A DNA stretch of 64,000 nucleotides, taken from assembly GCF_017908595.1 (NCBI RefSeq), contig NZ_JAGKTL010000001.1, forward strand, positions 62,001 to 126,000, written 5' to 3'. This stretch comes from Rhodothermus bifroesti. Lineage in GTDB: Bacteria; Bacteroidota; Rhodothermia; Rhodothermales; Rhodothermaceae. Made by a program: the position numbers and the translations under genes. Under the pieces are notes generated by a model. It saw nothing but the letters and a program-made list of their open reading frames with translations, was not told the DNA's origin and searched no databases. This document shows positions 1 to 64,000 of the stretch, in pieces (positions within the stretch are counted from its first letter, which is position 1; every line of letters starts with the position of its first letter).

Positions 1-796
1 GATAGGCCTCCAGCTGCGCGCGCAGCTGGCGAAACGACTTGCCATTCAGCAGCGGCATCGTCTCCCATTCGGCTTGCCAGGGCGGCAAAAGCAGCCGCGC
101 AGGAATGTACTTCAAACGCACACTAGGCAGCACAACGACACGTGCAGGAAAAAATCGATGGAAACGCCAAAATTCGGGAAACACTTGGCGAAGCACCCGT
201 TCCTTTGGAATACCCCGCAACATCAACCCGTGGAGTAGGGCCGGCGCGCAAACTTCCTCAGGAACAACAGCCTCCGGCTGCGCACGCCGACTGAGCACAG
301 CTGCAGGAATACGCCCCCCTTCATCACCCGGATAACGCTGCTGCCGCAGCGTCAAATCAATCACCCAAAACGGTGGTGCAACAACCCAAGCATGCGGCAC
401 CTCAACAGCCTGCATATCAAACACGTAAAAATAGCGGGGTCGAATATCCGCCGGAATAAACGTGATTACGCAACCACCAGCAACTATGTAATTCCAAATG
501 CCTAGCTCATCCAACAGCCGACTCATTAACGCACTCACCAAGGCACACAATCCTAAACGCCCATCCGCAACAAGCTCCTGACTAAGCCACCGCGCCACCA
601 CTGGAATCTGTCGCAAACAACGCTCCTGATAGGCAGCTGCTTGCGGTCTTTCTTCAACGTGCCGCGCGTAAAGCTCCAGGACCTCCGGATACTTCGACAG
701 TAGCTCCTGAAATAGCTCTGATCGGTAGCACCCAGGCGCCTCTAGCCGCATAGCCGACCTGCCTGAAGAAAAGGATTCCGAAAAGAACGGCATCAT
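1..796 (-). CDS. Partial transglutaminase/papain-fold-like protein (N-terminal 265 residues)
   Basis: Reading the minus strand from an ATG at 796 gives a frame that stays open to the left edge, so the protein is cut at its C-terminal end by the window. An alternative start is the ATG at 751, which has an AGGCAGG-like ribosome site just upstream. Numbered from 796, Cys84 sits in GLCALVS, His135 in PHAWVVAP and Asp147 in WVIDLTL. This order and spacing, with the hydrophobic beta-strand context around His and Asp, is what transglutaminase-like and arylamine-N-acetyltransferase-like cysteine enzymes show. The family assignment is inference; I do not recognise a specific protein. A TATACT element at 826-831 could be its -10 box. 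The gene lies downstream of a strong terminator, so it is probably transcribed on its own. Confidence 0.6.
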   Translation of the reverse strand, partial: MMPFFSESFSSGRSAMRLEAPGCYRSELFQELLSKYPEVLELYARHVEERPQAAAYQERCLRQIPVVARWLSQELVADGRLGLCALVSALMSRLLDELGIWNYIVAGGCVITFIPADIRPRYFYVFDMQAVEVPHAWVVAPPFWVIDLTLRQQRYPGDEGGRIPAAVLSRRAQPEAVVPEEVCAPALLHGLMLRGIPKERVLRQVFPEFWRFHRFFPARVVVLPSVRLKYIPARLLLPPWQAEWETMPLLNGKSFRQLRAQLEAY

Positions 797-1033
797 GACT
801 TGCTGCTACGTTGCCGCCGGTGAGTATAAAATCGGCCTGGGAAAGCAAAAATTAAAGCGCGCTATGGCCGTTGTCTCTACCTCAGCTCATTTTCCCTGGA
901 CTCAAACCCCTACCAACCTCACACCTCTGTCCGCAATGCTTTAACATAATTGGTCATCGACAGCGCGTGTGGGCAAGACGATGCAATCGGCAAAGATACG
1001 ATGTTTGCACGCTTTACCTTCCAACAAAAAAAA

Positions 1034-1063
1034 CCGGGCACGCTCTCCGTTGAGCGTGCCCGG
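1034..1063 (-). terminator. Rho-independent terminator of the repeat-protein gene
   Basis: A perfect 12-bp stem (CCGGGCACGCTC at 1034-1045 with GAGCGTGCCCGG at 1052-1063) encloses a 6-base loop. On the minus strand it is followed directly by a run of eight T. It lies 20 bases after the stop codon of the minus-strand gene ending at 1084. Confidence 0.93.
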
Positions 1064-1083
1064 CGGCGTCCTTCTTCGCGTGC

Positions 1084-2847
1084 TTACTTGATCGGATAGA
1101 AGTCGCGCTCGCAGTCGAGTCGAACGACCGCTTGAATTTGTGTCAGCTCTCTACGCAGGACCAGCCAGCGGTACTCAATAGCTCCACTTTCTTCATCCAC
1201 AGCTACAAGAATGTCGCTCAGCGGCTCGGGGAAAGCGTCACTTTCCTGCACCGCAATGGGGCAAATCGGGAGCAGTATGTTGTGCGGGACGAAGTGACCC
1301 GCTACATATGCCTTCCCGGTGCGTTCGACGATGATAGCACCCTCCTTCCCCGCATTATAGGCTATCTGACGCAGCGGCAGCCCACCCTGGAGAATTTCAT
1401 CGGGAGGATTGAAGATTGTGTGCGGGACCGTCAGCGTATCGGACCGCTGCCGCCACCAGTACGGTTCCATCGGCGGCAACACTGTTTTTATCTTGACCTT
1501 CGACGTATCCTTAGGAGCTGGCTTGAGTATACTTACAAAGTCGGTAGTCGAACCCTCGGGAACTGGCACTCGAACGGGAGCTTGCTTTGAGATTATACTG
1601 TAGATGTCCGACTCGCGCATTATCAAATATTCCTTTGCATACCCCGCATACGTCGGTGGCTCGCCATTACCAGGGATGGTGTAGACAAAGAAGCCGCCAG
1701 TGTAGCGAGATCTCGTCTCCTGCTCCTTGTCCGTAACAAGCGTGTCGCCAGGCCCACCGTACAAATAGAAGCCGCCTGCGTAGTAAGATCTCTTCTCCTG
1801 CTCCTTGTCCGTGACAAGCGTATCGCCAGGCCCACCATACACATAGTAACCGCCAGTGTAGCGAGATCTCGTCTCCTGCTCCTTGTCCGTAACAAGCGTG
1901 TCGCCAGGCCCACCGTACAAATAGAAGCCGCCTGCGTAGTAAGATCTCTTCTCCTGCTCCTTGTCCGTGACAAGCGTGTCGCCAGGCCTACCGTACAAAT
2001 AGAAGCCGCCTGCGTAGTAGTCGAGTGTATCACCAGGCGATGTGCGAAACTCCGGCAAGCCTACATCACTGGGCCGAATAGGGATTACGGGCCCGCGGCC
2101 TTGTCCCTGCGGCGGTGCCTGACGGGTAACAGCACCCAGCGTTTTGCCACTTGCCCGCCCTGCACCGGAGGCAACGGCTTGATTGAGAACGTAGCCAGTG
2201 TACCGTGCTGACGGTGAAGCGTTGCTCGTATCTTGAAGCAGCGCTAAGGTATCCTCAGTCAGTTTCTGCGGTACCCGCACGCGCACAATCATAATGAGCG
2301 TGTCGCCGACGTTGGCAGGCAGATCGTAGGTAAGCTCCGCACCACCATCTATGAGTGCAGTATACGGAAGCTCCCATATCAACCCAGCGTACGGCGGCTT
2401 GACGGGGTCAACAGCCATCGCCGGAACGGAGAACCCTTCGATCTGACTGAATCCTTGATTGTCACCGTAAGGTTGTCCATTGAGCAAAGCTTGCACATGC
2501 CAGACATGCCCAGCATAGTTAGGTGCTGCTGCATCGGCACCGAGTGCATTGGCTTCTGAAAGCGAGGTCTGGTAGCTTGTGCCAGGCACGTCCACCTGAA
2601 GGCTCACAGGGTTACTCGCCATTGCCTGGGTGGGCGACTGCCCTTGGTAGCGAGGCTTGACTGTTAGGCGGTAGACGAGACCCGGCGCGGATGGACTGCT
2701 TGGGGTCCACTCAAACTGCACTAAAGGGCTTGGAAGCTGCGCGCCTTGGATGGGACGGATCAATTGGGGAGGAACAGCAACCTGTGCTACTGTCCCGACA
2801 GCCCCGAAGAACCACAGAGCAAGCCATGTGATGAAATGACGCATCAT
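1084..2847 (-). CDS. Secreted protein with four 26-residue tandem repeats
   Basis: I do not recognise a named family. The ATG at 2847 was chosen because GGAGG lies 6 bases upstream and a signal peptide follows directly (MMRHFITWLALWFFG..., cleavage near TVAQ); an in-frame ATG at 2874 lacks both. About residues 25-130 resemble a fibronectin-III-like domain of Bacteroidota secreted proteins (QLIRPIQG..., FEWTP, YRLTV). The middle holds four 26-residue units, each with YxxGGxYxYGGPGDTLVTDK followed by EQE(K/T)RS, plus a degenerate fifth. Shorter YAG/YTG motifs occur elsewhere in the protein, as if the repeat grew from one of them. The C-terminal 180 residues are non-repetitive. It is monocistronic with its own terminator. 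An exported or surface role is inferred from the signal peptide only. Confidence 0.8.
   Translation of the reverse strand: MMRHFITWLALWFFGAVGTVAQVAVPPQLIRPIQGAQLPSPLVQFEWTPSSPSAPGLVYRLTVKPRYQGQSPTQAMASNPVSLQVDVPGTSYQTSLSEANALGADAAAPNYAGHVWHVQALLNGQPYGDNQGFSQIEGFSVPAMAVDPVKPPYAGLIWELPYTALIDGGAELTYDLPANVGDTLIMIVRVRVPQKLTEDTLALLQDTSNASPSARYTGYVLNQAVASGAGRASGKTLGAVTRQAPPQGQGRGPVIPIRPSDVGLPEFRTSPGDTLDYYAGGFYLYGRPGDTLVTDKEQEKRSYYAGGFYLYGGPGDTLVTDKEQETRSRYTGGYYVYGGPGDTLVTDKEQEKRSYYAGGFYLYGGPGDTLVTDKEQETRSRYTGGFFVYTIPGNGEPPTYAGYAKEYLIMRESDIYSIISKQAPVRVPVPEGSTTDFVSILKPAPKDTSKVKIKTVLPPMEPYWWRQRSDTLTVPHTIFNPPDEILQGGLPLRQIAYNAGKEGAIIVERTGKAYVAGHFVPHNILLPICPIAVQESDAFPEPLSDILVAVDEESGAIEYRWLVLRRELTQIQAVVRLDCERDFYPIK
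1669..2019 (-). repeat. 78-bp in-frame tandem repeat, four copies plus a partial fifth
   Basis: Four 78-bp units run from 2019 down to 1708, then a 13-codon partial copy to 1669. Units alternate between two sub-types (YYAGGFYLYG and RYTGGYYVYG starts), giving a nearly identical 156-bp higher-order repeat. The very low divergence at synonymous positions points to recent duplication or gene conversion. Copy number may vary between strains or be mis-assembled. Confidence 0.95.
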
Positions 2848-3229
2848 AGGCATCCTCCAATAGTTCAAGTACATGAAACATAATGAATTGCATCACCTCT
2901 ATCTTGTCCACAAAAATTATTCCTTATCAAGTCATCCTGGACTTTATCTCAACAAACACAAGTTGCGCTACCAAGGAGCGATCAGCAGGTCTTCGCGCGC
3001 AATCCACCGCCCTAAGGCGTTAATCGCTGTGGGAATCGGCTTAGGATGAAAGCTTTGCTACTGCTATTGGCAGCAGGAAAAACAAGGCGCCATGTTTGTG
3101 CAGTGGCAAGCGCTGCCGTAAAAAGAGCGTGCCCGGTGGTTTTGGATCTTAGCTGCATCAACCCTCCCTTGTAGCCCTCCCACCCAAGAAAAAACCCCAA
3201 AATAGCGGTCTGGCCGAATCCCCCAACCC
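2848..3229. other. Intergenic region with traces of degenerate sequence
   Basis: About 380 bases without a convincing gene. Three traces are visible. A minus-strand stretch at about 2970-3050 reads as a short protein tail (HPKPIPTAINALGRW...) with no start and a stop just upstream. An 18-base string at 3106-3123 is repeated exactly inside the neighbouring oxidoreductase gene near 3868-3885. The string GAGCGTGCCCGG at 3125-3136 matches one arm of the terminator at 1034-1063, and on the minus strand it is followed by T5. It may be a decayed gene end; this is weakly supported. Confidence 0.3.
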
Positions 3230-4480
3230 CTATCCCCAACGGTCTCCCCGAAGCGGTGTTATGTCCAGCTCAGGTTGCTTTCCTGCAACCAAAGCCGCCA
3301 CCAGCTCGCCCGTAACAGCGGCCAGGGAAATGCCAAGCATAGCGTGACCCGTGGCCAGCAACAGGTTACTGCTGCCAGGAACCCAATCCACTACCGGAAG
3401 GCCATCGGGCGTGCAAGGCCGAAGGCCACTCCATACTTTGGCAGTCTCAAGCACAGGCCATCGAAGCATGGGCAAATACTGTTGGGCTGCCCGATAGATG
3501 GCCTCGACGCGGTGGGGCCGAATGGTCTGCTCTATGCCTGCGAGCTCCAGCGTACCTGCCAAGCGCAGCGCGTCGGAGAACGGCGTTACGGCCACTTTCG
3601 CCTCGGTGAGCAGTAAAGGCCGCTGGGGCATGCCTTCTGGAGGTGGCGTAAATGTTAGGCTGTAGCCTTTAGCTGGCTGGAGCGGTAAACGATACCCCAC
3701 CATCTGAGCCAGTTCTACCGACCAGGCGCCTGTAGCAAGCACGACCACGTCTGCTTCAAAGAAACCTGCAGTGGTTTTCAGGCCGCGTACCCGTCGCCCT
3801 TGTCGCACTATTTCAGTTACGGTAACTTCTGACTGGCAGCATACACCGTGCTGCGTAAGGAAGCTTGCAAGCGCTGCCGTAAAACGATCCGGTTGCAAAT
3901 GAGCATCGCCCGGGAAAAACAGTCCACCCTGCGCCTGCACCCGCGTACCCGCAAGCTCGATGAGACGATCTTTGGTGACCCATTCGCAGCTCATCCCCAA
4001 ACGCGCGGCCTCTTGGGCCAACGCAGCACATTCCGCATACCCTTCATCCTGAAACACCATCAATAGGCCATCGGACCGGTAACCAAAATCGCCAATCTTT
4101 TCCTGGAGCATAGCTGTCAACGTGCGACTCCGCTCTAAGAGCGCTTTGAGCACCGGGGCATTGCGCTGCACATGACGTGCTGTAGCCGAACGGCCAAAAT
4201 GCCACAACCAGCGGAACAGGTCGAGATCCCAACGCGGCCGAATATAGAAAGGGCTCCTCGAATTTAAAAGCCAACGCAACCCTTTACGCATAACGCCCGG
4301 TGCAGCCAGTGGAATCACGTGGCTGGGACTCACCAAGCCCGCATTGCCATACGAACAACCGTTACCTATTGCCCCTCGCTCGAGCACCGTAATAGAGCCT
4401 ACACCTGCCTGGTGCAAAAAAAAGGCAGAGGCTAACCCTATGGCTCCACCCCCGACAATGACGACCGAAGGCATAGGCAC
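3230..4480 (-). CDS. FAD-dependent D-amino-acid dehydrogenase-like oxidoreductase
   Basis: The 416-residue protein starts with the dinucleotide-binding motif VVIVGGGAIGLASAFFL and continues with the LERG segment, as in the DAO/DadA family. Near the C-terminus WSGLRPCTPDGLPVVDW and GHAMLGISLAA are the family's FAD- and substrate-site signatures. It would oxidatively deaminate a D-amino acid or cis-4-hydroxy-D-proline and pass electrons to the membrane or oxygen. The substrate cannot be told from sequence, and no proline racemase, epimerase or deaminase gene is next to it to decide. The start could be the first or third codon (both Met). The upstream DUF486 gene ends only 8 bases away, so the two probably share a transcript. 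Confidence 0.85.
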   Translation of the reverse strand: MPMPSVVIVGGGAIGLASAFFLHQAGVGSITVLERGAIGNGCSYGNAGLVSPSHVIPLAAPGVMRKGLRWLLNSRSPFYIRPRWDLDLFRWLWHFGRSATARHVQRNAPVLKALLERSRTLTAMLQEKIGDFGYRSDGLLMVFQDEGYAECAALAQEAARLGMSCEWVTKDRLIELAGTRVQAQGGLFFPGDAHLQPDRFTAALASFLTQHGVCCQSEVTVTEIVRQGRRVRGLKTTAGFFEADVVVLATGAWSVELAQMVGYRLPLQPAKGYSLTFTPPPEGMPQRPLLLTEAKVAVTPFSDALRLAGTLELAGIEQTIRPHRVEAIYRAAQQYLPMLRWPVLETAKVWSGLRPCTPDGLPVVDWVPGSSNLLLATGHAMLGISLAAVTGELVAALVAGKQPELDITPLRGDRWG

Positions 4481-4488
4481 GCGTAAGC

Positions 4489-4830
4489 TTATCCTTTAAA
4501 AATAAAATACACTGCTCCTAGAAGGCAGAGCGCAGCCCAAAGGTAATTCAACCGGAGCGGTTGTTGCATGTAAAACACGGCAAACGGAATAAACACGCTT
4601 AGTGTAATCACTTCCTGCAAGATCTTCAGCTGGGCCAGGTTAAAAACCGTAAATCCAATGCGGTTGGCTGGGACTTGCAACATATATTCGAACAGCGCAA
4701 TGCTCCAGCTGACCACTACAGCCACATACCAGGGCCGATCACCCAAATGCCGCAAATGCCCGTACCAGGCGAACGTCATAAACACGTTTGACAAAACCAA
4801 CAACCCAATCGTTTGCAGTCCAGGATGCAT
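4489..4830 (-). CDS. DUF486 (DMT-superfamily) small membrane protein
   Basis: A 113-residue protein with four hydrophobic helices. It has the family's typical core FMTFAWYGHL near the start, a central motif around EYMLQVPANRIGF, and a QLKILQEVITLSVF segment. The length is normal for DUF486 proteins, which resemble half-size drug/metabolite transporters. Function is not established. It is the first gene of an apparent two-gene transcript with the amino-acid oxidoreductase 8 bases downstream, which could mean transport and oxidation of a related compound; that is inference. Confidence 0.85.
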   Translation of the reverse strand: MHPGLQTIGLLVLSNVFMTFAWYGHLRHLGDRPWYVAVVVSWSIALFEYMLQVPANRIGFTVFNLAQLKILQEVITLSVFIPFAVFYMQQPLRLNYLWAALCLLGAVYFIFKG

Positions 4831-5016
4831 GGCATGTCTTCGGTTAGTGCCCTACCACAAAATGCCAGTCAACAATGAGGCACCCAAGCCGTTTCCTCTT
4901 GGGCATCCCTTTCCAAGGCGATCGGCTAAACATTTAGGCTAAAGCAGACCTGCAACGACAATTTTCATGCAAGCTTAACACTCGTCTTTTGAAGGTCTCT
5001 GCACAAAAACATAGTT

Positions 5017-5024
5017 TATCGTTC
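5017..5024. promoter_or_regulatory. Weak candidate LacI-type half-operator upstream of galT
   Basis: TATCGTTC shares the ATCGTT core with the AATCGTTT sites in front of susC (25883-25890) and galM (32018-32025). It lies 44 bases before the galT start. Single-motif evidence only. Confidence 0.25.
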
Positions 5025-5067
5025 AATTGGGATATATACCGGTTCAAGATAAATTAACTCGATCGAA

Positions 5068-6126
5068 GTGGCTTGCAGTCTAGAAAATTATCCGCACCGG
5101 AGGCGGAATCTGCTCACCGGTGAATGGGTGTTGGTATCCCCTCACCGGGCGCAGCGACCTTGGCAAGGCCAGCTTGAGTCCCTGCCGGTAGCGACACGTC
5201 CTGTTTATGACCCCCAATGTTACCTGTGCCCAGGGAACGAGCGTGCTGGTGGCCATCGCAATCCCCATTACACCGAAACGTTTGTCTTTGATAACGACTT
5301 TGCTGCGCTGCGCCTAGATGCTCCGGCAGCGCAGGAAACCTTTGGCGACCTGTTGGAAGCCCATGCAGAGCGTGGCCTTTGCCGCGTTGTGTGTTTTTCA
5401 CCGCGGCATGACCTTACGCTCGCTGAGATGGATACCGACGCTATCCGAAGGGTTGTCGAGGTTTGGACGACGCAGCATGCCGAGCTAGGAAGCTTTCCGG
5501 AAATTCGCTACGTGCAGATTTTTGAAAACAAAGGGGAAGTGATGGGTTGCAGCAATCCCCATCCTCATGGTCAGATCTGGGCGCAGGAAACCATACCGAA
5601 TGAGCCATGGAAAGAAACGCTGCAGCAGCAAGCCTACTATAACCGCACGGGAAACACGCTACTTGGCGACTATCTGGCGCTTGAACTGCGCTTGGGTCTG
5701 CGGATCGTCTGCGAAAACGCACACTTTGTCGCGCTGGTCCCCTATTGGGCTATCTGGCCTTTTGAAACCCTGGTGGTCAGTCGCCGCCCTGTCCCTAGCT
5801 TACTTGAGCTCACCGAAGCCGAACGCCAGGGCCTAGCCGATATCCTCAAGCGTCTGCTGGTACGTTACGATAATCTTTTTCAGGTGTCTTTTCCGTACTC
5901 AGCCGGTTTTCATCAGGCACCGACCGATGGGCAGCAGCATCCAGAGTGGCATCTGCATTTGCACGTCTATCCGCCGCTTTTGCGATCGGCCACCATCCGC
6001 AAGTTTATGGTAGGCTATGAAATGCTGGCTATGCCACAGCGGGACCTGACGCCTGAAGCCGCTGCCGCGCAGCTTCGCAGACTTTCAGAAATCCACTTTC
6101 GCACGGAACCATCTGTAACCGCTTAA
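5068..6126 (+). CDS. galT: Galactose-1-phosphate uridylyltransferase
   Basis: Second step of the Leloir pathway, exchanging UMP between UDP-glucose and galactose-1-phosphate in the cytoplasm. The 352-residue product has the N-terminal signature [17 protein letters not shown], a zinc-binding pair Cys51/Cys54 (CYLCPG), and the catalytic HPH motif at residues 165-167 in [12 protein letters not shown], with His167 as the uridylylated residue. HLHLHVYPP near the end supplies the other metal-site histidines. The start is a GTG at 5068; no in-frame ATG lies upstream and the family motif begins soon after. A symporter follows after 5 bases and galK after that, forming one operon. Confidence 0.96.
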
Positions 6127-6131
6127 CGACG

Positions 6132-7658
6132 ATGTTTATCTGGCTAGACTGGATTGCTTTTGCGCTGTTTACCGCCTTGGTCATTGGCATTTCGATCTAT
6201 GCGTCGCGCAAAGAAGAAACCGGGGAAGATTACTTCTTGGCGGGTCGTAAGCTGACCTGGGGAATTATCGGCTTTTCGCTCATTGCCGCAAACATCTCCA
6301 CGGAACACTTCGTGGGCATGGCGGGACGCGGCTTTGAGCTGGGCTTGGCCATTGCCAGCTACGAATGGATGGCTGCTGTCACGCTCGTGCTGGTCGCCTT
6401 TTTCTTTCTGCCCAAGTTCCTACAGGCTGGCATTTATACCATGCCTGAATATTTGGAATACCGCTACAACACTGCAGCCCGCACCGTGATGACGGTTTTT
6501 ATGATGCTGGCGTATGTATTTGTGGCGTTGGCGACAGTGCTTTACTCAGGTGCCTTAGCGATAGAGGCCATCTTTGGCATTAGTACACCCAAAGGCATCT
6601 GGATTATCGGTTTACTAGCAGGAATATACACGGTCTATGGGGGCTTAAAAGCGGTCGCCTGGTCCGAAATGCTCCAATGCATTATGCTCCTGCTAGGAGG
6701 ACTGCTGGTAACGGTGCTGGGCTTTCAGGCCCTTGGAGGCGTTGGGGTGTTTTTTGAGCAGGCAGGCGATAAGTTGCACACGGTGCTTCCTTGGGATCAC
6801 CCTGAAATGCCTTGGGTAGCTGTTTTTATTGGGGGGCTCTGGATTCCTAACCTGTTTTATTGGGGGCTAAACCAGTTCATCACGCAGCGCACGCTAGGAG
6901 CGCGTAGCCTTAAGGAAGGTCAGAAAGGCATCCTGCTAGCTGCTTTGCTCAAGTTGCTTATCCCATTCATTATTGTATTTCCCGGCATTATGGCCGCGCT
7001 GCTTTATCCTAACAAGGTTGCCCAACCTGACCAAGCCTATCCCATCTTAATTCGGGAGCTTGTCCCTGTGGGCGTGCGCGGGTTCATGCTGGCTGCCTTG
7101 ATGGGAGCCGTAATGAGTACCCTGGCCGCATTGCTCAACTCTGCAGCAACGATTTTCACCGTTGATCTCTACCAGCGGCACTGGAAGCGAGGTCAGGCTT
7201 CTCCCCGCCAGCTAGTAACGATAGGGCGCCTGGCTACCACGGCTTTTATGATCTTTGGCTGCCTATGGGCACCAGTGGTTGCCAAAACCGGCAGTGTTTT
7301 TCAGTATATCCAAATGTTTTGGGGCTTCATTTCGCCTGGCATTACCGCAGCCTTTCTTTTTGGGCTTTTCTCGAAGCGTACGCCACCCGAAGCCGCTATT
7401 GGGGCGATGTTTCTGGGTATTCCGGTCTATGGCCTGCTGCTCTGGAAGTTACCAGAAGTCGCCTTTTTGCATCACATGATGATCACGTTTCTCGTGCTGG
7501 CTGCCTTTATGCTGATCGTTACCAAGCTGCGGCCGCTTGCCGAACCGCCCCGCCTGCCCAACACCCCGCCCATTTCCATGGAGACCGATCCTCGACTCCG
7601 CTGGCTAGGACTGGGCATTGTAGCTCTGACCGCCTCGCTTTACCTCCTGTTTTGGTAA
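6132..7658 (+). CDS. Sodium/sugar symporter of the SSS family (vSGLT-like)
   Basis: A 508-residue polytopic inner-membrane protein with about 14 hydrophobic helices. The segment IYASRKEETGEDYFLAGRKL after helix 1, then WGIIGFSLIAANISTEHFVGMAG, is diagnostic of solute:sodium symporters and closely resembles the Vibrio Na+/galactose transporter. ALLNSAATIFTVDLYQR is the conserved helix-8 segment. Its position between galT (5 bases upstream) and galK supports galactose as the substrate, although arabinose or glucose are possible. It would import sugar released outside the cell by the neighbouring glycoside hydrolases. Confidence 0.92.
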   Translation: MFIWLDWIAFALFTALVIGISIYASRKEETGEDYFLAGRKLTWGIIGFSLIAANISTEHFVGMAGRGFELGLAIASYEWMAAVTLVLVAFFFLPKFLQAGIYTMPEYLEYRYNTAARTVMTVFMMLAYVFVALATVLYSGALAIEAIFGISTPKGIWIIGLLAGIYTVYGGLKAVAWSEMLQCIMLLLGGLLVTVLGFQALGGVGVFFEQAGDKLHTVLPWDHPEMPWVAVFIGGLWIPNLFYWGLNQFITQRTLGARSLKEGQKGILLAALLKLLIPFIIVFPGIMAALLYPNKVAQPDQAYPILIRELVPVGVRGFMLAALMGAVMSTLAALLNSAATIFTVDLYQRHWKRGQASPRQLVTIGRLATTAFMIFGCLWAPVVAKTGSVFQYIQMFWGFISPGITAAFLFGLFSKRTPPEAAIGAMFLGIPVYGLLLWKLPEVAFLHHMMITFLVLAAFMLIVTKLRPLAEPPRLPNTPPISMETDPRLRWLGLGIVALTASLYLLFW

Positions 7659-7675
7659 TGTTTAGGATGTGGCCT

Positions 7676-8902
7676 ATGACACGCTCGCTTTTAATGGAAA
7701 CGGTCCTCAACCAGCTATTAACCGCCTTTCAGCATTTTTTTGGAGATACCCGTCAGGTGATGGTTGCACGCGCGCCAGGTCGCGTCAACTTAATCGGTGA
7801 CCATACCGACTATAACGACGGTTTTGTATTGCCGATGACGCTTGCGCAGGCTGTTTACATGGCCTTGCGCCCCCGATCGGATCGCAACGTTCGGCTCTAT
7901 TCCCTAAATTTTGCTGAATGGGCTACGTTTTCGCTGGATGCCCTGCCGGGCAAAGGCACGCGCTGGGTGCACTACATCGGAGGCGTTGTGGCCGAACTGC
8001 ACCGCCGCTGCCTACTCCCCTCCGGATTTGAGGGAGTAGTCTATGGGGATGTGCCGCTAGGATCCGGTCTGAGCTCGTCGGCTGCGCTCGAAGTGGCCAC
8101 GTTGGTCACGCTCCAGAACATGTTTGGCTTTGCGATGTCTGGCGAAGAGGCTGCCCGGCTGTGCCAGCATGTAGAGCACACGTACGTGGGCGTGCATTGC
8201 GGCATCATGGATCAGTTTGCTTCCCGGCTGGGACGTGCAGGGCATGCGCTGTTTTTAGACTGCCGTACTTTGGCCTATCGCCACGTACCGGTTCAGCTAA
8301 CAGACTGGATGTTTGTGATCATCGACAGCCAAGCCCCTCGAGCCCTGGCCACGTCGGGCTATAACGAACGCCGGGCTGAATGTGAAGCTGGCGTAGCCTT
8401 TTTCCAAAGCATTGATCCTTCAATTCGCGCGCTGCGCGACGTTTCGCCTGAGCTGCTCTGGGCCTATCCTAACCACCCTTCACCGCTTATTTGGCGACGC
8501 TGCCGGCACGTTGTCGAAGAAAACCGCCGCGTGCTTGAGGCTGTAACCGACCTAGAGCAAGGACACCTTGAGGACTTTGGCCAGTGCATGAACGCCTCAC
8601 ACGACAGCCTGCGCGACCTCTACGAGGTCAGCGCTTTCCCTCTCGACCTCATCGTCAACGTAGCGCGAAGCGTCGAAGGCGTGCTGGGAGCGCGCCTTAC
8701 TGGCGCCGGTTTTGGAGGATGCGTGGTCGTACTCGTCCACCGCGACGCGTGCTCAACCCTGGAAGCCTGCGTTCGCCAGGCTTATGAAAAGCACTTCGGC
8801 AAACAACCGGCCTTCTACCCCCTCGGTCACAATATCACTGCGGAGGTGCTTTGGCGTAGTGCTTCAACCGACAGCGATGGCTGCGCCTCCGCAATCCCTT
8901 AA
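7676..8902 (+). CDS. galK: Galactokinase
   Basis: First step of the Leloir pathway, ATP-dependent phosphorylation of galactose. The galactokinase signature appears as GRVNLIGDHTDYNDGFVLPM; Asp replaces the usual Glu of GEHTDY. The GHMP-kinase ATP loop is LGSGLSSSAALEVA, and GAGFGGCVVVLV is the third GHMP motif. Several in-frame starts exist. ATG 7676 has AGGATG about 9 bases upstream, ATG 7658 overlaps the symporter stop as TAATG (translational coupling), and ATG 7694 is shortest. The frame is open far upstream into the symporter gene, but that extension is not galactokinase. The stop overlaps the convergent glycosidase gene by four bases. Confidence 0.94.
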   Translation: MTRSLLMETVLNQLLTAFQHFFGDTRQVMVARAPGRVNLIGDHTDYNDGFVLPMTLAQAVYMALRPRSDRNVRLYSLNFAEWATFSLDALPGKGTRWVHYIGGVVAELHRRCLLPSGFEGVVYGDVPLGSGLSSSAALEVATLVTLQNMFGFAMSGEEAARLCQHVEHTYVGVHCGIMDQFASRLGRAGHALFLDCRTLAYRHVPVQLTDWMFVIIDSQAPRALATSGYNERRAECEAGVAFFQSIDPSIRALRDVSPELLWAYPNHPSPLIWRRCRHVVEENRRVLEAVTDLEQGHLEDFGQCMNASHDSLRDLYEVSAFPLDLIVNVARSVEGVLGARLTGAGFGGCVVVLVHRDACSTLEACVRQAYEKHFGKQPAFYPLGHNITAEVLWRSASTDSDGCASAIP

Positions 8903-11433
8903 GGGGTTAGCATCACAGGGCCTAGGGCAAAAGCAGCCTTGCCTGTAGGACGCACGACCACTTGAATCCCTGCTATACGCGCAGGGTCTACGTGGGGCTT
9001 ACGTACCGTGGCCTCCAGAAAGTACGGCAAAAATTGCGGATAAGGCCGCGGCAGCAAAACCAAAGGAACGGGGCGCAGCGAACGGAGCGGCACGGTGTAG
9101 TCACGCCATTTGCTATCGAGGCGAAGCGTCGCAGCCCAGGCGACGCCTTCGTCGTCAACAAGTGCAAGCTCCAACACCTGCACCCCTTCCAAAGCTCGAG
9201 CACGCACCCGTAAGGCTGCGACCTGTTGCAACTGCGCAGCCATAGCCCGCTCGACGCGGAACGCAAACACACCCGATTCTGGATCCGGACCCGACGTGGT
9301 AACTTCAAGGGCCCATTGGCCCGGCACGTCCGTCGGCACCGCTTCAACCGAAAAACGGAAATCTCTTCGGAAACGCGGTAGCAGCAGCCTAGTGACATCC
9401 CGGGCTGCATCAAACAACACCCAGGGCGCCCCAGGTGCAACCAGTATGGTCTGCCAAAAAGTGCGGCCTGCGAAATCCCAGTCTATAGGTGCACGCGGCT
9501 CACCCCCGGGAAAGGTGTACGCGTTTCCTGCCTGATAAAGCGTCACAGCGTATTCCAGCTTACCCGGTCGCAGCACCGAAGCAGGCAACACTGCCCGATA
9601 GCGATCGCCCCCCAAAGCTTCCATGCGTACCCCTTGAAAACCACGCCATCCTGCACGCCGCACATAAAGCCACACCGAATCGACAGGCCAAGAGGCCACA
9701 AGCTGCACTTTGAGCTGCGCAGAAGTGTCCGCTACGAGCACCTCAGGAGGCGTATGCACTACGAGCGGTGGTGCTTCGGGAATGGGGGGCACGTAGAAAG
9801 GAGCCGGCCGCAGCGCTACCGCATCGACCGCAACATGGCGGGCACGCAGCACATATACGCCTGGACGTATGCCAAACGTACCCTCATGAACAGCCGGACG
9901 ATGCGTATTGCCCGCATTGAGGGGCTCTACCGTAAAGTCCAATCCCAAATCTGGCAAACGCACGCGCATCCGGCGCTCACGTGCCACCAAACGCGCCACA
10001 GACCGATGAAGACCGGTGGCACCAAACGGATCGGTAATCCAGAACGCATCAGGATAAACTTCAAGCCGCCACAGACCAGGCTGCAATCGATCCAAAAAGT
10101 AAGCCCCGGTCCCTTCATAATCCACAACAGGCGAGCTGCCTACACCCGCGATATGCCGGAGCTGGGCCGGCTGCGGTGGCATTGCGCTTGTCGTATTGGT
10201 GTAGTAAAACACCGTATCCGCGGCCATCACGCTTACGTCCTGGGTTGCATCCACCCAAAACGGCCCAAAGCGCGCGCTTTCGGGATACGTTCCCGCTGAG
10301 ACGCCCCGTGGAAGCTGGCGAAAAACCTCTCCGGCGATCATTAGGCTGACGGCTTTCGAAGGCGTATAAACCAGGTTTACATAGTGCGTAGGATATTCTG
10401 TATTGGCATCAGCAATAAAAAGAGGATCGTAGGCAAACTGCGTCGCCCACTGGAAGCCAGCTGCACGAAAGCTGCGCGCCATGGCCGGATACATGTACGA
10501 ACCGCCCACATCAGCTGCATCAAACTCATAAACCATGCGGGTTTTGTTCTGGCAAGCTGGAAAAGCTGCCGGAGGCACGAGATAACGGTCGACGTTAGGC
10601 AGCATGTTGCTTTCCAGCATTCGGCCTCGGACCAGTCCGGTCGGATACCACTGGAACGTGATGCCCTGAACATCTGCCTCGCAAACAGCTTGCCCGTGTG
10701 CCTCATGATAACCTTCGCTGATGTTGTAAAAAATCGGTTTGTTTAGCCCAGCTTCCCGTAGTGCCGCTACCAGTGTATTGATATACAGGCGAGTGGTATC
10801 GGGTGCAGTTCGGTGACAGGGCTCGTTGAAGATTTCAATCGCCAAAATGTCTGGATCGTCCCGATAGGACAATCCAGTGTACGGGTTAACATGTTGAATA
10901 AACTGCTGCAGATAATTTGCCTGAATACGCCAAGCAAGCGTATCAGCCGTAAGCTGACACTTCGTGTAGTTGTCTGAAAAGCCTCCGGTTTTAGGATCAG
11001 GCTCTGGATAACCGGTGCCCCACCAGGCGATAGGAGTAAGCACAATGGCAATACCCTGGGCTTTGAGCCGAGCGATGAGGTAGTCCAGCAGGTCCAAGTG
11101 CTCGTTCTCAACAAGATTACCTCGATGATCCGTAATCTCTCGGTCCCACACATGAATCCGGAAGGCGTCTAGGCGCAGCCGGGCTAGATGCGCAACGTCG
11201 GCCTCAATGGCCCGCCGCAAATCCACACGCCGCCGCTGGTGGGCCCTATAGGCATGCGCAAAAGGAGTGGTGTAGTTGACGCCGAATAGGGCGACCTCGG
11301 CATCGGTAGCTACCCATCGCCAGACGCCTTGGCTATCGACATACGTCAGGGACGATGCCCTTTCCTGCGCATAGGCTGAAGCTATGCTCATGCAGAGCAG
11401 CAGTCCCTTGAACCAAGCACTGCGTGGAGCCAT
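8899..11433 (-). CDS. Secreted GH5-like multidomain glycoside hydrolase
   Basis: An 844-residue exported enzyme with a signal peptide ending near SAYAQ. Residues about 30-400 form a clan GH-A TIM barrel: RIHVWDREI, then the acid/base glutamate in IEIFNEPCH at the end of strand 4, and a likely nucleophile glutamate in MVYEFDAADV. Two beta-sandwich modules follow, at about 540-660 and 670-844; the last resembles a family-11-type carbohydrate-binding fold. It would cut a plant polysaccharide outside the cell. Beta-galactan or mannan are reasonable guesses given the galactose/arabinose context, but the subfamily is not clear. A 105-base gap with an AT-rich, palindrome-bearing segment separates it from GH127 upstream, so it may have its own promoter. 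Confidence 0.8.
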   Translation of the reverse strand: MAPRSAWFKGLLLCMSIASAYAQERASSLTYVDSQGVWRWVATDAEVALFGVNYTTPFAHAYRAHQRRRVDLRRAIEADVAHLARLRLDAFRIHVWDREITDHRGNLVENEHLDLLDYLIARLKAQGIAIVLTPIAWWGTGYPEPDPKTGGFSDNYTKCQLTADTLAWRIQANYLQQFIQHVNPYTGLSYRDDPDILAIEIFNEPCHRTAPDTTRLYINTLVAALREAGLNKPIFYNISEGYHEAHGQAVCEADVQGITFQWYPTGLVRGRMLESNMLPNVDRYLVPPAAFPACQNKTRMVYEFDAADVGGSYMYPAMARSFRAAGFQWATQFAYDPLFIADANTEYPTHYVNLVYTPSKAVSLMIAGEVFRQLPRGVSAGTYPESARFGPFWVDATQDVSVMAADTVFYYTNTTSAMPPQPAQLRHIAGVGSSPVVDYEGTGAYFLDRLQPGLWRLEVYPDAFWITDPFGATGLHRSVARLVARERRMRVRLPDLGLDFTVEPLNAGNTHRPAVHEGTFGIRPGVYVLRARHVAVDAVALRPAPFYVPPIPEAPPLVVHTPPEVLVADTSAQLKVQLVASWPVDSVWLYVRRAGWRGFQGVRMEALGGDRYRAVLPASVLRPGKLEYAVTLYQAGNAYTFPGGEPRAPIDWDFAGRTFWQTILVAPGAPWVLFDAARDVTRLLLPRFRRDFRFSVEAVPTDVPGQWALEVTTSGPDPESGVFAFRVERAMAAQLQQVAALRVRARALEGVQVLELALVDDEGVAWAATLRLDSKWRDYTVPLRSLRPVPLVLLPRPYPQFLPYFLEATVRKPHVDPARIAGIQVVVRPTGKAAFALGPVMLTP

Positions 11434-11474
11434 ATCCCTGTTATGATGGATAAAGTATCGGTATAAAACAAAAT

Positions 11475-11484
11475 AAACCGGTTT
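11475..11484. promoter_or_regulatory. Candidate operator palindrome upstream of the GH5-like gene
   Basis: AAACCGGTTT is a perfect 10-bp palindrome with a central CG, lying 42-51 bases before the glycosidase start in an AT-rich gap. LacI-family operators are symmetric about a central CG, so this may be a regulator site. A partial match (ATACCGGTTC) occurs at 5036-5045 before galT. Support is by eye only. Confidence 0.35.
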
Positions 11485-11538
11485 TAAAAGTCAACACAAA
11501 AATTTATATCATGACCATAATGTGTTGCTGTAGGGGGA

Positions 11539-13485
11539 CTATCTACACCGATCCCAGTAGATCGTGTAGCGTTCGTGGTGGACCTCGTAGAAGGGCTTAA
11601 GCAGCACGTCGGCAGGCTGACCCGCGCCAACGGTATGAAAACGCAGCTCACCGCTTGTAGCTAGCGGTTTGACCCAGGTCTCCACACGGTTCAGATCGCC
11701 ACATAGGCGTGGTACAGAAGGGGCTGGCCAGTTGAAAAAGTCCCATTGATTCCGCGCGTAGGCTCCCCCTTCAGGTAATCCCCGATTACCAAAAACGCCG
11801 GCCAGCACGATTGGGCCATACAAAATGGCAAATCGATCTGGATTGTCCGGCATTGTCTCGACGTGCAAGCGTAAGGGTAGGGTAAGCTCAAGCTGATCTC
11901 CTGGATGCCAAAGACGATCTAGGGTAAGATAGCTTCCTGGGTGGCTCGCTAGCTGCTGCACTTCACCGTTAAGGCGCACCTCCAGACTTCCTTGGGCCCA
12001 CGAAGGATGGCGCACCCGCACCACCAGGCGTTGCGTCATTTCAGGATTGAATTTCAACCGCACCTGATTGCTTTCTGGGAAAGCCGTTTCCAGGCGCACG
12101 GTTAGTGCCCGTTCTTTCCACGTGAGCTCTGAAGGAATAAACAGGTTCACATAGAGCGTATCCCCATTGTAAAAGTAAATGAATTCATTGTATTTGACGT
12201 GGTTTTCCATGCCCGTTCCGACGCAGCACCAGAATGCGTCCTCTGGGGTTGAATAGGTTTTAAAATGGCCGGGCCGAAGAGATACAAAATAGGTAAACAT
12301 ACCTTTATGCGGCTCTTGCGAGGCCAGGATGTGGTTGTACAGGGCCCGTTCATAGTAGTCGACGTAGCGCACTTTTTCGGGGTTAAGCGCAAAAAGGTGG
12401 CGCGTTAGACGCAGCATGTTATAGGTGTTACAAGTTTCGGCCGTGCGCTCATCGAGTCGACGGCTTAGGCTGTCGCGTGGGCCAAAGTGTTCGTTTTGCG
12501 AATTGCCCCCGATTACATACGTATGATGCTGCACTACCTCTTCCCAGAAAAACTCGGCGATGGCCCGCAGCGAATCGCTTCCGATCAGTTCATACTGTCG
12601 CACGACTCCGATCACCTTGGGAATCTGCGTATTGGCGTGGAGGCCGGTCAGGTTTGGGACGCCTCGGGCCAGTGGTGAAAGCACGGTGGCATGATAGAAC
12701 TTCTGGCTTAGCTCACGGTATCGCGGATTACCCGTTAGGCCATGCAAATGGGCCAGCACTTCATTCATACCCCCATGTTCGGTCTGCAGCATCTGCTGCC
12801 ATTGCGCCGGGGTTAGGTTTTTTGTGGTTTCATAAACCCAATCGGCCAAGCCTATAGCGATTTGTAGCGCCTGTTGACTTGCTGCGTACCAGTAGGCATC
12901 CAGTAACCCGGCGAACAGCTTGTGCAGGGTATACCAAGGTACCCAGGCGCCGTTTAAGGAAAAGGGCTTCGTTTCCCAGAGTTCACCCCGTGCAATTTCG
13001 GACCACAAACGCTCGCCTTCTGGAATAGCGCCAACATAGCCGTTGCCATGGGCTTGCTGAACTTCGGCTAAGGCTTGCACGATGTACGCAATACGTGTCT
13101 TTGCAAGGCTATCCCGCGTAGCTGCATAGTACATAGACAGGGCAGAAAGATAATGCCCTAAGGTATGTCCGGAAATGCCCAGCGACTCCCAACCCCCATA
13201 CTCTGGCGCCTTGGAAGCTAAGCCCGCAAAGCGGCGGAATCGGCTAAGCAATCGGTCAGGATCCAGCGAAAACAAATAGGCCGCATCCCGCTGCATAGCC
13301 GCTTTGAATGGACTGTCGAGCAGCTGCACCGCCTCGAACGGAAAGGCAAAGGCCCGTAGTCGCTCTTGGTAACGCGCGTCGGTTTCTTTGGTTAGGGGCT
13401 GAGCGCGCAACGTCCCGGATAAGCTGCTCCAAAGCGTTATGCCCACCAAAAGGCAAAAAAATGCCCGCATAATTATGGAACCCAT
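11539..13485 (-). CDS. GH127 beta-L-arabinofuranosidase (DUF1680 family), exported
   Basis: Removes beta-linked L-arabinofuranose, for example from arabinan side chains or hydroxyproline-rich glycoproteins. The 648-residue protein carries a signal peptide (cut near TLRAQ) and the family-defining segment ERTAETCNTYNMLRL followed by AFWCCVGTGMEN. Glu350, Cys352, Cys420 and Cys421 match the E-x-C and C-C pattern that binds zinc and supplies the cysteine nucleophile in characterised GH127 enzymes. The ATG at 13485 overlaps the upstream FG-GAP gene by 13 bases; the ATG at 13470 would just avoid overlap and begins nearer the hydrophobic core. It is the last gene of the arabinan operon before the gap at 11434-11538. 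Confidence 0.92.
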   Translation of the reverse strand: MGSIIMRAFFCLLVGITLWSSLSGTLRAQPLTKETDARYQERLRAFAFPFEAVQLLDSPFKAAMQRDAAYLFSLDPDRLLSRFRRFAGLASKAPEYGGWESLGISGHTLGHYLSALSMYYAATRDSLAKTRIAYIVQALAEVQQAHGNGYVGAIPEGERLWSEIARGELWETKPFSLNGAWVPWYTLHKLFAGLLDAYWYAASQQALQIAIGLADWVYETTKNLTPAQWQQMLQTEHGGMNEVLAHLHGLTGNPRYRELSQKFYHATVLSPLARGVPNLTGLHANTQIPKVIGVVRQYELIGSDSLRAIAEFFWEEVVQHHTYVIGGNSQNEHFGPRDSLSRRLDERTAETCNTYNMLRLTRHLFALNPEKVRYVDYYERALYNHILASQEPHKGMFTYFVSLRPGHFKTYSTPEDAFWCCVGTGMENHVKYNEFIYFYNGDTLYVNLFIPSELTWKERALTVRLETAFPESNQVRLKFNPEMTQRLVVRVRHPSWAQGSLEVRLNGEVQQLASHPGSYLTLDRLWHPGDQLELTLPLRLHVETMPDNPDRFAILYGPIVLAGVFGNRGLPEGGAYARNQWDFFNWPAPSVPRLCGDLNRVETWVKPLATSGELRFHTVGAGQPADVLLKPFYEVHHERYTIYWDRCR

Positions 13486-16400
13486 TGTTGCACAGTTTTT
13501 CCCTGGGCGGCATGAAACGTCACTTGCTGCACTTTTTTAGAAACGCAAAGCGTAGCACTGCTCTGCGAAAGATACCCACTGCCCCAGTACCGCTCGCGTC
13601 GCTCTACGCGGCCGGCAGGCAGGTGAAGCTGCGCATAAACAGCCTCAGATGGCCATGGCCAGCAGCTTACAGGAGGAGCGCTCCGGTAGCCCAGAAGATG
13701 CAGTGGGCCTTGATTTTGTGCTACCAGGTAAGCGGGTTCATTTTTAACCTGAAGGCGCACCAGCGCCTTTGCGTCACCGTCCACAAAAAAGCCGCTTTCC
13801 CTATGAGATACAGGGTGCAAATTCCCTTTGCCGTCTCCGCGCAGCCACAGCCCGATAAACGCATCATAACGGCCAGTTAGCACATCCGTAGCATAGTCAT
13901 TGCCCACGGCCAAAAGATCCAGTGAGCCATCGCCGTCCACATCTTCGGCCAGGAGCCCAAAAATAGGAGCTACTTGCGCTGCTAAGGGTAGCGGGCGCAC
14001 CTCAAAGCGATCGCCCTGATTTTCCAGATAGCTACTGGCTAGCTGATACGCCACGGCCACATAGGCCCCTTTTAATTGCGTTTCGTAGACCAAGTCTCTT
14101 AAGTGCGACCGAGCGTAGGTAGCATATGAACTCACCTGCAGTGCTCGGGGTAGCAAGACCTGCATGAAAAGCTCATCCATGCGCGGAACCAGCACTTCCC
14201 GACCCTGCAGATAGAAAGTCATGATCGGATCAATAAGCCCGTTTCCATCAAAATCAGCTGCATAAACACGTATCGGCTCTTGCCTAGAAGCGCGAAAGCG
14301 CGAGTTTAGTCCTGTATTTCCCGCCACATAATCAATATCACCATCTTGATCGAAATCGCCGCCAGTAATGCTATTCCACCAACCGTGGGTATGGGCTAAA
14401 CCTAATGCTGCCGTGACTTCACGAAAGCGTCCCTCCTGATTTTGCCATACCCGAACAGGCATAAACTCACCTACTACAATTAAGTCAGGCCAACCATCGT
14501 TGTTGTAATCACTCCAGAGTGCATCGTTCACCATGCCTGCCTCACCCAAGCCAGGAGCGATATCGTTCGTTACCTCTACAAAGCGCCCCCCTTCATTGCG
14601 CAGTAAGTAACTGCGTCCAGGTAATGGGTAGCGCAGCGGTCGCATCCGTCCGCCAATGAACAGATCAAGGTCACCATCTTGGTCAAAATCGGCCGCTCGG
14701 ACGACAGAGCTGCTTGTGCGTGCCTCCGGGAGAGCTAAGGGATCCCATATCAGTTGCCCCTGACCATCGTTGCGATACAGTCGATCTCGCAGATAGTCTG
14801 ATCCCTCAGGGAACTCTCCACTACCGCTAGCCACAAGTAAATCTAGATCGCCATCACCATCTGCATCAAAAAACAATGCCCCCTGATCCTCCAGCATGGC
14901 TGTAGGGTCTATCGGGCCTGCTTTGAAAAAACCCTCAGGTTGCTGCAAAAACAGCCATCCTGCCTGGGCGTAGGTGCCCCCGACATAGAAATCTTCACGT
15001 CCATCGCCGTTCACGTCACCTACAGCCAAGCCAGGACCTAGCTGTGAAAACGTGCGTGGCAAGAGCGGCTGCCGGATAAAGTCGCTGTAAAGATCTTCAA
15101 TATGGCGATACGGGGGCAACCGATCAGTGCGCTCTACCAACAATCCCTGAGGAATATCAGGAGGCTTAACGAACGCACCTGGTCCTTCAGGCTGATGCAG
15201 TACCAGCAGTGTATCGACTGGCAAACGAATCCATTTCGTTTGCTGCCCATTAGGCCAACGCACCTTGAGTGAGTCAATTTGTGCACACGAGCCCAACCCC
15301 AAATGCATCACATAATCAACCGACGACTGGTAACCTCGCACAACGTAATGCTGCTGCACCCAATGCAGGCTATCGCAATAGACTTCAACCCAAGCTCCTA
15401 AAGCACGTGTGTTGGGTGGGTGACCGCGCAAATCGAGCTGGACGTAATGCCCCTGCCCACCTCTGTTTTCGTAAAGCGCAATCGGCTGGTCAATCCGATT
15501 GACGATCACATCAAGATCGCCATCGCGATCCAAGTCTGCATACGCTGCACCATTAGAAAAAGAAGGGTCCGTAATCCCCCACGCCTTGCTTACCAACGCA
15601 AAGGTACCATCACCACGATTTCGAAAAACAGCGTCAGGCCGTGCCAGATCATACAACTCCCGAACCATGGAGATCAGCCGACGCTGCACCGAATCGGTAC
15701 CTAACCGACGTTCCTGTTGTAAGACTGGGATCATGCGGTCTTTGATAAAATCCATGTCGATTACAGCTCGGCGGTAACCGTTGGTAATCCAGAGATCTCG
15801 ATAGCCATCGTGATCGAAGTCCGCTAGCAAAGGGGCCCAGCTCCAGTCGGTAGCATCAATACCTGCTAGCTGTCCCACTTCACTGAAGGTAAGCTTCCCC
15901 TGGGCATTCAGCCCATGATTGAGCTGGAGGGTATTGCGCCAATACTGATAGTGATACCCTTCCTGAAGCATAGCTTGGTAATACCCAAAACTCGTTAGTG
16001 GGAAGGCCATCCTTTGGCGCTGGTCATGATCGGGGGGAAGCATTTCGACAACGACCAGGTCGAGCCAGCCATCGTTATTTATGTCAGCCAGATCGACCCC
16101 CATCGCTGAATAGCTGAAGTGTTTAAAGACCTGCCTGCCTACTTCTTTGAAGGTGCCATTACCCTGGTTTAGATAAAGGTAGTCGCTAGCCATAAAATCA
16201 TTAGCTACATAGATATCATCCCAACCATCACGGTTAACGTCTCCTACAACAACACCCAGTCCCATACCTGGATAGCGAATACCTGCCGCTAAAGTCACGT
16301 CTCGGAATGTTCCATTGCCTTCATTATGATACAGACGATCATTTCCAATCCCATAACCAGTAGAATCAATAGGTCGAATTCGATTTGGTTGTAAATCAAG

Positions 16401-16991
16401 CATAGAATGATTAAGCAAATACATATCGAGATATCCATCTCTATCATAATCAAAAAAGACTGCTTGTGTAGAATAGCTTGTATCGGCTATACCATAGCGT
16501 GAGGCTTGCTCAGAAAAGGTTAGATCTCCGTTGTTAATAAATAGCAAATTAGCTCGCTCTTCAGGTGGATACATTCCTGAGCGGCAAATGTAAAGATCTA
16601 GCCATCCATCCTCGTTGATATCGACAAACGTAGCTCCTGTAGCCCAACCAGTGACAACAATTCCCGAACGTTCGGTAATGTCTTCGAAGCGTAGATTCCC
16701 TCGATTCAAGTAGAGCCTGCCAGATATCATATTTCCGGTTACGTATAAATCTGGCAATCCATCATTATTGATATCACCTACGGCTACACCGCCACCATTA
16801 TAGAGGTAAAAAAAGGTCATGAGATTGTGACGTGCGTCTTCGTGAATGGTGTTCTGAAAGGTTAAGCCGCTCTCTTCGGGGTCACGTAGTACAAATTGCG
16901 AAGGCCTACCCTGTCGACAGCCCCATAGAATAAGCAGGAAGCTGCTTAGCTTAACGATAAGGTTAATTGCAATGCTTCTTGAGTTCCCCAT
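13473..16991 (-). CDS. FG-GAP/VCBS repeat lipoprotein with ASPIC/UnbV domain
   Basis: The ATG at 16991 has GAAGGAAG just upstream and begins a lipoprotein signal (lipobox LWGC); an in-frame extension to 17051 has neither and overlaps the previous gene. I count fourteen Asp-rich calcium-binding DxDxDG-type motifs in two groups of seven (for example DINNDGLPDLYV and DFDQDGDLDLFI). An ASPIC/UnbV segment sits between them (GAWVEVY..., LKVRWPNGQ). This is an integrin-alpha/CRTAC1-like beta-propeller architecture. It lies 7 bases after the upstream GH43 and overlaps GH127, so it is co-transcribed inside the arabinan locus. A surface glycan-binding or scaffold role is inference from that position. 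The 5' third looks AT-richer than its neighbours. Confidence 0.88.
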   Translation of the reverse strand: MGNSRSIAINLIVKLSSFLLILWGCRQGRPSQFVLRDPEESGLTFQNTIHEDARHNLMTFFYLYNGGGVAVGDINNDGLPDLYVTGNMISGRLYLNRGNLRFEDITERSGIVVTGWATGATFVDINEDGWLDLYICRSGMYPPEERANLLFINNGDLTFSEQASRYGIADTSYSTQAVFFDYDRDGYLDMYLLNHSMLDLQPNRIRPIDSTGYGIGNDRLYHNEGNGTFRDVTLAAGIRYPGMGLGVVVGDVNRDGWDDIYVANDFMASDYLYLNQGNGTFKEVGRQVFKHFSYSAMGVDLADINNDGWLDLVVVEMLPPDHDQRQRMAFPLTSFGYYQAMLQEGYHYQYWRNTLQLNHGLNAQGKLTFSEVGQLAGIDATDWSWAPLLADFDHDGYRDLWITNGYRRAVIDMDFIKDRMIPVLQQERRLGTDSVQRRLISMVRELYDLARPDAVFRNRGDGTFALVSKAWGITDPSFSNGAAYADLDRDGDLDVIVNRIDQPIALYENRGGQGHYVQLDLRGHPPNTRALGAWVEVYCDSLHWVQQHYVVRGYQSSVDYVMHLGLGSCAQIDSLKVRWPNGQQTKWIRLPVDTLLVLHQPEGPGAFVKPPDIPQGLLVERTDRLPPYRHIEDLYSDFIRQPLLPRTFSQLGPGLAVGDVNGDGREDFYVGGTYAQAGWLFLQQPEGFFKAGPIDPTAMLEDQGALFFDADGDGDLDLLVASGSGEFPEGSDYLRDRLYRNDGQGQLIWDPLALPEARTSSSVVRAADFDQDGDLDLFIGGRMRPLRYPLPGRSYLLRNEGGRFVEVTNDIAPGLGEAGMVNDALWSDYNNDGWPDLIVVGEFMPVRVWQNQEGRFREVTAALGLAHTHGWWNSITGGDFDQDGDIDYVAGNTGLNSRFRASRQEPIRVYAADFDGNGLIDPIMTFYLQGREVLVPRMDELFMQVLLPRALQVSSYATYARSHLRDLVYETQLKGAYVAVAYQLASSYLENQGDRFEVRPLPLAAQVAPIFGLLAEDVDGDGSLDLLAVGNDYATDVLTGRYDAFIGLWLRGDGKGNLHPVSHRESGFFVDGDAKALVRLQVKNEPAYLVAQNQGPLHLLGYRSAPPVSCWPWPSEAVYAQLHLPAGRVERRERYWGSGYLSQSSATLCVSKKVQQVTFHAAQGKTVQQWVP

Positions 16992-16998
16992 GCTTCCT

Positions 16999-18378
16999 TC
17001 AAGACACCGTTTTCCAAGCCCGCAGCACCTGGCCCGACTGGCTTCGTCCAACCGCCCAACGACCTTGGGGCTCTAATACCAAACGTTCCTCTACACTACC
17101 TACGGTTAAAACCAACTCTGATCCTTCCACACGCCAATTCCCAAGCCTGCTCCACAAGCCGTTACTGCCGCATTGCTCTAAGCTACCATCGTCTTGAAGT
17201 CGCAGCCGTACTCCTTGTCCGTAATCCACCGAGTATCCCCACACCCCTGCCAGATCCAAAGCCGCTACTTCTAAAGCTTCTCCAGGATACTTTCCATCAT
17301 AGGCCTCACCCACTACGGGCCAACCATTACGCCACAATAGCGATCGCACCTGCATCTTTATACGCCCCCCATCCAGCCCATCGTAAAAGTGATGCACAAA
17401 GAACCAACGCCCCTGACCATCTCGAAACACCCCATTGTGACCAGGCCCCCGTATGCGTCCATAGCTCTGCAACAAGAGCGTTCCCCCTCCTGTTAACATG
17501 GACCGACCTGCTTGATCTACATACGGCCCCGTAATCGCCACTGAGCGGCCTACCATCACCCGATAAGTACTCGCTGCTCCTTGGCAGCATGCGTCAAAAG
17601 AGACAAATAAATAGTAATAATTACCTTGCCGCACAATAAACGGCGCCTCAATGGCTCGTTCGATCGGGCGCTCTGCTAAGTGGTAAAAGGTAGTATAGTG
17701 CTCGTAGTCAGGATTGAGTAGCTTTCCCGTTGCCGGATCAATGCGATGCAAGTAAATCCCGCGCAGATAAGAGCCCCAAACCATCCAGGGGTTGCCTTCC
17801 TCGTCTAAAATGAAGTTGGGGTCAATCGAGCCATAGGGATCTTGATTAGGACGCGTCTCGACTACTTTACCTTGATCTTCCCAGCGATAATTTGGGCTAT
17901 ACGGATCTAATGTGACATTGGTAGCTACGCCAATAGCCGAATGTTGCTGACCTCCTGAGCAAGCATAGTAGAGGTAATACTTGCCGTTAAAAAACGAAAT
18001 GTCCGGTGCCCAAGGGAATTGAACGCCTGCGATAGACTGCGCACACCACTGAGGTACATCATTAGGCAATACAAACCCAGCCAGTTGCCAATTAATCAAA
18101 TCGGTGGATCGGCGAATAGGAATGCGGTGGCCTGTGGAGAACAAGTAAAATGCGCCTTCCTCTTCTACGTAAATCGCTGCTGGGTCATGCGCTGCAATAT
18201 CACCTACTTGCACCAGCGGGGTATAGTCTGCTACACTTGCCGTGCATGTTTCCTCCTGTAGTTCTGGCTCTACCCCTTTGTCAGCACAGGCACTTACTCC
18301 TACAACCCCAAGGAAAGCAAGCCATCTAAGTAAAGTTTGCTTATAGCAGCGCATAGGCCTTCGCGTTACGCTCGTCAA
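16999..18378 (-). CDS. GH43 arabinanase-like lipoprotein
   Basis: A 459-residue five-bladed propeller enzyme that would cut alpha-1,5-arabinan or remove arabinofuranose. Cys31 in VSAC is the lipobox, so it is anchored to a membrane, probably facing out. The three acidic catalytic residues of GH43 are visible: Asp65 in AHDPAAIY (general base), Asp186 in SIDPNF (pKa modulator) and Glu244 in AIEAPF (general acid). The C-terminal 90 residues add a beta-sandwich (GVWGYSVDY...) as in endo-arabinanases with a DUF5116/lipocalin-like tail. Its ATG overlaps the upstream GH43 stop by four bases (ATGA), so the two are translationally coupled. Confidence 0.92.
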   Translation of the reverse strand: MTSVTRRPMRCYKQTLLRWLAFLGVVGVSACADKGVEPELQEETCTASVADYTPLVQVGDIAAHDPAAIYVEEEGAFYLFSTGHRIPIRRSTDLINWQLAGFVLPNDVPQWCAQSIAGVQFPWAPDISFFNGKYYLYYACSGGQQHSAIGVATNVTLDPYSPNYRWEDQGKVVETRPNQDPYGSIDPNFILDEEGNPWMVWGSYLRGIYLHRIDPATGKLLNPDYEHYTTFYHLAERPIERAIEAPFIVRQGNYYYLFVSFDACCQGAASTYRVMVGRSVAITGPYVDQAGRSMLTGGGTLLLQSYGRIRGPGHNGVFRDGQGRWFFVHHFYDGLDGGRIKMQVRSLLWRNGWPVVGEAYDGKYPGEALEVAALDLAGVWGYSVDYGQGVRLRLQDDGSLEQCGSNGLWSRLGNWRVEGSELVLTVGSVEERLVLEPQGRWAVGRSQSGQVLRAWKTVS

Positions 18379-19376
18379 TCGTCCAAAGACGCCAAAGGCC
18401 AGCCTTCGCTATCCCAGAGAAGCGGTAAAATCCATAACTTAGGCCGCCCTTCATCCAAGCGGTCGTAGCCATGAAAAACAAGAAAATCTCTCCCTTCAAA
18501 CGTATAGACCGCGCAATGACCTACTCCAGGCCAGCGTTCATTGCCCTCTAAAACGAGCGTGCCACCACCTTGACGCATGTCTCGCCCTTCCCGATCTAGA
18601 TAAGGTCCCCGAATATCCCGAGCCCGCCCTACCACAATCTTATAGTTGCTACGCACCCCTCGGCAGCAGTAATCCCAAGACACAAACAGGTAAAAAAAGT
18701 CTCCTTTTCGAAAAAGGAATGGGGCCTCGATGGCGCCGTCACCTGGGTCACGCTCATCTAGCGTCATGGTGCGCGGACGAGCAGCCACCGTGTACCACTC
18801 TTGGGGCTCAGCCAGTCGCGTTAGCGAGGTGTCTAAACGGACCAGTTTGATTCCTAGCCAGAATGAACCAAACACCAACCAGGGCTGTCCTTTCTCGTCG
18901 AAGACCACATTGGGGTCTATCGCATTCCACATATCGCGCCCTGGAACCGAGCGCACCACGGGCCCATGATCTTCCCAACGATAAGCTGGGTCTGCTGGGT
19001 TTAATGTCAGGCTTGTGGCTACGCCTATGGCTGAGGTGTTTTTTGCAAAGGCCGATACAGAGTAAAAAAGGTAGTAGCGCCCCCGGTAGAAGAGCACATC
19101 TGGGGCCCAAATATGATTGCGCTGGCGGAATCCAGGCACGACTTGCTCGGTCCAGGCTGGAGCCTCAGCAAATACGGGTTCCAGGCGTTCCCACTGGCGC
19201 AGGTCTTTAGAGCGCCATTGGGAAATGCCACGACCGGTATGAAAAAGATAGTAGAACGAATCCTGGCGGATCAGCACCGGATCATGCACGCGGATGTCGA
19301 TAGGCTGGGCCCCAAGCTTTCCTCCAATTGCTCCAAGGAGCACCAACCATCCGTAGCGAATTAGCATCGTATGCAT
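18375..19376 (-). CDS. GH43 arabinan-degrading enzyme, exported
   Basis: Closely related in layout to the next gene downstream but shorter, with the catalytic blade only. The ATG at 19376 was chosen because GGAGG lies 8 bases upstream and a signal peptide follows (LVLLGAIGG..., cut near KLGAQ). Catalytic residues by this numbering are Asp32 (VHDPVL), Asp154 (AIDPNV) and Glu217 (AIEAPF). Likely an endo-1,5-alpha-L-arabinanase or an arabinofuranosidase. A strong hairpin sits in the leader between it and the GH51 gene upstream. The pair of adjacent GH43 genes may be an old tandem duplication that has diverged. Confidence 0.92.
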   Translation of the reverse strand: MHTMLIRYGWLVLLGAIGGKLGAQPIDIRVHDPVLIRQDSFYYLFHTGRGISQWRSKDLRQWERLEPVFAEAPAWTEQVVPGFRQRNHIWAPDVLFYRGRYYLFYSVSAFAKNTSAIGVATSLTLNPADPAYRWEDHGPVVRSVPGRDMWNAIDPNVVFDEKGQPWLVFGSFWLGIKLVRLDTSLTRLAEPQEWYTVAARPRTMTLDERDPGDGAIEAPFLFRKGDFFYLFVSWDYCCRGVRSNYKIVVGRARDIRGPYLDREGRDMRQGGGTLVLEGNERWPGVGHCAVYTFEGRDFLVFHGYDRLDEGRPKLWILPLLWDSEGWPLASLDD

Positions 19377-19394
19377 CACGCATGCCTCCATAAT

Positions 19395-19441
19395 CTGGAA
19401 GTGGGGTGGAAAGCATGGTCGACTTTCCACCCACTTTCCAG
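19395..19441 (-). promoter_or_regulatory. Intercistronic hairpin between GH51 and GH43
   Basis: GGTGGAAAG (19405-19413) pairs with CTTTCCACC (19423-19431) over a 9-base loop. The flanks CTGGAAGTGG and CACTTTCCAG extend the stem to about 18 bp with a bulge. There is no U-run after it on the transcribed strand, and the ribosome site of the next gene follows almost at once. An RNA-stability or processing element is more likely than a terminator. Confidence 0.65.
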
Positions 19442-19455
19442 TGCTCCTGTCACCT

Positions 19456-21042
19456 TCACCGTTCTAGACGTCCGATCAACTGCGTAAAGGAATGGGGAGG
19501 GAAAGTATAGGTAAAGCGCGTACCATTGGCGCTAACGTCGGGTTTGCGTACCGTTTTGACGCGCTCGATGCCGAAGTCATTTTCCGCCTTAATGTCGGGC
19601 CCGTTGACTTCATAGACTTCAAAAGGCCCTCGGAAACGGCCTTCCTGAGCGATAAGCTCGGTTGTTATCGGCTGATCCTTGTGCCGGTTGACGACATTGA
19701 TTACCAGCCGCCCATTTTCTTCATTATAGACTGCAGAAACGTCTAGGTAAGGAACGTTTTCCAACTTTGTGGTGCGTTCACCCAGGCCCAGGAAGAACTC
19801 TTCGGTGTCGTAAGTGGGACTATCCACAAACACATCCAGAGCTGTACCGTGCGCATTGCGTGCAAAAAGCTGAAAGGGGTAATAGATTGTCTGCTTAAAC
19901 AGGCCTTGTTCGTTGGTAAAGATGGGAGCAATTACATTAACAAGCTGGGCTAAATTTGCCATCTTCACAATATCGGCCTGCCGAATAAAGCCATTCAAAA
20001 AACCGGCAATGACCAAAGCGTCTTCCAGATTATAGCGCTCTTCAAGTGCTCGTCGGCCCCGCAGGGCTTCACCGGTGCGTGCGCGATACCAAACGTTGTA
20101 TTCATCCCAGGCAATGTAAATTGGACGCTCCCGACGTGAACCCCAGAGCACCTGTTGAATTAAGCCCTTTACGATTGCTGTCCGTCGCTCCATCTCTAAA
20201 GGCGTAGCGACGAAGTTGTAGTAGTTATTGTCAGGATTACCCACGTAAATGTGCAGGGCAATGTAGTCGATATGATCCTTCAGCTCTTCAAGCACAACCC
20301 GATTCCAATGCTGGGGATCTGCACCCGGGCGAAAATCAGACGAGCCTGCGGCAATCAGCCGAATGCTGGGATCTGTAGCTTTCATGAGCTTTGCCGCCTC
20401 ACGAGCCTTTTTGGCATAATCTTCTGCACTGAGATGCCCAAGCTGCCAAAAGCCATCCATCTCATTGCCCAAGCTCCAGAACTTGATCCCATAAGGCTCT
20501 GGGAAGCCGTGCTGTTTGCGAAGCTCCGCGTAGTATGGGCCTTCCTTTACATTCGTGTATTCCACCCACCATTGGGCCTCTTCGATGGTGCCTGTTCCCA
20601 TGTTGACCGTAAAGTAGGGTTCGGCCCCGACCTTCCGGATGAATTTCATAAATTCGTTTGTCCCAAACGTATTAGGCTCCAGGACGTGCCAGGCTAAATC
20701 CAAACGAGGCTTACGTTCGGGCCCTACACCATCGAGCCAGTGGTAATTAGAGACAAAGTTACCACCGGGATAACGCAGGATTGTCACGCCCAACTCACGT
20801 ACCGCTTGAAGCACATCCCTGCGCAGACCGTCTTCATCGGCCAGCGGTGAACCCGGCTCGTAGATGCCCCCATAGACACAACGCCCTAAGTGCTCCACGA
20901 AACTGCCATAGATCAAAGGATCTACTTTGTCAATAACACGATCTGGATCAATTTTAATACGTGCCTGCTGGGCAGACGTCGGCATAGCCAGTCCTAATCC
21001 CAGCACTAATCCTATAAAACAAACGAGGTGGCGATACCGCAT
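19456..21042 (-). CDS. GH51 alpha-L-arabinofuranosidase, exported
   Basis: Releases terminal alpha-L-arabinofuranose from arabinan or arabinoxylan. The 528-residue protein has a signal peptide (cut near TSAQQ) and then the full GH51 fold: YGSFVEHLGRCVYGGI, the acid/base Glu194 in SLGNEMDGF and the nucleophile Glu314 in AWDEYNVWY. The C-terminal beta-sandwich is complete. Many GH51 enzymes are cytoplasmic; this one appears exported, in line with a locus that strips arabinose outside the inner membrane. It is the first enzyme gene after susCD and lies between two intercistronic hairpins. A second GH51 gene lies at 29141-30733 and is clearly divergent, so it is not a recent copy. Confidence 0.95.
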   Translation of the reverse strand: MRYRHLVCFIGLVLGLGLAMPTSAQQARIKIDPDRVIDKVDPLIYGSFVEHLGRCVYGGIYEPGSPLADEDGLRRDVLQAVRELGVTILRYPGGNFVSNYHWLDGVGPERKPRLDLAWHVLEPNTFGTNEFMKFIRKVGAEPYFTVNMGTGTIEEAQWWVEYTNVKEGPYYAELRKQHGFPEPYGIKFWSLGNEMDGFWQLGHLSAEDYAKKAREAAKLMKATDPSIRLIAAGSSDFRPGADPQHWNRVVLEELKDHIDYIALHIYVGNPDNNYYNFVATPLEMERRTAIVKGLIQQVLWGSRRERPIYIAWDEYNVWYRARTGEALRGRRALEERYNLEDALVIAGFLNGFIRQADIVKMANLAQLVNVIAPIFTNEQGLFKQTIYYPFQLFARNAHGTALDVFVDSPTYDTEEFFLGLGERTTKLENVPYLDVSAVYNEENGRLVINVVNRHKDQPITTELIAQEGRFRGPFEVYEVNGPDIKAENDFGIERVKTVRKPDVSANGTRFTYTFPPHSFTQLIGRLER

Positions 21043-21076
21043 GGTCTTTCACTGTTGGATTCTGGTAGGGAACGGA

Positions 21077-21116
21077 GGGATAGTCTGCCGCTTCTGCCTG
21101 CCCGGCAGACTATCCC
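21077..21116 (-). promoter_or_regulatory. Strong intercistronic hairpin between susD and GH51
   Basis: A perfect 14-bp inverted repeat (21077-21090 with 21103-21116; arms begin GGGATAGTC and CGGCAGACT) with a 12-base loop lies just 6 bases after the susD stop. No T-run follows on the transcribed strand. Such hairpins after susCD can protect the upstream message and lower expression of downstream enzymes; that role here is inference. Confidence 0.75.
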
Positions 21117-21122
21117 CTAGCT

Positions 21123-22655
21123 CTAGTAGCTTGGATTTTGCTGCAGCAGCGGGTTAGCATCCATTTCGGCCTGCGGGATTGGCAACCACTCCCTTCCTGG
21201 CGCATAGCCGTTGAATTCTGGATCACAGGCGCGTAACTCGGCCAATTTAGCTGGATTACTCAACCATCCCCAACGACGAAGGTCATCAAACCGTTTACCT
21301 TCACCAGCCAATTCCAAAAAGCGTTCACGTGCGATGACTTCCCGCAGCTGAGCCTGCGACATGGCAGCAAACTCAGCTTCCCGGTTAGGTAAGCGCGCAC
21401 GATTGCGAACCATTTGGATGTAGCGTGCAGCTGTAGCCTGATCTCCTAGCTCATTACGGGTCTCTGCATACATCAAAAGCACATCTGCATAGCGCATTAC
21501 TCGGATGTTAATTCCTGACCGCATATCAAACTCATTTCCACCCGGAATATCACTTTGGTACTTGCGCCAGTAAACCGAAGTTGTGTCGTTTCCGTAGAGC
21601 TGTTCCCACGGCACGCCATAGACTGTCATTCCTGGGCGATAATAGAACATCGTAGCATGAAGCCTTGGGTCATCCTGCCCATCTACTGTTCGTTCTTGCT
21701 TAAAGGTCTGATACAAGCAGCGTGTGGGATTGGTATCAGCCCATCCAAATCCGGGGGGTGAATACGTAATCGACCGTGCCTGCGTCTCGCCCCAACTTGG
21801 GTTAGGAGTCCCTCCCCATCCTGGAACGGTACCTCCTACCTCGCGTGAAAATTGAATTTCAAAAATGGACTCAGCATTGTTTTCTCCTTCATACCCCCCG
21901 TTCAGCCGAGGATCGTCGACAAGTTGATAAAGACCCGAGTCAATTATTTTCTTAAACTCAGCATCTGCCTCTGCATAGCGCCCCGTAAATAAATAGGCTA
22001 CTCCTAGATAGGCTGTGGCCGCACCCCAGGTTGCTCGCCCAATATCAGCCTCATTAGTATACCGCTGGGGTAGTACAGTCTGCGCCTCTTTTAGATCTTG
22101 AATGATTTGTGCCCAGACTTGCTCAGGGGGAGCCTGAGGTTGGCGATATTGTTCTTCCTTTTCGGCAGGCTCTAAAATAAGCGGGACGTTATTGAACATC
22201 TTGACAAGATGGAAATAGTAAAACGCCCGTAAGAATTTAGCTTCCCCCAAAAGACGCGCTTTTAGCTCTGGATCCATTTCGATATTTGGAACATATTTCA
22301 AAACTTGGTTAGTGCGGTAGATGCCATTATAAGCATCGCGCCACGCTAAGAAAGGCCCAAACGAAGCCGCGTTAAGATTAAATCGACCAACGTTTTGGAT
22401 TTCCCCCCATGGGCTATCCCCTACTGCATCGTCAGCTCGCAAATCTTGTAGGATATGCATAAAACGTCCATACATGCCATCAAAAGTGAGTGGTTCGTAA
22501 CAGGCATTTACGGCCTTGATGGCATCATCAGCGGTTTTCCAGAAAGTATCTGTGGTGGGGAGGTTGGGATTGGTAAGCTCCAAAAAGTTACCATCACATC
22601 CAACCATCAAGCCCCCACATAGCAGTAGCAACAGTAAGGTTTGGGCAGCTTTCAT
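21123..22655 (-). CDS. susD: SusD/RagB-family glycan-binding lipoprotein
   Basis: The outer-membrane surface partner of the SusC channel, which captures oligosaccharides and closes over the barrel. The 510-residue protein has a lipoprotein signal with the lipobox MVGC and then NFLELTNPN, typical of SusD starts. TPR-like helices include LLGEAKFLRAFYYFHLVKMFNNVPLI, a hallmark of the family. The C-terminal RYADVLLMYAETRNELG and RFLELAGEGKRFDDLRRWG segments complete it. It lies 50 bases downstream of susC on the same strand. Its surroundings (GH51, GH43 twice, GH127) indicate arabinan-type ligands. The symbol names the family, not a proven starch role. Confidence 0.95.
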   Translation of the reverse strand: MKAAQTLLLLLLCGGLMVGCDGNFLELTNPNLPTTDTFWKTADDAIKAVNACYEPLTFDGMYGRFMHILQDLRADDAVGDSPWGEIQNVGRFNLNAASFGPFLAWRDAYNGIYRTNQVLKYVPNIEMDPELKARLLGEAKFLRAFYYFHLVKMFNNVPLILEPAEKEEQYRQPQAPPEQVWAQIIQDLKEAQTVLPQRYTNEADIGRATWGAATAYLGVAYLFTGRYAEADAEFKKIIDSGLYQLVDDPRLNGGYEGENNAESIFEIQFSREVGGTVPGWGGTPNPSWGETQARSITYSPPGFGWADTNPTRCLYQTFKQERTVDGQDDPRLHATMFYYRPGMTVYGVPWEQLYGNDTTSVYWRKYQSDIPGGNEFDMRSGINIRVMRYADVLLMYAETRNELGDQATAARYIQMVRNRARLPNREAEFAAMSQAQLREVIARERFLELAGEGKRFDDLRRWGWLSNPAKLAELRACDPEFNGYAPGREWLPIPQAEMDANPLLQQNPSY

Positions 22656-22705
22656 AATCGACTCCTTCGATTTAAACCAGCTAAGCTCTTGGTTCTCCTA
22701 TCCGG

Positions 22706-25700
22706 CTAGAAACTAAGCTGAACCCCAGCACGGATAATCCGCGGGTGGGGCCAGGCCCCTGTATCTGTTCCTCGGCTAAAGAGGGCATCATTTTCCACCT
22801 GAGCGCCATCATCACCCAAATCAGGATCAAGCCCGCTATAGCCCGTCAGTGTAAAGAGATTCTCCGCGCTAACGTAGACGCGCAAGCTGACCATACCTAG
22901 TCGACTCGCTAAAGAAGCCGGCAGCGTATATCCTAGGGTCACATTCTGTACGCGTAAGTATGATCCATCTTCTACCCAACGATCGGAGTCTCGCCCGTTA
23001 CCGTTAGGATCCAAGTAAATAACTCTTGGCATTTTAGCATCAGGATTATCTGGCCTCCAGTGATCCTTTACAGTCTCAGCAGCATTGCCATATGCCTGCT
23101 GGAAACCTGCCTCCAACATGCGTCGCGGATGGTTAAAAATCTTGTTGCCATAGGTACCTTGCGCGAGTAAGGAAAAGTCCCACTGACGATAATTCAGACG
23201 AAAGCCCCAACCGTAATAGAAATCCGGGATAGCACTACCTAGCACCGTACGGTCTTGATCGTTAATGATACCATCACCATTTAGATCTTTAAAGCGAATG
23301 TCACCCGGCGCTGTACCTGGGGTTTGGTAGGCTAACCCCCGTTCACGGCAGGTCGCGCCAGTGGCATCCCGACAGATTTCGTCTTCGCTTTGAAAAATTC
23401 CATTCGTTACCCAGCCATAAATAGCACCGATCTCCCCACCCTCCTGAGTAATGCTTGCAAATCCATAGATTGGTTCACCACCGTAGCCAAGTGAGAGCAC
23501 CTTGTTATTCCAAGTGGTCAGGTTGCCCCATAGCTCATAGTTCAGTGAACCTCGTTGACCGCGATAGGTAGCTGAAAATTCCCATCCCCAATTTTTAAGA
23601 GAAGCCGCATTGACTAAGGGATTTTCTGTAGAACCAACGGAGAGAGGGATAGGCACTCGCACCAAAATACCATCGGTAGTTTTATCATAGTAGTCGACCG
23701 TCAGTTGAAGGCGGGCATCAAACAACGTGGCATCTATCCCAACATCCCACGAGGTTGTCGTCTCCCACTTCATATTGGGATTAACCAACGTCACTTGAAT
23801 AGCACCCGGTGCTAAGTTGTCATTAAAGTTGTAATGAGCATAGGTATTAACAACTGCTGCTGTAGCATAATCATCAATATTCTGATTTCCCAGCCTTCCC
23901 CAACTGCCACGAATTTTCAGATCATTAATAAACGGAATGTCAAAAAAGGGCTCGTTGCTTACGCGCCATCCTGCTGAAATAGAGGGGAAAATTCCATAGC
24001 GATTATTGCGTCCGAAACGGGAAGAACCGTCCCGTCGAATAGTCGCCGAAAGCAGATAGCGATCAGCAAAATTATAATTTAAGCGTCCCAAAAAAGATTG
24101 AAGTGCATTAGCCGATTTCCAATGAAAAACAGTTTTATTAGGATTACTACCGGCTTCTAGCGTTTTGAAATTGCTATTAGCATAACCTTGAGCATTTCCC
24201 CCAGTGTGTACATAATTTCCTTTTTCCCAAGTAGCACCACCCAAAAGTGTAAAATGATGCCTACCAAATACGCGATCATAGGTTAGCGTATGTTCTAAAA
24301 GCCAATAGACATACCGCCGCTTAAAGTAATCCAAAGTTCCATTCTGTTCGGTAAAGAAATATCCCATATCAAACTGCGGCACAAAAAGATAATCTTCTGA
24401 TTCTGTAACATCTACAGCTGTATTAATCTTGTAAGAAAGGCCAGAAAATAGATCAATCTGACCATATAGGTTGAGTAGTCCTCGATAAGCATCGACAGGA
24501 GACTCTATCAAATTATTAACCCCAACTACATTTAGTGAAATAGCCCTATGAATATTGGCATCAGCCCCTGCATAGCCTCCCTTACGATTAGGATCATGGA
24601 TAGGCAGCGTTGGAATTGCTACTAGCGTGTTCCGGATAATGGATTCTTCATGCCTCGTTTCTTGCCGCATTGTTTTGGTATGTACTAGATAAATGGATTC
24701 ACCAAAGGAAAAGCGTCCGCGGCGATGATCCGAATTAACACGTAAAGACACCCGCTCAAAAGAGGGCGCATTCCCTACCATGGTGGGCTCCTGACGCAGA
24801 TAGCCCCCCGCAATGCTATAAGTGCTTACTTCACCTCCGCCTGAAACTGTAAGATTATGACTGGTCATCAAACCCGGTTTGAAGGCCGCATCCTGCCAGT
24901 CTGTATCGACGTCGTCTACATAGAAAGGTGACGAAGGATCGTTTGCCGGCGCAGGCGGCCGTCCAGCATTCGCATCCATCTCGTTCATCAGCGCCTGATA
25001 TTCTTCACGCTCCAACACATCCCAGCGCTGATAAATATTGGCTGCCCCGACCGAACCCTCATATTCCACACGCAACCCACGCTGACCACGACGCGTGGTG
25101 ATAATGACTACACCATTAGCAGCACGCGTACCATAGATTGCCGCTGCCGCCGCGTCCTTAAGCACTTGGACTGATTCAATATCACTGATGTTTAGGTCAA
25201 TAATCCGATCAACAGGAACACCATCAACGATATATAGCGGCTCATTGCTACCAAAGGACGTAATCCCCCGAATACGCACTTCGGGCGTTTCCCCCGGCGC
25301 CCCGCTAGAGGTAACAGCTACACCAGCAAGCTGGCCTTGTAAGGCGCCCGCCAAGGTTGGGGTCGAAAGCTTCTTGAGCTCAGCTGGATCTGCTACAGCT
25401 ACCGCACCCGTCAGATCTACGCGCCGTTGGGTACCGTAGCCAATCACAACCACTTCCTCTCCCCGCAACACTGTGGGCACTAGGCGTACATCCACCACAC
25501 TTCGGCCGGCAATTGGCTCTTCCCGAGTTTCATAGCCCACAAACGAAAACACCAGCGTATCCTGCAACGAAGGCACAACTAGGCGGTAACGACCATCCAG
25601 ATCGGTGGCCGCTCCCAACGTGGTCCCCTTCACAACCACATTCACGCCCGGCAGCGGCTCACCACTGGCCGCATCCCGCACTGTACCCGATACCTGCTGC

Positions 25701-25849
25701 TGCGCCCATACGTTAGCGCTTCCAAAGAACCAAAACAGCCCAACCATCCCCATACACCACCCCAACCACTTTCCTCGATAAGCTTTTGCCGTCGTCCAGA
25801 CTTTTTTCATCCAGACATCCTGGGACTTCAACGTGCTTCCAGCTTTCAT
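22706..25849 (-). CDS. susC: SusC/RagA-family TonB-dependent outer-membrane transporter
   Basis: Imports oligosaccharides across the outer membrane using TonB energy. After the signal peptide (cut near NVWAQ) comes a carboxypeptidase-regulatory-like domain (VSGTVRDAASGEPLPGVNVVV), a TonB box region (EEVVVIGYGTQRR), the plug (LQGQLAGVAV, LYIVDGVPVDR, SIYGTRAANG-like AAIYGTRAANGVV) and a beta barrel to the C-terminal RAGVQLSF. The start is unsure. ATG 25849 is used here; ATG 25810 (MKKVWTT...) has AGGA about 8 bases upstream and is equally plausible; a TTG at 25867 is possible. The gene heads the arabinan operon and has a near-consensus promoter. Base composition looks AT-richer than in the surrounding housekeeping genes. 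Confidence 0.95.
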   Translation of the reverse strand: MKAGSTLKSQDVWMKKVWTTAKAYRGKWLGWCMGMVGLFWFFGSANVWAQQQVSGTVRDAASGEPLPGVNVVVKGTTLGAATDLDGRYRLVVPSLQDTLVFSFVGYETREEPIAGRSVVDVRLVPTVLRGEEVVVIGYGTQRRVDLTGAVAVADPAELKKLSTPTLAGALQGQLAGVAVTSSGAPGETPEVRIRGITSFGSNEPLYIVDGVPVDRIIDLNISDIESVQVLKDAAAAAIYGTRAANGVVIITTRRGQRGLRVEYEGSVGAANIYQRWDVLEREEYQALMNEMDANAGRPPAPANDPSSPFYVDDVDTDWQDAAFKPGLMTSHNLTVSGGGEVSTYSIAGGYLRQEPTMVGNAPSFERVSLRVNSDHRRGRFSFGESIYLVHTKTMRQETRHEESIIRNTLVAIPTLPIHDPNRKGGYAGADANIHRAISLNVVGVNNLIESPVDAYRGLLNLYGQIDLFSGLSYKINTAVDVTESEDYLFVPQFDMGYFFTEQNGTLDYFKRRYVYWLLEHTLTYDRVFGRHHFTLLGGATWEKGNYVHTGGNAQGYANSNFKTLEAGSNPNKTVFHWKSANALQSFLGRLNYNFADRYLLSATIRRDGSSRFGRNNRYGIFPSISAGWRVSNEPFFDIPFINDLKIRGSWGRLGNQNIDDYATAAVVNTYAHYNFNDNLAPGAIQVTLVNPNMKWETTTSWDVGIDATLFDARLQLTVDYYDKTTDGILVRVPIPLSVGSTENPLVNAASLKNWGWEFSATYRGQRGSLNYELWGNLTTWNNKVLSLGYGGEPIYGFASITQEGGEIGAIYGWVTNGIFQSEDEICRDATGATCRERGLAYQTPGTAPGDIRFKDLNGDGIINDQDRTVLGSAIPDFYYGWGFRLNYRQWDFSLLAQGTYGNKIFNHPRRMLEAGFQQAYGNAAETVKDHWRPDNPDAKMPRVIYLDPNGNGRDSDRWVEDGSYLRVQNVTLGYTLPASLASRLGMVSLRVYVSAENLFTLTGYSGLDPDLGDDGAQVENDALFSRGTDTGAWPHPRIIRAGVQLSF

Positions 25850-25882
25850 AGCAGCGTGTCTTTTCAATTTTATTGATTATCT

Positions 25883-25890
25883 AATCGTTT
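25883..25890. promoter_or_regulatory. Candidate LacI-family operator core in the susC leader
   Basis: AATCGTTT fits the AAxCGxTT core seen in many LacI-family operators. It lies about ten bases downstream of the predicted susC transcription start, where a bound repressor would block initiation. The same 8-mer occurs before galM at 32018-32025. Confidence 0.4.
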
Positions 25891-25905
25891 ATTCAGTTTT
25901 TCGAT

Positions 25906-25934
25906 ATTATAATATCATTTCGCTATTTCGTCAA
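25906..25934 (-). promoter_or_regulatory. Near-consensus sigma70-type promoter of susC with overlapping palindrome
   Basis: On the minus strand TTGACG (25934-25929) is followed after exactly 17 bases by TATAAT (25911-25906). The -10 box lies inside a perfect 14-bp palindrome, GATATTATAATATC (25903-25916). The start of transcription would fall near 25899, giving a short leader. The palindrome is a natural place for a repressor. The classical Bacteroides -33/-7 promoter is not what is seen here. Confidence 0.75.
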
Positions 25935-26009
25935 TAGGGGATAAAAAAATACCCTACACCTCTTGAAATACCGCTTTTTTGCAATGTCTAAAAGCTAGAT
26001 AAAAATCAA

Positions 26010-26047
26010 AAGGATTAGATTATTTCGATTTTCACATTCTAATCCTT
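26010..26047. promoter_or_regulatory. Inverted repeat in the susC/lacI divergent region
   Basis: AAGGATTAGA (26010-26019) and TCTAATCCTT (26038-26047) are perfect 10-base inverted repeats with an 18-base AT-rich spacer. The site is about 88 bases before the regulator's ATG and 105 bases upstream of the susC -10 box. It may be a binding site for the LacI-family protein itself (autoregulation) or for a dimeric activator. Not a terminator, because no gene ends here. Confidence 0.5.
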
Positions 26048-26134
26048 AAACCACTGTCCAACGGCGTTCGAATCTTTTAGAGGCTTGTGCTGTTAAATCG
26101 CAGCAGTTGCTGTCTATCATGAGCCTTTTTGCCT

Positions 26135-27193
26135 ATGCCTGCAGAGCCAACCCCCCCCAAGCGGGTCACTATCTCTGACGTAGCCCGATATGCGGGCGTC
26201 TCAAATGCTACGGTTTCGGCCGTACTCAACAACAAAAGCACGGTCAAAGACACCACCCGACGCCGCGTCCTGGAAGCCATTGAAAAGCTGAACTATCGAC
26301 CCAGTGGCGCAGCCCGCCGTCGCCTACAACCGACGCTGCACCGAACCATTGGCCTGGTGGTTAAGGAAGTAGACAACCCCTACTTTGCCGATATTTTCCT
26401 AGGTGCCCGCGAAGTGGCCAGCCGGCATGGTTACACGGTGCTGATCACGAGCTCAGAAAGCGACTTTGCCTCAGAACACCGCATCGTCGACCTGCTGGCT
26501 GACAAGGACGTCGACGGCCTTATTATTAATCCCCTCCTGGAAGAACAAGCCGACTTGTCCCATCTGTTTGAGCTCAAACGCCGGCATATCCCCTTTGTAC
26601 TTATTGAAAACGTACTAGGCCTGCAGGCCAACATCGTGGACGTCGACAACGTGGCAGCTTCCAAAGAAGCTACACGCTATCTTATTGAAGGTGGACACGA
26701 ACGCATTATTCACTTTGCTGGCCCTCGCTACTCGCTCCACACCGAAGAACGCATCGAGGGCTTCCGCCGAGCCTTCAGCGAGTCCAACCTCATCTTTCGG
26801 GAAGACATGATTGTCTATACCGGTGCGCGGCTGCGCGATGGCTACGAAAAAGGCCTGGAATACTTCCAGCAACACCACAATAACCTTCCTACGGCCGTTA
26901 CCTGCTATAACGACCTGGTAGCCATTGGCCTCATGCGCGCCCTGCACTACCTGGGCATTAAGGTTCCCGATCAGGTCTCCATTATTGGCTACGACGATAT
27001 CGCCATCGCCGAATACTTGCCTATTCCGCTGACAACGGTCCGCATGCCCAAAATCGAAATGGGAGCCAAAGCAGCCGAACTCTTAATCCGCCAAATCGAA
27101 GGTGCCAATGGTCGCGGTGGCCCGGATACCGTCGAACGCATCATCTTGCCGGCACAGCTTATCGTTCGGGCCTCAACTCGTCTGCTAAAGTAA
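26135..27193 (+). CDS. LacI-family transcriptional regulator
   Basis: A 352-residue regulator with an N-terminal helix-turn-helix (VTISDVARYAGVSNATVSAVLN) and hinge helix (NYRPSGAARR), followed by a periplasmic-binding-protein-like effector domain (IGLVVKEVDNPYFADIFLGA, then VSIIGYDDIAIAEYLPIPLTTV). It is transcribed away from susC across a 267-base regulatory region. It most likely controls the arabinan and galactose genes in response to a sugar such as arabinose or galactose; the effector is inferred from position only. The ATG at 26135 is preferred over an in-frame TTG two codons earlier. Its 3' end overlaps the convergent GH97 gene by 35 bases. Confidence 0.93.
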   Translation: MPAEPTPPKRVTISDVARYAGVSNATVSAVLNNKSTVKDTTRRRVLEAIEKLNYRPSGAARRRLQPTLHRTIGLVVKEVDNPYFADIFLGAREVASRHGYTVLITSSESDFASEHRIVDLLADKDVDGLIINPLLEEQADLSHLFELKRRHIPFVLIENVLGLQANIVDVDNVAASKEATRYLIEGGHERIIHFAGPRYSLHTEERIEGFRRAFSESNLIFREDMIVYTGARLRDGYEKGLEYFQQHHNNLPTAVTCYNDLVAIGLMRALHYLGIKVPDQVSIIGYDDIAIAEYLPIPLTTVRMPKIEMGAKAAELLIRQIEGANGRGGPDTVERIILPAQLIVRASTRLLK

Positions 27194-29144
27194 CCTGAGG
27201 CTCCCAAACAATCACAAAACCCCCATGTGGCGGCAGCGTAAGGCGCTGTACCCTTTCGTAGCGCAAGGGGACGTGGAGCAACAAGTCGCGCTGCGGCGCA
27301 TCGATAAAGAGCGCTCCCGTAGGACTTCCTTCCAGAAAAGGTAACGTAAACTCCAGCACCTTTTCCTGCGCTTCGCCATTGATTCCAGCGACGTACCAGC
27401 GCCCGTTTGCATCCTTTCGGGCCAGGATGACAAACTTCCCAGGCCAACCTGCCACAAAGCGGGTTTCCTCCCAGGCTACCGGTACGGTACGTAAAAAGCG
27501 CTGTACAGCTTCGGGCACGTGGGCCATGCCTTCCGGCGTTTCTACAAAGTGCTGCACGCCCGAAGTAAACAAAACTGTGAGGGCAAGCTGAAATCCTTGC
27601 CTTGTCTGACGCAGAATTCCTGGAATACTAGAAAGGCTTAGCGGCGTGTAGTCCATCGGATCAAACACGTTCCGCGTGAAGGGTAGCATGGCTGCATGAT
27701 TGGCCTCGCGATCGGCATCGGCTTGCGTAAAGGTGACAAATTCAAAGCCCCGCACAGCCTCCATCGTCATAAGGTGCGGATATGTACGTGCCCATCCGCG
27801 CGGCAACGTGCAGCCGTGAAAGTTTACCATCAAACGATAAGCAGCAGCGTCCTGTAAGATTTCATGGTAATAGCGAATCATTGAGCGTCCGTCACCACCA
27901 AAAAAATCTACTTTAACACCGCGAATGCCCATAGCTGCAAGTCGCGCAAACTCGCGTTGCCGGTCTTCCCGGGTAAGCAGGCGGCTTTTGGGCCGATACG
28001 TTGTGGTGTTCCAGTCGCCCGAAGCATTATACCACAGCCACAGTCCTACACCCTGCGTAGCGGCATACCGCGCCAGCTCCGCCAGCCGGTCGTACCCGAT
28101 CGTTGAGTCCCAATTAACATCGATCAGCGTGTATTCCCAGCCCATCTTGGCTGCATAGTCAATAAAGCGATGCTGCACTTCGTAGGTAATAGAACTGTCT
28201 TTAAGGAGCCCCCAGCTCCAAGAAGCGCGGCCTGGGCGAACGAACGTTGTGTCTAGGGCTATGGCTGGGGCGGCTAGGTCAGTCCCCAGCGTCGACTCCA
28301 CCAATGTTTTAAGATCACCTACCACAAGCACTCTCCAAGGAGTCTGCCAAGGCAGCGGACTCCGGGGCAAATATCCCTGTCCGGGGATCGCCTCTCGGGC
28401 ATCTGGATAGCCAATTTGATAGGCGCCACCGGGCGCCTCAGCGCGCAGCCGTGCACCGCAAAACGTGCTGTCCACATCGGCTTCGGTAAGGAGCACCCAA
28501 TGGGCACCTACCCGAAACAAGGCCGGAAACACCCATCCCGCACCCGTAGGCGAAGGCGTCCCAACCGGGATATCCTGCAGGTAGTATTCCTCGTAGGAAG
28601 GATTCGTCTGGCGCCAGCCGCTTTTCGGCTCAGCTAGGGGCTGGAGCCAAGCCCGCGCACTGTCGGGAAAATCAAAAGTCGTTAGCTCTTCAAGGATTTC
28701 TCGGGGGGCTGCATCGCGCTCTGGAAAGCGATAGCGAAAGGCCACGCCATCGTTCGAAACCCGAAAGCAAAGCTCAATCTGCTGCCCCATAGCATTTCGG
28801 AAACGGTACGTACGCTCATGAGCTACATAACGGTTAACGCGACGCTTGCCTACCCGCAAAGTATAGCGTTCCTCTATGGGCACGATCGGACTGACCGTCT
28901 CCAGTTGCAAGTTTTGGCGAAAGTCACCGTCCGAACGCAGCAGTCCCAACCGAGAAGGTTCAAGCACCGGTTGGCCATCCCGGAAAATCTGGTAGTACAC
29001 TACGCCTTCGACGACCGCGACCCGAACTTCCAGACGGCCATCCGGACTCTTTATACCCTCCTCTGCTGGGCGGCAGGCTGCGATCCATCCTAGACAAAGC
29101 CACCCAAGGAGCAACCTGTAGGCCCAGGGTCCCATACCCGTCAA
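27159..29144 (-). CDS. GH97 lipoprotein, probable retaining alpha-galactosidase type
   Basis: A 661-residue lipoprotein (lipobox IAAC, Cys24) with the GH97 layout: an N-terminal beta-supersandwich (KSPDGRLEVRV...), a TIM barrel beginning near SWSWGLLKD, and a C-terminal sandwich. Asp413 in GVKVDFFGGDG and Glu462 in TMEAVRGFEF fit the nucleophile and acid/base of the retaining subgroup, represented by the Bacteroides alpha-galactosidase, rather than the two-glutamate inverting SusB subgroup. A galactose product would match galM in the same operon and galTK nearby. Subgroup choice rests on eyeballed motifs. Its start overlaps the GH51 stop by 4 bases (translational coupling). Confidence 0.87.
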   Translation of the reverse strand: MTGMGPWAYRLLLGWLCLGWIAACRPAEEGIKSPDGRLEVRVAVVEGVVYYQIFRDGQPVLEPSRLGLLRSDGDFRQNLQLETVSPIVPIEERYTLRVGKRRVNRYVAHERTYRFRNAMGQQIELCFRVSNDGVAFRYRFPERDAAPREILEELTTFDFPDSARAWLQPLAEPKSGWRQTNPSYEEYYLQDIPVGTPSPTGAGWVFPALFRVGAHWVLLTEADVDSTFCGARLRAEAPGGAYQIGYPDAREAIPGQGYLPRSPLPWQTPWRVLVVGDLKTLVESTLGTDLAAPAIALDTTFVRPGRASWSWGLLKDSSITYEVQHRFIDYAAKMGWEYTLIDVNWDSTIGYDRLAELARYAATQGVGLWLWYNASGDWNTTTYRPKSRLLTREDRQREFARLAAMGIRGVKVDFFGGDGRSMIRYYHEILQDAAAYRLMVNFHGCTLPRGWARTYPHLMTMEAVRGFEFVTFTQADADREANHAAMLPFTRNVFDPMDYTPLSLSSIPGILRQTRQGFQLALTVLFTSGVQHFVETPEGMAHVPEAVQRFLRTVPVAWEETRFVAGWPGKFVILARKDANGRWYVAGINGEAQEKVLEFTLPFLEGSPTGALFIDAPQRDLLLHVPLRYERVQRLTLPPHGGFVIVWEPQVTLADELRPER

Positions 29145-30733
29145 TTCGGGTAAAACGTCAGTGCCACGACCGACTTGGCAGGCAGGCGCAGCTCATATAC
29201 CCCATTACCGAGCTGTCGGTATCCGGTAAACGCGGTGGGCTGCACCCGGTTAGGCGCCTCAAACGTATTGTGCGCGTCCATAGCGTCGGCTGTAAGCACA
29301 CGCCCGACAACCCGTGCTGGACGTGCCCCTTCAAGGCGACAATGAACCACCCGCTCCTGGTGGGGATCTAGATTGGCAATGGTCAGATGCACAGCCCCTT
29401 CAGCATTGCGCGAAGCCGAGGCATTTAAGGCTGGAATGGCTTCGTTACCGTAGCGGTATTCGCCAGCCTCTAAGGCAATAGGTACTAAGGTGGCATCCTG
29501 ATGCTCCTTGTACAGGTCAAACACGTGGTAGGTGGGCGTTCGCACGATCGTGTCTTCGCCTTCGCGCGTTAGGATAAGGGCCTGCAGCACGTTGATGGTC
29601 TGGGCCAAGTTGGCCATCTTAACGCGATCGGCGTGATGGTTAAAAATGTTTAACGAAACAGCTGCTACAAGCGCATCGCGCAGCGTGTTTTGCTGTACCA
29701 GAAAGGCAGGATTCGATCCGGGCTCTGGTGCATGCCACATGCCCCATTCGTCCACAACCAGACCTACGCGTTTCTCTGGATCGTAGCGGTCCATGACCGC
29801 CTTGTGCCCGCGCAAAACGTTGTCCAAAAACAGCCCTTTCTTCAACCCCTGAAACCATCCCCACTCATCAAAACCGACTGCTGGTTCTTTGTCGTTCCAA
29901 TTGCCCGTTTTTGAAATCCAGGTGTAATAATGCACGGAGATGCCCTGCATCAGCCAGGGATAGCGCCGAAAAACGTGGCGCATGAGCACGCTCGTCCAGG
30001 TAGTATCGGCATCAGCAGGGCCAGCAGCAACCTTGTATAGCTGATTACCGCTGTAATTAAACAAATAGGTGGCAAAGCGGCGGTAAAGGTCAGCATAGTG
30101 CTCTGGGTCCATATGGCCACCACACCCCCAGCTTTCGTTGCCTACACCCCAGAAAGGCACGCGCCAGGGCTTTTCGCGGCCGTTTTGCTTGCGCAGGCGC
30201 GCCATAGGGCCATCCTCGGCCGTCAGATACTCCACCCATTCGGCCATTTCACGGGGCGTGCCGCTACCTACGTTTCCGGCAATGTAAGGCTCGGCACCCA
30301 AGGCCTCTATGAGTTCCATAAATTCATGCGTGCCAAAGCTGTTGTCCTCCACAACCTGCCCCCAGAAAGCATTAAGGATCGGGGGACGCTGCTCCCGAGG
30401 CCCAATTCCATCTTTCCAGTGATACAGGTCGGCAAAACAACCCCCAGGCCAACGCAAGTTTGGAATGCGAATGTGCCGAAGGGCTTCAATAATATCTTGG
30501 CGCAGGTGCCAGCGACCTTGAGCATCCCGCTGCCAAAAACCCCCATAAATGCCATAGCCCAAGTGCTCTATAAAATGGCCGTAAATATGCCGGCTAATCT
30601 GCACCTGCCCTTGATCCGCATAGATCACCAACTGGTGCGTTGGGAGCGCTTCCTGAGCGCGCAATACCGCATGCGGAGATAGCCCGAGGCAAAGTAATAC
30701 CCCTACAAGTAAGCGTGTACGCATCATGGTCAC
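29141..30733 (-). CDS. Second GH51 alpha-L-arabinofuranosidase, exported
   Basis: A 530-residue GH51 enzyme with a signal peptide (cut near VLRAQ). Acid/base Glu200 is in GVGNESWGCGG and nucleophile Glu329 in VVDEWGMWH; RWPGGCFADLYHW and HRI-like segments confirm the barrel. It differs clearly from the first GH51 (SLGNEMDG, AWDEYNVW), so the two probably act on different linkages or chain positions. Middle gene of the galM-GH51-GH97 operon: 32 bases after galM and overlapping GH97 by four bases. Confidence 0.95.
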   Translation of the reverse strand: MTMMRTRLLVGVLLCLGLSPHAVLRAQEALPTHQLVIYADQGQVQISRHIYGHFIEHLGYGIYGGFWQRDAQGRWHLRQDIIEALRHIRIPNLRWPGGCFADLYHWKDGIGPREQRPPILNAFWGQVVEDNSFGTHEFMELIEALGAEPYIAGNVGSGTPREMAEWVEYLTAEDGPMARLRKQNGREKPWRVPFWGVGNESWGCGGHMDPEHYADLYRRFATYLFNYSGNQLYKVAAGPADADTTWTSVLMRHVFRRYPWLMQGISVHYYTWISKTGNWNDKEPAVGFDEWGWFQGLKKGLFLDNVLRGHKAVMDRYDPEKRVGLVVDEWGMWHAPEPGSNPAFLVQQNTLRDALVAAVSLNIFNHHADRVKMANLAQTINVLQALILTREGEDTIVRTPTYHVFDLYKEHQDATLVPIALEAGEYRYGNEAIPALNASASRNAEGAVHLTIANLDPHQERVVHCRLEGARPARVVGRVLTADAMDAHNTFEAPNRVQPTAFTGYRQLGNGVYELRLPAKSVVALTFYPN

Positions 30734-30765
30734 GAGCGAAAGGTTATCAGGGGTTAGTCCAAACT

Positions 30766-31917
30766 TTATTGGAGCACGCTAAAAGCGTAAACTGTCCGCG
30801 AGCGGTACGTCTCACCTGGGCGCAGCACCGGTGAGGGAAAATGGGTTTTGTTGGGGGAGTCTGGAAAATGCTGCGTCTCCAGGCAAAAACCCGTGCGAAG
30901 AGCGTAGACCCTCCCCCCTTTGCCCTGAAGCGAGCCGTCGAGAAAGTTGCCACTGTAGAACTGCAGACCTGGCTCCGTGGTGTAGACCGTCATTACCCGT
31001 CCCGTAGTAGGTTCGTAAACGCGAGCAGCGAGCTCCAACGTGCCCCGCTCTCGGCGCTGCAGCACGAAGTTGTGGTCGTATCCCCGACCACGCTGCAGCT
31101 GCACATCGGCAGCATGAATGCGGGCGCCAATGCGCTGCGCCTGTCGGAAATCGAAGGGAGTGCCTGCAACCGAAAGAATCTCTCCTGTAGGGATGAGCCG
31201 CTCGTCTACTGGGGTAAAGAAGTCGGCAAAGATTTGCAGCTCATGATTCAAAATGTCTCCTTGACCCGCCAAATTAAAATAGGCATGCTGCGTTAGGTTA
31301 ACAATTGTAGGCTTGTCGGTCGTCGCCTCATAGTCGATCACCAACGCATTGGTATCCGTTAGCGTATAGGTAACCGCTACATGCAGCGTGCCTGGATAGC
31401 CTTCTTCCCCGTCAGGGCTCACGTAGGTGAAACGCACGCCAGATTCCGTCCCATTTGAAAACGGCTCGGCCTGCCAGAGCACCTTATCAAAGCCTTTGAT
31501 TCCCCCATGCAAGTGATTGGGACCATCGTTGGCCGCCAGCTCATAGGTGGTGCCCTCCAGAACAAAACGCGCTCCACCAATGCGGTTAGCATAGCGACCT
31601 ACGACAGCACCCATATAGGGATGCGGCTGCAAATAGCCCGATAGGCTATCAAAGCCCAACACCACATCGCCTAAAATGCCGGCCCGATCCGGAACGCGAA
31701 GCGCACGGATAATTGCACCGTAGTTTATCACTTCGACTTCCATACCAGCCGCATTCCGGAGCTGAAAAAGCTCTACCATGCGGCCATCGGGCAACTGCCC
31801 AAACGTTGAGCGACTAACCGATAATGCCGTTGTTTCCACAGACGAAGAGGTTTCGTGTGAAGGGGCGTGACAACCTAACAACCACCCCCCTAAGCATATC
31901 CATACCCAGTTTTTCAT
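30766..31917 (-). CDS. galM: Aldose 1-epimerase (mutarotase), lipoprotein form
   Basis: Interconverts alpha and beta anomers of galactose or related aldoses. The 383-residue protein carries a lipoprotein signal (lipobox LLGC, Cys16), so it works outside the cytoplasm, where it can act on sugars just released by the surface hydrolases. Family motifs are YGAIIRALRVPDR, MGAVVGRYANRI, the substrate-contact NDGPNHLHGG, LTQHAYFNLAG with its catalytic histidine, and the C-terminal FCLETQHFPDSPN with the catalytic glutamate. It heads an operon with GH51 and GH97; a 173-base gap upstream would hold the promoter. Confidence 0.95.
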   Translation of the reverse strand: MKNWVWICLGGWLLGCHAPSHETSSSVETTALSVSRSTFGQLPDGRMVELFQLRNAAGMEVEVINYGAIIRALRVPDRAGILGDVVLGFDSLSGYLQPHPYMGAVVGRYANRIGGARFVLEGTTYELAANDGPNHLHGGIKGFDKVLWQAEPFSNGTESGVRFTYVSPDGEEGYPGTLHVAVTYTLTDTNALVIDYEATTDKPTIVNLTQHAYFNLAGQGDILNHELQIFADFFTPVDERLIPTGEILSVAGTPFDFRQAQRIGARIHAADVQLQRGRGYDHNFVLQRRERGTLELAARVYEPTTGRVMTVYTTEPGLQFYSGNFLDGSLQGKGGRVYALRTGFCLETQHFPDSPNKTHFPSPVLRPGETYRSRTVYAFSVLQ

Positions 31918-32017
31918 GGTACCCCTATGGAAAATTGATGCAAAAACGAGGCTCCTTACCTACGCGCTCACAATTTTTCACAAGACCCTCACGCAGACAA
32001 TTTCAATTTATAAATCG

Positions 32018-32025
32018 AATCGTTT
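32018..32025. promoter_or_regulatory. Candidate LacI-family operator core upstream of galM
   Basis: AATCGTTT, embedded in CGAATCGTTTCG (imperfect palindrome, central CG), lies about 100 bases before the galM start. It is the same 8-mer as at 25883-25890 in the susC leader, which suggests one regulator for both operons. Confidence 0.4.
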
Positions 32026-32090
32026 CGCAGAAAATAGTATCTATTCAAGTTCAAGTCAAGCCAACCTTGCCTAAGCAAAGGAAAGTGCGC

Positions 32091-34085
32091 TTACGCGCGG
32101 GCAACCCGGTAGAGCCATAGCGCCACGCCCAGAAAAGCCAGCACCCCCAACGCTTGGCTCATGGGTGCAAATTCTTCAGGGACCAAACGCAGCACTTCAG
32201 TACTCTGCGCCAAGGCAAACGGCACAGCCAGTAGAATGCCCATAAGCGCCTCCCCCGTGATTAGTCCTGAAGCAAACAGCACACCACGTGAGGATTCTGC
32301 GCCGCTGCGTGCCTTCCCTGCCATATAGGCCACCCATCCCCCCACAAAAATCGGTACAGAAAGCTCCAAGGGCAGGTAAATGCCCACAGCCACAGCCAAC
32401 ACAGGCATCCGAAAGCTACTCCCTCGTGCCTTCAGCCATTGGTCAGCCGCAATGATCGCTACGGCCAGCGTTGCACCTAACCCAATGATGGTCCAATCCA
32501 GGCTCCGATTAAAGACACCCTGGGCTACCGACTGCATTAGGCTAGCCTGCGGTGCGGCCAGCATTTGCCCGGGATCCATGTTAGGACGGGGCAAGACGCC
32601 CCCCAGGCCATAAGCGTTAAACAGCAGCTCCAGCACAGGGGCCACCACAAGGGCACCTGTAAGCGTACCCACGATCTGCATAATCTGCTGCTTATAGGGC
32701 GTAGCGCCTACGAGATAGCCCGTCTTGAGGTCCTGCATATTGTCACCTGCAATAGCAGCAGCACAGCAAACCACCGCACCAATCAAAATGGTCGTGGCTG
32801 CTGCAGTCACTGCACGTGAGGCATCGATACGTACGCCAAAGCCCTGTCCCAAAAGCAGCAAAAGCAGCAACGCAGCCGTCAAAATGGTCGCAATCGTCAC
32901 CCCCGAAATTGGATTATTGGAGGAGCCGACCAACCCTGCCATGTAAGCAGCCACTGACGAAAATAGAAAACCAGCTATCAGCGCAAACAAAACAGCAAAA
33001 ACGATTGTCATCCCATAAGCACCCCCGAAAAGCCCTAAACTCGGGGCATCAATGACGTGTAGAAAAACAACACTCAAAGGTAGGATCAAGACCAGCGTGC
33101 CGATGAGCACAAAAGGGATAGGCGTATCGCGCTCGGTACGCGGCACAGCGGTTTGTTGCCCTTGGCCTACAGCCCGAAATGCTTGCCAGGAAGCGCGCAC
33201 GCCGTCGCGAAGCGGTTTTAACAGCGACAGTAAAGCCCAGATGCCCCCAACCGCCATCGCACCTACCCCCAGATAGCGAATCTTGCTGCTCCAAACCTGC
33301 AGTGCGGCCTCATAGCCCACAACGCCTTGAGGCAGCCCCTGCAGGGCGGTGTACAGCGGAATGCCGAAAAGCCAAGCTACCAAGCCGCCAGCAAACACCA
33401 ACGTGGCAATGCGTAAACCAACAATGTACCCTACAGCCAAAAGCGCTACGCCAAGCTCACTGCCAAAACCAAATAAAGCGCGACCCACCTGTACGGCGGC
33501 GTCGACCGTGCCAGCGAACACCCGAAAGCCCGTCTGTAAAAGCTTGACTAACCCACCCACAACAGCAGCTAGGGCAATGTCGCGCACGCCGCGACCGCCT
33601 TGGCCACCAACGATAAGCACTTCCGCTGTGGCAATCCCTTCCGGAAAACGCAACCCTCCTTCTACAATGAGGGCACGACGCAGCGGAATCGTGAACAGCA
33701 CGCCCAGAACGCCTCCAGTAGCCGCCACAGCCAGCGTATCCAAGTACGGAAAGCCTTGCCAATAGCCCAGCAAAATGAGCGCTGGTAGCGTAAAAATGAC
33801 ACCAGCTGCGATAGCCTCTCCCGCCGAAGCTGCCGTCTGGACGATGTTGTTCTCGAGAATATTCGCGCGCCGAAATAGCCGGAACACGCCCATTGAAATC
33901 ACAGCTGCTGGGATAGAAGCCGAAACGGTCATGCCCACCTTCAGCCCCAGATAGGCATTCGCCGCAGCCAGCACAGCAGCCAACACAACGCCCAGTATCA
34001 GGGCCTTAAGTGTAATCTCTGGGAGTGAGCGCTCGGGAGCAACGTAGGGTCCAGAAGAGGATGGTGGCATCGCCGCTGGTTCCAT
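32091..34085 (-). CDS. OPT-family oligopeptide transporter
   Basis: A membrane protein of about 664 residues with some 15 hydrophobic helices. The segment LPEITLKALILGVVLAAVLAAANAYLGLKVGMTV is the standard N-terminal signature of bacterial OPT proteins, and NIVQTAASAGEAIAAGVIFTLPAL is the first conserved helix pair. It would import peptides or metal-chelate compounds; specificity is unknown. An in-frame ATG at 34181 would add 32 residues, but that stretch is AT-rich with rare codons and looks like promoter DNA, so the ATG at 34085 is preferred. Not part of the sugar operons. Confidence 0.88.
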   Translation of the reverse strand: MEPAAMPPSSSGPYVAPERSLPEITLKALILGVVLAAVLAAANAYLGLKVGMTVSASIPAAVISMGVFRLFRRANILENNIVQTAASAGEAIAAGVIFTLPALILLGYWQGFPYLDTLAVAATGGVLGVLFTIPLRRALIVEGGLRFPEGIATAEVLIVGGQGGRGVRDIALAAVVGGLVKLLQTGFRVFAGTVDAAVQVGRALFGFGSELGVALLAVGYIVGLRIATLVFAGGLVAWLFGIPLYTALQGLPQGVVGYEAALQVWSSKIRYLGVGAMAVGGIWALLSLLKPLRDGVRASWQAFRAVGQGQQTAVPRTERDTPIPFVLIGTLVLILPLSVVFLHVIDAPSLGLFGGAYGMTIVFAVLFALIAGFLFSSVAAYMAGLVGSSNNPISGVTIATILTAALLLLLLLGQGFGVRIDASRAVTAAATTILIGAVVCCAAAIAGDNMQDLKTGYLVGATPYKQQIMQIVGTLTGALVVAPVLELLFNAYGLGGVLPRPNMDPGQMLAAPQASLMQSVAQGVFNRSLDWTIIGLGATLAVAIIAADQWLKARGSSFRMPVLAVAVGIYLPLELSVPIFVGGWVAYMAGKARSGAESSRGVLFASGLITGEALMGILLAVPFALAQSTEVLRLVPEEFAPMSQALGVLAFLGVALWLYRVARA

Positions 34086-34204
34086 AGCCGGATCGCTTTG
34101 TAAAAATCTAGCGACAAAAATACGTAGCAGTGCTTTAAACCCCCAAACGGCAGCCCTACTGGCAAAAAAGGCCTCAGGCATGTTTATTTAATTAGGAGAT
34201 TTTT

Positions 34205-34912
34205 GTGCAACCTAAACCCGAATCGGCCATGAAGCTCACCTATTTTGGTCATTCTGCATTTCAGATCGAGACGAATGGCACAACGCTGCTGTTCGACCCC
34301 TTTATCACTGGCAATCCTCACACGCAAGGTATTGTAACGGCCGCGCAGCTACGGCCCGACGTGATTCTGCTCACCCATGCTCATGGCGACCACTGGGGCG
34401 ATGCGTTGGAAATTGCACGTCGCACCAACGCGCTGCTTGTTGCAAACTTTGAAATTACCCAGTATGCCCAAAAGCACGGGCACCGCAATGTGCACCCTAT
34501 GAACACCGGGGGTTCCTGGCAATTCCCGTGGGGACGCGTTACGCAGACCTATGCACGCCACTCTTCTTCTTTTCCTGATGGTACCTACGGCGGCAATCCA
34601 AACGGGTACATTCTGGAGCTTGAAGGGAAAGTGATCTACGACCTGGGAGACACGTGCCCCTTTGCCGAAATGGCCTGGTATGGCGAAGACTACGCGATCG
34701 ATGTGGCCCTCATGCCGGTAGGCGACCTGTTTACGATGGGAACCGAAGGGGCCGTCCGCGCCGCCAAAATGCTCAAGCCCAAGCTAATCATTCCTATTCA
34801 TTATAACACGTTCCCGCCCATTCAGATCGACATCGAACAGTGCCGGCAGCGACTTGAACAGGAAGGTTTTACGATGCGGGTGCTTAAACCTGGAGAAAGC
34901 CTAGTGATATAA
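34205..34912 (+). CDS. UPF0173-type metallo-beta-lactamase-fold hydrolase
   Basis: A 235-residue soluble protein. LTHAHGDHWGD is the metal-binding HxHxDH motif, followed by further ligands in the RHSSSFPD and DLGDTCPF segments and a C-terminal IIPIHYNTFPP. The layout MKLTYFGHSAFQIE is typical of the UPF0173/YtkL group, whose substrate is not established. The GTG at 34205 is chosen because AGGAGAT lies about 5 bases upstream; the ATG at 34229, where family similarity begins, is the alternative. Transcribed divergently from the OPT gene. Confidence 0.88.
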   Translation: MQPKPESAMKLTYFGHSAFQIETNGTTLLFDPFITGNPHTQGIVTAAQLRPDVILLTHAHGDHWGDALEIARRTNALLVANFEITQYAQKHGHRNVHPMNTGGSWQFPWGRVTQTYARHSSSFPDGTYGGNPNGYILELEGKVIYDLGDTCPFAEMAWYGEDYAIDVALMPVGDLFTMGTEGAVRAAKMLKPKLIIPIHYNTFPPIQIDIEQCRQRLEQEGFTMRVLKPGESLVI

Positions 34913-35009
34913 CCAAAGAGAAGGGGTGGATTTTTTTGCCAATTTTTTTAAATTAGGGGTAAGGGTTGCTTTCTAGTTACCTTACGCCCTCCACCACCCC
35001 TCGCCCCCT

Positions 35010-35987
35010 ATGCATCGCCTTAAACTTCAAGCACTGGTCCGTTGGCCTCGCCTAGGCGGTGTGTGCTTGCTCCTTGGCGCAGGGCTCACGGCAACGGCAA
35101 CTGCCCAGCATCCAACCCGTACAAGCGACGCCCTTTACCAAGGAGAAAGCGCCCGGCGCGTATTTTTTGATGGTTATGCGGTGAGCACAGAGCTGTACTG
35201 TTGCGCCCGCGCCCTCAACCCTGAAGGCGGGCCAACCAGTAGTGGACTATTTGGACTGCCAATTGGCCTGCGCTTTCATCTGACCTATGCGCTCAGTGAT
35301 GTGCTGGACATTGGCACTGTGCTCAATGCTAGCAGCGGCACCAGCGGAGGCACCATGTCGCTCGACTGGATTCTCCTCAAGTATTACCAGACAGCCGACG
35401 AAGGCAGCTACGCTATTCGTCTGGCTGTTGACCCTTCGCTGGACGGCTCACTCGGTTTCCCCCAAATTGATTTGGCCCTACTTACGTCTTCGCTCCTCTC
35501 ACCGGTCGTGGCGGCTACGTATGCCCTTGGCCTGCGCCGCGTGCGGGCGGGGTATGAACGCTGGACCCCGCTGCAGGCCGAAGAACCTACCGAAGTGCCT
35601 CTGATTACCGAACCTCTACCGCGTTTTGAAATTACCTATTTGCGTGCTTTTGGATGGGAGCTGCACCTGATGATGCAATATGCGCTACTGCTTAATCCTG
35701 CGCGAAGCAACGTATTTGTCGGCATGACAGGTAGCGCGCGCCACTACACGCTGATGGAATCGGACCGCGAAACCCGTGAAGTCCGGGCTGGCAAGCGCAG
35801 CGACGAAGCACCCGTTGGAGAAAGCACCTACAGTGGTGGTATCTTGTGGATGCGTGGTGGGGTTGAATATAACCGCCCTTCCTATCAGCTCTCGCCCTTT
35901 GTGGGTTTGCCTTTGCTGTTTTGGTCTTCAGAAACAGACGAATCTTCACCGCGCTTGCTGGCCGGGCTGCGCTTGACGCTGCGCTAA
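35010..35987 (+). CDS. Secreted or outer-membrane protein of unknown function
   Basis: I do not recognise a family. The 325-residue protein has a clear signal peptide (LGGVCLLLGAGLTATATAQ). The rest is rich in alternating hydrophobic strands with aromatic ends (for example FEITYLRAFGWELHLMMQYALL) and ends LLAGLRLTLR, which fits a small outer-membrane beta barrel. A Cys-Cys pair lies near residue 65 (ELYCCARAL). It is preceded by a 97-base gap and ends two bases before the convergent phosphatase gene. Confidence 0.7.
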   Translation: MHRLKLQALVRWPRLGGVCLLLGAGLTATATAQHPTRTSDALYQGESARRVFFDGYAVSTELYCCARALNPEGGPTSSGLFGLPIGLRFHLTYALSDVLDIGTVLNASSGTSGGTMSLDWILLKYYQTADEGSYAIRLAVDPSLDGSLGFPQIDLALLTSSLLSPVVAATYALGLRRVRAGYERWTPLQAEEPTEVPLITEPLPRFEITYLRAFGWELHLMMQYALLLNPARSNVFVGMTGSARHYTLMESDRETREVRAGKRSDEAPVGESTYSGGILWMRGGVEYNRPSYQLSPFVGLPLLFWSSETDESSPRLLAGLRLTLR

Positions 35988-35989
35988 CT

Positions 35990-37684
35990 TCAGAGGGGCA
36001 CAATCTTCAACACAAGCAAGGTGAAATCGTCCTCATATCCAGCCTCACGGCCTGTAAACGCCTCAACCGCCTGGCGTACGGCCTCCACAATGGCCTGAGC
36101 CGAGGCATTGCGGTGTGTCTCGAGACACGCGAGCAGGCGTTTTTCCCCAAAGAGCTCTTCTTTAGCATTGGCCACTTCCGTAACCCCATCGGTGTAGAGC
36201 ACGAGCACGTCACCCGGCGTAAGCGAAAGCTGTTCGGCTTCATAGTGTGCCTGCGGGAATACCCCCAGCAACAATCCTCCATGGGTAAGGGAAAGTACTT
36301 CCCCAGAGGCCCGCAGCAGTAATGGAGGATTATGGCCAGCATTGACGTACACAAGCTGGCGCGTTGTGGGCTCATATCGTGCCTGAAAAAAAGTAATAAA
36401 GCGATCTGCCTCGGTATTTTCGCAAACAACGCGATTGATGTGCACCGTGCTGGTTTCAAGCGACAGCGCTAGGGGTACGGCCATATGCAGACATGCCTGC
36501 AAGTTTGCCATCAGCAAAGCGGCAGGGAGCCCTTTGCCCGTTACATCGGCAATCGCCAAGCGTAGGCTGCCTCCAGGCTCCTGGAGCACATCATAGTAAT
36601 CGCCGCCTACCTGCTGGCTTGTCCGTGCGCAGGCAGCCAATTCTACGCCGGGCACCTGAGGCAGCTGGCGGGGGAGCAAACGCTGCTGAATTTGACGGGC
36701 CAGTTGCATTTCGCGCTCTAGGCGGCGCTTTTCGACTTGCACTTCAACAAGCAACGTATTTCGAATAGCCGTGGCCGCTAGCGTGCCCAAAGCATACAGA
36801 AATTCTACTTCCTCTGGACCGTAAGGGAGGTTATTCATGCGGCGCCCAAGGCCTAGAATGGCTTGCGTTTCACCTTGCTGGCGAATTGGCAGGATAAGAT
36901 AAAGCTGCAAAGCCCGCAGCCAATCCCATACGGGTGGTGCATCCTCCAAGAGCAAGGGGTGTTCCAATCGCGCTAAGTGTTCGATTTGCTCTGACCGCAG
37001 CGTTGTAGGCAACCCCCGTGCAGCCAGCACCTGAAATGAAGAAGGCCGTTCCGTTCCTTCCAGCCGAATGAGCAGCACGTAGCGATTGACCAAAAGCTGT
37101 CCCATGAGCGCTAGCGAAAGCAAATGCGCTAGCTGTTCGCGGTCGATCGTAGCATTGAATTCCTGGGCCAGCTCAAAGAGCGTATTGAGCTGCTGCAAAC
37201 GCAGGTCTAGGTCACGGTTTGCCTGCTGCAGCTCTTCGATCAGCAAGGCATTGTGCAAGGCGGCGGCCGAAAGCGTGGCTAACGCTTGAATGAACTCCAA
37301 TTCCCGCTTGGAAAAGCCTTCGCCCGTAGCCTTGCGCCCCAGCGAGAGAAGCCCCAACAGACGGTGACGAAACATCAAAGGGACAACTAGGCACAGGCTG
37401 CGTTGCCTGAGCACTTCAGGCACTTCGGCCTCAAGCAGCAAGCGGTCAGCGACGGGTTGTGGCAGCGTAAGCTCTTCACCAGGTGCCATACCTACTGGAC
37501 CACGCACATCGGCTACGCGAAAACGCTGCACCAGCGGCTCCCAAAGCAAAACAACACCCCGAGTAACAAGCAATTTGCTCAGCGCGGAAAGCAGCAAGGT
37601 GCGCACAATGGCGTTGCGGTCGCCTGAAGTGCTCAGCAGCCGGCTGGCTTCGTAAAGCGCCCGCAGGTCGAAGCGATCGGTCAT
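35990..37684 (-). CDS. GAF-GAF-PP2C (SpoIIE/RsbU-type) serine phosphatase
   Basis: A 564-residue soluble signalling protein: GAF domain at about 15-150, a second GAF at about 165-320, a helical linker, and a PPM/SpoIIE phosphatase domain at about 340-564 (QVGGDYYDVL, ADVTGKGLPAALLMA, NAGHNPPLLL, LYTDGVTEV, DDFTLLVL). The aspartates for the two metal ions are present. Such enzymes dephosphorylate anti-sigma-factor antagonists in partner-switching stress pathways; no antagonist or anti-sigma gene is next to it here. Its start overlaps the stop of the phosphodiesterase gene by 4 bases, so the two are coupled. Confidence 0.92.
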   Translation of the reverse strand: MTDRFDLRALYEASRLLSTSGDRNAIVRTLLLSALSKLLVTRGVVLLWEPLVQRFRVADVRGPVGMAPGEELTLPQPVADRLLLEAEVPEVLRQRSLCLVVPLMFRHRLLGLLSLGRKATGEGFSKRELEFIQALATLSAAALHNALLIEELQQANRDLDLRLQQLNTLFELAQEFNATIDREQLAHLLSLALMGQLLVNRYVLLIRLEGTERPSSFQVLAARGLPTTLRSEQIEHLARLEHPLLLEDAPPVWDWLRALQLYLILPIRQQGETQAILGLGRRMNNLPYGPEEVEFLYALGTLAATAIRNTLLVEVQVEKRRLEREMQLARQIQQRLLPRQLPQVPGVELAACARTSQQVGGDYYDVLQEPGGSLRLAIADVTGKGLPAALLMANLQACLHMAVPLALSLETSTVHINRVVCENTEADRFITFFQARYEPTTRQLVYVNAGHNPPLLLRASGEVLSLTHGGLLLGVFPQAHYEAEQLSLTPGDVLVLYTDGVTEVANAKEELFGEKRLLACLETHRNASAQAIVEAVRQAVEAFTGREAGYEDDFTLLVLKIVPL

Positions 37685-38190
37685 GTCCCAAACTTCTCTT
37701 CATCCAGATGAACCACCTCGGCCTTCAGCGCACGGCCTTCGGCCACGTACAGTCGCACGCAGGTTTTGATGCGATGGGGACCCTCACGCCCAGCTGCACC
37801 CGGATTGATGTACAACATGCCGCCTAGCGAAGGCACGCGCTCGATCTGCAAAATATGACTGTGACCACAGATGAATACGTCCGGCCGATCCTTACGCAGC
37901 TTAGGACCAACCCCACGCGCCCAACGCCCTGGATGCCCCCCTATATGGGTCATCCAAAAGCGCAACCCTTCAAGGGTGAGGTCGACCTGCTCGGGCAACC
38001 GCCGCCGCAGCTCAGGACTATCAATATTGCCATACACTGCCTGTACGGGCGCAATCTCCTTCAGGCGCTCTAGGATCTCAAGCCCACCTACATCCCCTGC
38101 ATGCAGAATAAGATGGGCACCGCGCAAAACTTCAGGTAGCGCTGGATGGAAAAAACCATGCGTATCCGATAAAATGCCAAGAAGCATCAC
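37681..38190 (-). CDS. YfcE/MJ0936-type metallophosphoesterase
   Basis: A 169-residue calcineurin-like phosphoesterase. Metal-binding motifs in order are GILSDTHG, LHAGDVGG, AVYGNID, MTHIGGHPG and CGHSHI. The length and motif set fit the small YfcE/MJ0936 phosphodiesterases, whose natural substrate is unclear. The four-base overlap with the downstream phosphatase gene suggests a joint role in phosphate-based signalling, but this could be chance. Confidence 0.92.
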   Translation of the reverse strand: MMLLGILSDTHGFFHPALPEVLRGAHLILHAGDVGGLEILERLKEIAPVQAVYGNIDSPELRRRLPEQVDLTLEGLRFWMTHIGGHPGRWARGVGPKLRKDRPDVFICGHSHILQIERVPSLGGMLYINPGAAGREGPHRIKTCVRLYVAEGRALKAEVVHLDEEKFGT

Positions 38191-38286
38191 TGCTTTGATA
38201 GCTATCCTGATGACCTCAGGAGCTTAAAGCCCAAAAGTGCAAGCTTGCGTCCATCCCTTTCGGCACAAAGAAAGCAACGAGCCGCC

Positions 38287-39546
38287 TCAAGTTTTATCGG
38301 CATGAATCGCCTCGAAGACAGCTGTTAAGGCCAAGCGTTCCGCTTCGTCAAGCCTGTGCTGCCGACGGGCCATTACAGCCTCGGCCACGCGTAGCGCTTT
38401 TTCTAGCCGAAACGGCACATACCCTTCGCTGGGTGAGCCCCAGGAAAACGAAGGTACATAGCGTGCATGGAATCCTGGACCATAAAGATTGCAACTCACC
38501 CCTACAACCGTTCCTGTGTTGAACGTAGTGCCAATGCTTGTTTTGGTGTGATCTCCAATAAACACGCCTAAAAATTGGCGTCCTGAGGACTCAAACATGC
38601 CTAGCGCCTCATTGTAGAGGGTCACAGGACCGTAATCGTTGCGCAGGTTGGAGGCCGTTGTCCCCGCACCCAAGTTACACCAGCGACCGATATAGGCATG
38701 GCCCAGAAAGCCGTCATGGGCCTTGTTTGAGTAACTATGCACAATGCTTGTGTGCACCTCGCCCCCCAGCTTTACATAAGGCCCTACCACGCAGTTGCGC
38801 AGATGGGCACCAACGCGAACCTCAGCTCCCTCACCGATGGCGACCGGTCCTACGACCACAGCCCCTTCCGATACGATAGCCCCAGGGCCCACATAAATGG
38901 GTCCATCTGTAGCGTTTAAAATCGCTCCTGCCCGCACTACAGCACCGCGCTTTAGCGCAATTTGCGAACGTTCGACCAGCACTGCGCCAGGCTGGATGGT
39001 AACTCCTACTTCGGTCTGGCCTAAGGCAGTCCATGTAGCTTGATCACCGGCAAACTCCCGTTCCATCCAATCAATCAAATGCCAAAGCCGGCCAATGAAG
39101 CGCACGCCTTCAACGCGTTCTTCAGGCCCATCGTCAAGCCACTGCCGCGAAAGCAGGGCTGCCGGCAACGCACGTTTCAGTCCTTCAGGAAACCATGCAG
39201 CCACAACCGCATCGCCTTGCACAAACACGCGGGATGGCTCTCGATCGGCAGCTGCCCGTCGAATTCGCTCTAGTACTTCATTGGACTCAGCCACCACCCT
39301 TCCATTCCAAAGGAGCAGCCCCTTTTCTATATTGTTCGGGTTGACCGGAAAGTGGTAAAGGCGTGCTGCCACAGGGGCCACCGACGCGCGCGCATGTAAG
39401 CAAACCGCGGGGGCTTGCAGCAGTCTTAGCGTCCGCTCCAGTAGCGTTGGTAGTCCTAAACGTAAATCGTAGACAGGCCGGGTGTGAATCAATGGCGCCA
39501 AGTGCGCTACACCCTCATCTTCAAACACACAGATGCTCCAAGACAT
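38287..39546 (-). CDS. GlmU-like sugar-phosphate nucleotidyltransferase (Bacteroidota type)
   Basis: A 419-residue protein with an atypical N-terminal nucleotidyltransferase-like half and a C-terminal left-handed beta helix (repeats such as VEVGVTIQPGAVLVERS-type hexads, VVVGPVAIGEG, VGPYVKLGG). The family is known from Bacteroidota, where it is annotated as an alternative GlmU, probably making or modifying an activated sugar for the cell envelope. LHTRP-like IHTRPVYDLRLG near the start and NLRNDYGPVTLY in the helix are family hallmarks. Exact substrate is uncertain. It stands alone. Confidence 0.87.
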   Translation of the reverse strand: MSWSICVFEDEGVAHLAPLIHTRPVYDLRLGLPTLLERTLRLLQAPAVCLHARASVAPVAARLYHFPVNPNNIEKGLLLWNGRVVAESNEVLERIRRAAADREPSRVFVQGDAVVAAWFPEGLKRALPAALLSRQWLDDGPEERVEGVRFIGRLWHLIDWMEREFAGDQATWTALGQTEVGVTIQPGAVLVERSQIALKRGAVVRAGAILNATDGPIYVGPGAIVSEGAVVVGPVAIGEGAEVRVGAHLRNCVVGPYVKLGGEVHTSIVHSYSNKAHDGFLGHAYIGRWCNLGAGTTASNLRNDYGPVTLYNEALGMFESSGRQFLGVFIGDHTKTSIGTTFNTGTVVGVSCNLYGPGFHARYVPSFSWGSPSEGYVPFRLEKALRVAEAVMARRQHRLDEAERLALTAVFEAIHADKT

Positions 39547-39659
39547 AATCAGAAGTCATTTTCTAGCAAGATAAGTATTCTCCTGCAACACGTGTAACTT
39601 TTGTTTAGCCCTTACGTAGCCTAAGCGCGGTTAACCCCTCTAACCTTCCGTAACAGGTC

Positions 39660-40910
39660 ATGGCGCTTTTACTGATCTTAGGGCTACTTTTTACAACGCA
39701 GATCGACTCCACACAAGAAGAAACCTTGCCAAGCTCCTCCCCGCACCAAGCAACGTGCGACGCATTTTGGCCACTTGAGTGCCGAAAGCCTCGGTCAATG
39801 GCTGCGCTTGCAGGGGAATTTCCCCATCGCTGGCCGTTCCGGGAGTTAGCCTTGTACCACGCGCTGCCACCAGCGCGCTACAACCGCGTTGAAGGCTTGG
39901 TGTTCGGGTTAGCCACCAAGCCCCTAGAGTGGACCGAGTTCGACCGCGTACGCCTGTTGGGCCAGTTAAGCTATGCCTTTGCCCTGCGCCGGTGGCGCTA
40001 CGAAATCGGTGGCGAAACCATACTAGATCCAGCCCATAACCCTGAATACGCCCTGAAGTTAGGTGGAGGATATTTTCGCAACACCGTAACCGAAGACCTC
40101 TGGAAAACTTCTCCTGTCGAGAATACCCTGGCCGCTTTCTTCTTTGGCCATGACTTCTATCATCTCTATTATGAAGTCGAAGGCTGGCAACTTTATGCGG
40201 TGCAGCGGCTTACACGCTACAGCCAGCTCGGTGTAGGCTTTCGTGCTGAAGCGCATCGTGCGTTGAGCCGACAAACGCGCTGGTCCCTGTTCAAACGCGA
40301 AGCCTTTCTGCCCAATCTGCCTGCTGAGGAAGGCCGCGAGCATGCGCTCTTACTCAGCCTTGATGCTGGTCGCGTTGTCAACTACAGGGCACTTCCATCG
40401 GGATGGGCTGTGCGCTTGTTGGCAGAATGGGGTCGTGGGCTGGGTGGCGATTTGCGCTTTGTGCGCTACCTTGGAGACGCCCGCCTCTATTTGTTTACTG
40501 GACACTACAGTCGGCTAAATCTACGCCTGCGGGGCATGTGGACCAGCGACAATGCACCCTTGCAAAAGCATGTGACGCTAGGGGGTATTGGTTCAGTGCG
40601 TGGCTATGCGCAAAATGCTTTTAGCGGTACCCGCATGGTATTGGGCAACGTGGAATGGACAATGCAGGGCGTCTCGCTGATCCCTGGCAGGGTGATTGAC
40701 GACGTGGTGTTTCTGGCCTTTGCGGATGTAGGCTGGGTGAATGCCTTTGGCCACAACGCCTTTCGCATGCGTGACCTGCTGCCTTCGGCGGGTATCGGCC
40801 TAGGGTTCGATCATGGACGCAGCATGCGGCTAGAACTGGCTTGGCCCCTGCGCGATATGGGTCAGGGCTACCGCCCTTCGCTGTGGGTTCGGATCAGCCC
40901 GGCCTTTTAG
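39660..40910 (+). CDS. Omp85/BamA-type outer-membrane barrel protein without visible POTRA domains
   Basis: A 416-residue protein with a short N-terminal hydrophobic signal and mostly beta-barrel strands. The segment [27 protein letters not shown] carries the VRGY motif of the Omp85 lid loop. The C-terminal [22 protein letters not shown] and terminal RISPAF match a bacterial surface-antigen barrel end. No POTRA repeats are apparent, so this is a reduced member; translocase activity should not be assumed. Its stop overlaps the convergent dut gene by four bases. Confidence 0.8.
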
Positions 40911-41389
40911 GCGCGCCCTGTTGATCCAAATCCCCCGCTGCCCCGCTCGGTATCGTCCAGCGCAGCGCGCTCTTCCCAGGCGACCCGTGCATGGCGGGCC
41001 ACCACCAGCTGCGCGATGCGCTCACCGCGGCGAATCACAAACGGCTCTGGTCCGAGATTAATCAACAGCACCTTGACCTCACCCCGATAGTCCGCATCAA
41101 TAGTGCCTGGACTATTGAGTACCGTAACGCCATGCCGTGCAGCTAGGCCACTGCGCGGACGCACCTGAGCCTCGTAGCCAGGGGGCAGCGCCAGCACCAA
41201 TCCGGTAGGAATCAACGCCCAACGCCCAGGCTCCAGAACATAGGGAGCCTCTTCCGGAATAGCTGCCCGCAGATCCATTCCGGCACTGTAAGGCGTGGCA
41301 TAGGCCGGCAGCTCCAGGCCTTGGGCATGCGGCAGGCGCTGCACAGGAATCACCAAGCAATCGGCGTCAAACAAAGTATGGGATTCCAT
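40907..41389 (-). CDS. dut: dUTP diphosphatase
   Basis: Hydrolyses dUTP to dUMP, keeping uracil out of DNA. The 160-residue protein shows the five trimeric dUTPase motifs in order: [29 protein letters not shown] and, at the C-terminus, GSGGFGSTG. It lies 19 bases after the peptide-transporter gene on the same strand and may be read from that transcript. Confidence 0.96.
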
Positions 41390-41408
41390 CCTATTTCGAT
41401 AAACGTGA

Positions 41409-42929
41409 TCAATCCACCTGACCCATCAGGCGTCGGACGGCTGGGCTCGCCAGCAACGCGACAAGCCCGGCACCACCCGTAATCAACGCAACGCTCTGGA
41501 AAAGCGCCGCTGGTGCCAACGTCTCAAGCCGCCCTGCAATCAGTCCCGCAAACAGATTCCCTAAAGCCGCTGCGATAAACCAAACCCCCATCATCTGTCC
41601 TACCCGGCCTCGTGGAGCCAGCTTCGTGACCGAAGACAGCCCCACTGGCGACAGGCACAGCTCACCACAGGTATGCAGAAAATACGTTACAACCAACCAC
41701 ATTGGCGAGACGGGGCTTTCGGGTGTGGCGTGCGCTGCACCCCAGGAAAGGACAAAAAACCCGGCAGCTAATCCTAGAAGGCCTAAAGCGAATTTTACAG
41801 GAATCGAAGGATTGGCTTGTCGCTGCGCAAGCCAAGTCCAAAGCCAGCCAAAAATCGGAGCAAAAAGGATAATGAACAAGGGATTGATGTTCTGCAACAT
41901 GCTGGCCGGCATTTCCCAGTCGCCCAGTTGCCGGTTGGTGAGATCTCGAGCAAATAAGTTCAACGAAGAGCCAGCCTGTTCAAAACCGGACCAGAAAAGC
42001 GCGGCCAACACAAAAAGCCAGAGAATAACGCCCAAGCGGCGTTTTTCCAGCGCGGTGTGCCCCCCAAAGAAAAAGATGTACGCAAAAAACAGCAGCGTAA
42101 CTACCACAACAATCACCCCCAGGCTTTGCGCCAGGGTCTCCAGCGCTATTGGGAAGTGGCCGGTTGCAATCAAGTAGCCCACCACTACAATGAGCGCGGC
42201 CATTACTGCAGCGCCAGTGTAAAAGCGACGTGCACGTCGTGCCAGCACCGCGGCATCTTCACCTGGCTCAGGCCGAAAAAGCCCAGCTTCCCCTAGGTAT
42301 TTTTCCCCGAGCTTGTAGGAAATCAGTCCAGCCACCATACCCACGCCCGCTAGCGAAAAGCCTAGATGCCAATTATAGCCTTCGCCCAGCAGTCCGCATA
42401 GCGTCGGCCCAAGCACAGCGCCAATATTAATGCCCATGTAGAAAATGGAAAAGCCGGCATCTCGCCGCGCACCGCCCTCTGGGTAGAGCTCCCCGACGAT
42501 GGTGCTTACGTTCGGTTTGAGCAGCCCTGTTCCGATCACGATGAAAAACAAGCCGAGGAAAAACGTCGGCTCGGCAGGAATCGCCATCGTAAAATGGCCC
42601 ATTGCGATGATCACACCGCCGACAAAAACAGCCCGGCGCTGGCCCCAAAGCTTGTCGGCCAACCATCCACCAGGCAGCGAAAGTACGTAGACGAAAAACG
42701 TGTATAGCCCATAGATGGCTGCGGCCTTGCCGACATCGTATCCCAGACCAGGATTAGCAGCGGTCGTGGCTGTAGTCATAAACAACACTAACAGCGCCCG
42801 CATGCCATAGTAGCTGAAGCGCTCCCAGAGCTCCGTAAAAAACAGCGTAGCCAACCCTCGGGGATGCCCAAAGAATCCGCGCTCATAGGTCGCAGCTGCA
42901 GCCTGCATCTTTTGCGCTGAGGCACACAT
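41409..42929 (-). CDS. POT-family proton/peptide symporter
   Basis: A 506-residue major-facilitator protein with about 14 hydrophobic segments. [29 protein letters not shown] contains the ExxERFxYYG motif of the peptide-transporter family. Two POT signatures follow ([13 protein letters not shown] and [12 protein letters not shown]), and later [13 protein letters not shown]. It imports di- and tripeptides with protons. Another peptide transporter (OPT) is encoded at 32091-34085, so peptide use seems important for this organism. A second in-frame ATG seven codons in is an alternative start. Confidence 0.94.
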
Positions 42930-43121
42930 CGCAATACATCAGGTTTTGTCCTTGACGAGAACGTCTAAGCTTAGCAATTCTTTTGGACGAAAGAAACATG
43001 TGCTGGCGCTGGAACCGAGCCTTTGCTCTTTTTTAGAAGGTATTCGCTGTGAAGACGGTCTAGGGCGCCGTATATTCGCCCGGCGGTTTCATTTTCTCCA
43101 ACGAGTGATCTAAAAGTTCGC

Positions 43122-44990
43122 ATGAGCACCCCGCATGTCCAAGAAAATTCTGCGCTAGAACACGACACGCATGGACCGCGCACGCACACCTGCGGCGACT
43201 TGCGCGCTGAGCATGTAGGCCAAGAAGTGGTGCTAAAAGGCTGGGTCGATACCCGACGCGACTTAGGCGGTGTAATCTTTATCGACTTGCGCGATCGCTA
43301 CGGGCTGACGCAGCTGGTCTTTTCCCCCCAGGACAGCATAAGCGCCTACCAGAAAGCCGAACGTCTGCGTAGCGAATATGTGATTTCGGTGCGCGGCATT
43401 GTGCAAAAGCGCACACCGGAAACCGTCAATCCTAAGTTGGCCACTGGCGAAGTTGAGGTGCGCGTGCGCGACTTGGTCGTGCTAAACACATCGGAACCCC
43501 TGCCTTTCCCGATCTCAGCCCACGAAGAAAAGCGCACGGCTGCAAGCGAAGACGTGCGGCTTAAGTATCGCTACCTAGACCTGCGGCGCCCAGAGTTGCA
43601 ACGTAACCTGCTGCTGCGCCACCGGGTCTATCAGGTTACGCGGCGCTACTTCGATGCCCATGGTTTTGTTGAGGTGGAAACACCAGTCTTGATGAAGTCA
43701 ACGCCCGAAGGCGCGCGCGACTTTTTGGTACCCAGCCGCTTGCATCCTGGAAAGTTCTACGCCCTACCTCAGTCGCCGCAGACGTACAAACAAATCCTAA
43801 TGGTAGCGGGTTTGGACCGCTACTTCCAGATCGTCAAGTGTTTCCGTGATGAAGACCTGCGGGCAGATCGCCAGCCGGAGTTTACGCAAATCGACGTCGA
43901 GATGACGTTTCCCACCGAAGCGCAAATTTTCGAGCTTATTGAAGGGCTTATTCAGGCCATCTGGCAGGAAATCAAGGGCATAACCCTGCCGCGCCCCTTC
44001 CCGCGCATGCGCTATGATGAAGCGCTGCGCCGTTTTGGCTCTGATAAACCGGATACGCGCTTTGGCCTGGAGCTCCAGGAACTGGGCTCCGTGTTTCAAG
44101 GATCTGGCTTTCGGGTGTTTGAAAGCGTCCTGGAGCAGGGCGGAACGGTCGTGGCGCTGGTCGTGCCCGGCATGGGCGATCAAGGGCGTGCCTACATGGA
44201 CCGACTGGACAAAGAGGTGGTACGGAAGCAAATTGGCGCCAGCGGTTTGGTCTACTTTAAGCTCCCAAGCGATGGGGGTCCGGTCTACAGCTCGGTCAAA
44301 GAGCACGTGCTTCGGCCAGAGGTGGTGCAACACGCCCTGACCGTCCTCCAGGCCCAGGCGGGAGATTTGGTCTTGCTGCTGGCCGGTCCTAAGCCCCAGG
44401 TCTATCTGCAAGCCGGAGCGTTGCGCCTTCATATAGCACGCGAGCAGAATCTGATTCCCCCGACGGGCGAAGGGCCTTGGCACTTCCTATGGGTTACGGA
44501 TTTCCCGTTGTTGGAATGGGATGAGGAAACCCAACGTTACTACGCTATGCATCATCCCTTCACCTCGCCCCATCCCGATGACCTGGACAGGCTGGAAGTC
44601 GACCCCGGTAGCGTGCGTGCCCGTGCCTACGACTTGGTGCTCAACGGCAATGAAATCGGCGGAGGGTCAATCCGTATTCACCGCCAGGATGTCCAGCGCC
44701 GTATGTTTCGCCTACTGGGAATCGACGATGCAGAAGCCGAGCGGCGTTTTGGTTTTCTCCTTACGGCTTTTCGCTACGGCGCGCCACCGCACGGAGGCAT
44801 TGCGCTGGGTCTGGACCGCATCGTCATGCTACTGGCCGGGGCCGGATCCCTTCGCGACGTCATTGCTTTCCCCAAAACGCAGCGAGCCCAGGAGTTGATG
44901 TCGAACACACCCGACGAAGTCTCGCCCGAACAGCTGGAAGAGCTGCACATTCGCGTTGTCCTGCCCGAAACGGCCTCCCCACGCCCTTAG
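43122..44990 (+). CDS. aspS: Aspartyl-tRNA synthetase
   Basis: Charges tRNA(Asp). The 622-residue length fits the bacterial type with the GAD insertion. An OB-fold anticodon-binding domain comes first (VGQEVVLKGWVDTRRDLGG..., IDLRDRYGLTQLVF). Class-II motif 2 is KCFRDEDLRADRQPEFTQID and motif 3 is GIALGLDRIVML. RYRYLDLRRP is the hinge. Whether it is discriminating or also charges tRNA(Asn) cannot be told by eye. The pyrophosphatase-like gene follows after seven bases. Confidence 0.97.
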   Translation: MSTPHVQENSALEHDTHGPRTHTCGDLRAEHVGQEVVLKGWVDTRRDLGGVIFIDLRDRYGLTQLVFSPQDSISAYQKAERLRSEYVISVRGIVQKRTPETVNPKLATGEVEVRVRDLVVLNTSEPLPFPISAHEEKRTAASEDVRLKYRYLDLRRPELQRNLLLRHRVYQVTRRYFDAHGFVEVETPVLMKSTPEGARDFLVPSRLHPGKFYALPQSPQTYKQILMVAGLDRYFQIVKCFRDEDLRADRQPEFTQIDVEMTFPTEAQIFELIEGLIQAIWQEIKGITLPRPFPRMRYDEALRRFGSDKPDTRFGLELQELGSVFQGSGFRVFESVLEQGGTVVALVVPGMGDQGRAYMDRLDKEVVRKQIGASGLVYFKLPSDGGPVYSSVKEHVLRPEVVQHALTVLQAQAGDLVLLLAGPKPQVYLQAGALRLHIAREQNLIPPTGEGPWHFLWVTDFPLLEWDEETQRYYAMHHPFTSPHPDDLDRLEVDPGSVRARAYDLVLNGNEIGGGSIRIHRQDVQRRMFRLLGIDDAEAERRFGFLLTAFRYGAPPHGGIALGLDRIVMLLAGAGSLRDVIAFPKTQRAQELMSNTPDEVSPEQLEELHIRVVLPETASPRP

Positions 44991-44997
44991 GCGGGCC

Positions 44998-45405
44998 ATG
45001 ACCTACAGCGCGCCATTTTTGGCCCTCTTTGCCCAGCATTTCCGCTGGGCCGACTGGGAAGCCTTGATCCAGCAACAGGGATGGACCATCGACCGTCCCT
45101 ACCGCAGCCGTCATCCACTGTTTCCAGAAATCATCTATCCCATCGACTATGGCTTTATCCACGGCACCCAGAGTAGCGATGGACAGCCGATAGACGTGTT
45201 TATCGGCCATGGGAATCAAGGACTGGTAGGCGCCATCCTAACGATCGATCGCCGCCAGAGCAAACGCGAAGTCAAGCTGCTCTACAACTGCACCCCGGAA
45301 GAGATCTACCTGGTCAACGGCTTTATTAATTTCAACCGTCAGCTCTTGGAAGGTTTCTTGGTCTTGCGCTACCCGATGGTGTCGCTTTGGGCATTGTCCT
45401 CTTGA
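44998..45405 (+). CDS. Short, divergent family-I inorganic pyrophosphatase-like protein
   Basis: A 135-residue protein beginning at ATG 44998. Residues 44-69 carry the pyrophosphatase core: EIIYPIDYGFIHGT followed by SDGQPIDVFIG. Compared with the E. coli enzyme, Asp61 and Asp66 match two of the three central metal aspartates, but the third is Gln63. The second acidic cluster is altered (Asp84, Glu91, Lys93). At 135 residues it is about 40 shorter than usual and lacks the N-terminal barrel strands. It may be a reduced phosphatase, an altered-specificity enzyme or a non-catalytic homologue. It follows aspS, whose reaction makes pyrophosphate. The 3' end overlaps the convergent speE by 37 bases. 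Confidence 0.75.
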   Translation: MTYSAPFLALFAQHFRWADWEALIQQQGWTIDRPYRSRHPLFPEIIYPIDYGFIHGTQSSDGQPIDVFIGHGNQGLVGAILTIDRRQSKREVKLLYNCTPEEIYLVNGFINFNRQLLEGFLVLRYPMVSLWALSS

Positions 45406-46295
45406 AACGGTGGCGCCGCTACTTCAAAAAGGCGTTGCACAAAACTGGGCAAAGCAAAAGCTGCGCGGTGCAGCGTTGCATTGTAATAGCGGAGCTGCTC
45501 GGCAAATGGGGCAAGCCGGTCAACCGCTCGCTTAAAATCAAAATGTTCGACAGGATGCAGCCGTTTGCTGGCTAGCGTAAACGACCAGAGCCCCATAGGA
45601 TAGGTCGGAATATGAGCTAAATACATGTACACGCGACCAAAAATGCGGCCTAGCATAGCATAAGCAGCTTGAATAGAGCGCTGAAACGTAGGATCAAAAG
45701 GCGACTCGCTTTGCGTAACCAGAATGCCGTCGGCTGTCAAAATCCGCGCGCAATCGCGATAGAACGCCTCGCCAAACAAACCCTCGGCAAAATCCACAGG
45801 ATCGGTCGCATCAACGATAATGAGGTCATAGCTGGCCGCTTGGGCCTGTTGCACAAAGGCTACACCGTCGGCTACATGGATGCGCGCTCGGGGGTCATCG
45901 AAGGCCACACTAAGCGCTGGAAAAAACGCGCGCGAAGCCTCAATGACGACCTCGTCAATTTCAACCAGGTCGACCTGCTCGACGGTCGCGTGGCGCAATA
46001 CTTCCCGTAGCGTACCCCCATCGCCTCCCCCTACGATCAACACCCGACGGGGATGCGGCAAAAGACACAGTGCCGGATGGGCAATCATTTCATGGTAAAC
46101 AAATTCATCACGCTCGGTCAGCATCACCAAACCATCGAGCGTCAGCAGGCGACCAAAGGCATCGGTCTCCAAGACCTGCACGCGTTGATAAGCACTCTGA
46201 CGATCAAACAGGACGCGTTCAACCCCAAAGGTGATGCCTGTGCGTTGTTGCCAAAATTCGGTGTATTGCAACTGATGTTGTTTGGGTGAGGCCAT
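45369..46295 (-). CDS. speE: Spermidine synthase (polyamine aminopropyltransferase)
   Basis: Transfers the aminopropyl group from decarboxylated S-adenosylmethionine to putrescine or, in thermophiles, other amines. The 308-residue protein has the N-terminal YQRVQVLETDAFGRLLTLDG segment, the cofactor loop VLIVGGGDGGTLREVLRH, the gate-keeping EIDEVV, and the catalytic DATDP with its aspartates. ATG 46295 is preferred over an in-frame TTG two codons earlier. The upstream speD makes the donor; a terminator-like hairpin between them may limit read-through. Confidence 0.95.
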   Translation of the reverse strand: MASPKQHQLQYTEFWQQRTGITFGVERVLFDRQSAYQRVQVLETDAFGRLLTLDGLVMLTERDEFVYHEMIAHPALCLLPHPRRVLIVGGGDGGTLREVLRHATVEQVDLVEIDEVVIEASRAFFPALSVAFDDPRARIHVADGVAFVQQAQAASYDLIIVDATDPVDFAEGLFGEAFYRDCARILTADGILVTQSESPFDPTFQRSIQAAYAMLGRIFGRVYMYLAHIPTYPMGLWSFTLASKRLHPVEHFDFKRAVDRLAPFAEQLRYYNATLHRAAFALPSFVQRLFEVAAPPFQEDNAQSDTIG

Positions 46296-46319
46296 AGGCA
46301 ATGCTGAAAGCTAAGACGG

Positions 46320-46363
46320 AAAAAGCGGCGTGCCACTCCCTTCCACGGAGCGGGCCACGCCGC
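46320..46363 (-). terminator. Terminator or attenuator between speD and speE
   Basis: An 8-bp stem (GCGGCGTG at 46325-46332 with CACGCCGC at 46356-46363), with partial inner pairing, is followed on the minus strand by T5. It lies between the speD stop and the speE start, so it would stop or reduce read-through into speE. Confidence 0.65.
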
Positions 46364-46394
46364 CTACCCACAAAGCAAACTCATGCGGTTTGTT

Positions 46395-46790
46395 TTAAGC
46401 TGCAACCACTTCTTCGACCACAGGCTTGTGCGGCACGCGCTCTGGAAAGAGCCCGCGTTTAAGCTCCATACTCGACACATTCCGTGCCCTGAACCGCTCT
46501 TCCAAGTAGCGCTGGATGACCCAAGGGTCAATGGTTTCGCCGCAAGTAAAAATGTCCACAGCGGCATAGCCGTGCTCGGGCCAGGTATGGATCGCTACAT
46601 GCGACTCGGCAATAACCACAACGCCGCTGACGCCGTGAGGACTGAAGGAGTGAAACGTGTCGGTGATGACGGTAGCACGGGACCGCCGGACACCTTCGAT
46701 GAGAATTTCACGGATTAACGCTTCATTGTTGAGCACCTCCCGGTCGCAGTTGTAAAACTCGACCAAGATCTGCCTTCCGAGTGCTTGCAT
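46395..46790 (-). CDS. speD: S-adenosylmethionine decarboxylase proenzyme
   Basis: Makes the aminopropyl donor for polyamine synthesis. The 131-residue proenzyme is of the short bacterial type that self-cleaves between Glu62 and Ser63 in AESHVAIHTWPEHGYAAVD, with Ser63 becoming the pyruvoyl cofactor; His68 and Cys83 (FTCGE) are the processing and catalytic residues. It has a strong ribosome site (GGAGGG, 6 bases before ATG). A long, hairpin-rich leader region lies upstream. speE is next on the same strand. Confidence 0.96.
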   Translation of the reverse strand: MQALGRQILVEFYNCDREVLNNEALIREILIEGVRRSRATVITDTFHSFSPHGVSGVVVIAESHVAIHTWPEHGYAAVDIFTCGETIDPWVIQRYLEERFRARNVSSMELKRGLFPERVPHKPVVEEVVAA

Positions 46791-46816
46791 TGGCTACCCT
46801 CCTTTTGGTTTGCACC

Positions 46817-47028
46817 CCCCGTCTGCCACAAACGGGGAAACATTGTATGGTTCACAAACAATGCCTCCTGAAGGAGGCACCCCATACAACCGCAGTCCTG
46901 GTGAGCGAAGGGTAGGAGGACGCCGGAAGACGCTAAGTTACGCTACATGTCACGTCCTCTTTAGCTTACACACTCACCAGCCGCTAGCGCATCACGGTCC
47001 AGTCCTGCCTCCAACAGGACCTGCCGTG
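46817..47028 (-). ncRNA. Candidate structured leader RNA or small RNA upstream of speD
   Basis: About 210 bases packed with nested inverted repeats. Stem A is 46817-46822 with 46832-46837 (CCCCGT/ACGGGG). Stem B is 46843-46850 with 46882-46889 (TTGTATGG/CCATACAA) and encloses hairpin C at 46862-46879 (GCCTCC, loop TGAA). Stem D is 46898-46905 with 46973-46980 (CTGGTGAG/CTCACCAG) and encloses stem E at 46916-46922 with 46953-46959 (GAGGACG/CGTCCTC). Stem F is 46993-46997 with 47024-47028 around 47002-47007 with 47015-47020. The arms pair without mismatches. On the minus strand this would be the 5' leader of speD, with stem A ending just before the ribosome site. I cannot match it to a known riboswitch, RNase P, tmRNA, 6S or SRP RNA. 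Strand and function are inferred. Confidence 0.45.
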
Positions 47029-47362
47029 AAAAAACGCATTCAAAGAACGCGGGCTTTGCGGTTCAGGATCGCACCTGGTGGCAACAGGCCCTCCCCTGAA
47101 GGTGGTAAACAGCGCAAAACTACATTCCCCCCCACATTTTGTAAAACCCTCCAGCTGTCCTTCTGTATTTTTCACACGCCGCAAGGTTTCCTTGCAGGGG
47201 GACGGGTGAACGATCCCCAGCACGAGCTGTTCCATAATCTTGGCGACCAGAGCTTCCCAAACGAACCCAAATGACCACTAGCCCACATTTTCTCAAATCT
47301 TCATCTCTAATCAAAACTTTAAGCCAACCGTTGCGTTAAGACAACCTTGATACAAGTTGGAT

Positions 47363-47410
47363 AGATAACCGTTGTATAGTGATTGATTTTAAGTGCAGCA
47401 ACGGTTATCT
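47363..47410. promoter_or_regulatory. 12-bp inverted repeat, candidate operator of the sulfur operon
   Basis: AGATAACCGTTG (47363-47374) and CAACGGTTATCT (47399-47410) are perfect inverted repeats with a 24-base spacer. The core AACCGTTG occurs a third time at 47326-47333, 41 bases upstream in direct orientation. Repeated 8-mers in both orientations about 300-400 bases before a biosynthetic operon suggest a regulator site. The regulator is unknown. Confidence 0.45.
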
Positions 47411-47582
47411 TGGGGTTGCCACAACGAAGAACGTTGCTCAGCTATGAGCCGCCACGCCACAACGCAACTGCAAATTGGGCCTTTCGCTGCCGGGTGCTTT
47501 CAGCCGGCATGGATGTTGTCTGTTGGCGTGCGATGTTGCTGTATGGGCTGAGCGCATGCCTCTCCTTAAGTAGGCGGCTTAG

Positions 47583-47632
47583 CCGGGAACGCTCCCTAGA
47601 GCTGTGAGCTAAATCGCAAAGGCGTTTCCCGG
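47583..47632 (+). promoter_or_regulatory. Long hairpin in the leader of the sulfite reductase gene
   Basis: CCGGGAACGC (47583-47592) pairs with GCGTTTCCCGG (47622-47632) with one bulged base. The inner segment GAGCTGTGAGCT can pair further. A T-rich stretch (TTTTGCTTT) follows closely, so it could act as an attenuator 90 bases before the start codon. By-eye evidence only. Confidence 0.35.
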
Positions 47633-47721
47633 GGCATTTTGCTTTATGGCGCTCGTTTCCCTTGTCCTACCCTTAGGGGTTGACGGTTACCATTCCCCAC
47701 GAAACGTCCTATAGAACTGCT

Positions 47722-49650
47722 ATGTCTGTTGAAACGCGTGTTCGTTATGGCCGTCGCGAACAGGAGCTCTCCTGGGAGCTGGTGCTCAAGCGCAACAGCA
47801 TTGAGCGCCTTAAGCAAGAGCGGCCACCCTTGCACGTAGTAGAGGAATTGCCTGAGCTGATTGCGCGCGGCTACGAAGCAATCCCCGAAGAAGATATCGT
47901 CCGCCTTTACTGGTATGGCATCGCGCACGACAAGCCCAAAATCGGCACCTTTATGGTACGCCTTAAGGTGCCAGGTGGACTGCTGCGCCCGGACCAGCTG
48001 CGGGCTATTGGTGAAATTGCTGGCCGCTACGGCCGCGACTACGGCGAGCTGACTACGCGCCAGGGCATCCAGCTTCACTGGGTAGCCATGGACAAGCTGC
48101 CCGAAGTGCTGGAGGCCATTGCCCGTGCAGGCCTAACCACTGTTGGGGCTGAAGGCGACACGGTGCGCAACATCACCAGTTGCCCTGTCAACGGGATTAA
48201 CCCTGCCGAGCTGTTCGATGTCCGCCCAGTCATCGAAGCAGCAGCCCGTTTCTTCTGGGGGAATCCGGAGTACTCAAACCTACCGCGTAAGCACAAATTC
48301 ACGATAAGTAGCTGCCCCTATCAGTGCAATGCACCAGAGATTCACGACATCGCGCTAATCGGGGTGCACAAAGAGGGGCGCGTTGGTTTTGCCGTTAAGG
48401 TTGGCGGTGGACTCTCAGCCACGCCGCGCCTAGCACGTGACCTAGGCGTGTTTGTCCCTGTCGAAGAGGCTGTCGAAGTCCTGGCGGCCATTACCGACGT
48501 ATGGCAACAAGACTTGCGCTACCGCATCAGCCGGGCCAAGGCTCGCATCAAGTTTTTGGTGGACGATTACGGCCCAGAGGGCGTGCGCCGATTGGTCGAG
48601 GAGCGGCTGGGGCGTAAGCTCGAAGATTTTCGCGCGCCCGATCCGCTTCCGGGAGGAAATCACCTGGGCGTTCATCGTCAAAAACAGGAGGGCCTGTGGT
48701 ATGCTGGCTTTCCTGTGCCTTCAGGACGCGTCACAGGCACGCAGCTGCGCCAGATTGCCGATGTGCTGGAAGCCGTAGGGGGTGACATTCGCTTTACGCG
48801 CGAACAAAACTTCATTTTGGGGAACCTGCCTGAAAGCCGGCTCACATGGGTTTTAGATCGGCTTCGGGAGATTGGCTTTCCCATTGAGCGGCATCGCCTC
48901 TATGGCACCTCGACGGCGTGCACCAGCCACCAGTTCTGCAATTACTCTGTGGCTGAAACCAAAGAAAAACTGGACGAAATCATTGCTGCGCTTGAGGCCC
49001 ACTACGGCGATGCGATTCAAGACCTAACGATTTATATGGATGGCTGCCCGCATGCCTGCGCACACCACTGGGTGGGCGACATCGGCTTGCAAGGCACGCG
49101 CACAGCCGGTCCTAACGGCACAAAGATCGAAGCCTACGATGTCACGTTACGTGGCGGGCTGGGGGTACATGCTGCCATTGGTCGCCCCATCCTTCGCCGC
49201 ATTCCGTCCGAGGAGATCAGCGCAGCAATCGTACGTCTGGTAGGCTCTTGGCTCCAAGAGCGCCAGCGCTTGGGCAACCACTATACGTTTCAGGCTTTCT
49301 GCGAAGCACACGCCAACGAGGAGCTTCAGGCGATAGCCCTAGGTGAAGTTGTTCCCGAACCAGAAGCAGTGCAAGAGGTGAGTCTCATTCGCATCCCAGG
49401 GCCACTGCTGGAGCTGACCGAAGGTAGCGACGTGGTGGAGGTTAAAGCGCCTACCGTGCGTGTTGCACTAGAACAAGCTGGCCGGCGCTATCCCAAACTC
49501 AAAGCCGCAGTACTTACGCCCGAAGGCCAGCTCAACGAAGCGTTCAACCTATACCTCAACGAAGAAGACATCCAAAGCCTTCAGGGACTAGACACACCGC
49601 TAAAGCCAGGGGACGAGTTGCTCATTCTCATCGCAATGTCCGGGGGCTAA
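47722..49650 (+). CDS. Ferredoxin-type sulfite/nitrite reductase fused to a C-terminal ThiS/MoaD-like sulfur-carrier domain
   Basis: Reduces sulfite to sulfide (nitrite possible) with siroheme and a 4Fe-4S cluster. Numbered from ATG 47722, the protein has 642 residues. Two reductase half-domains are visible: KIGTFMVRLKVPGG... with SSCPYQC, and the second with Cys400/Cys406 (CTSHQFC) and Cys442/Cys446 (GCPHAC), the cluster and siroheme ligands. cysH directly downstream favours sulfite as substrate. Residues about 556-642 are extra. They show the beta-grasp pattern ending FNLYLNEEDI, DTPLKPGDELLILI, and a terminal AMSGG. This is the signature of ThiS/MoaD/CysO carriers, whose C-terminal Gly-Gly becomes a thiocarboxylate. 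An upstream in-frame ATG (47680) is less likely. Confidence 0.93.
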   Translation: MSVETRVRYGRREQELSWELVLKRNSIERLKQERPPLHVVEELPELIARGYEAIPEEDIVRLYWYGIAHDKPKIGTFMVRLKVPGGLLRPDQLRAIGEIAGRYGRDYGELTTRQGIQLHWVAMDKLPEVLEAIARAGLTTVGAEGDTVRNITSCPVNGINPAELFDVRPVIEAAARFFWGNPEYSNLPRKHKFTISSCPYQCNAPEIHDIALIGVHKEGRVGFAVKVGGGLSATPRLARDLGVFVPVEEAVEVLAAITDVWQQDLRYRISRAKARIKFLVDDYGPEGVRRLVEERLGRKLEDFRAPDPLPGGNHLGVHRQKQEGLWYAGFPVPSGRVTGTQLRQIADVLEAVGGDIRFTREQNFILGNLPESRLTWVLDRLREIGFPIERHRLYGTSTACTSHQFCNYSVAETKEKLDEIIAALEAHYGDAIQDLTIYMDGCPHACAHHWVGDIGLQGTRTAGPNGTKIEAYDVTLRGGLGVHAAIGRPILRRIPSEEISAAIVRLVGSWLQERQRLGNHYTFQAFCEAHANEELQAIALGEVVPEPEAVQEVSLIRIPGPLLELTEGSDVVEVKAPTVRVALEQAGRRYPKLKAAVLTPEGQLNEAFNLYLNEEDIQSLQGLDTPLKPGDELLILIAMSGG

Positions 49651-49675
49651 TAGCGCAACCAACCGCAAGACGACT

Positions 49676-50482
49676 ATGGCACGCCAACCGCTGTTTGACG
49701 ACCTGGAGATTGGAGAAATTGCATTGCAATTGGATGACCAGGAGCCCGAAGACGTAATTGCCTGGGCCCTAGAGACTTTTGACGAAAACCGCATCGCCAT
49801 CGTCACGGCCCTTCAGGCCGATGGTATGGTGATTCTGGACATGGCCTACCGTATCAAGCCTAACATTCGGGTGATGACGGTCGACACCGGACGCCTGCCT
49901 CAGGCTACTTATGACTTCTATGAGCAGGTGCGCACGCGCTATCCCAAGGCCCGGTTTGAAATCCTTTTTCCAGACTACCACGAGGTTGAAGAACTGGTGC
50001 GGCGACACGGCGTCAACCCGTTCTATAAAAGTGTCCCTCTGCGCTTGCTGTGCTGCCACATTCGCAAGGTGCGGCCGCTTATCCGAGCACTCAACCACCT
50101 AGACGCCTGGTTCACCGGCCTGCGCCGTGACCAGTGGGCCTCACGGGCAGCTATCCGAAAGGTCGAAATCGACCATGATCATGACGGCGTCATCAAGATT
50201 AATCCCTTAGCGGACTGGACAAAAGAAGACGTCTGGGCCTACATCGAGGAATTTGACGTGCCCACGCATCCGCTCTACGCCGAGGGCTACACGAGCATTG
50301 GCTGCGCACCATGCACACGCCCCATTCAGCCAGGTGAAGACGAACGTGCCGGCCGTTGGTGGTGGGAAACCAACGCGCCTAAGGAATGTGGCATCCACTG
50401 CCCCATCGAAACTGGGGGCTTCGAGCACGAAATGGAAGCCATCGTCGGCCACGGACACAGCACAAACGGTCACGCACACTAA
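49676..50482 (+). CDS. cysH: Assimilatory adenylyl-sulfate (APS-type) reductase
   Basis: Reduces activated sulfate to sulfite, feeding the upstream sulfite reductase. The 268-residue protein has the PAPS-reductase fold (VTALQADGMVILDMAYR, MTVDTGRLPQATYDF). Cys126-Cys127 (LLCCHIRK) and Cys210/Cys213 (GCAPCTRP) are the four ligands of the 4Fe-4S cluster that marks the APS-using type, and Cys238 in ECGIH is the catalytic cysteine. A His-rich tail (GHGHSTNGHAH) ends the protein. It lies 25 bases after the reductase and six bases before the next gene, in one operon. Confidence 0.95.
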   Translation: MARQPLFDDLEIGEIALQLDDQEPEDVIAWALETFDENRIAIVTALQADGMVILDMAYRIKPNIRVMTVDTGRLPQATYDFYEQVRTRYPKARFEILFPDYHEVEELVRRHGVNPFYKSVPLRLLCCHIRKVRPLIRALNHLDAWFTGLRRDQWASRAAIRKVEIDHDHDGVIKINPLADWTKEDVWAYIEEFDVPTHPLYAEGYTSIGCAPCTRPIQPGEDERAGRWWWETNAPKECGIHCPIETGGFEHEMEAIVGHGHSTNGHAH

Positions 50483-50488
50483 AACGCT

Positions 50489-50947
50489 ATGCCCTTAACT
50501 ATCCCTGAAGCCGCTCAGGAGCCGCTGCATGTGGAGCTGGCGGCCTTCGTTGCCTCACTCCACGACGCAAGCACCCGCCAGCGTTACCAGCGGCTCCTTG
50601 ATGCCGTCGCTACAGGCCAGGTCGAAGACCAAGCTCTCGAAGAAGCCCTGGAGCGTTTTCTGGAGATTGCCTTGCAGACAGGGCGCATTCGCCAGCAACA
50701 CGGCGCGCACGAAGAAAAAGCCTTACGGGAGCTGTTTCTCCAAACCCGCCGTGGTAGTCAGCTTCGGGCTGCCCTCCAGCAGGTCAACGAGGCGCTCCGC
50801 GCGCTGCAAGGGCACACGTTGCGCGAGCTGACCTTCCTTCCCCACAATCCGGGCACTTACCGCCTGATGCTGCGCACGGACCAAGTCCAACTCACGTTGG
50901 AAATCAATGGACAAGGCGTTTGGGTTGAAAATCTAGCCGTGGGCTAA
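50489..50947 (+). CDS. Unknown 152-residue protein in the sulfur operon
   Basis: I do not recognise a family. The protein has no signal peptide, no membrane helix and no cysteine. Residues 1-105 are predicted helical and acidic or glutamine-rich (LEEALERFLEIALQTGRIRQQ), and the last 45 residues look like a small beta sheet (GTYRLMLRTDQVQLTLEINGQGVWVENLAVG). It starts six bases after cysH, and its stop overlaps the next start (TAATG), so co-translation with the sulfur genes is clear. A partner or adaptor for one of the reductases is a guess from position only. Confidence 0.75.
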   Translation: MPLTIPEAAQEPLHVELAAFVASLHDASTRQRYQRLLDAVATGQVEDQALEEALERFLEIALQTGRIRQQHGAHEEKALRELFLQTRRGSQLRAALQQVNEALRALQGHTLRELTFLPHNPGTYRLMLRTDQVQLTLEINGQGVWVENLAVG

Positions 50948-52005
50948 TGGAAGCCTTTATTCCTTACATACAGGCCGTAGGCCGCGGTGAAAAACTTAAG
51001 CGCGACCTAACACGCGAGGAAGCGCGGCAAGCCCTAGAGCTCATCTTGGCAGGCAAGGCCACACCTGCCCAAATAGGTGCCTTTCTCATCACACAACGGG
51101 TTAAAGGCGAGACCGCTGAAGAAATCATAGGCTTTGTCGAAGCAGCTCGGGCTGTCTGCCATCAGCTTTATCCCAAGCTTCCCGACTTGCTGGATTTGGG
51201 CACCCCTTACGATGGCAAGGCACGCACGCCTCAACTGGCCGTTGCGATCGCGCTGATTACGGCCGCTGCGGGTCAGCCCGTGGTGCTGCATGGCGCACCT
51301 GACGTTCCTACCAAACGTGGCATTACGCCAGCCCATGTGCTTAGTGCTTTAGGCATCCCAGCCGATCAGCCTCTGTCGACGGTTGCTACCCAGCTTGAAA
51401 CCCTAGGTATTGGCTACCTACACGCGCCGCGCTTTGCCCCAGCTTGGCATGCCCTGACCCCTATCCGCCAGCAGTTTGGGCTACGTACAGCACTCAACAC
51501 GGTCGAAAAGCTGCTCAATCCTGCCAATGCCACTCGCTGCGTAGTCGGATTTTTTCACCGCAATTACCTGCTGCGCATGCGTCCGGCCATTGGTCGGCTT
51601 TTTCCAGGAAGCTGGCTGATTCAGGGCATCGAAGGCTCTATTGAGTGCCGTGCAGGACGCACAACCCGCCTCTACCCTGCCGATGCGGAAGGCAAACCCC
51701 TTGTGATTGAAGCCCCTCGGCTAGGGTTTGCTACATCGGACGACACCGTAGTGCCCCCTGATCCCCAGCTGCACGCTGAAGTGACCCAATCGATTCTGCA
51801 GGATCGCCCTTCGCCCTGCCGGGATACGGCTCTGCTTACTGCCGGGGTGTTGCTCTATTTAAGTGGCCGCGTCGATCGCCTAGCCGACGGGCTAGGGCAG
51901 GCGCGCGCGGTCTTGGCCGAAGGCAAAGCCCTCCGGCTGCTGGCCGACTGGCGGGCACTGTCGCAGAGGACGCCTTATCCCACAGAAGCTTCAGCCGCAA
52001 CGTGA
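50947..52005 (+). CDS. TrpD2/YbiB-like glycosyltransferase-family-3 protein
   Basis: A 352-residue protein related to anthranilate phosphoribosyltransferase. The N-terminal helical domain (LTREEARQALELILAGKATPAQIGAFLITQRVKGET) is well conserved. The catalytic loops are not: the usual GTGGD is DLGTPYDGKA and KHGNR is replaced by LHGAPDVPTKRG. That pattern points to the YbiB/TrpD2 group, which is not a tryptophan enzyme and has been linked to nucleic-acid binding, rather than to true TrpD. Its place in a sulfur operon is unexplained. The 3' end overlaps the convergent gene by 31 bases. Confidence 0.85.
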   Translation: MEAFIPYIQAVGRGEKLKRDLTREEARQALELILAGKATPAQIGAFLITQRVKGETAEEIIGFVEAARAVCHQLYPKLPDLLDLGTPYDGKARTPQLAVAIALITAAAGQPVVLHGAPDVPTKRGITPAHVLSALGIPADQPLSTVATQLETLGIGYLHAPRFAPAWHALTPIRQQFGLRTALNTVEKLLNPANATRCVVGFFHRNYLLRMRPAIGRLFPGSWLIQGIEGSIECRAGRTTRLYPADAEGKPLVIEAPRLGFATSDDTVVPPDPQLHAEVTQSILQDRPSPCRDTALLTAGVLLYLSGRVDRLADGLGQARAVLAEGKALRLLADWRALSQRTPYPTEASAAT

Positions 52006-52550
52006 CGCCCAAACATTAGCACCAGCCGTAGATGCGCGTGCAGCAAAGGCACCACATCAAGGCGCTCCATGCGTGCTTGCGGCAGCTCAGGCAGCCCAGG
52101 AGGGCTAATTCGTCCCATCCACAAGGCCATTTTTTCCGCGAGCAGACGCTCTCCTGGAAACTGGCCGGCTGGTAGGTGCGCTTGATAAAACGTTAGCATG
52201 CGCTCAAGGCGGCTGTAGACTTCCTGACCTGCAGCCTCAAGGTCTCGATGATCTTCACCCTCCAAAAGTACTTCCCCTAGCAGGTAATCCCGATAGGTCA
52301 ACGGCAGCTCTAGCAGAGCCGCTACCACAGCCTGTCGCAGCGCGCTTGCTGCCTGAAGGCCGACTTCTAGAGCACGTGCTGTAGCAGTAGCCACCAAACA
52401 CAATGTTTCTTCAGCAAGCCGTTCTGGATCGACGCCTTCCAGCGCTTCCCAAACGCGCCCAATAAGCGCCTGCGTTGCACTTAGCGTTCCAAGTGTAGCA
52501 AAAGCCGTCAGGCGGGCAACCTGCAACGTTGTAGAATTTTCTAAGGCCAT
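51975..52550 (-). CDS. Unknown soluble alpha-helical protein
   Basis: I do not recognise a family. The 191-residue protein is alanine- and leucine-rich, predicted almost entirely helical, without signal peptide or membrane segment (TARALEVGLQAASALRQAVVAALLEL, then RLERMLTFYQAHLP). The start ATG at 52550 gives the full reading frame. It is transcribed on its own between the sulfur operon and the signalling cassette; its 3' end overlaps the TrpD2-like gene by 31 bases. Confidence 0.7.
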   Translation of the reverse strand: MALENSTTLQVARLTAFATLGTLSATQALIGRVWEALEGVDPERLAEETLCLVATATARALEVGLQAASALRQAVVAALLELPLTYRDYLLGEVLLEGEDHRDLEAAGQEVYSRLERMLTFYQAHLPAGQFPGERLLAEKMALWMGRISPPGLPELPQARMERLDVVPLLHAHLRLVLMFGRHVAAEASVG

Positions 52551-52631
52551 AAAAACGAAGTTGTGGCTTTGGTACGTCCTTTGAAGTTGTGCGTTCAGAG
52601 TTACCCCCCTGCCTGCCCCACTACGTAGTTT

Positions 52632-54194
52632 ATGCCTATACCCTCATTACAGGAAGAAGTTGTCTTGTTATTGGATAGTCTGGAAGTGGCCCTGTTAGAG
52701 TTAGCCACCTCTTCTCCCCAGGCTAAAGTGACTGCTTTACGACTGCTCGTGCGCGCCTCCCAGCTGCTTTCGGCCTACGTGCACATCCCAGAAGTGGCGG
52801 CGATGCACCAAGAGATCCAGTATCTCATCAGACATGCTGAGGCATTGCAGCCAGAAGACATTCAAGAAGTGCTGCAAACTGCCCGCAAGGCCTTAGAAAC
52901 TGTAGCTGCACAGCTCCCCGCACTGCGCGTCCACATACTGGTGGTAGAACCCGACGTCGACAGTGCGGCTCTGCTTTCGACCATGTTGGAAACGCCCTAC
53001 CGCAGCTTAACCCTAGTTGCAACGGCTAAAGAAGCACAAGCGCTGCTCTGCCGGCAACCGTTCCATTTGGTTATTACGGAACTGCTGCTTCCAGACTTGG
53101 ACGGGCGCTCCCTGCTGCTTTGGATTCGTCAACAGCCCAACCTCAACACCGTTCCAGTGCTCCTGCTTTCCAGCCGCGCTTCGTCGACCATCAAGGCAGA
53201 GTGCTATGCGCTGGGCGCTGATGGTTTTTTGGAAAAACCCTTCGACCCGGCAATGCTAACCTCAACCGTAGCCAATCTGCTCCAACGCACACTCCTCCAA
53301 CAAGGTGGCGATCCGCTTACAGGTCTGCCCGGACGTGTTATGCTGGAGGAGGCTTTTGCGCGTTTTTGCAGCTTACATGCCAGCACCGGTGCCCCCTTTT
53401 GCCTGGCTTTAATTGATTTAGATCACTTTTCGGAAATCAACCAACGCTACGGTACCGCTGCAGCCGATGAAATCCTTCGGCAGGCGGCTTGGCGACTTGG
53501 TCGGCTACTGCGGCCTGGGGACTTCCTTGGCCGCTGGGAGTCCGATATGTTTTGCCTGCTGCTTCCAGATACTTCGGCTACACAAGCCAAGGAACTGCTA
53601 ACGCAAGCGCTTCGCGTATTACAACTGGAACCTTTTGAAATCTCCCCAAACGCATCGCTCGTTCTTTCATTTTCGGCCTGCATTGTACCCGTTACCTCGC
53701 CACAAGTACAACTGGTTTTGCTCATAGAACAAGCCCAAAAATGTCTTATGGTTCAAAAAACATCTGGCACCATTCGCACCTATCAGGAGCCTTCGGCAAG
53801 TAAACCGCGCATCCTGCTTGTTGAAGACGATCCTGATATTGCTGCCCTGATTCAGATCCGGCTGCAACGTGATGGCTACGAAGTTGTTGTCTTCGCCAAT
53901 GGTCGAGAGGCCGCTGCATGGGCGCAAACCAATGCAGCCCAGCTGGTGATTCTTGACGTCAAGCTGCCTGGCATGGATGGGTTTGAGCTCCTTTCGTTTT
54001 TGCGGTCTCAGCCGGCCTATAAGACGGTTCCTATTGTTTTGCTGACCAGCCTTAGCCAAGAGCATCATGTTGTGCGCGGCTTTGAACTTGGAGCAGATGA
54101 CTATGTGCTTAAACCTTTCTCGCCGGTAGAGCTTAGCGCCAGAGTTCGCCGACTGCTTCACCGTCAAGAGATTCGCATAGCACAGGCGGCATAA
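52632..54194 (+). CDS. REC-GGDEF-REC signalling protein with degenerate first REC and GGDEF sites
   Basis: A 520-residue cytoplasmic protein: helical N-terminus (1-97), receiver domain 1 (98-220), GGDEF-like domain (225-385) and receiver domain 2 (392-515). In receiver 1 the phospho-acceptor is Glu150 (VITELLLPDLDG) and the acidic pair is VVEPD, so it cannot be phosphorylated normally. The GGDEF site reads RWESDMF (residues 301-307), so cyclase activity is probably lost. Receiver 2 is intact (VEDDPD, Asp442 in VILDVKLPGMDG, KPFS). It probably works as a phosphorylation switch rather than a c-di-GMP maker. It starts a plus-strand run with HEAT, glycosyltransferase and YaiO genes, nine bases before the next. 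Confidence 0.88.
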   Translation: MPIPSLQEEVVLLLDSLEVALLELATSSPQAKVTALRLLVRASQLLSAYVHIPEVAAMHQEIQYLIRHAEALQPEDIQEVLQTARKALETVAAQLPALRVHILVVEPDVDSAALLSTMLETPYRSLTLVATAKEAQALLCRQPFHLVITELLLPDLDGRSLLLWIRQQPNLNTVPVLLLSSRASSTIKAECYALGADGFLEKPFDPAMLTSTVANLLQRTLLQQGGDPLTGLPGRVMLEEAFARFCSLHASTGAPFCLALIDLDHFSEINQRYGTAAADEILRQAAWRLGRLLRPGDFLGRWESDMFCLLLPDTSATQAKELLTQALRVLQLEPFEISPNASLVLSFSACIVPVTSPQVQLVLLIEQAQKCLMVQKTSGTIRTYQEPSASKPRILLVEDDPDIAALIQIRLQRDGYEVVVFANGREAAAWAQTNAAQLVILDVKLPGMDGFELLSFLRSQPAYKTVPIVLLTSLSQEHHVVRGFELGADDYVLKPFSPVELSARVRRLLHRQEIRIAQAA

Positions 54195-54203
54195 ACAGCG
54201 TGC

Positions 54204-55295
54204 ATGATTGGAGCCATTGCACAAGAGCTATTAGAGTTGACGTTTGGGGATCGGCTTTTCCAGGCCGCCTTGATCTTTTTTTACGTACTTGTTGGGCTGA
54301 CCGGTCTCATGGTCATCGCCGCTGTTCTGCTTCGCTGGCGGAACGAGTGGCAACAAGCGCACCTGCAACACCAGGAAGCGCGCTGGAAGGCGCAGCTCAT
54401 GGCCGTACTGGTCGGAGCACAACCTCCAGAAACCTTATGGGCTATTGTAGCGCCCAACGAAGCACTGGCGTTCTGTGCGTTTTTGTATCGATTTGCCCGC
54501 AGGGTAAAAGGCACCGAGCTAGCGCAATTTCGCCGATTGGCAAGGCCATACCTACCTCAACTGCGACGGGCCATCGACCGGGGCAGTCCGGAAAAACGTG
54601 CCTACTACTTGCAAATTCTAGGTGTGCTCAGCGATGAAAATCTGTCTGAAGTGCTGCTTCAGGCATTGGATGACCCGGCTCCACTGGTTGCGCTTGTAGC
54701 TTTCCGCCGGCTTGCACGAGCCGAAAACGCACACCTTACTCCGCACCTTGTTGACCGCCTGCACCGCTTTAGTCAGAGCTCGCCGGCACTGCTGGCCTCC
54801 CTGCTGAGCCGCTTGGGTTTTGAGGCCCTGCCTATGCTACGCCAAGCGCTAAGCAATGTGCAGCGCCCGTCTTGGGTAAGGGCAGTTTTAGCCGAAACGC
54901 TCAGCCTGCTTAACGACCCTCATGGAGCGTTTATTGCTGCTCGGCTGCTTCAGGAAAAGGATCTGCCCGAAGAATTAACGATTGCGCTGTTGCGGCTGCT
55001 TGCCCATGGCGGTAGTCCGGCTCACGCCACCATTTTGCTTCCCTACTTGCGGCATCCTAAAGAAGCCCTTCGCTTAGAGGCAGTACAGACCTTGGGCACT
55101 ATTGGAGACTCTAGCAGCTTACCCTTGCTTGTTGAAGCCATGCACGACGACTCGCCTTGGGTAGCGCTGGCTGCAGCCCGCGCCCTTAAGCGACAAAACG
55201 CCTTTAGCTTGCTAGCGCAGCTAGCCGAGCAATACCCTTCACGCCGACTGCTCATTGAACAGGTGCTGCACGAGTCGCCCCAGGAAGAGCCATGA
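54204..55295 (+). CDS. Membrane-anchored HEAT-repeat protein
   Basis: A 363-residue protein with one N-terminal transmembrane helix (about residues 20-44, AALIFFYVLVGLTGLMVIAAVLL), a basic/coil segment, and at least five HEAT-like helical pairs (for example EALRLEAVQTLGTIGDSSSLPLLVEAMHDDSPWVALAAARAL). Such repeats bind partner proteins. It sits between the receiver protein (nine bases upstream) and the glycosyltransferase (start overlapping its stop by four bases), so it probably links the signal to the synthase at the inner membrane. That role is inference. Confidence 0.85.
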   Translation: MIGAIAQELLELTFGDRLFQAALIFFYVLVGLTGLMVIAAVLLRWRNEWQQAHLQHQEARWKAQLMAVLVGAQPPETLWAIVAPNEALAFCAFLYRFARRVKGTELAQFRRLARPYLPQLRRAIDRGSPEKRAYYLQILGVLSDENLSEVLLQALDDPAPLVALVAFRRLARAENAHLTPHLVDRLHRFSQSSPALLASLLSRLGFEALPMLRQALSNVQRPSWVRAVLAETLSLLNDPHGAFIAARLLQEKDLPEELTIALLRLLAHGGSPAHATILLPYLRHPKEALRLEAVQTLGTIGDSSSLPLLVEAMHDDSPWVALAAARALKRQNAFSLLAQLAEQYPSRRLLIEQVLHESPQEEP

Positions 55296-56701
55296 TGCAG
55301 ACGTTCTTGCCGCTGTTGGCGGTTTTTCAATTGGTGGTACTGCTCTACTTTTTAGCCCTGAACACTTACTATCTAATCACCAGCCTACTGGCTTTTCGCA
55401 GCTTACATCGCTATGCTCGGCGGCTAAGTTCAGTGGATATCGATGACCTGATTGCTACAGCAGGTGCTCCGCCGGTAACGATTATTGTACCGGCGTACAA
55501 CGAAGCAGCCACCATTGTCGAGGCTTCCCGCTCCCTACTCACACTACGGTATCCCGACTACGAAATCCTCATCGTCAATGATGGCTCGACCGACGCTACG
55601 CTGGAGGTCCTGCAAACGACTTATCGTCTACAGCCAGCCCCTCGCTTCCCTTTGGCCCATTTGCCTACCGCTCCGGTACGCGGTGTTTATCAGAGCCAGA
55701 CGCACTTGAACTTGTGGGTTATCGACAAAGAAAACGGCAAACGTGCTGATGCCATCAATGCTGGGATTAACTTTTGCCGTACCCCACTGCTATGCATTGT
55801 AGACGCCGACGGTATCCTCGAGCCCGAAGCGCTCATGCGGATCGTGCGTCCCTTTTTGGAAGATGTACATACGGTAGCTTCGGGCGGTATCATTCGGGTG
55901 GTCAACGGCTGTCGCGTGCAGGATGGGCTGGTAGCCGACGTACGTCTCCCGAAACGATGGCTAGCGCGGTTTCAGGTGGTAGAGTACCTGCGCTCGTTTC
56001 TTGCGGGTAGGGTCGGCTGGGATGCACTTCAGATCATGCTGCTCATCTCCGGAGCTTTTGGGATGTTTCGGCGCGATCTGGTGGTTGCTGTTGGCGGGTT
56101 AGCCCACGACAGTGTGGGTGAAGATTTTGAGCTAACGGTGCGTTTGCATCGCTATTGCCGCGAGCGGCGTTTGCCCTATGCCATCCACTTTGTGCCTGAT
56201 CCCGTTGCTTGGACCGAAGTTCCTGAAACTACAGCGCTACTGGGCCGCCAGCGCGATCGCTGGCAGCGCGGCCTAATCGACACGCTGCGACGTCATCGAC
56301 GCCTGATGCTTAATCCGCGCTATGGCCGAATTGGCTTGGTCGCCTATCCCTACTTTTTCTTTTTTGAAATGCTTGGCCCTGTGATCGAGTTTTTAGGCTA
56401 CATCGTGTTTTTTATCCTAGGGATTACGGGGCATATCTCCCCAGCTGCTGCGCTGCTTTTTTTGTGGATTGCCGTGCTTATGAGCGCTGTGCTTTCGGTT
56501 GCTGCCGTTGGTTTAGAAGAACTCTCTTTTCGCCGTTACCCTCAGCTACGGGATTTATTCCTGCTTTTACTGTTGTCGCTGCTGGAAAGCTTTGGCTACC
56601 GTCAGCTCATCACGTTTTATCGCATTCGCGGTACGATTTCATACCTGCGCGGCCAAACAGGCTGGGGCACAATGGAACGCAAAGGATTTCAAAAGGGCTA
56701 A
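55292..56701 (+). CDS. Processive family-2 glycosyltransferase, membrane-bound
   Basis: A 469-residue integral membrane protein of the cellulose/PNAG/hyaluronan synthase type. One N-terminal membrane helix is followed by the cytoplasmic GT-A domain with VTIIVPAYNEAATI, NDGSTD, the metal-binding DADG, a SVGEDFELTVRL acid/base region and the QRDRWQRG motif of processive enzymes, then four to five C-terminal helices. It would polymerise and push a polysaccharide through the inner membrane. The sugar cannot be told from sequence; an N-acetylglucosamine polymer is a fair guess by motif similarity. It is coupled by overlap to the HEAT gene. Confidence 0.92.
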   Translation: MMQTFLPLLAVFQLVVLLYFLALNTYYLITSLLAFRSLHRYARRLSSVDIDDLIATAGAPPVTIIVPAYNEAATIVEASRSLLTLRYPDYEILIVNDGSTDATLEVLQTTYRLQPAPRFPLAHLPTAPVRGVYQSQTHLNLWVIDKENGKRADAINAGINFCRTPLLCIVDADGILEPEALMRIVRPFLEDVHTVASGGIIRVVNGCRVQDGLVADVRLPKRWLARFQVVEYLRSFLAGRVGWDALQIMLLISGAFGMFRRDLVVAVGGLAHDSVGEDFELTVRLHRYCRERRLPYAIHFVPDPVAWTEVPETTALLGRQRDRWQRGLIDTLRRHRRLMLNPRYGRIGLVAYPYFFFFEMLGPVIEFLGYIVFFILGITGHISPAAALLFLWIAVLMSAVLSVAAVGLEELSFRRYPQLRDLFLLLLLSLLESFGYRQLITFYRIRGTISYLRGQTGWGTMERKGFQKG

Positions 56702-56704
56702 ACT

Positions 56705-57460
56705 ATGCAAAAGCTGGCTTTTTGTTTGAGCTTGTTTTTTAGCCTGCCAATTACAGGCATTGCGCAGCAGCCCCCATCCCGATGGGGTGCGCAGGTAAGC
56801 TACGCTTACGAGGCGCTTAGCGGCAGGCGCGCTCCTTGGCAAATCAGCAGTGCCATACTCCAACGTCATTTCGCGAAAACCACGCTTCTAGCCGAGCTTG
56901 CTTCGGTACAACGCTTCCGGCGCCGAGATCTGGCCTTTGCCCTCGAGGGATGGGCAGCACTCTGGCCGCAGGCTTACGGTAACCTGCGCTTGCAATACGC
57001 TCCGTCTCCGAATTTTTCGCCCACTTATGAGCCGTACCTTGAACTTTACCAGGGCATTGGGGCTTGGGAAGTAGCCGTAGCACTCCGCTATCGTCATTTC
57101 TCCAATCAGGAGGTCACCACGTGGGGACTGGCAACGGGACGTTACTTAGGCAACTGGTACCTGCGAACCCAGGCCTTAGTAACGGTCGTGGTCGGCCATT
57201 TCAACTGGACCCAACGCATTTTAGCGCGTCGTTACGGTACCTCCCCGACCTCCTTTGTAGAAGTGCAAGCCGGCTATGGCCGTGGCGTAGAAATTGTCGA
57301 TACAGGCCCTGTGCTTAAGCAACTGCGCACCTACTTTGTTACCTGCCGCATCCAGCACTTCCTGACGCAAACGGTAGGGGGTACGATAGGGTTAAGCTAC
57401 AGCAATGATGATCTATTTACGCGTCGGGGAGCAGTGCTGGGTGTGCTAACGCGCTGGTGA
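56705..57460 (+). CDS. YaiO-like outer-membrane beta-barrel protein
   Basis: A 251-residue protein with a signal peptide (cut near GIAQQ). Alternating strands with aromatic belts (WGAQVSYAYEAL, NLRLQYAPSP, WEVAVALRYRHFS, GTIGLSYSNDDLF) and a terminal Trp indicate a small barrel. Patterns such as YEPYLELYQGIGAWEVAVALRYRHF resemble YaiO, which is associated with polysaccharide export loci. It begins three bases after the glycosyltransferase stop, so it is the likely outer-membrane exit or partner of that synthase. The convergent floA gene ends four bases after it. Confidence 0.8.
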   Translation: MQKLAFCLSLFFSLPITGIAQQPPSRWGAQVSYAYEALSGRRAPWQISSAILQRHFAKTTLLAELASVQRFRRRDLAFALEGWAALWPQAYGNLRLQYAPSPNFSPTYEPYLELYQGIGAWEVAVALRYRHFSNQEVTTWGLATGRYLGNWYLRTQALVTVVVGHFNWTQRILARRYGTSPTSFVEVQAGYGRGVEIVDTGPVLKQLRTYFVTCRIQHFLTQTVGGTIGLSYSNDDLFTRRGAVLGVLTRW

Positions 57461-57464
57461 AGTT

Positions 57465-58454
57465 TTAGCCCCCTTCCGCTTCCTGCTGACCGGCACCCCC
57501 AATGGCCCGGCGCATCTCAGTGTCGGCCTGGATGTTACGCAGGTTGTAATAATCAAGCACGCCGAGATTGCCTTGGCGCAACGCTTCGGCAATGGCTCGA
57601 GGGATTTCAGCTTCTGCCTCCACCACTTTGGCGCGCATCTCTTGCACCAGTGCCCGCATTTCCTGCTCACGTGCTACAGCCGCTGCCCGCCGCTCTTCGG
57701 CCTTTGCCTGGGCTACGCGCAAATCGGCTTCGGCTTGGTCAATCTGCAACTTAGCCCCAATGTTTTCACCTACATCCACGTCCGCAATATCAATCGACAG
57801 AATCTCAAAGGCTGTCCCAGCATCCAAGCCTTTTTCCAGAACCGTCTTGGAGATACGATCCGGATTTTCAAGCACTTCTTTATGGGTGTTGGCCGAGCCG
57901 ATGGTCGAGACAATGCCTTCGCCAACGCGGGCGATAATGGTTTCCTCACCAGCGCCACCTACCAACCGGTCGATGTTGGCCCGTACCGTAACGCGCGCAA
58001 TTGCCCGTACCTGAATGCCATCCTTAGCCACGGCCGAAACCGGAGGTGTTTCAATGACTTTGGGGTTAACTGAAACTTGCACAGCCTCATACACATCACG
58101 ACCAGCCAAGTCGATGGCTGCAGCCCGCTCAAAGCTTAGATCAATATTGGCCTTATCTGCTGAAATGAGCGCATTGACCACTTTTTGAATGTTTCCCCCT
58201 GCTAGATAGTGGGCTTCAAGTTGCGCTGTTTCCAGATAAATCCCTGCCTTATGGGCTGTAATAAGCGGCTTGACAATAATCGCCGGGGGCACCTTACGTA
58301 GCCGCATGCCCACCAGGTCGCGCACCAGGTTTAGGCGCACCCCCGAAAAGTAAGCCGTGACCCAGAGCCCAACCGGCACGAAGTAAAAAAACAAAAATAG
58401 GCCGGCGACAATCAGCGCCAGCAAAATCAGGCCGGATGAAAAGAGCAATTCCAT
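57465..58454 (-). CDS. floA: Flotillin-like protein FloA
   Basis: A 329-residue scaffold protein of functional membrane microdomains. An N-terminal membrane segment ([30 protein letters not shown]) is followed by the conserved [20 protein letters not shown] motif and a SPFH domain. The C-terminal half is a glutamate/alanine-rich coiled coil ([49 protein letters not shown]). Length and order match FloA. ATG 58454 is preferred over the in-frame TTG at 58466. Confidence 0.95.
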
Positions 58455-58540
58455 AACTGTGGTCAACGATAAAACCCCTAGGGTTACAAGCTAACCACAC
58501 GCCTGTACGTTTGCAACCCTAAAGAAGTTACGCTCTAGGG

Positions 58541-59050
58541 CTATCGGGGCAGGGCTTTACGGTAGTCGCCGCTTGCACCTCCCGTTTTGGCCAAGAGTTG
58601 GATATCCGTGATGACAATCTCTTTAGAAAGGGATTTGCACATGTCATAAATGGTGAGCGCCGCCACCGCAACAGCAGTTAGCGCCTCCATTTCCACGCCT
58701 GTGGGGCCGGTCGCCTTGGTAAAAGCCCGGATCTCAATGCTATGGGTCTCTTCGTTGGGTTTAAGTTCCAGGTCAATCCCCGTTAGGTTGACATGGTGGC
58801 ACAGCGGGATGAGCTGACTGGTTCGCTTAGCTCCGAGGATGCCAGCAATTTGCGCTACAGTCAGCACATCCCCTTTGCGTACTTCATGAGCCAAGATGGC
58901 CTGCAATACGTCAGCCGGTAGGACAACGCGCCCACTGGCCACAGCAGTACGCACGGTGTCCGACTTGGCTGACACGTCTACCATATGCACCCCTCCCTCT
59001 GGATTCAGGTGCGTAAGCATGTATTCCCGGGCTTGGAGTTCCTGCGTCAT
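58541..59050 (-). CDS. moaC: Cyclic pyranopterin monophosphate synthase
   Basis: Second step of molybdenum-cofactor synthesis, closing the cyclic phosphate ring after MoaA. The 169-residue protein has all MoaC landmarks: HMVDVSAK, the SQLIPLCHHV motif, GVEMEALTAVAVAALTIYDMCK with the active-site residues, and the catalytic LLAKTGGASG. The second in-frame Met ten codons in is an alternative start. No other moa gene lies in the window. It is separated from floA downstream by 86 bases. Confidence 0.96.
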   Translation of the reverse strand: MTQELQAREYMLTHLNPEGGVHMVDVSAKSDTVRTAVASGRVVLPADVLQAILAHEVRKGDVLTVAQIAGILGAKRTSQLIPLCHHVNLTGIDLELKPNEETHSIEIRAFTKATGPTGVEMEALTAVAVAALTIYDMCKSLSKEIVITDIQLLAKTGGASGDYRKALPR

Positions 59051-59132
59051 AGGATGGTAACAGCGTCTGTTGAGCTACTTAGAAGTATCGTCCGCATACT
59101 GGCCCAGTAAACGGACAAGGCTGTCAAGAGGT

Positions 59133-60827
59133 TCATGGGAGCTTGGGGCACAGCCCAGCGGCTGCTTCGTGATGAAACACACACTGGCCACCGACGAAGG
59201 TAGCCAGTACCTGCGTTTGCAGAATCTCTTCAGGGGGTATCGTCATGATGTCCTGCGAGAGGACCACAAAATCAGCATATTTGCCTGGCGTGAGTGAACC
59301 CAGCTCATCCTCTTGGAAAGCAGCATAAGCGGCCCCGAGTGTAAAGGCGCGAAGCGCCTCTTCGCGCGTTAGGCGTTCCTCGGGATACCAACCGCCCGGG
59401 GGCCAACCCTGCGCGTCTTGCCGGGTCACAGCTGCATAAAATCCCAGTAAGGGGTTAGGCGATTCAACCGGAAAGTCAGAGCCGAAAGCCAGGCGTGCGC
59501 CATGCCGCAGCAACGTACGCCAGGCGTACGCCCCGCGCACCCGCTCTGGTCCTAGCCGATCTTCGGCCCAATACATGTCGCTGATCGCATGTGTAGGTTG
59601 CATGGAAGCAATCACGCCTAATGCTGCAAATCGGGCAAAATCTGGCGGAGCGATCACCTGTGCATGTTCGACGCGATGCCGGCCAGCGGTGCGTCCTAAG
59701 GTTTGCAGCGCCTGCTCGTACGCATCAAGCACCACGCGTACACCCCGATCGCCAATGGCATGGGTGTTGACTTGCAGGCCGCAACGCATGGCCTGCTGTA
59801 CCATTTCAGCAAAAACTTCCGGTGCGTACCGTAATAGACCCTGATTCTCAGGGTCATCGCTATACTCAGCCAAAAGGGCTGCCCCTCGGCTTCCAAGGGC
59901 CCCATCGATGTAAAATTTGACTGAGCGCACCGTCAGATAACCTTTATAGCCTAAGATTGGCCCCTGAGTACAAATATGCTCGAAGGCTTCGCCTAGGCCA
60001 TCCACCATGACGTACAGCCGCAGGCGGAGTGCGTCGCGGTCGATAGCGCGCCAATACCGTTGAATGGTGTCCCAGTCGGCACCGGCATCATGCACACCCG
60101 TAAGGCCGTAGCGATGCACTTCAGTGACTGCCCGCTGCAAGGCTTCTTCCAGCACCGCTTCTGTAGGTCTAGGGATATGGCGGGCCACGAGTTCCATAGC
60201 GGCATCAATGAACACGCCTGTCGGTATGCCTTGGGCATCGCGCACGATACGACCTCCAGGGGGATCGGCCACAAACGTTGCTAGCAACTCTGGCGCAGCC
60301 TGTTGAAGCGCAGCAGTATTTGCCCATGCAGCATGGCCATCGATACGCACCAGCCATACAGGCCGATCCGGAAACGCAGCGTCTAGCATGTAGCGTGTAG
60401 GGAATGCCTTTACGGGCCAGTCGTTTTGGTCCCAACCGCGCCCTAGCAGCCAAGCCCCTTCCGGCAGCGACGTTGCAAACGCTTTAAGGCGTTCAAGTAC
60501 CTCTTGGACCGAACGCGTACCGGTCAGGTCTGCTTGCATCCGGTTTAGTCCTAATCCCATCAAATGGGCATGCGCATCTATAAAGCCAGGCACCACCACA
60601 TACCCATCCAAATCTATACGTTGCGCGTTTGGATAAGCAGCCAGCACCTGCTCGCTAGTCCCTACCATGAGGATGCGCTCGCCTTGCACTGCCATGGCTT
60701 CGGCAATCGGTTGGGCTGGATCGACCGTATAGAGGCGCCCTCCGACGAGCACGTAATCAGCTTGCCCGTAAGCACCCATGACCCCCAAGCAAAAAGTCCA
60801 AAACCAAGGTCCTCGCTTAATCCTCAT
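59133..60827 (-). CDS. Exported YtcJ/NfdA-like amidohydrolase
   Basis: A 564-residue metal-dependent hydrolase of the amidohydrolase superfamily. The ATG at 60827 begins a signal peptide ([18 protein letters not shown]), so the enzyme is probably exported; a longer frame to 60875 runs into the dtd gene. [15 protein letters not shown] is the HxH motif, [10 protein letters not shown] and HRVEHAQVI supply the other ligands, and [16 protein letters not shown] the catalytic aspartate. The family includes formamide and N-substituted amide hydrolases; the substrate is unknown. The start overlaps the upstream dtd gene by 11 bases. Confidence 0.9.
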
Positions 60828-61281
60828 GGCAAGATATCGCTTTACGTTCCACCCAGAGCGTAACTGGGCCATCATTCACCAGGTGCACGCGCATCATAGC
60901 TCCAAAAACACCGGTAGGCACGGTTTGGCCCAGCTCCTGGGCCAGACGTTGGACAAAGTACTGATACAGACATTCGGCCTTTTCCGGCGCGGCCGATTCG
61001 GTAAACGAAGGCCGATGGCCGCGCGAGACGTCGCCGTAGAGTGTAAACTGAGAAACCACCAAGGCTTGGCCGCCCACATCTTTAAGCGAACGGTTCATTT
61101 TACCCTCTTCATCGGGGAAAATTCGAAGATGGGCGCATTTTCGGGCCAGCCAATCGGCCTCAGCCTCCGTATCGTCACGGTGCACCCCTAGCAAAATGAG
61201 CAAGCCGCGGCCAATGGCTCCGGTAATTTGTCCATTGACCTCCACAGAGGCTTCAGCAACGCGTTGTACTAAGGCAACCAT
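60817..61281 (-). CDS. dtd: D-aminoacyl-tRNA deacylase
   Basis: Removes D-amino acids or glycine wrongly attached to tRNA. The 154-residue protein has the conserved [11 protein letters not shown] motif with the catalytic loop SQxT, the GP-type cross-subunit segment in [12 protein letters not shown], and the N-terminal [16 protein letters not shown]. It lies between rdgB and the amidohydrolase gene with one-base and 11-base contacts, so the three form an operon of quality-control genes. Confidence 0.96.
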
Positions 61282-61282
61282 A

Positions 61283-61882
61283 CTAAACCTTGTTTAGCCA
61301 TTGCTCCAGAAAGCGGGCAAATGCACGCAGGGCTTGTCCTCGGTGGCTGATTTGGTTTTTTTCTTCTAAGGAAAGTTCAGCAAAGGTCTGCGTGTAGCCC
61401 TCAGGGACAAAAAGGGGATCGTAGCCAAAACCGCCCTGACCGCGTTCAGCCTCTAAAATATAGCCCGAGCAGACACCTTCAAAAAGGTGCAGTGTTTGTG
61501 CATCTGGCGCAAAAGCCAAGACTGTGCGGAAGCGTGCGCGCCGGTTGGTCACGCCTTCGAGCAAGCGAAGCAAGTGTGCTCGGTTTTCGGCATCCGTTGC
61601 TTGAGGACCGGCAAAGCGCGCCGAGTGCACCCCGGGCTGTCCGCCAAGCGCTTCCACTTCTAGTCCTGTGTCATCAGCCAAAGCAGGTAAACCCGTATAT
61701 TCCTGCAGTGCACGGGCTTTGCGCACTGCATTGCCTTCGAGCGTAGCCGCATCTTCCATAACTTCAGGGGCTCCTGGGAAATCGCTTGCAGCATGCAGAA
61801 CTACCGGAAAGGCTTCTAAAAGTGCTTTAAGTTCCGCAAGTTTGCCCGGATTGCGCGTAGCCAAAACCAACGCTACAGCCAT
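61283..61882 (-). CDS. rdgB: XTP/dITP diphosphatase (non-canonical purine NTP hydrolase)
   Basis: Removes deaminated purine nucleotides such as ITP, dITP and XTP from the pool. The 199-residue protein has the family's start [19 protein letters not shown], the [26 protein letters not shown] substrate loop, [13 protein letters not shown], and the [10 protein letters not shown] tail. ATG 61882 is preferred over an in-frame TTG two codons earlier. One base separates it from dtd. Confidence 0.96.
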
Positions 61883-61993
61883 AAGCAAGTATTACGAATT
61901 GATCAAGGTTTCACGTCGGGGAAGGCGAAACCTCCTAACGCTTTGATTGTTGCAGCTTCTGCTTTGTTACAACCTGTAACCCTAAACCAAAAT

Positions 61994-62000
61994 AGGAGGA
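61994..62000 (+). promoter_or_regulatory. Strong Shine-Dalgarno of rpsU
   Basis: AGGAGGA lies six bases before the TTG start of rpsU. It is among the best matches to the anti-Shine-Dalgarno in this window and decides the TTG start. In Bacteroidota, bS21 takes part in hiding the 16S anti-Shine-Dalgarno, and a strong site on its own gene is known to allow autoregulation. Confidence 0.85.
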
Positions 62001-62006
62001 ATTGCC

Positions 62007-62210
62007 TTGGCCCGAGCAGGTGTTGGGATAAAAGTTCGCGATAACGAACCCATTGATCGCGTGCTGCGGCGTTTCAAGCGCGCTGTCAACCGCAGCCGGT
62101 TGCTGCGCGAATACCGGCAGCATATGTACTACATTAAGCCTTCAGAGGAACGCCGGATGGAGGAGCAAAAGGCGCTGCGCAATGCGCGTCGGCATTCGCA
62201 GCAGTCCTAA
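62007..62210 (+). CDS. rpsU: 30S ribosomal protein bS21
   Basis: A 67-residue, strongly basic ribosomal protein. VGIKVRDNEPIDRVLRRFKRAVNRSRLLREYR is the bS21 core, and the tail is RRMEEQKALRNARRH. The start is TTG at 62007, fixed by the AGGAGGA ribosome site upstream; no ATG in frame would keep the conserved N-terminus. Monocistronic, with its own terminator 24 bases after the stop. The rare start codon with a strong ribosome site suggests translational control. Confidence 0.96.
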   Translation: MARAGVGIKVRDNEPIDRVLRRFKRAVNRSRLLREYRQHMYYIKPSEERRMEEQKALRNARRHSQQS

Positions 62211-62233
62211 GCAAACCTACAGCCGTTGCTGGA

Positions 62234-62263
62234 GCGACCTGCGGAGGAGTAGGTCGCTTTTTT
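62234..62263 (+). terminator. Rho-independent terminator of rpsU
   Basis: GCGACCT (62234-62240) pairs with AGGTCGC (62251-62257) around a 10-base loop and is followed by T6. It lies 24 bases after the rpsU stop and just before the end of the convergent sucA. Confidence 0.93.
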
Positions 62264-62279
62264 ATTTCTGGGGGTTGGG

Positions 62280-64000
62280 TTATTCCAAGCTTAGGGCCAT
62301 ACGCACGATCCGCTCCTGCTCCAGCTGATGTACTTTAGCACTGCCGGTAGCAGGACTGGCACTTTCGGGTCGGCCAATATATCGCACACGCCGGCTGCAG
62401 TCGCCATGGAGCGTTTCTAAAAGGGCATTTAGGCGTGGCTGCATGTAGGTCCAAGCCCCCATATTTGCCGGTTCCTCTTGCACCCAGACCACCTCTTTCA
62501 CGTCCCGATAGCGGGCTAATTCGGCCTGCAGGGCGGCTTTCGGGAAAGGATACAGTTGTTCTATGCGAAGCAGCCCGATCTGATGGCGACGCATCTCGTC
62601 CGCCATCAGGGCCTCGAGCAGGTCATAGTAAACCTTTCCGGTGCAAAGGATAAGTCGGCGGGTTGCTGCAGGATCGGTTTCGGCCGGATAGATTTCATGG
62701 AAGCGGCCGTTCCAAAGCTCTTCCGGTGTTGATACAGCCAGCGGATGCCGCAACAGGCTCTTGGGGGTCATCAGGATGAGCGGCTTTTTAACCGGCATCC
62801 GCGCCTGTCGCCGCAGCACGTGGAAGTAGTTGGCGGGTGTAGTGAGGTTGCCCACGATGATATTCTGCTCAGCACATAGCTGCAGGAAGCGCTCCAGGCG
62901 GGCGGAAGAGTGTTCTGGTCCCTGCCCTTCGTATCCATGGGGCAATAGGCAAACCAACCCCGAGTGCTGACCCCATTTTTCTTCGGCTGCTGCAACAAAC
63001 TGGTCAAAAATAATCTGGGCTCCATTGGCAAAATCGCCGAACTGGGCCTCCCAGAGCACTAGGGTTTCTGGTGAAGCGACCGAGTAGCCGTATTCAAAGC
63101 CACAGACAGCATATTCTGACAGCAGACTGTCGTAGATGAGCAATTCGGCCTGGCCTTCACGGATATGGTTGAGCGGGATGTACTCCTCGCCAGTTTCCTG
63201 ATCGTACAGGACGGCGTGACGCTGACTAAAGGTACCTCGCCGCGAATCTTGGCCACTCAGACGTACCGGCGTACCTTCCAAGAGCAGCGTGCCAAAAGCC
63301 AAGGCTTCGGCAAAAGCCCAGTCGATTTTCTTTTCTTTGTAAAAAAGCACATCCCGTCGCTTAAACTGCCGTTCCAGCTTGGGGTGAATGTGGAAGTTTT
63401 CAGGAAGCTGGACCAAGGCCTGCACCACCGCTTCTAGGTCTTCTTGACGGGCAGCCGTTTCTACCTCAGGCAGGGGAGGCTCTTCTTCGGCCTGCTCGTG
63501 CAACCGTTGCAACACGGCGCCGGGGTCTTTTTCTTTGAGGTGTTGCGTACGCTCAAAAGCCTCTTGCAGCCGGGCCTGATAGTCGTCGAGCATCTGCTCG
63601 GCTTCCTCGGGCTTCATGTCACCCCGCCGGAGTAGCATTTCGGTGTAAAGCTTACGGACCGAGCGTTTTTGGGCGATTTTCTTATACAGCAGCGGCTGCG
63701 TGTAGGTAGGCTCGTCGGCTTCGTTGTGGCCGTGCACGCGATAGCAGATGAGATCGATGACCACGTCTTTGTTGAAAACCTGCCGGTAATCAAGCGCCAA
63801 ACGGGCTACACGTACGCAGGCTTCTGGATCGTCGCCATTAACATGAAAGATCGGCGCCTGAATCATGCGGGCAATGTCCGTTGCATAGGTTGAGCTGCGG
63901 GCATCGGCAGGGGTGGTAGTAAAGCCGATCTGGTTATTGATCACAATGTGGATTGTACCGCCGGTTTTGTAGCCGCGCAGCTGGCTTAGGTTGAGCGTTT
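62280..64000 (-). CDS. sucA: 2-oxoglutarate dehydrogenase E1 component (C-terminal part)
   Basis: Thiamine-dependent decarboxylating subunit of the citric-acid-cycle complex. The frame is open to the right edge, so the start lies outside the window; about 573 C-terminal residues are present. Recognisable parts are GGTIHIVINNQIGFTTTP (thiamine diphosphate site), YRVHGHNEADEP, LLPHGYEGQGPEHSSARLERFLQL and LMTPKSLLRHPLA, all in the order expected. It ends convergent with rpsU. No neighbouring sucB is visible in the window. Confidence 0.96.
   Translation of the reverse strand, partial: TLNLSQLRGYKTGGTIHIVINNQIGFTTTPADARSSTYATDIARMIQAPIFHVNGDDPEACVRVARLALDYRQVFNKDVVIDLICYRVHGHNEADEPTYTQPLLYKKIAQKRSVRKLYTEMLLRRGDMKPEEAEQMLDDYQARLQEAFERTQHLKEKDPGAVLQRLHEQAEEEPPLPEVETAARQEDLEAVVQALVQLPENFHIHPKLERQFKRRDVLFYKEKKIDWAFAEALAFGTLLLEGTPVRLSGQDSRRGTFSQRHAVLYDQETGEEYIPLNHIREGQAELLIYDSLLSEYAVCGFEYGYSVASPETLVLWEAQFGDFANGAQIIFDQFVAAAEEKWGQHSGLVCLLPHGYEGQGPEHSSARLERFLQLCAEQNIIVGNLTTPANYFHVLRRQARMPVKKPLILMTPKSLLRHPLAVSTPEELWNGRFHEIYPAETDPAATRRLILCTGKVYYDLLEALMADEMRRHQIGLLRIEQLYPFPKAALQAELARYRDVKEVVWVQEEPANMGAWTYMQPRLNALLETLHGDCSRRVRYIGRPESASPATGSAKVHQLEQERIVRMALSLE

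Follow-up and report, generated by a model that had tools for sequence, protein, structure and literature searches.

A conserved fusion of a CysO-like domain to a probable sulfite reductase in Rhodothermus and other bacteria

A siroheme reductase gene with a C-terminal carrier domain

Within the window, that is, the whole 64,000-nucleotide stretch of DNA analysed here, from the heat-loving bacterium Rhodothermus bifroesti, a gene for a NirA-type siroheme reductase continues in frame into a ThiS/MoaD-family domain and is followed by cysH. The features of this locus are listed below, together with an operon elsewhere in the genome that encodes candidate partner proteins.

47722..49650, + strand: fused (probable) sulfite reductase gene, 642 aa with a C-terminal ThiS/MoaD-family (CysO-like) domain
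47722..49344, + strand: NirA-type siroheme/4Fe-4S sulfite reductase part, residues 1-541
49345..49386, + strand: flexible linker, residues 542-555, 14 aa, with low pLDDT and weak constraint
49387..49647, + strand: predicted beta-grasp sulfur-carrier domain, residues 556-642
49642..49647, + strand: terminal Gly-Gly, the expected adenylation/thiocarboxylation site, with synonymous codon variation and the residues kept
49676..50482, + strand: cysH, APS/PAPS reductase, immediately downstream after a 25-base gap
50489..50947, + strand: 152-aa protein with no Pfam match, third gene of the sir-cysH operon
L012 4887-7842, - strand: CysM-like/JAMM/CysO-like/MoeZ-type E1 operon, on a different contig from the fusion

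Counted from the first TTG, the open reading frame spans 47680-49650 (+); this TTG lies in frame, 42 bases upstream of an ATG. We took the ATG at 47722 as the start, which matches the starts of the orthologues and gives 642 residues. Translation from this position places nucleotides 49387-49650 exactly at residues 556-642 plus the stop codon, as a first-pass annotation had them, and the protein closes with ...LLILIAMSGG before the stop, in agreement with the claim of that annotation that the domain terminates exactly in Gly-Gly. The tail alone matches the whole Pfam ThiS model (PF02597, positions 1-76) with 4.1e-12 and 46.9 bits, against a curated cut-off of 22.5. This match and the beta-grasp model described below bear out the proposed fusion of a ThiS/MoaD/CysO-type domain to the reductase.

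The reductase part matches Pfam NIR_SIR (3.8e-49) and NIR_SIR_ferr (5.1e-40). Its two ferredoxin-like half domains, the siroheme/4Fe-4S domain and the four cluster cysteines are all present, and these cysteines (C400, C406, C442, and C446) are unchanged across 20 aligned relatives. Mycobacterium tuberculosis NirA (1zj8) is the nearest solved relative, both by sequence and by fold, and the best NCBIfam matches are nitrite-reductase/NirA models, which fall below cut-off. Since cysH is adjacent, and since the one remaining NIR/SIR paralogue of the genome lies in the nitrate-assimilation cluster, the gene context marks the fused enzyme as the likely sulfite reductase of this genome.

Homologues of the 152-residue protein are found at L057 4191-4652, L058 4185-4643, L059 4205-4681, and L111 5584-6033. 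In Rhodothermus, Chloroflexota, Armatimonadota (L088), and a Planctomyces plasmid, its gene takes the third place, behind sir and cysH, regardless of whether the reductase is fused, and the protein looks like a helper of sulfite reductase or APS reductase. In the unfused close relatives that share this order, from Chloroflexota and the Planctomyces plasmid, no free carrier gene lies between the three genes; just downstream of the unfused reductases on the plus strand in Chloroflexota (L061-L064, L066, L069, L071), cysH comes next and no free carrier gene was found. In Rhodothermus, the end of the 152-residue gene is overlapped by the gene for a TrpD-like protein of the anthranilate phosphoribosyltransferase family (50947-52005, +). 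Upstream of the fusion gene, a spermidine synthase gene adjoins one for S-adenosylmethionine decarboxylase (45369-46301 and 46395-46790, -), an ordinary polyamine pair.

The tail is predicted to adopt a CysO-like fold

The first-pass annotation had proposed a structure prediction of the tail. An AlphaFold model, for which 17 related sequences served as input, shows a predicted beta-grasp fold with a mean pLDDT of 89, which rises to about 95 inside the domain; the linker and the last residues are disordered. In a full-length AlphaFold model both parts are confident, with low confidence at linker residues 544-551 and at the last three residues. The top match of the tail among PDB folds is M. tuberculosis CysO (3dwg_C; E 2.9e-8, TM 0.85 by target length), followed by Amycolatopsis orientalis CysO (4n6e_B; E 8.2e-8, TM 0.90), and the next are a Thermus MoaD-related protein and SAMP1. 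A sequence search with the tail returned 4n6e as the best match, along with 1v8c and 3dwg, the same families as in the fold search. By sequence and by modelled fold, CysO is the closest known carrier to the fused domain.

The appearance of SAMP1 structures among the best fold matches, the closest NCBIfam models (SAMP1 and MoaD-archaeal, both below cut-off) and the JAMM protease encoded in the genome would also suit a tail that acts as a docking or regulatory ubiquitin-like tag, which might keep E1, CysM or JAMM close to the reductase or allow the reductase to be joined to targets through the Gly-Gly, in the manner of archaeal SAMPs. We consider such a function improbable: CysO outranks SAMP1 in both sequence and fold matches, the genomic company of the fusion is that of sulfur assimilation, and no E2/E3-like or conjugation gene was noticed in the vicinity of the fusion.

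Conservation and origin of the fusion

A search of other genomes for the same fusion, also suggested by the first-pass annotation, found it in Rhodothermus, Chloroflexota, Bacterium HR24, and Armatimonadota, which rules out a restriction to Rhodothermus. The 17 orthologous fusions comprise seven from Rhodothermus, including that of the window, four from Chloroflexota and that of HR24, and five from Armatimonadota. Identity to the window protein is 88-90% in the other Rhodothermus, 62-73% in Chloroflexota and HR24, and 63-66% in Armatimonadota. As a single-frame fusion recurs across 17 sequences, a sequencing, frame or chance artefact is ruled out; the fusion of the carrier domain to the reductase is real and conserved. 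It is also rare, being present in 4 of the 400 Chloroflexota genomes sampled and, among 247 genomes sampled from its own phylum, in no genus besides Rhodothermus.

Besides a tail fold other than beta-grasp, which the model above contradicts, free loss of the Gly-Gly among homologues had been named as an observation that would refute the carrier proposal, and it did not occur either. All 17 orthologous fusions retain it, 15 of them as a bare C-terminus, and the tails of two Armatimonadota proteins extend beyond it, ending in GGGA (L088) and GGAC (L090). The last two glycines are invariant among 14 aligned fusions, and the penultimate Gly stays constant between Rhodothermus genomes while its codon differs (GGG, GGT, GGA, GGC). 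Within Rhodothermus, dN/dS is about 0.067 in the carrier domain, 0.045 in the reductase, and 0.42 in the linker, which measures 11-17 residues in the other fusions versus 14 in the window protein. In Rhodothermus, the carrier domain experiences strong purifying selection. The constraint figures indicate that the domain is selected for, without telling its function. The fusion is very probably a working one. The rarity of the fusion and the existence of close unfused relatives that work without the domain would be in line with a functionless relic of an accidental read-through, but this is hardly credible, as it is largely refuted by the contrast in dN/dS between domain and linker (0.07 versus 0.42) and by a Gly-Gly that is invariant in 17 fusions from several phyla.

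We calculated a tree of 51 reductase sequences, among them 15 fused orthologues and one more fused protein, L091, which comes from a further Armatimonadota genome. The 15 orthologues form a single clade with a support of 100/100. L091 (1049-2929) is placed far outside this clade, beside an unfused reductase; this distant sulfite reductase carries as its tail a ThiS-like domain of smaller size (Pfam ThiS, 3.4e-8), in which SGG is followed by eleven further residues, and a second reductase frame lies immediately downstream. Its position implies that fusions of a carrier to sulfite reductase arose at least twice, and the tree points to one origin for the orthologous fusions and one independent fusion in L091. 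The Rhodothermus fusion clusters with those of Chloroflexota, and this grouping, together with the absence from the rest of the phylum, suggests that it was acquired by horizontal transfer. Among the best plasmid hits there was no plasmid-borne fusion; their matches end at or before query residue 541.

Candidate partner genes elsewhere in the genome

The genome contains four ThiS-family genes: ThiS in the thiO-S-G-E-D thiamine operon, MoaD beside MoaE, a free CysO-like carrier, and the fused domain. With a dedicated ThiS and MoaD at hand, which share 30% and 27% identity, respectively, with the fused one, the tail is unlikely to serve as the thiamine or molybdopterin carrier.

The first-pass annotation had suggested looking for a MoeB/ThiF-like activating enzyme, a CysM-type synthase or a JAMM protease next to the fusion. 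All three are present in the genome but do not adjoin the fusion gene, which shares no operon with cysM and JAMM (mec+) and has cysH as its neighbour; they are encoded in the separate L012 operon, which has a free carrier of its own. The E1, the only one in the genome, is a MoeZ-like ThiF with a C-terminal rhodanese domain, and the JAMM protease has an intact HxH-x7-S-x2-D motif. The free CysO-like carrier of this operon ends in GGKSR, so trimming would be needed.

An E1 gave a strong match in all 13 fusion genomes searched (12 with the orthologous fusion and one with the L091 fusion), a JAMM protease is present in 3 of 3 fusion genomes tested, and CysM-type and CysO-like genes co-occur in most of the clusters inspected. 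Free CysO-like carriers are mostly extended past the Gly-Gly, which implies a need for trimming in most of them, whereas a bare Gly-Gly is the usual ending of the fused carriers. In the Chloroflexota that have the fusion (L167 4422-8662, L168 4127-9273, and L174 3847-8263), several ubiquitin-like carriers share one operon: the cluster encodes two free CysO-like proteins, an E1 with a CysO-like domain fused to its N-terminus, and two enzymes of the CysM type.

A possible route for sulfur

In ThiS, MoaD, and CysO, an E1 adenylates the terminal Gly, which then receives sulfur as a thiocarboxylate (PMC3227635). From the fusion, the fold, the conserved Gly-Gly, the selection, the single E1, and the presence of JAMM and CysM-type genes, we infer how the tail might be charged here, from which sulfur source and for which acceptor, and whether sulfur might be channelled. 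In keeping with the known roles of their families, CysH would provide sulfite, and the siroheme centre would reduce it to sulfide. The terminal Gly of the tail would be adenylated by the single E1, and sulfide from the siroheme, locally concentrated through the tether, would turn the adenylate into a thiocarboxylate. A CysM-type PLP enzyme would then move the carrier sulfur to activated serine, after which the JAMM protease would free cysteine. According to work cited in PMC11323500, E. coli MoaD was thiocarboxylated in vitro by millimolar sulfide.

On balance, we lean towards a working CysO-type carrier that is tethered to the reductase and operates broadly through such an E1/CysM/JAMM cycle. 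The main doubts are that the E1, JAMM, and CysM genes lie away from the operon of the fusion and that the partner operon already has a free CysO-like carrier, so that the pathway would be complete even without the fused one. In addition, close unfused reductases that have the same operon around them, with 46-60% identity, manage without the domain.

The carrier could also work but be charged by persulfide from the rhodanese domain of the E1, fed by a cysteine desulfurase, in which case the fusion would merely co-express or co-localise the two parts, with no transfer in cis. The sole E1 indeed bears such a domain, MoeZR, an enzyme of the same type, charges MoaD and CysO (PMC3227635), and the long, disordered linker implies no fixed docking. 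However, persulfide charging gives no reason why the carrier should sit on sulfite reductase over any other protein, and the second, independent fusion to sulfite reductase in L091 suggests that the pairing matters; we therefore think it rather unlikely. A stricter form of the tethered-carrier cycle is self-charging in cis, whereby sulfide formed at the siroheme would attack the tethered Gly-Gly adenylate before it escapes, with little or no free sulfide. We regard this as possible but doubtful.

Comparison with known systems

The closest domain belongs to the CysO/CysM/Mec+/MoeZ pathway of M. tuberculosis, all four parts of which occur in the genome of the window, in the L012 operon. CysO of M. 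tuberculosis is a free protein, whereas Rhodothermus has an extra carrier fused to sulfite reductase. Krishnamoorthy and Begley reportedly found in 2011 that the adenylate of Wolinella succinogenes HcyS is charged with sulfide from sulfite reductase in the HcyS/HcyD/HcyF pathway to methionine. In HcyS, an additional Ala forms the C-terminus, which JAMM takes off before the carrier is used, and the acceptor enzyme is MetY. Unlike in the fusion described here, carrier and reductase are separate proteins in that system, and the window protein, ending in GG, has no extra residue of the HcyS type; extensions are found only in L088 and L090. DsrC presents its C-terminal arm to the dissimilatory sulfite reductase DsrAB, and 2v4j, a structure of DSR in complex with DsrC, is among the fold matches of the reductase part. 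The likeness to the fusion is an analogy only, as DsrC is a cysteine-using, unfused, respiratory protein without a beta-grasp fold.

The architecture itself has been known since 2006, when Iyer, Burroughs, and Aravind described sulfite reductases of Nocardioides sp. and Acidothermus cellulolyticus to whose C-terminus ThiS is fused (PMC1779556). The present fusions resemble those in having a C-terminal ThiS/MoaD-like domain on sulfite reductase in a sulfate-assimilation setting. The earlier fusions, however, were from Actinobacteria only, and their class of operon also contained genes for JAB, E1, and SirA (PMC1779556), whereas those found here are from Rhodothermus, Chloroflexota, and Armatimonadota, and the E1 and JAMM genes are located elsewhere. 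The MoaD-MoaE, ThiS-ThiG, and MoaD-MoeB fusions likewise join a carrier to a functional partner (PMC1779556, PMC11237513), but those partners are acceptor or activating enzymes, while here the partner is the sulfide-producing enzyme. The first-pass annotation had seen in the fusion a different entry route for sulfur, which is an overstatement: thiocarboxylate routes with free carriers are known for cysteine (CysO) and methionine (HcyS), and the fusion was published in 2006.

New are the finding of the fusion in Rhodothermus, Chloroflexota, and Armatimonadota, the invariant Gly-Gly with its measured constraint, and the second, independent fusion. Our search for later literature on the fusion, largely non-subscription, gave only the 2006 paper and no experimental study of such a protein. 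As of 2011, the physiological sulfur source of CysO was described as unknown (PMC3227635), and with a CysO-like carrier attached to a sulfide-making enzyme, the idea that sulfite reductase itself supplies the sulfide for charging can be put to a direct test. If carriers are indeed charged in this way, the map of sulfur assimilation would gain a step, and it would become clear how sulfide can be handed on in cells without being set free. Should charging in cis hold as well, a single protein would relay sulfur from sulfate assimilation to carrier chemistry, an arrangement that would have evolved at least twice.
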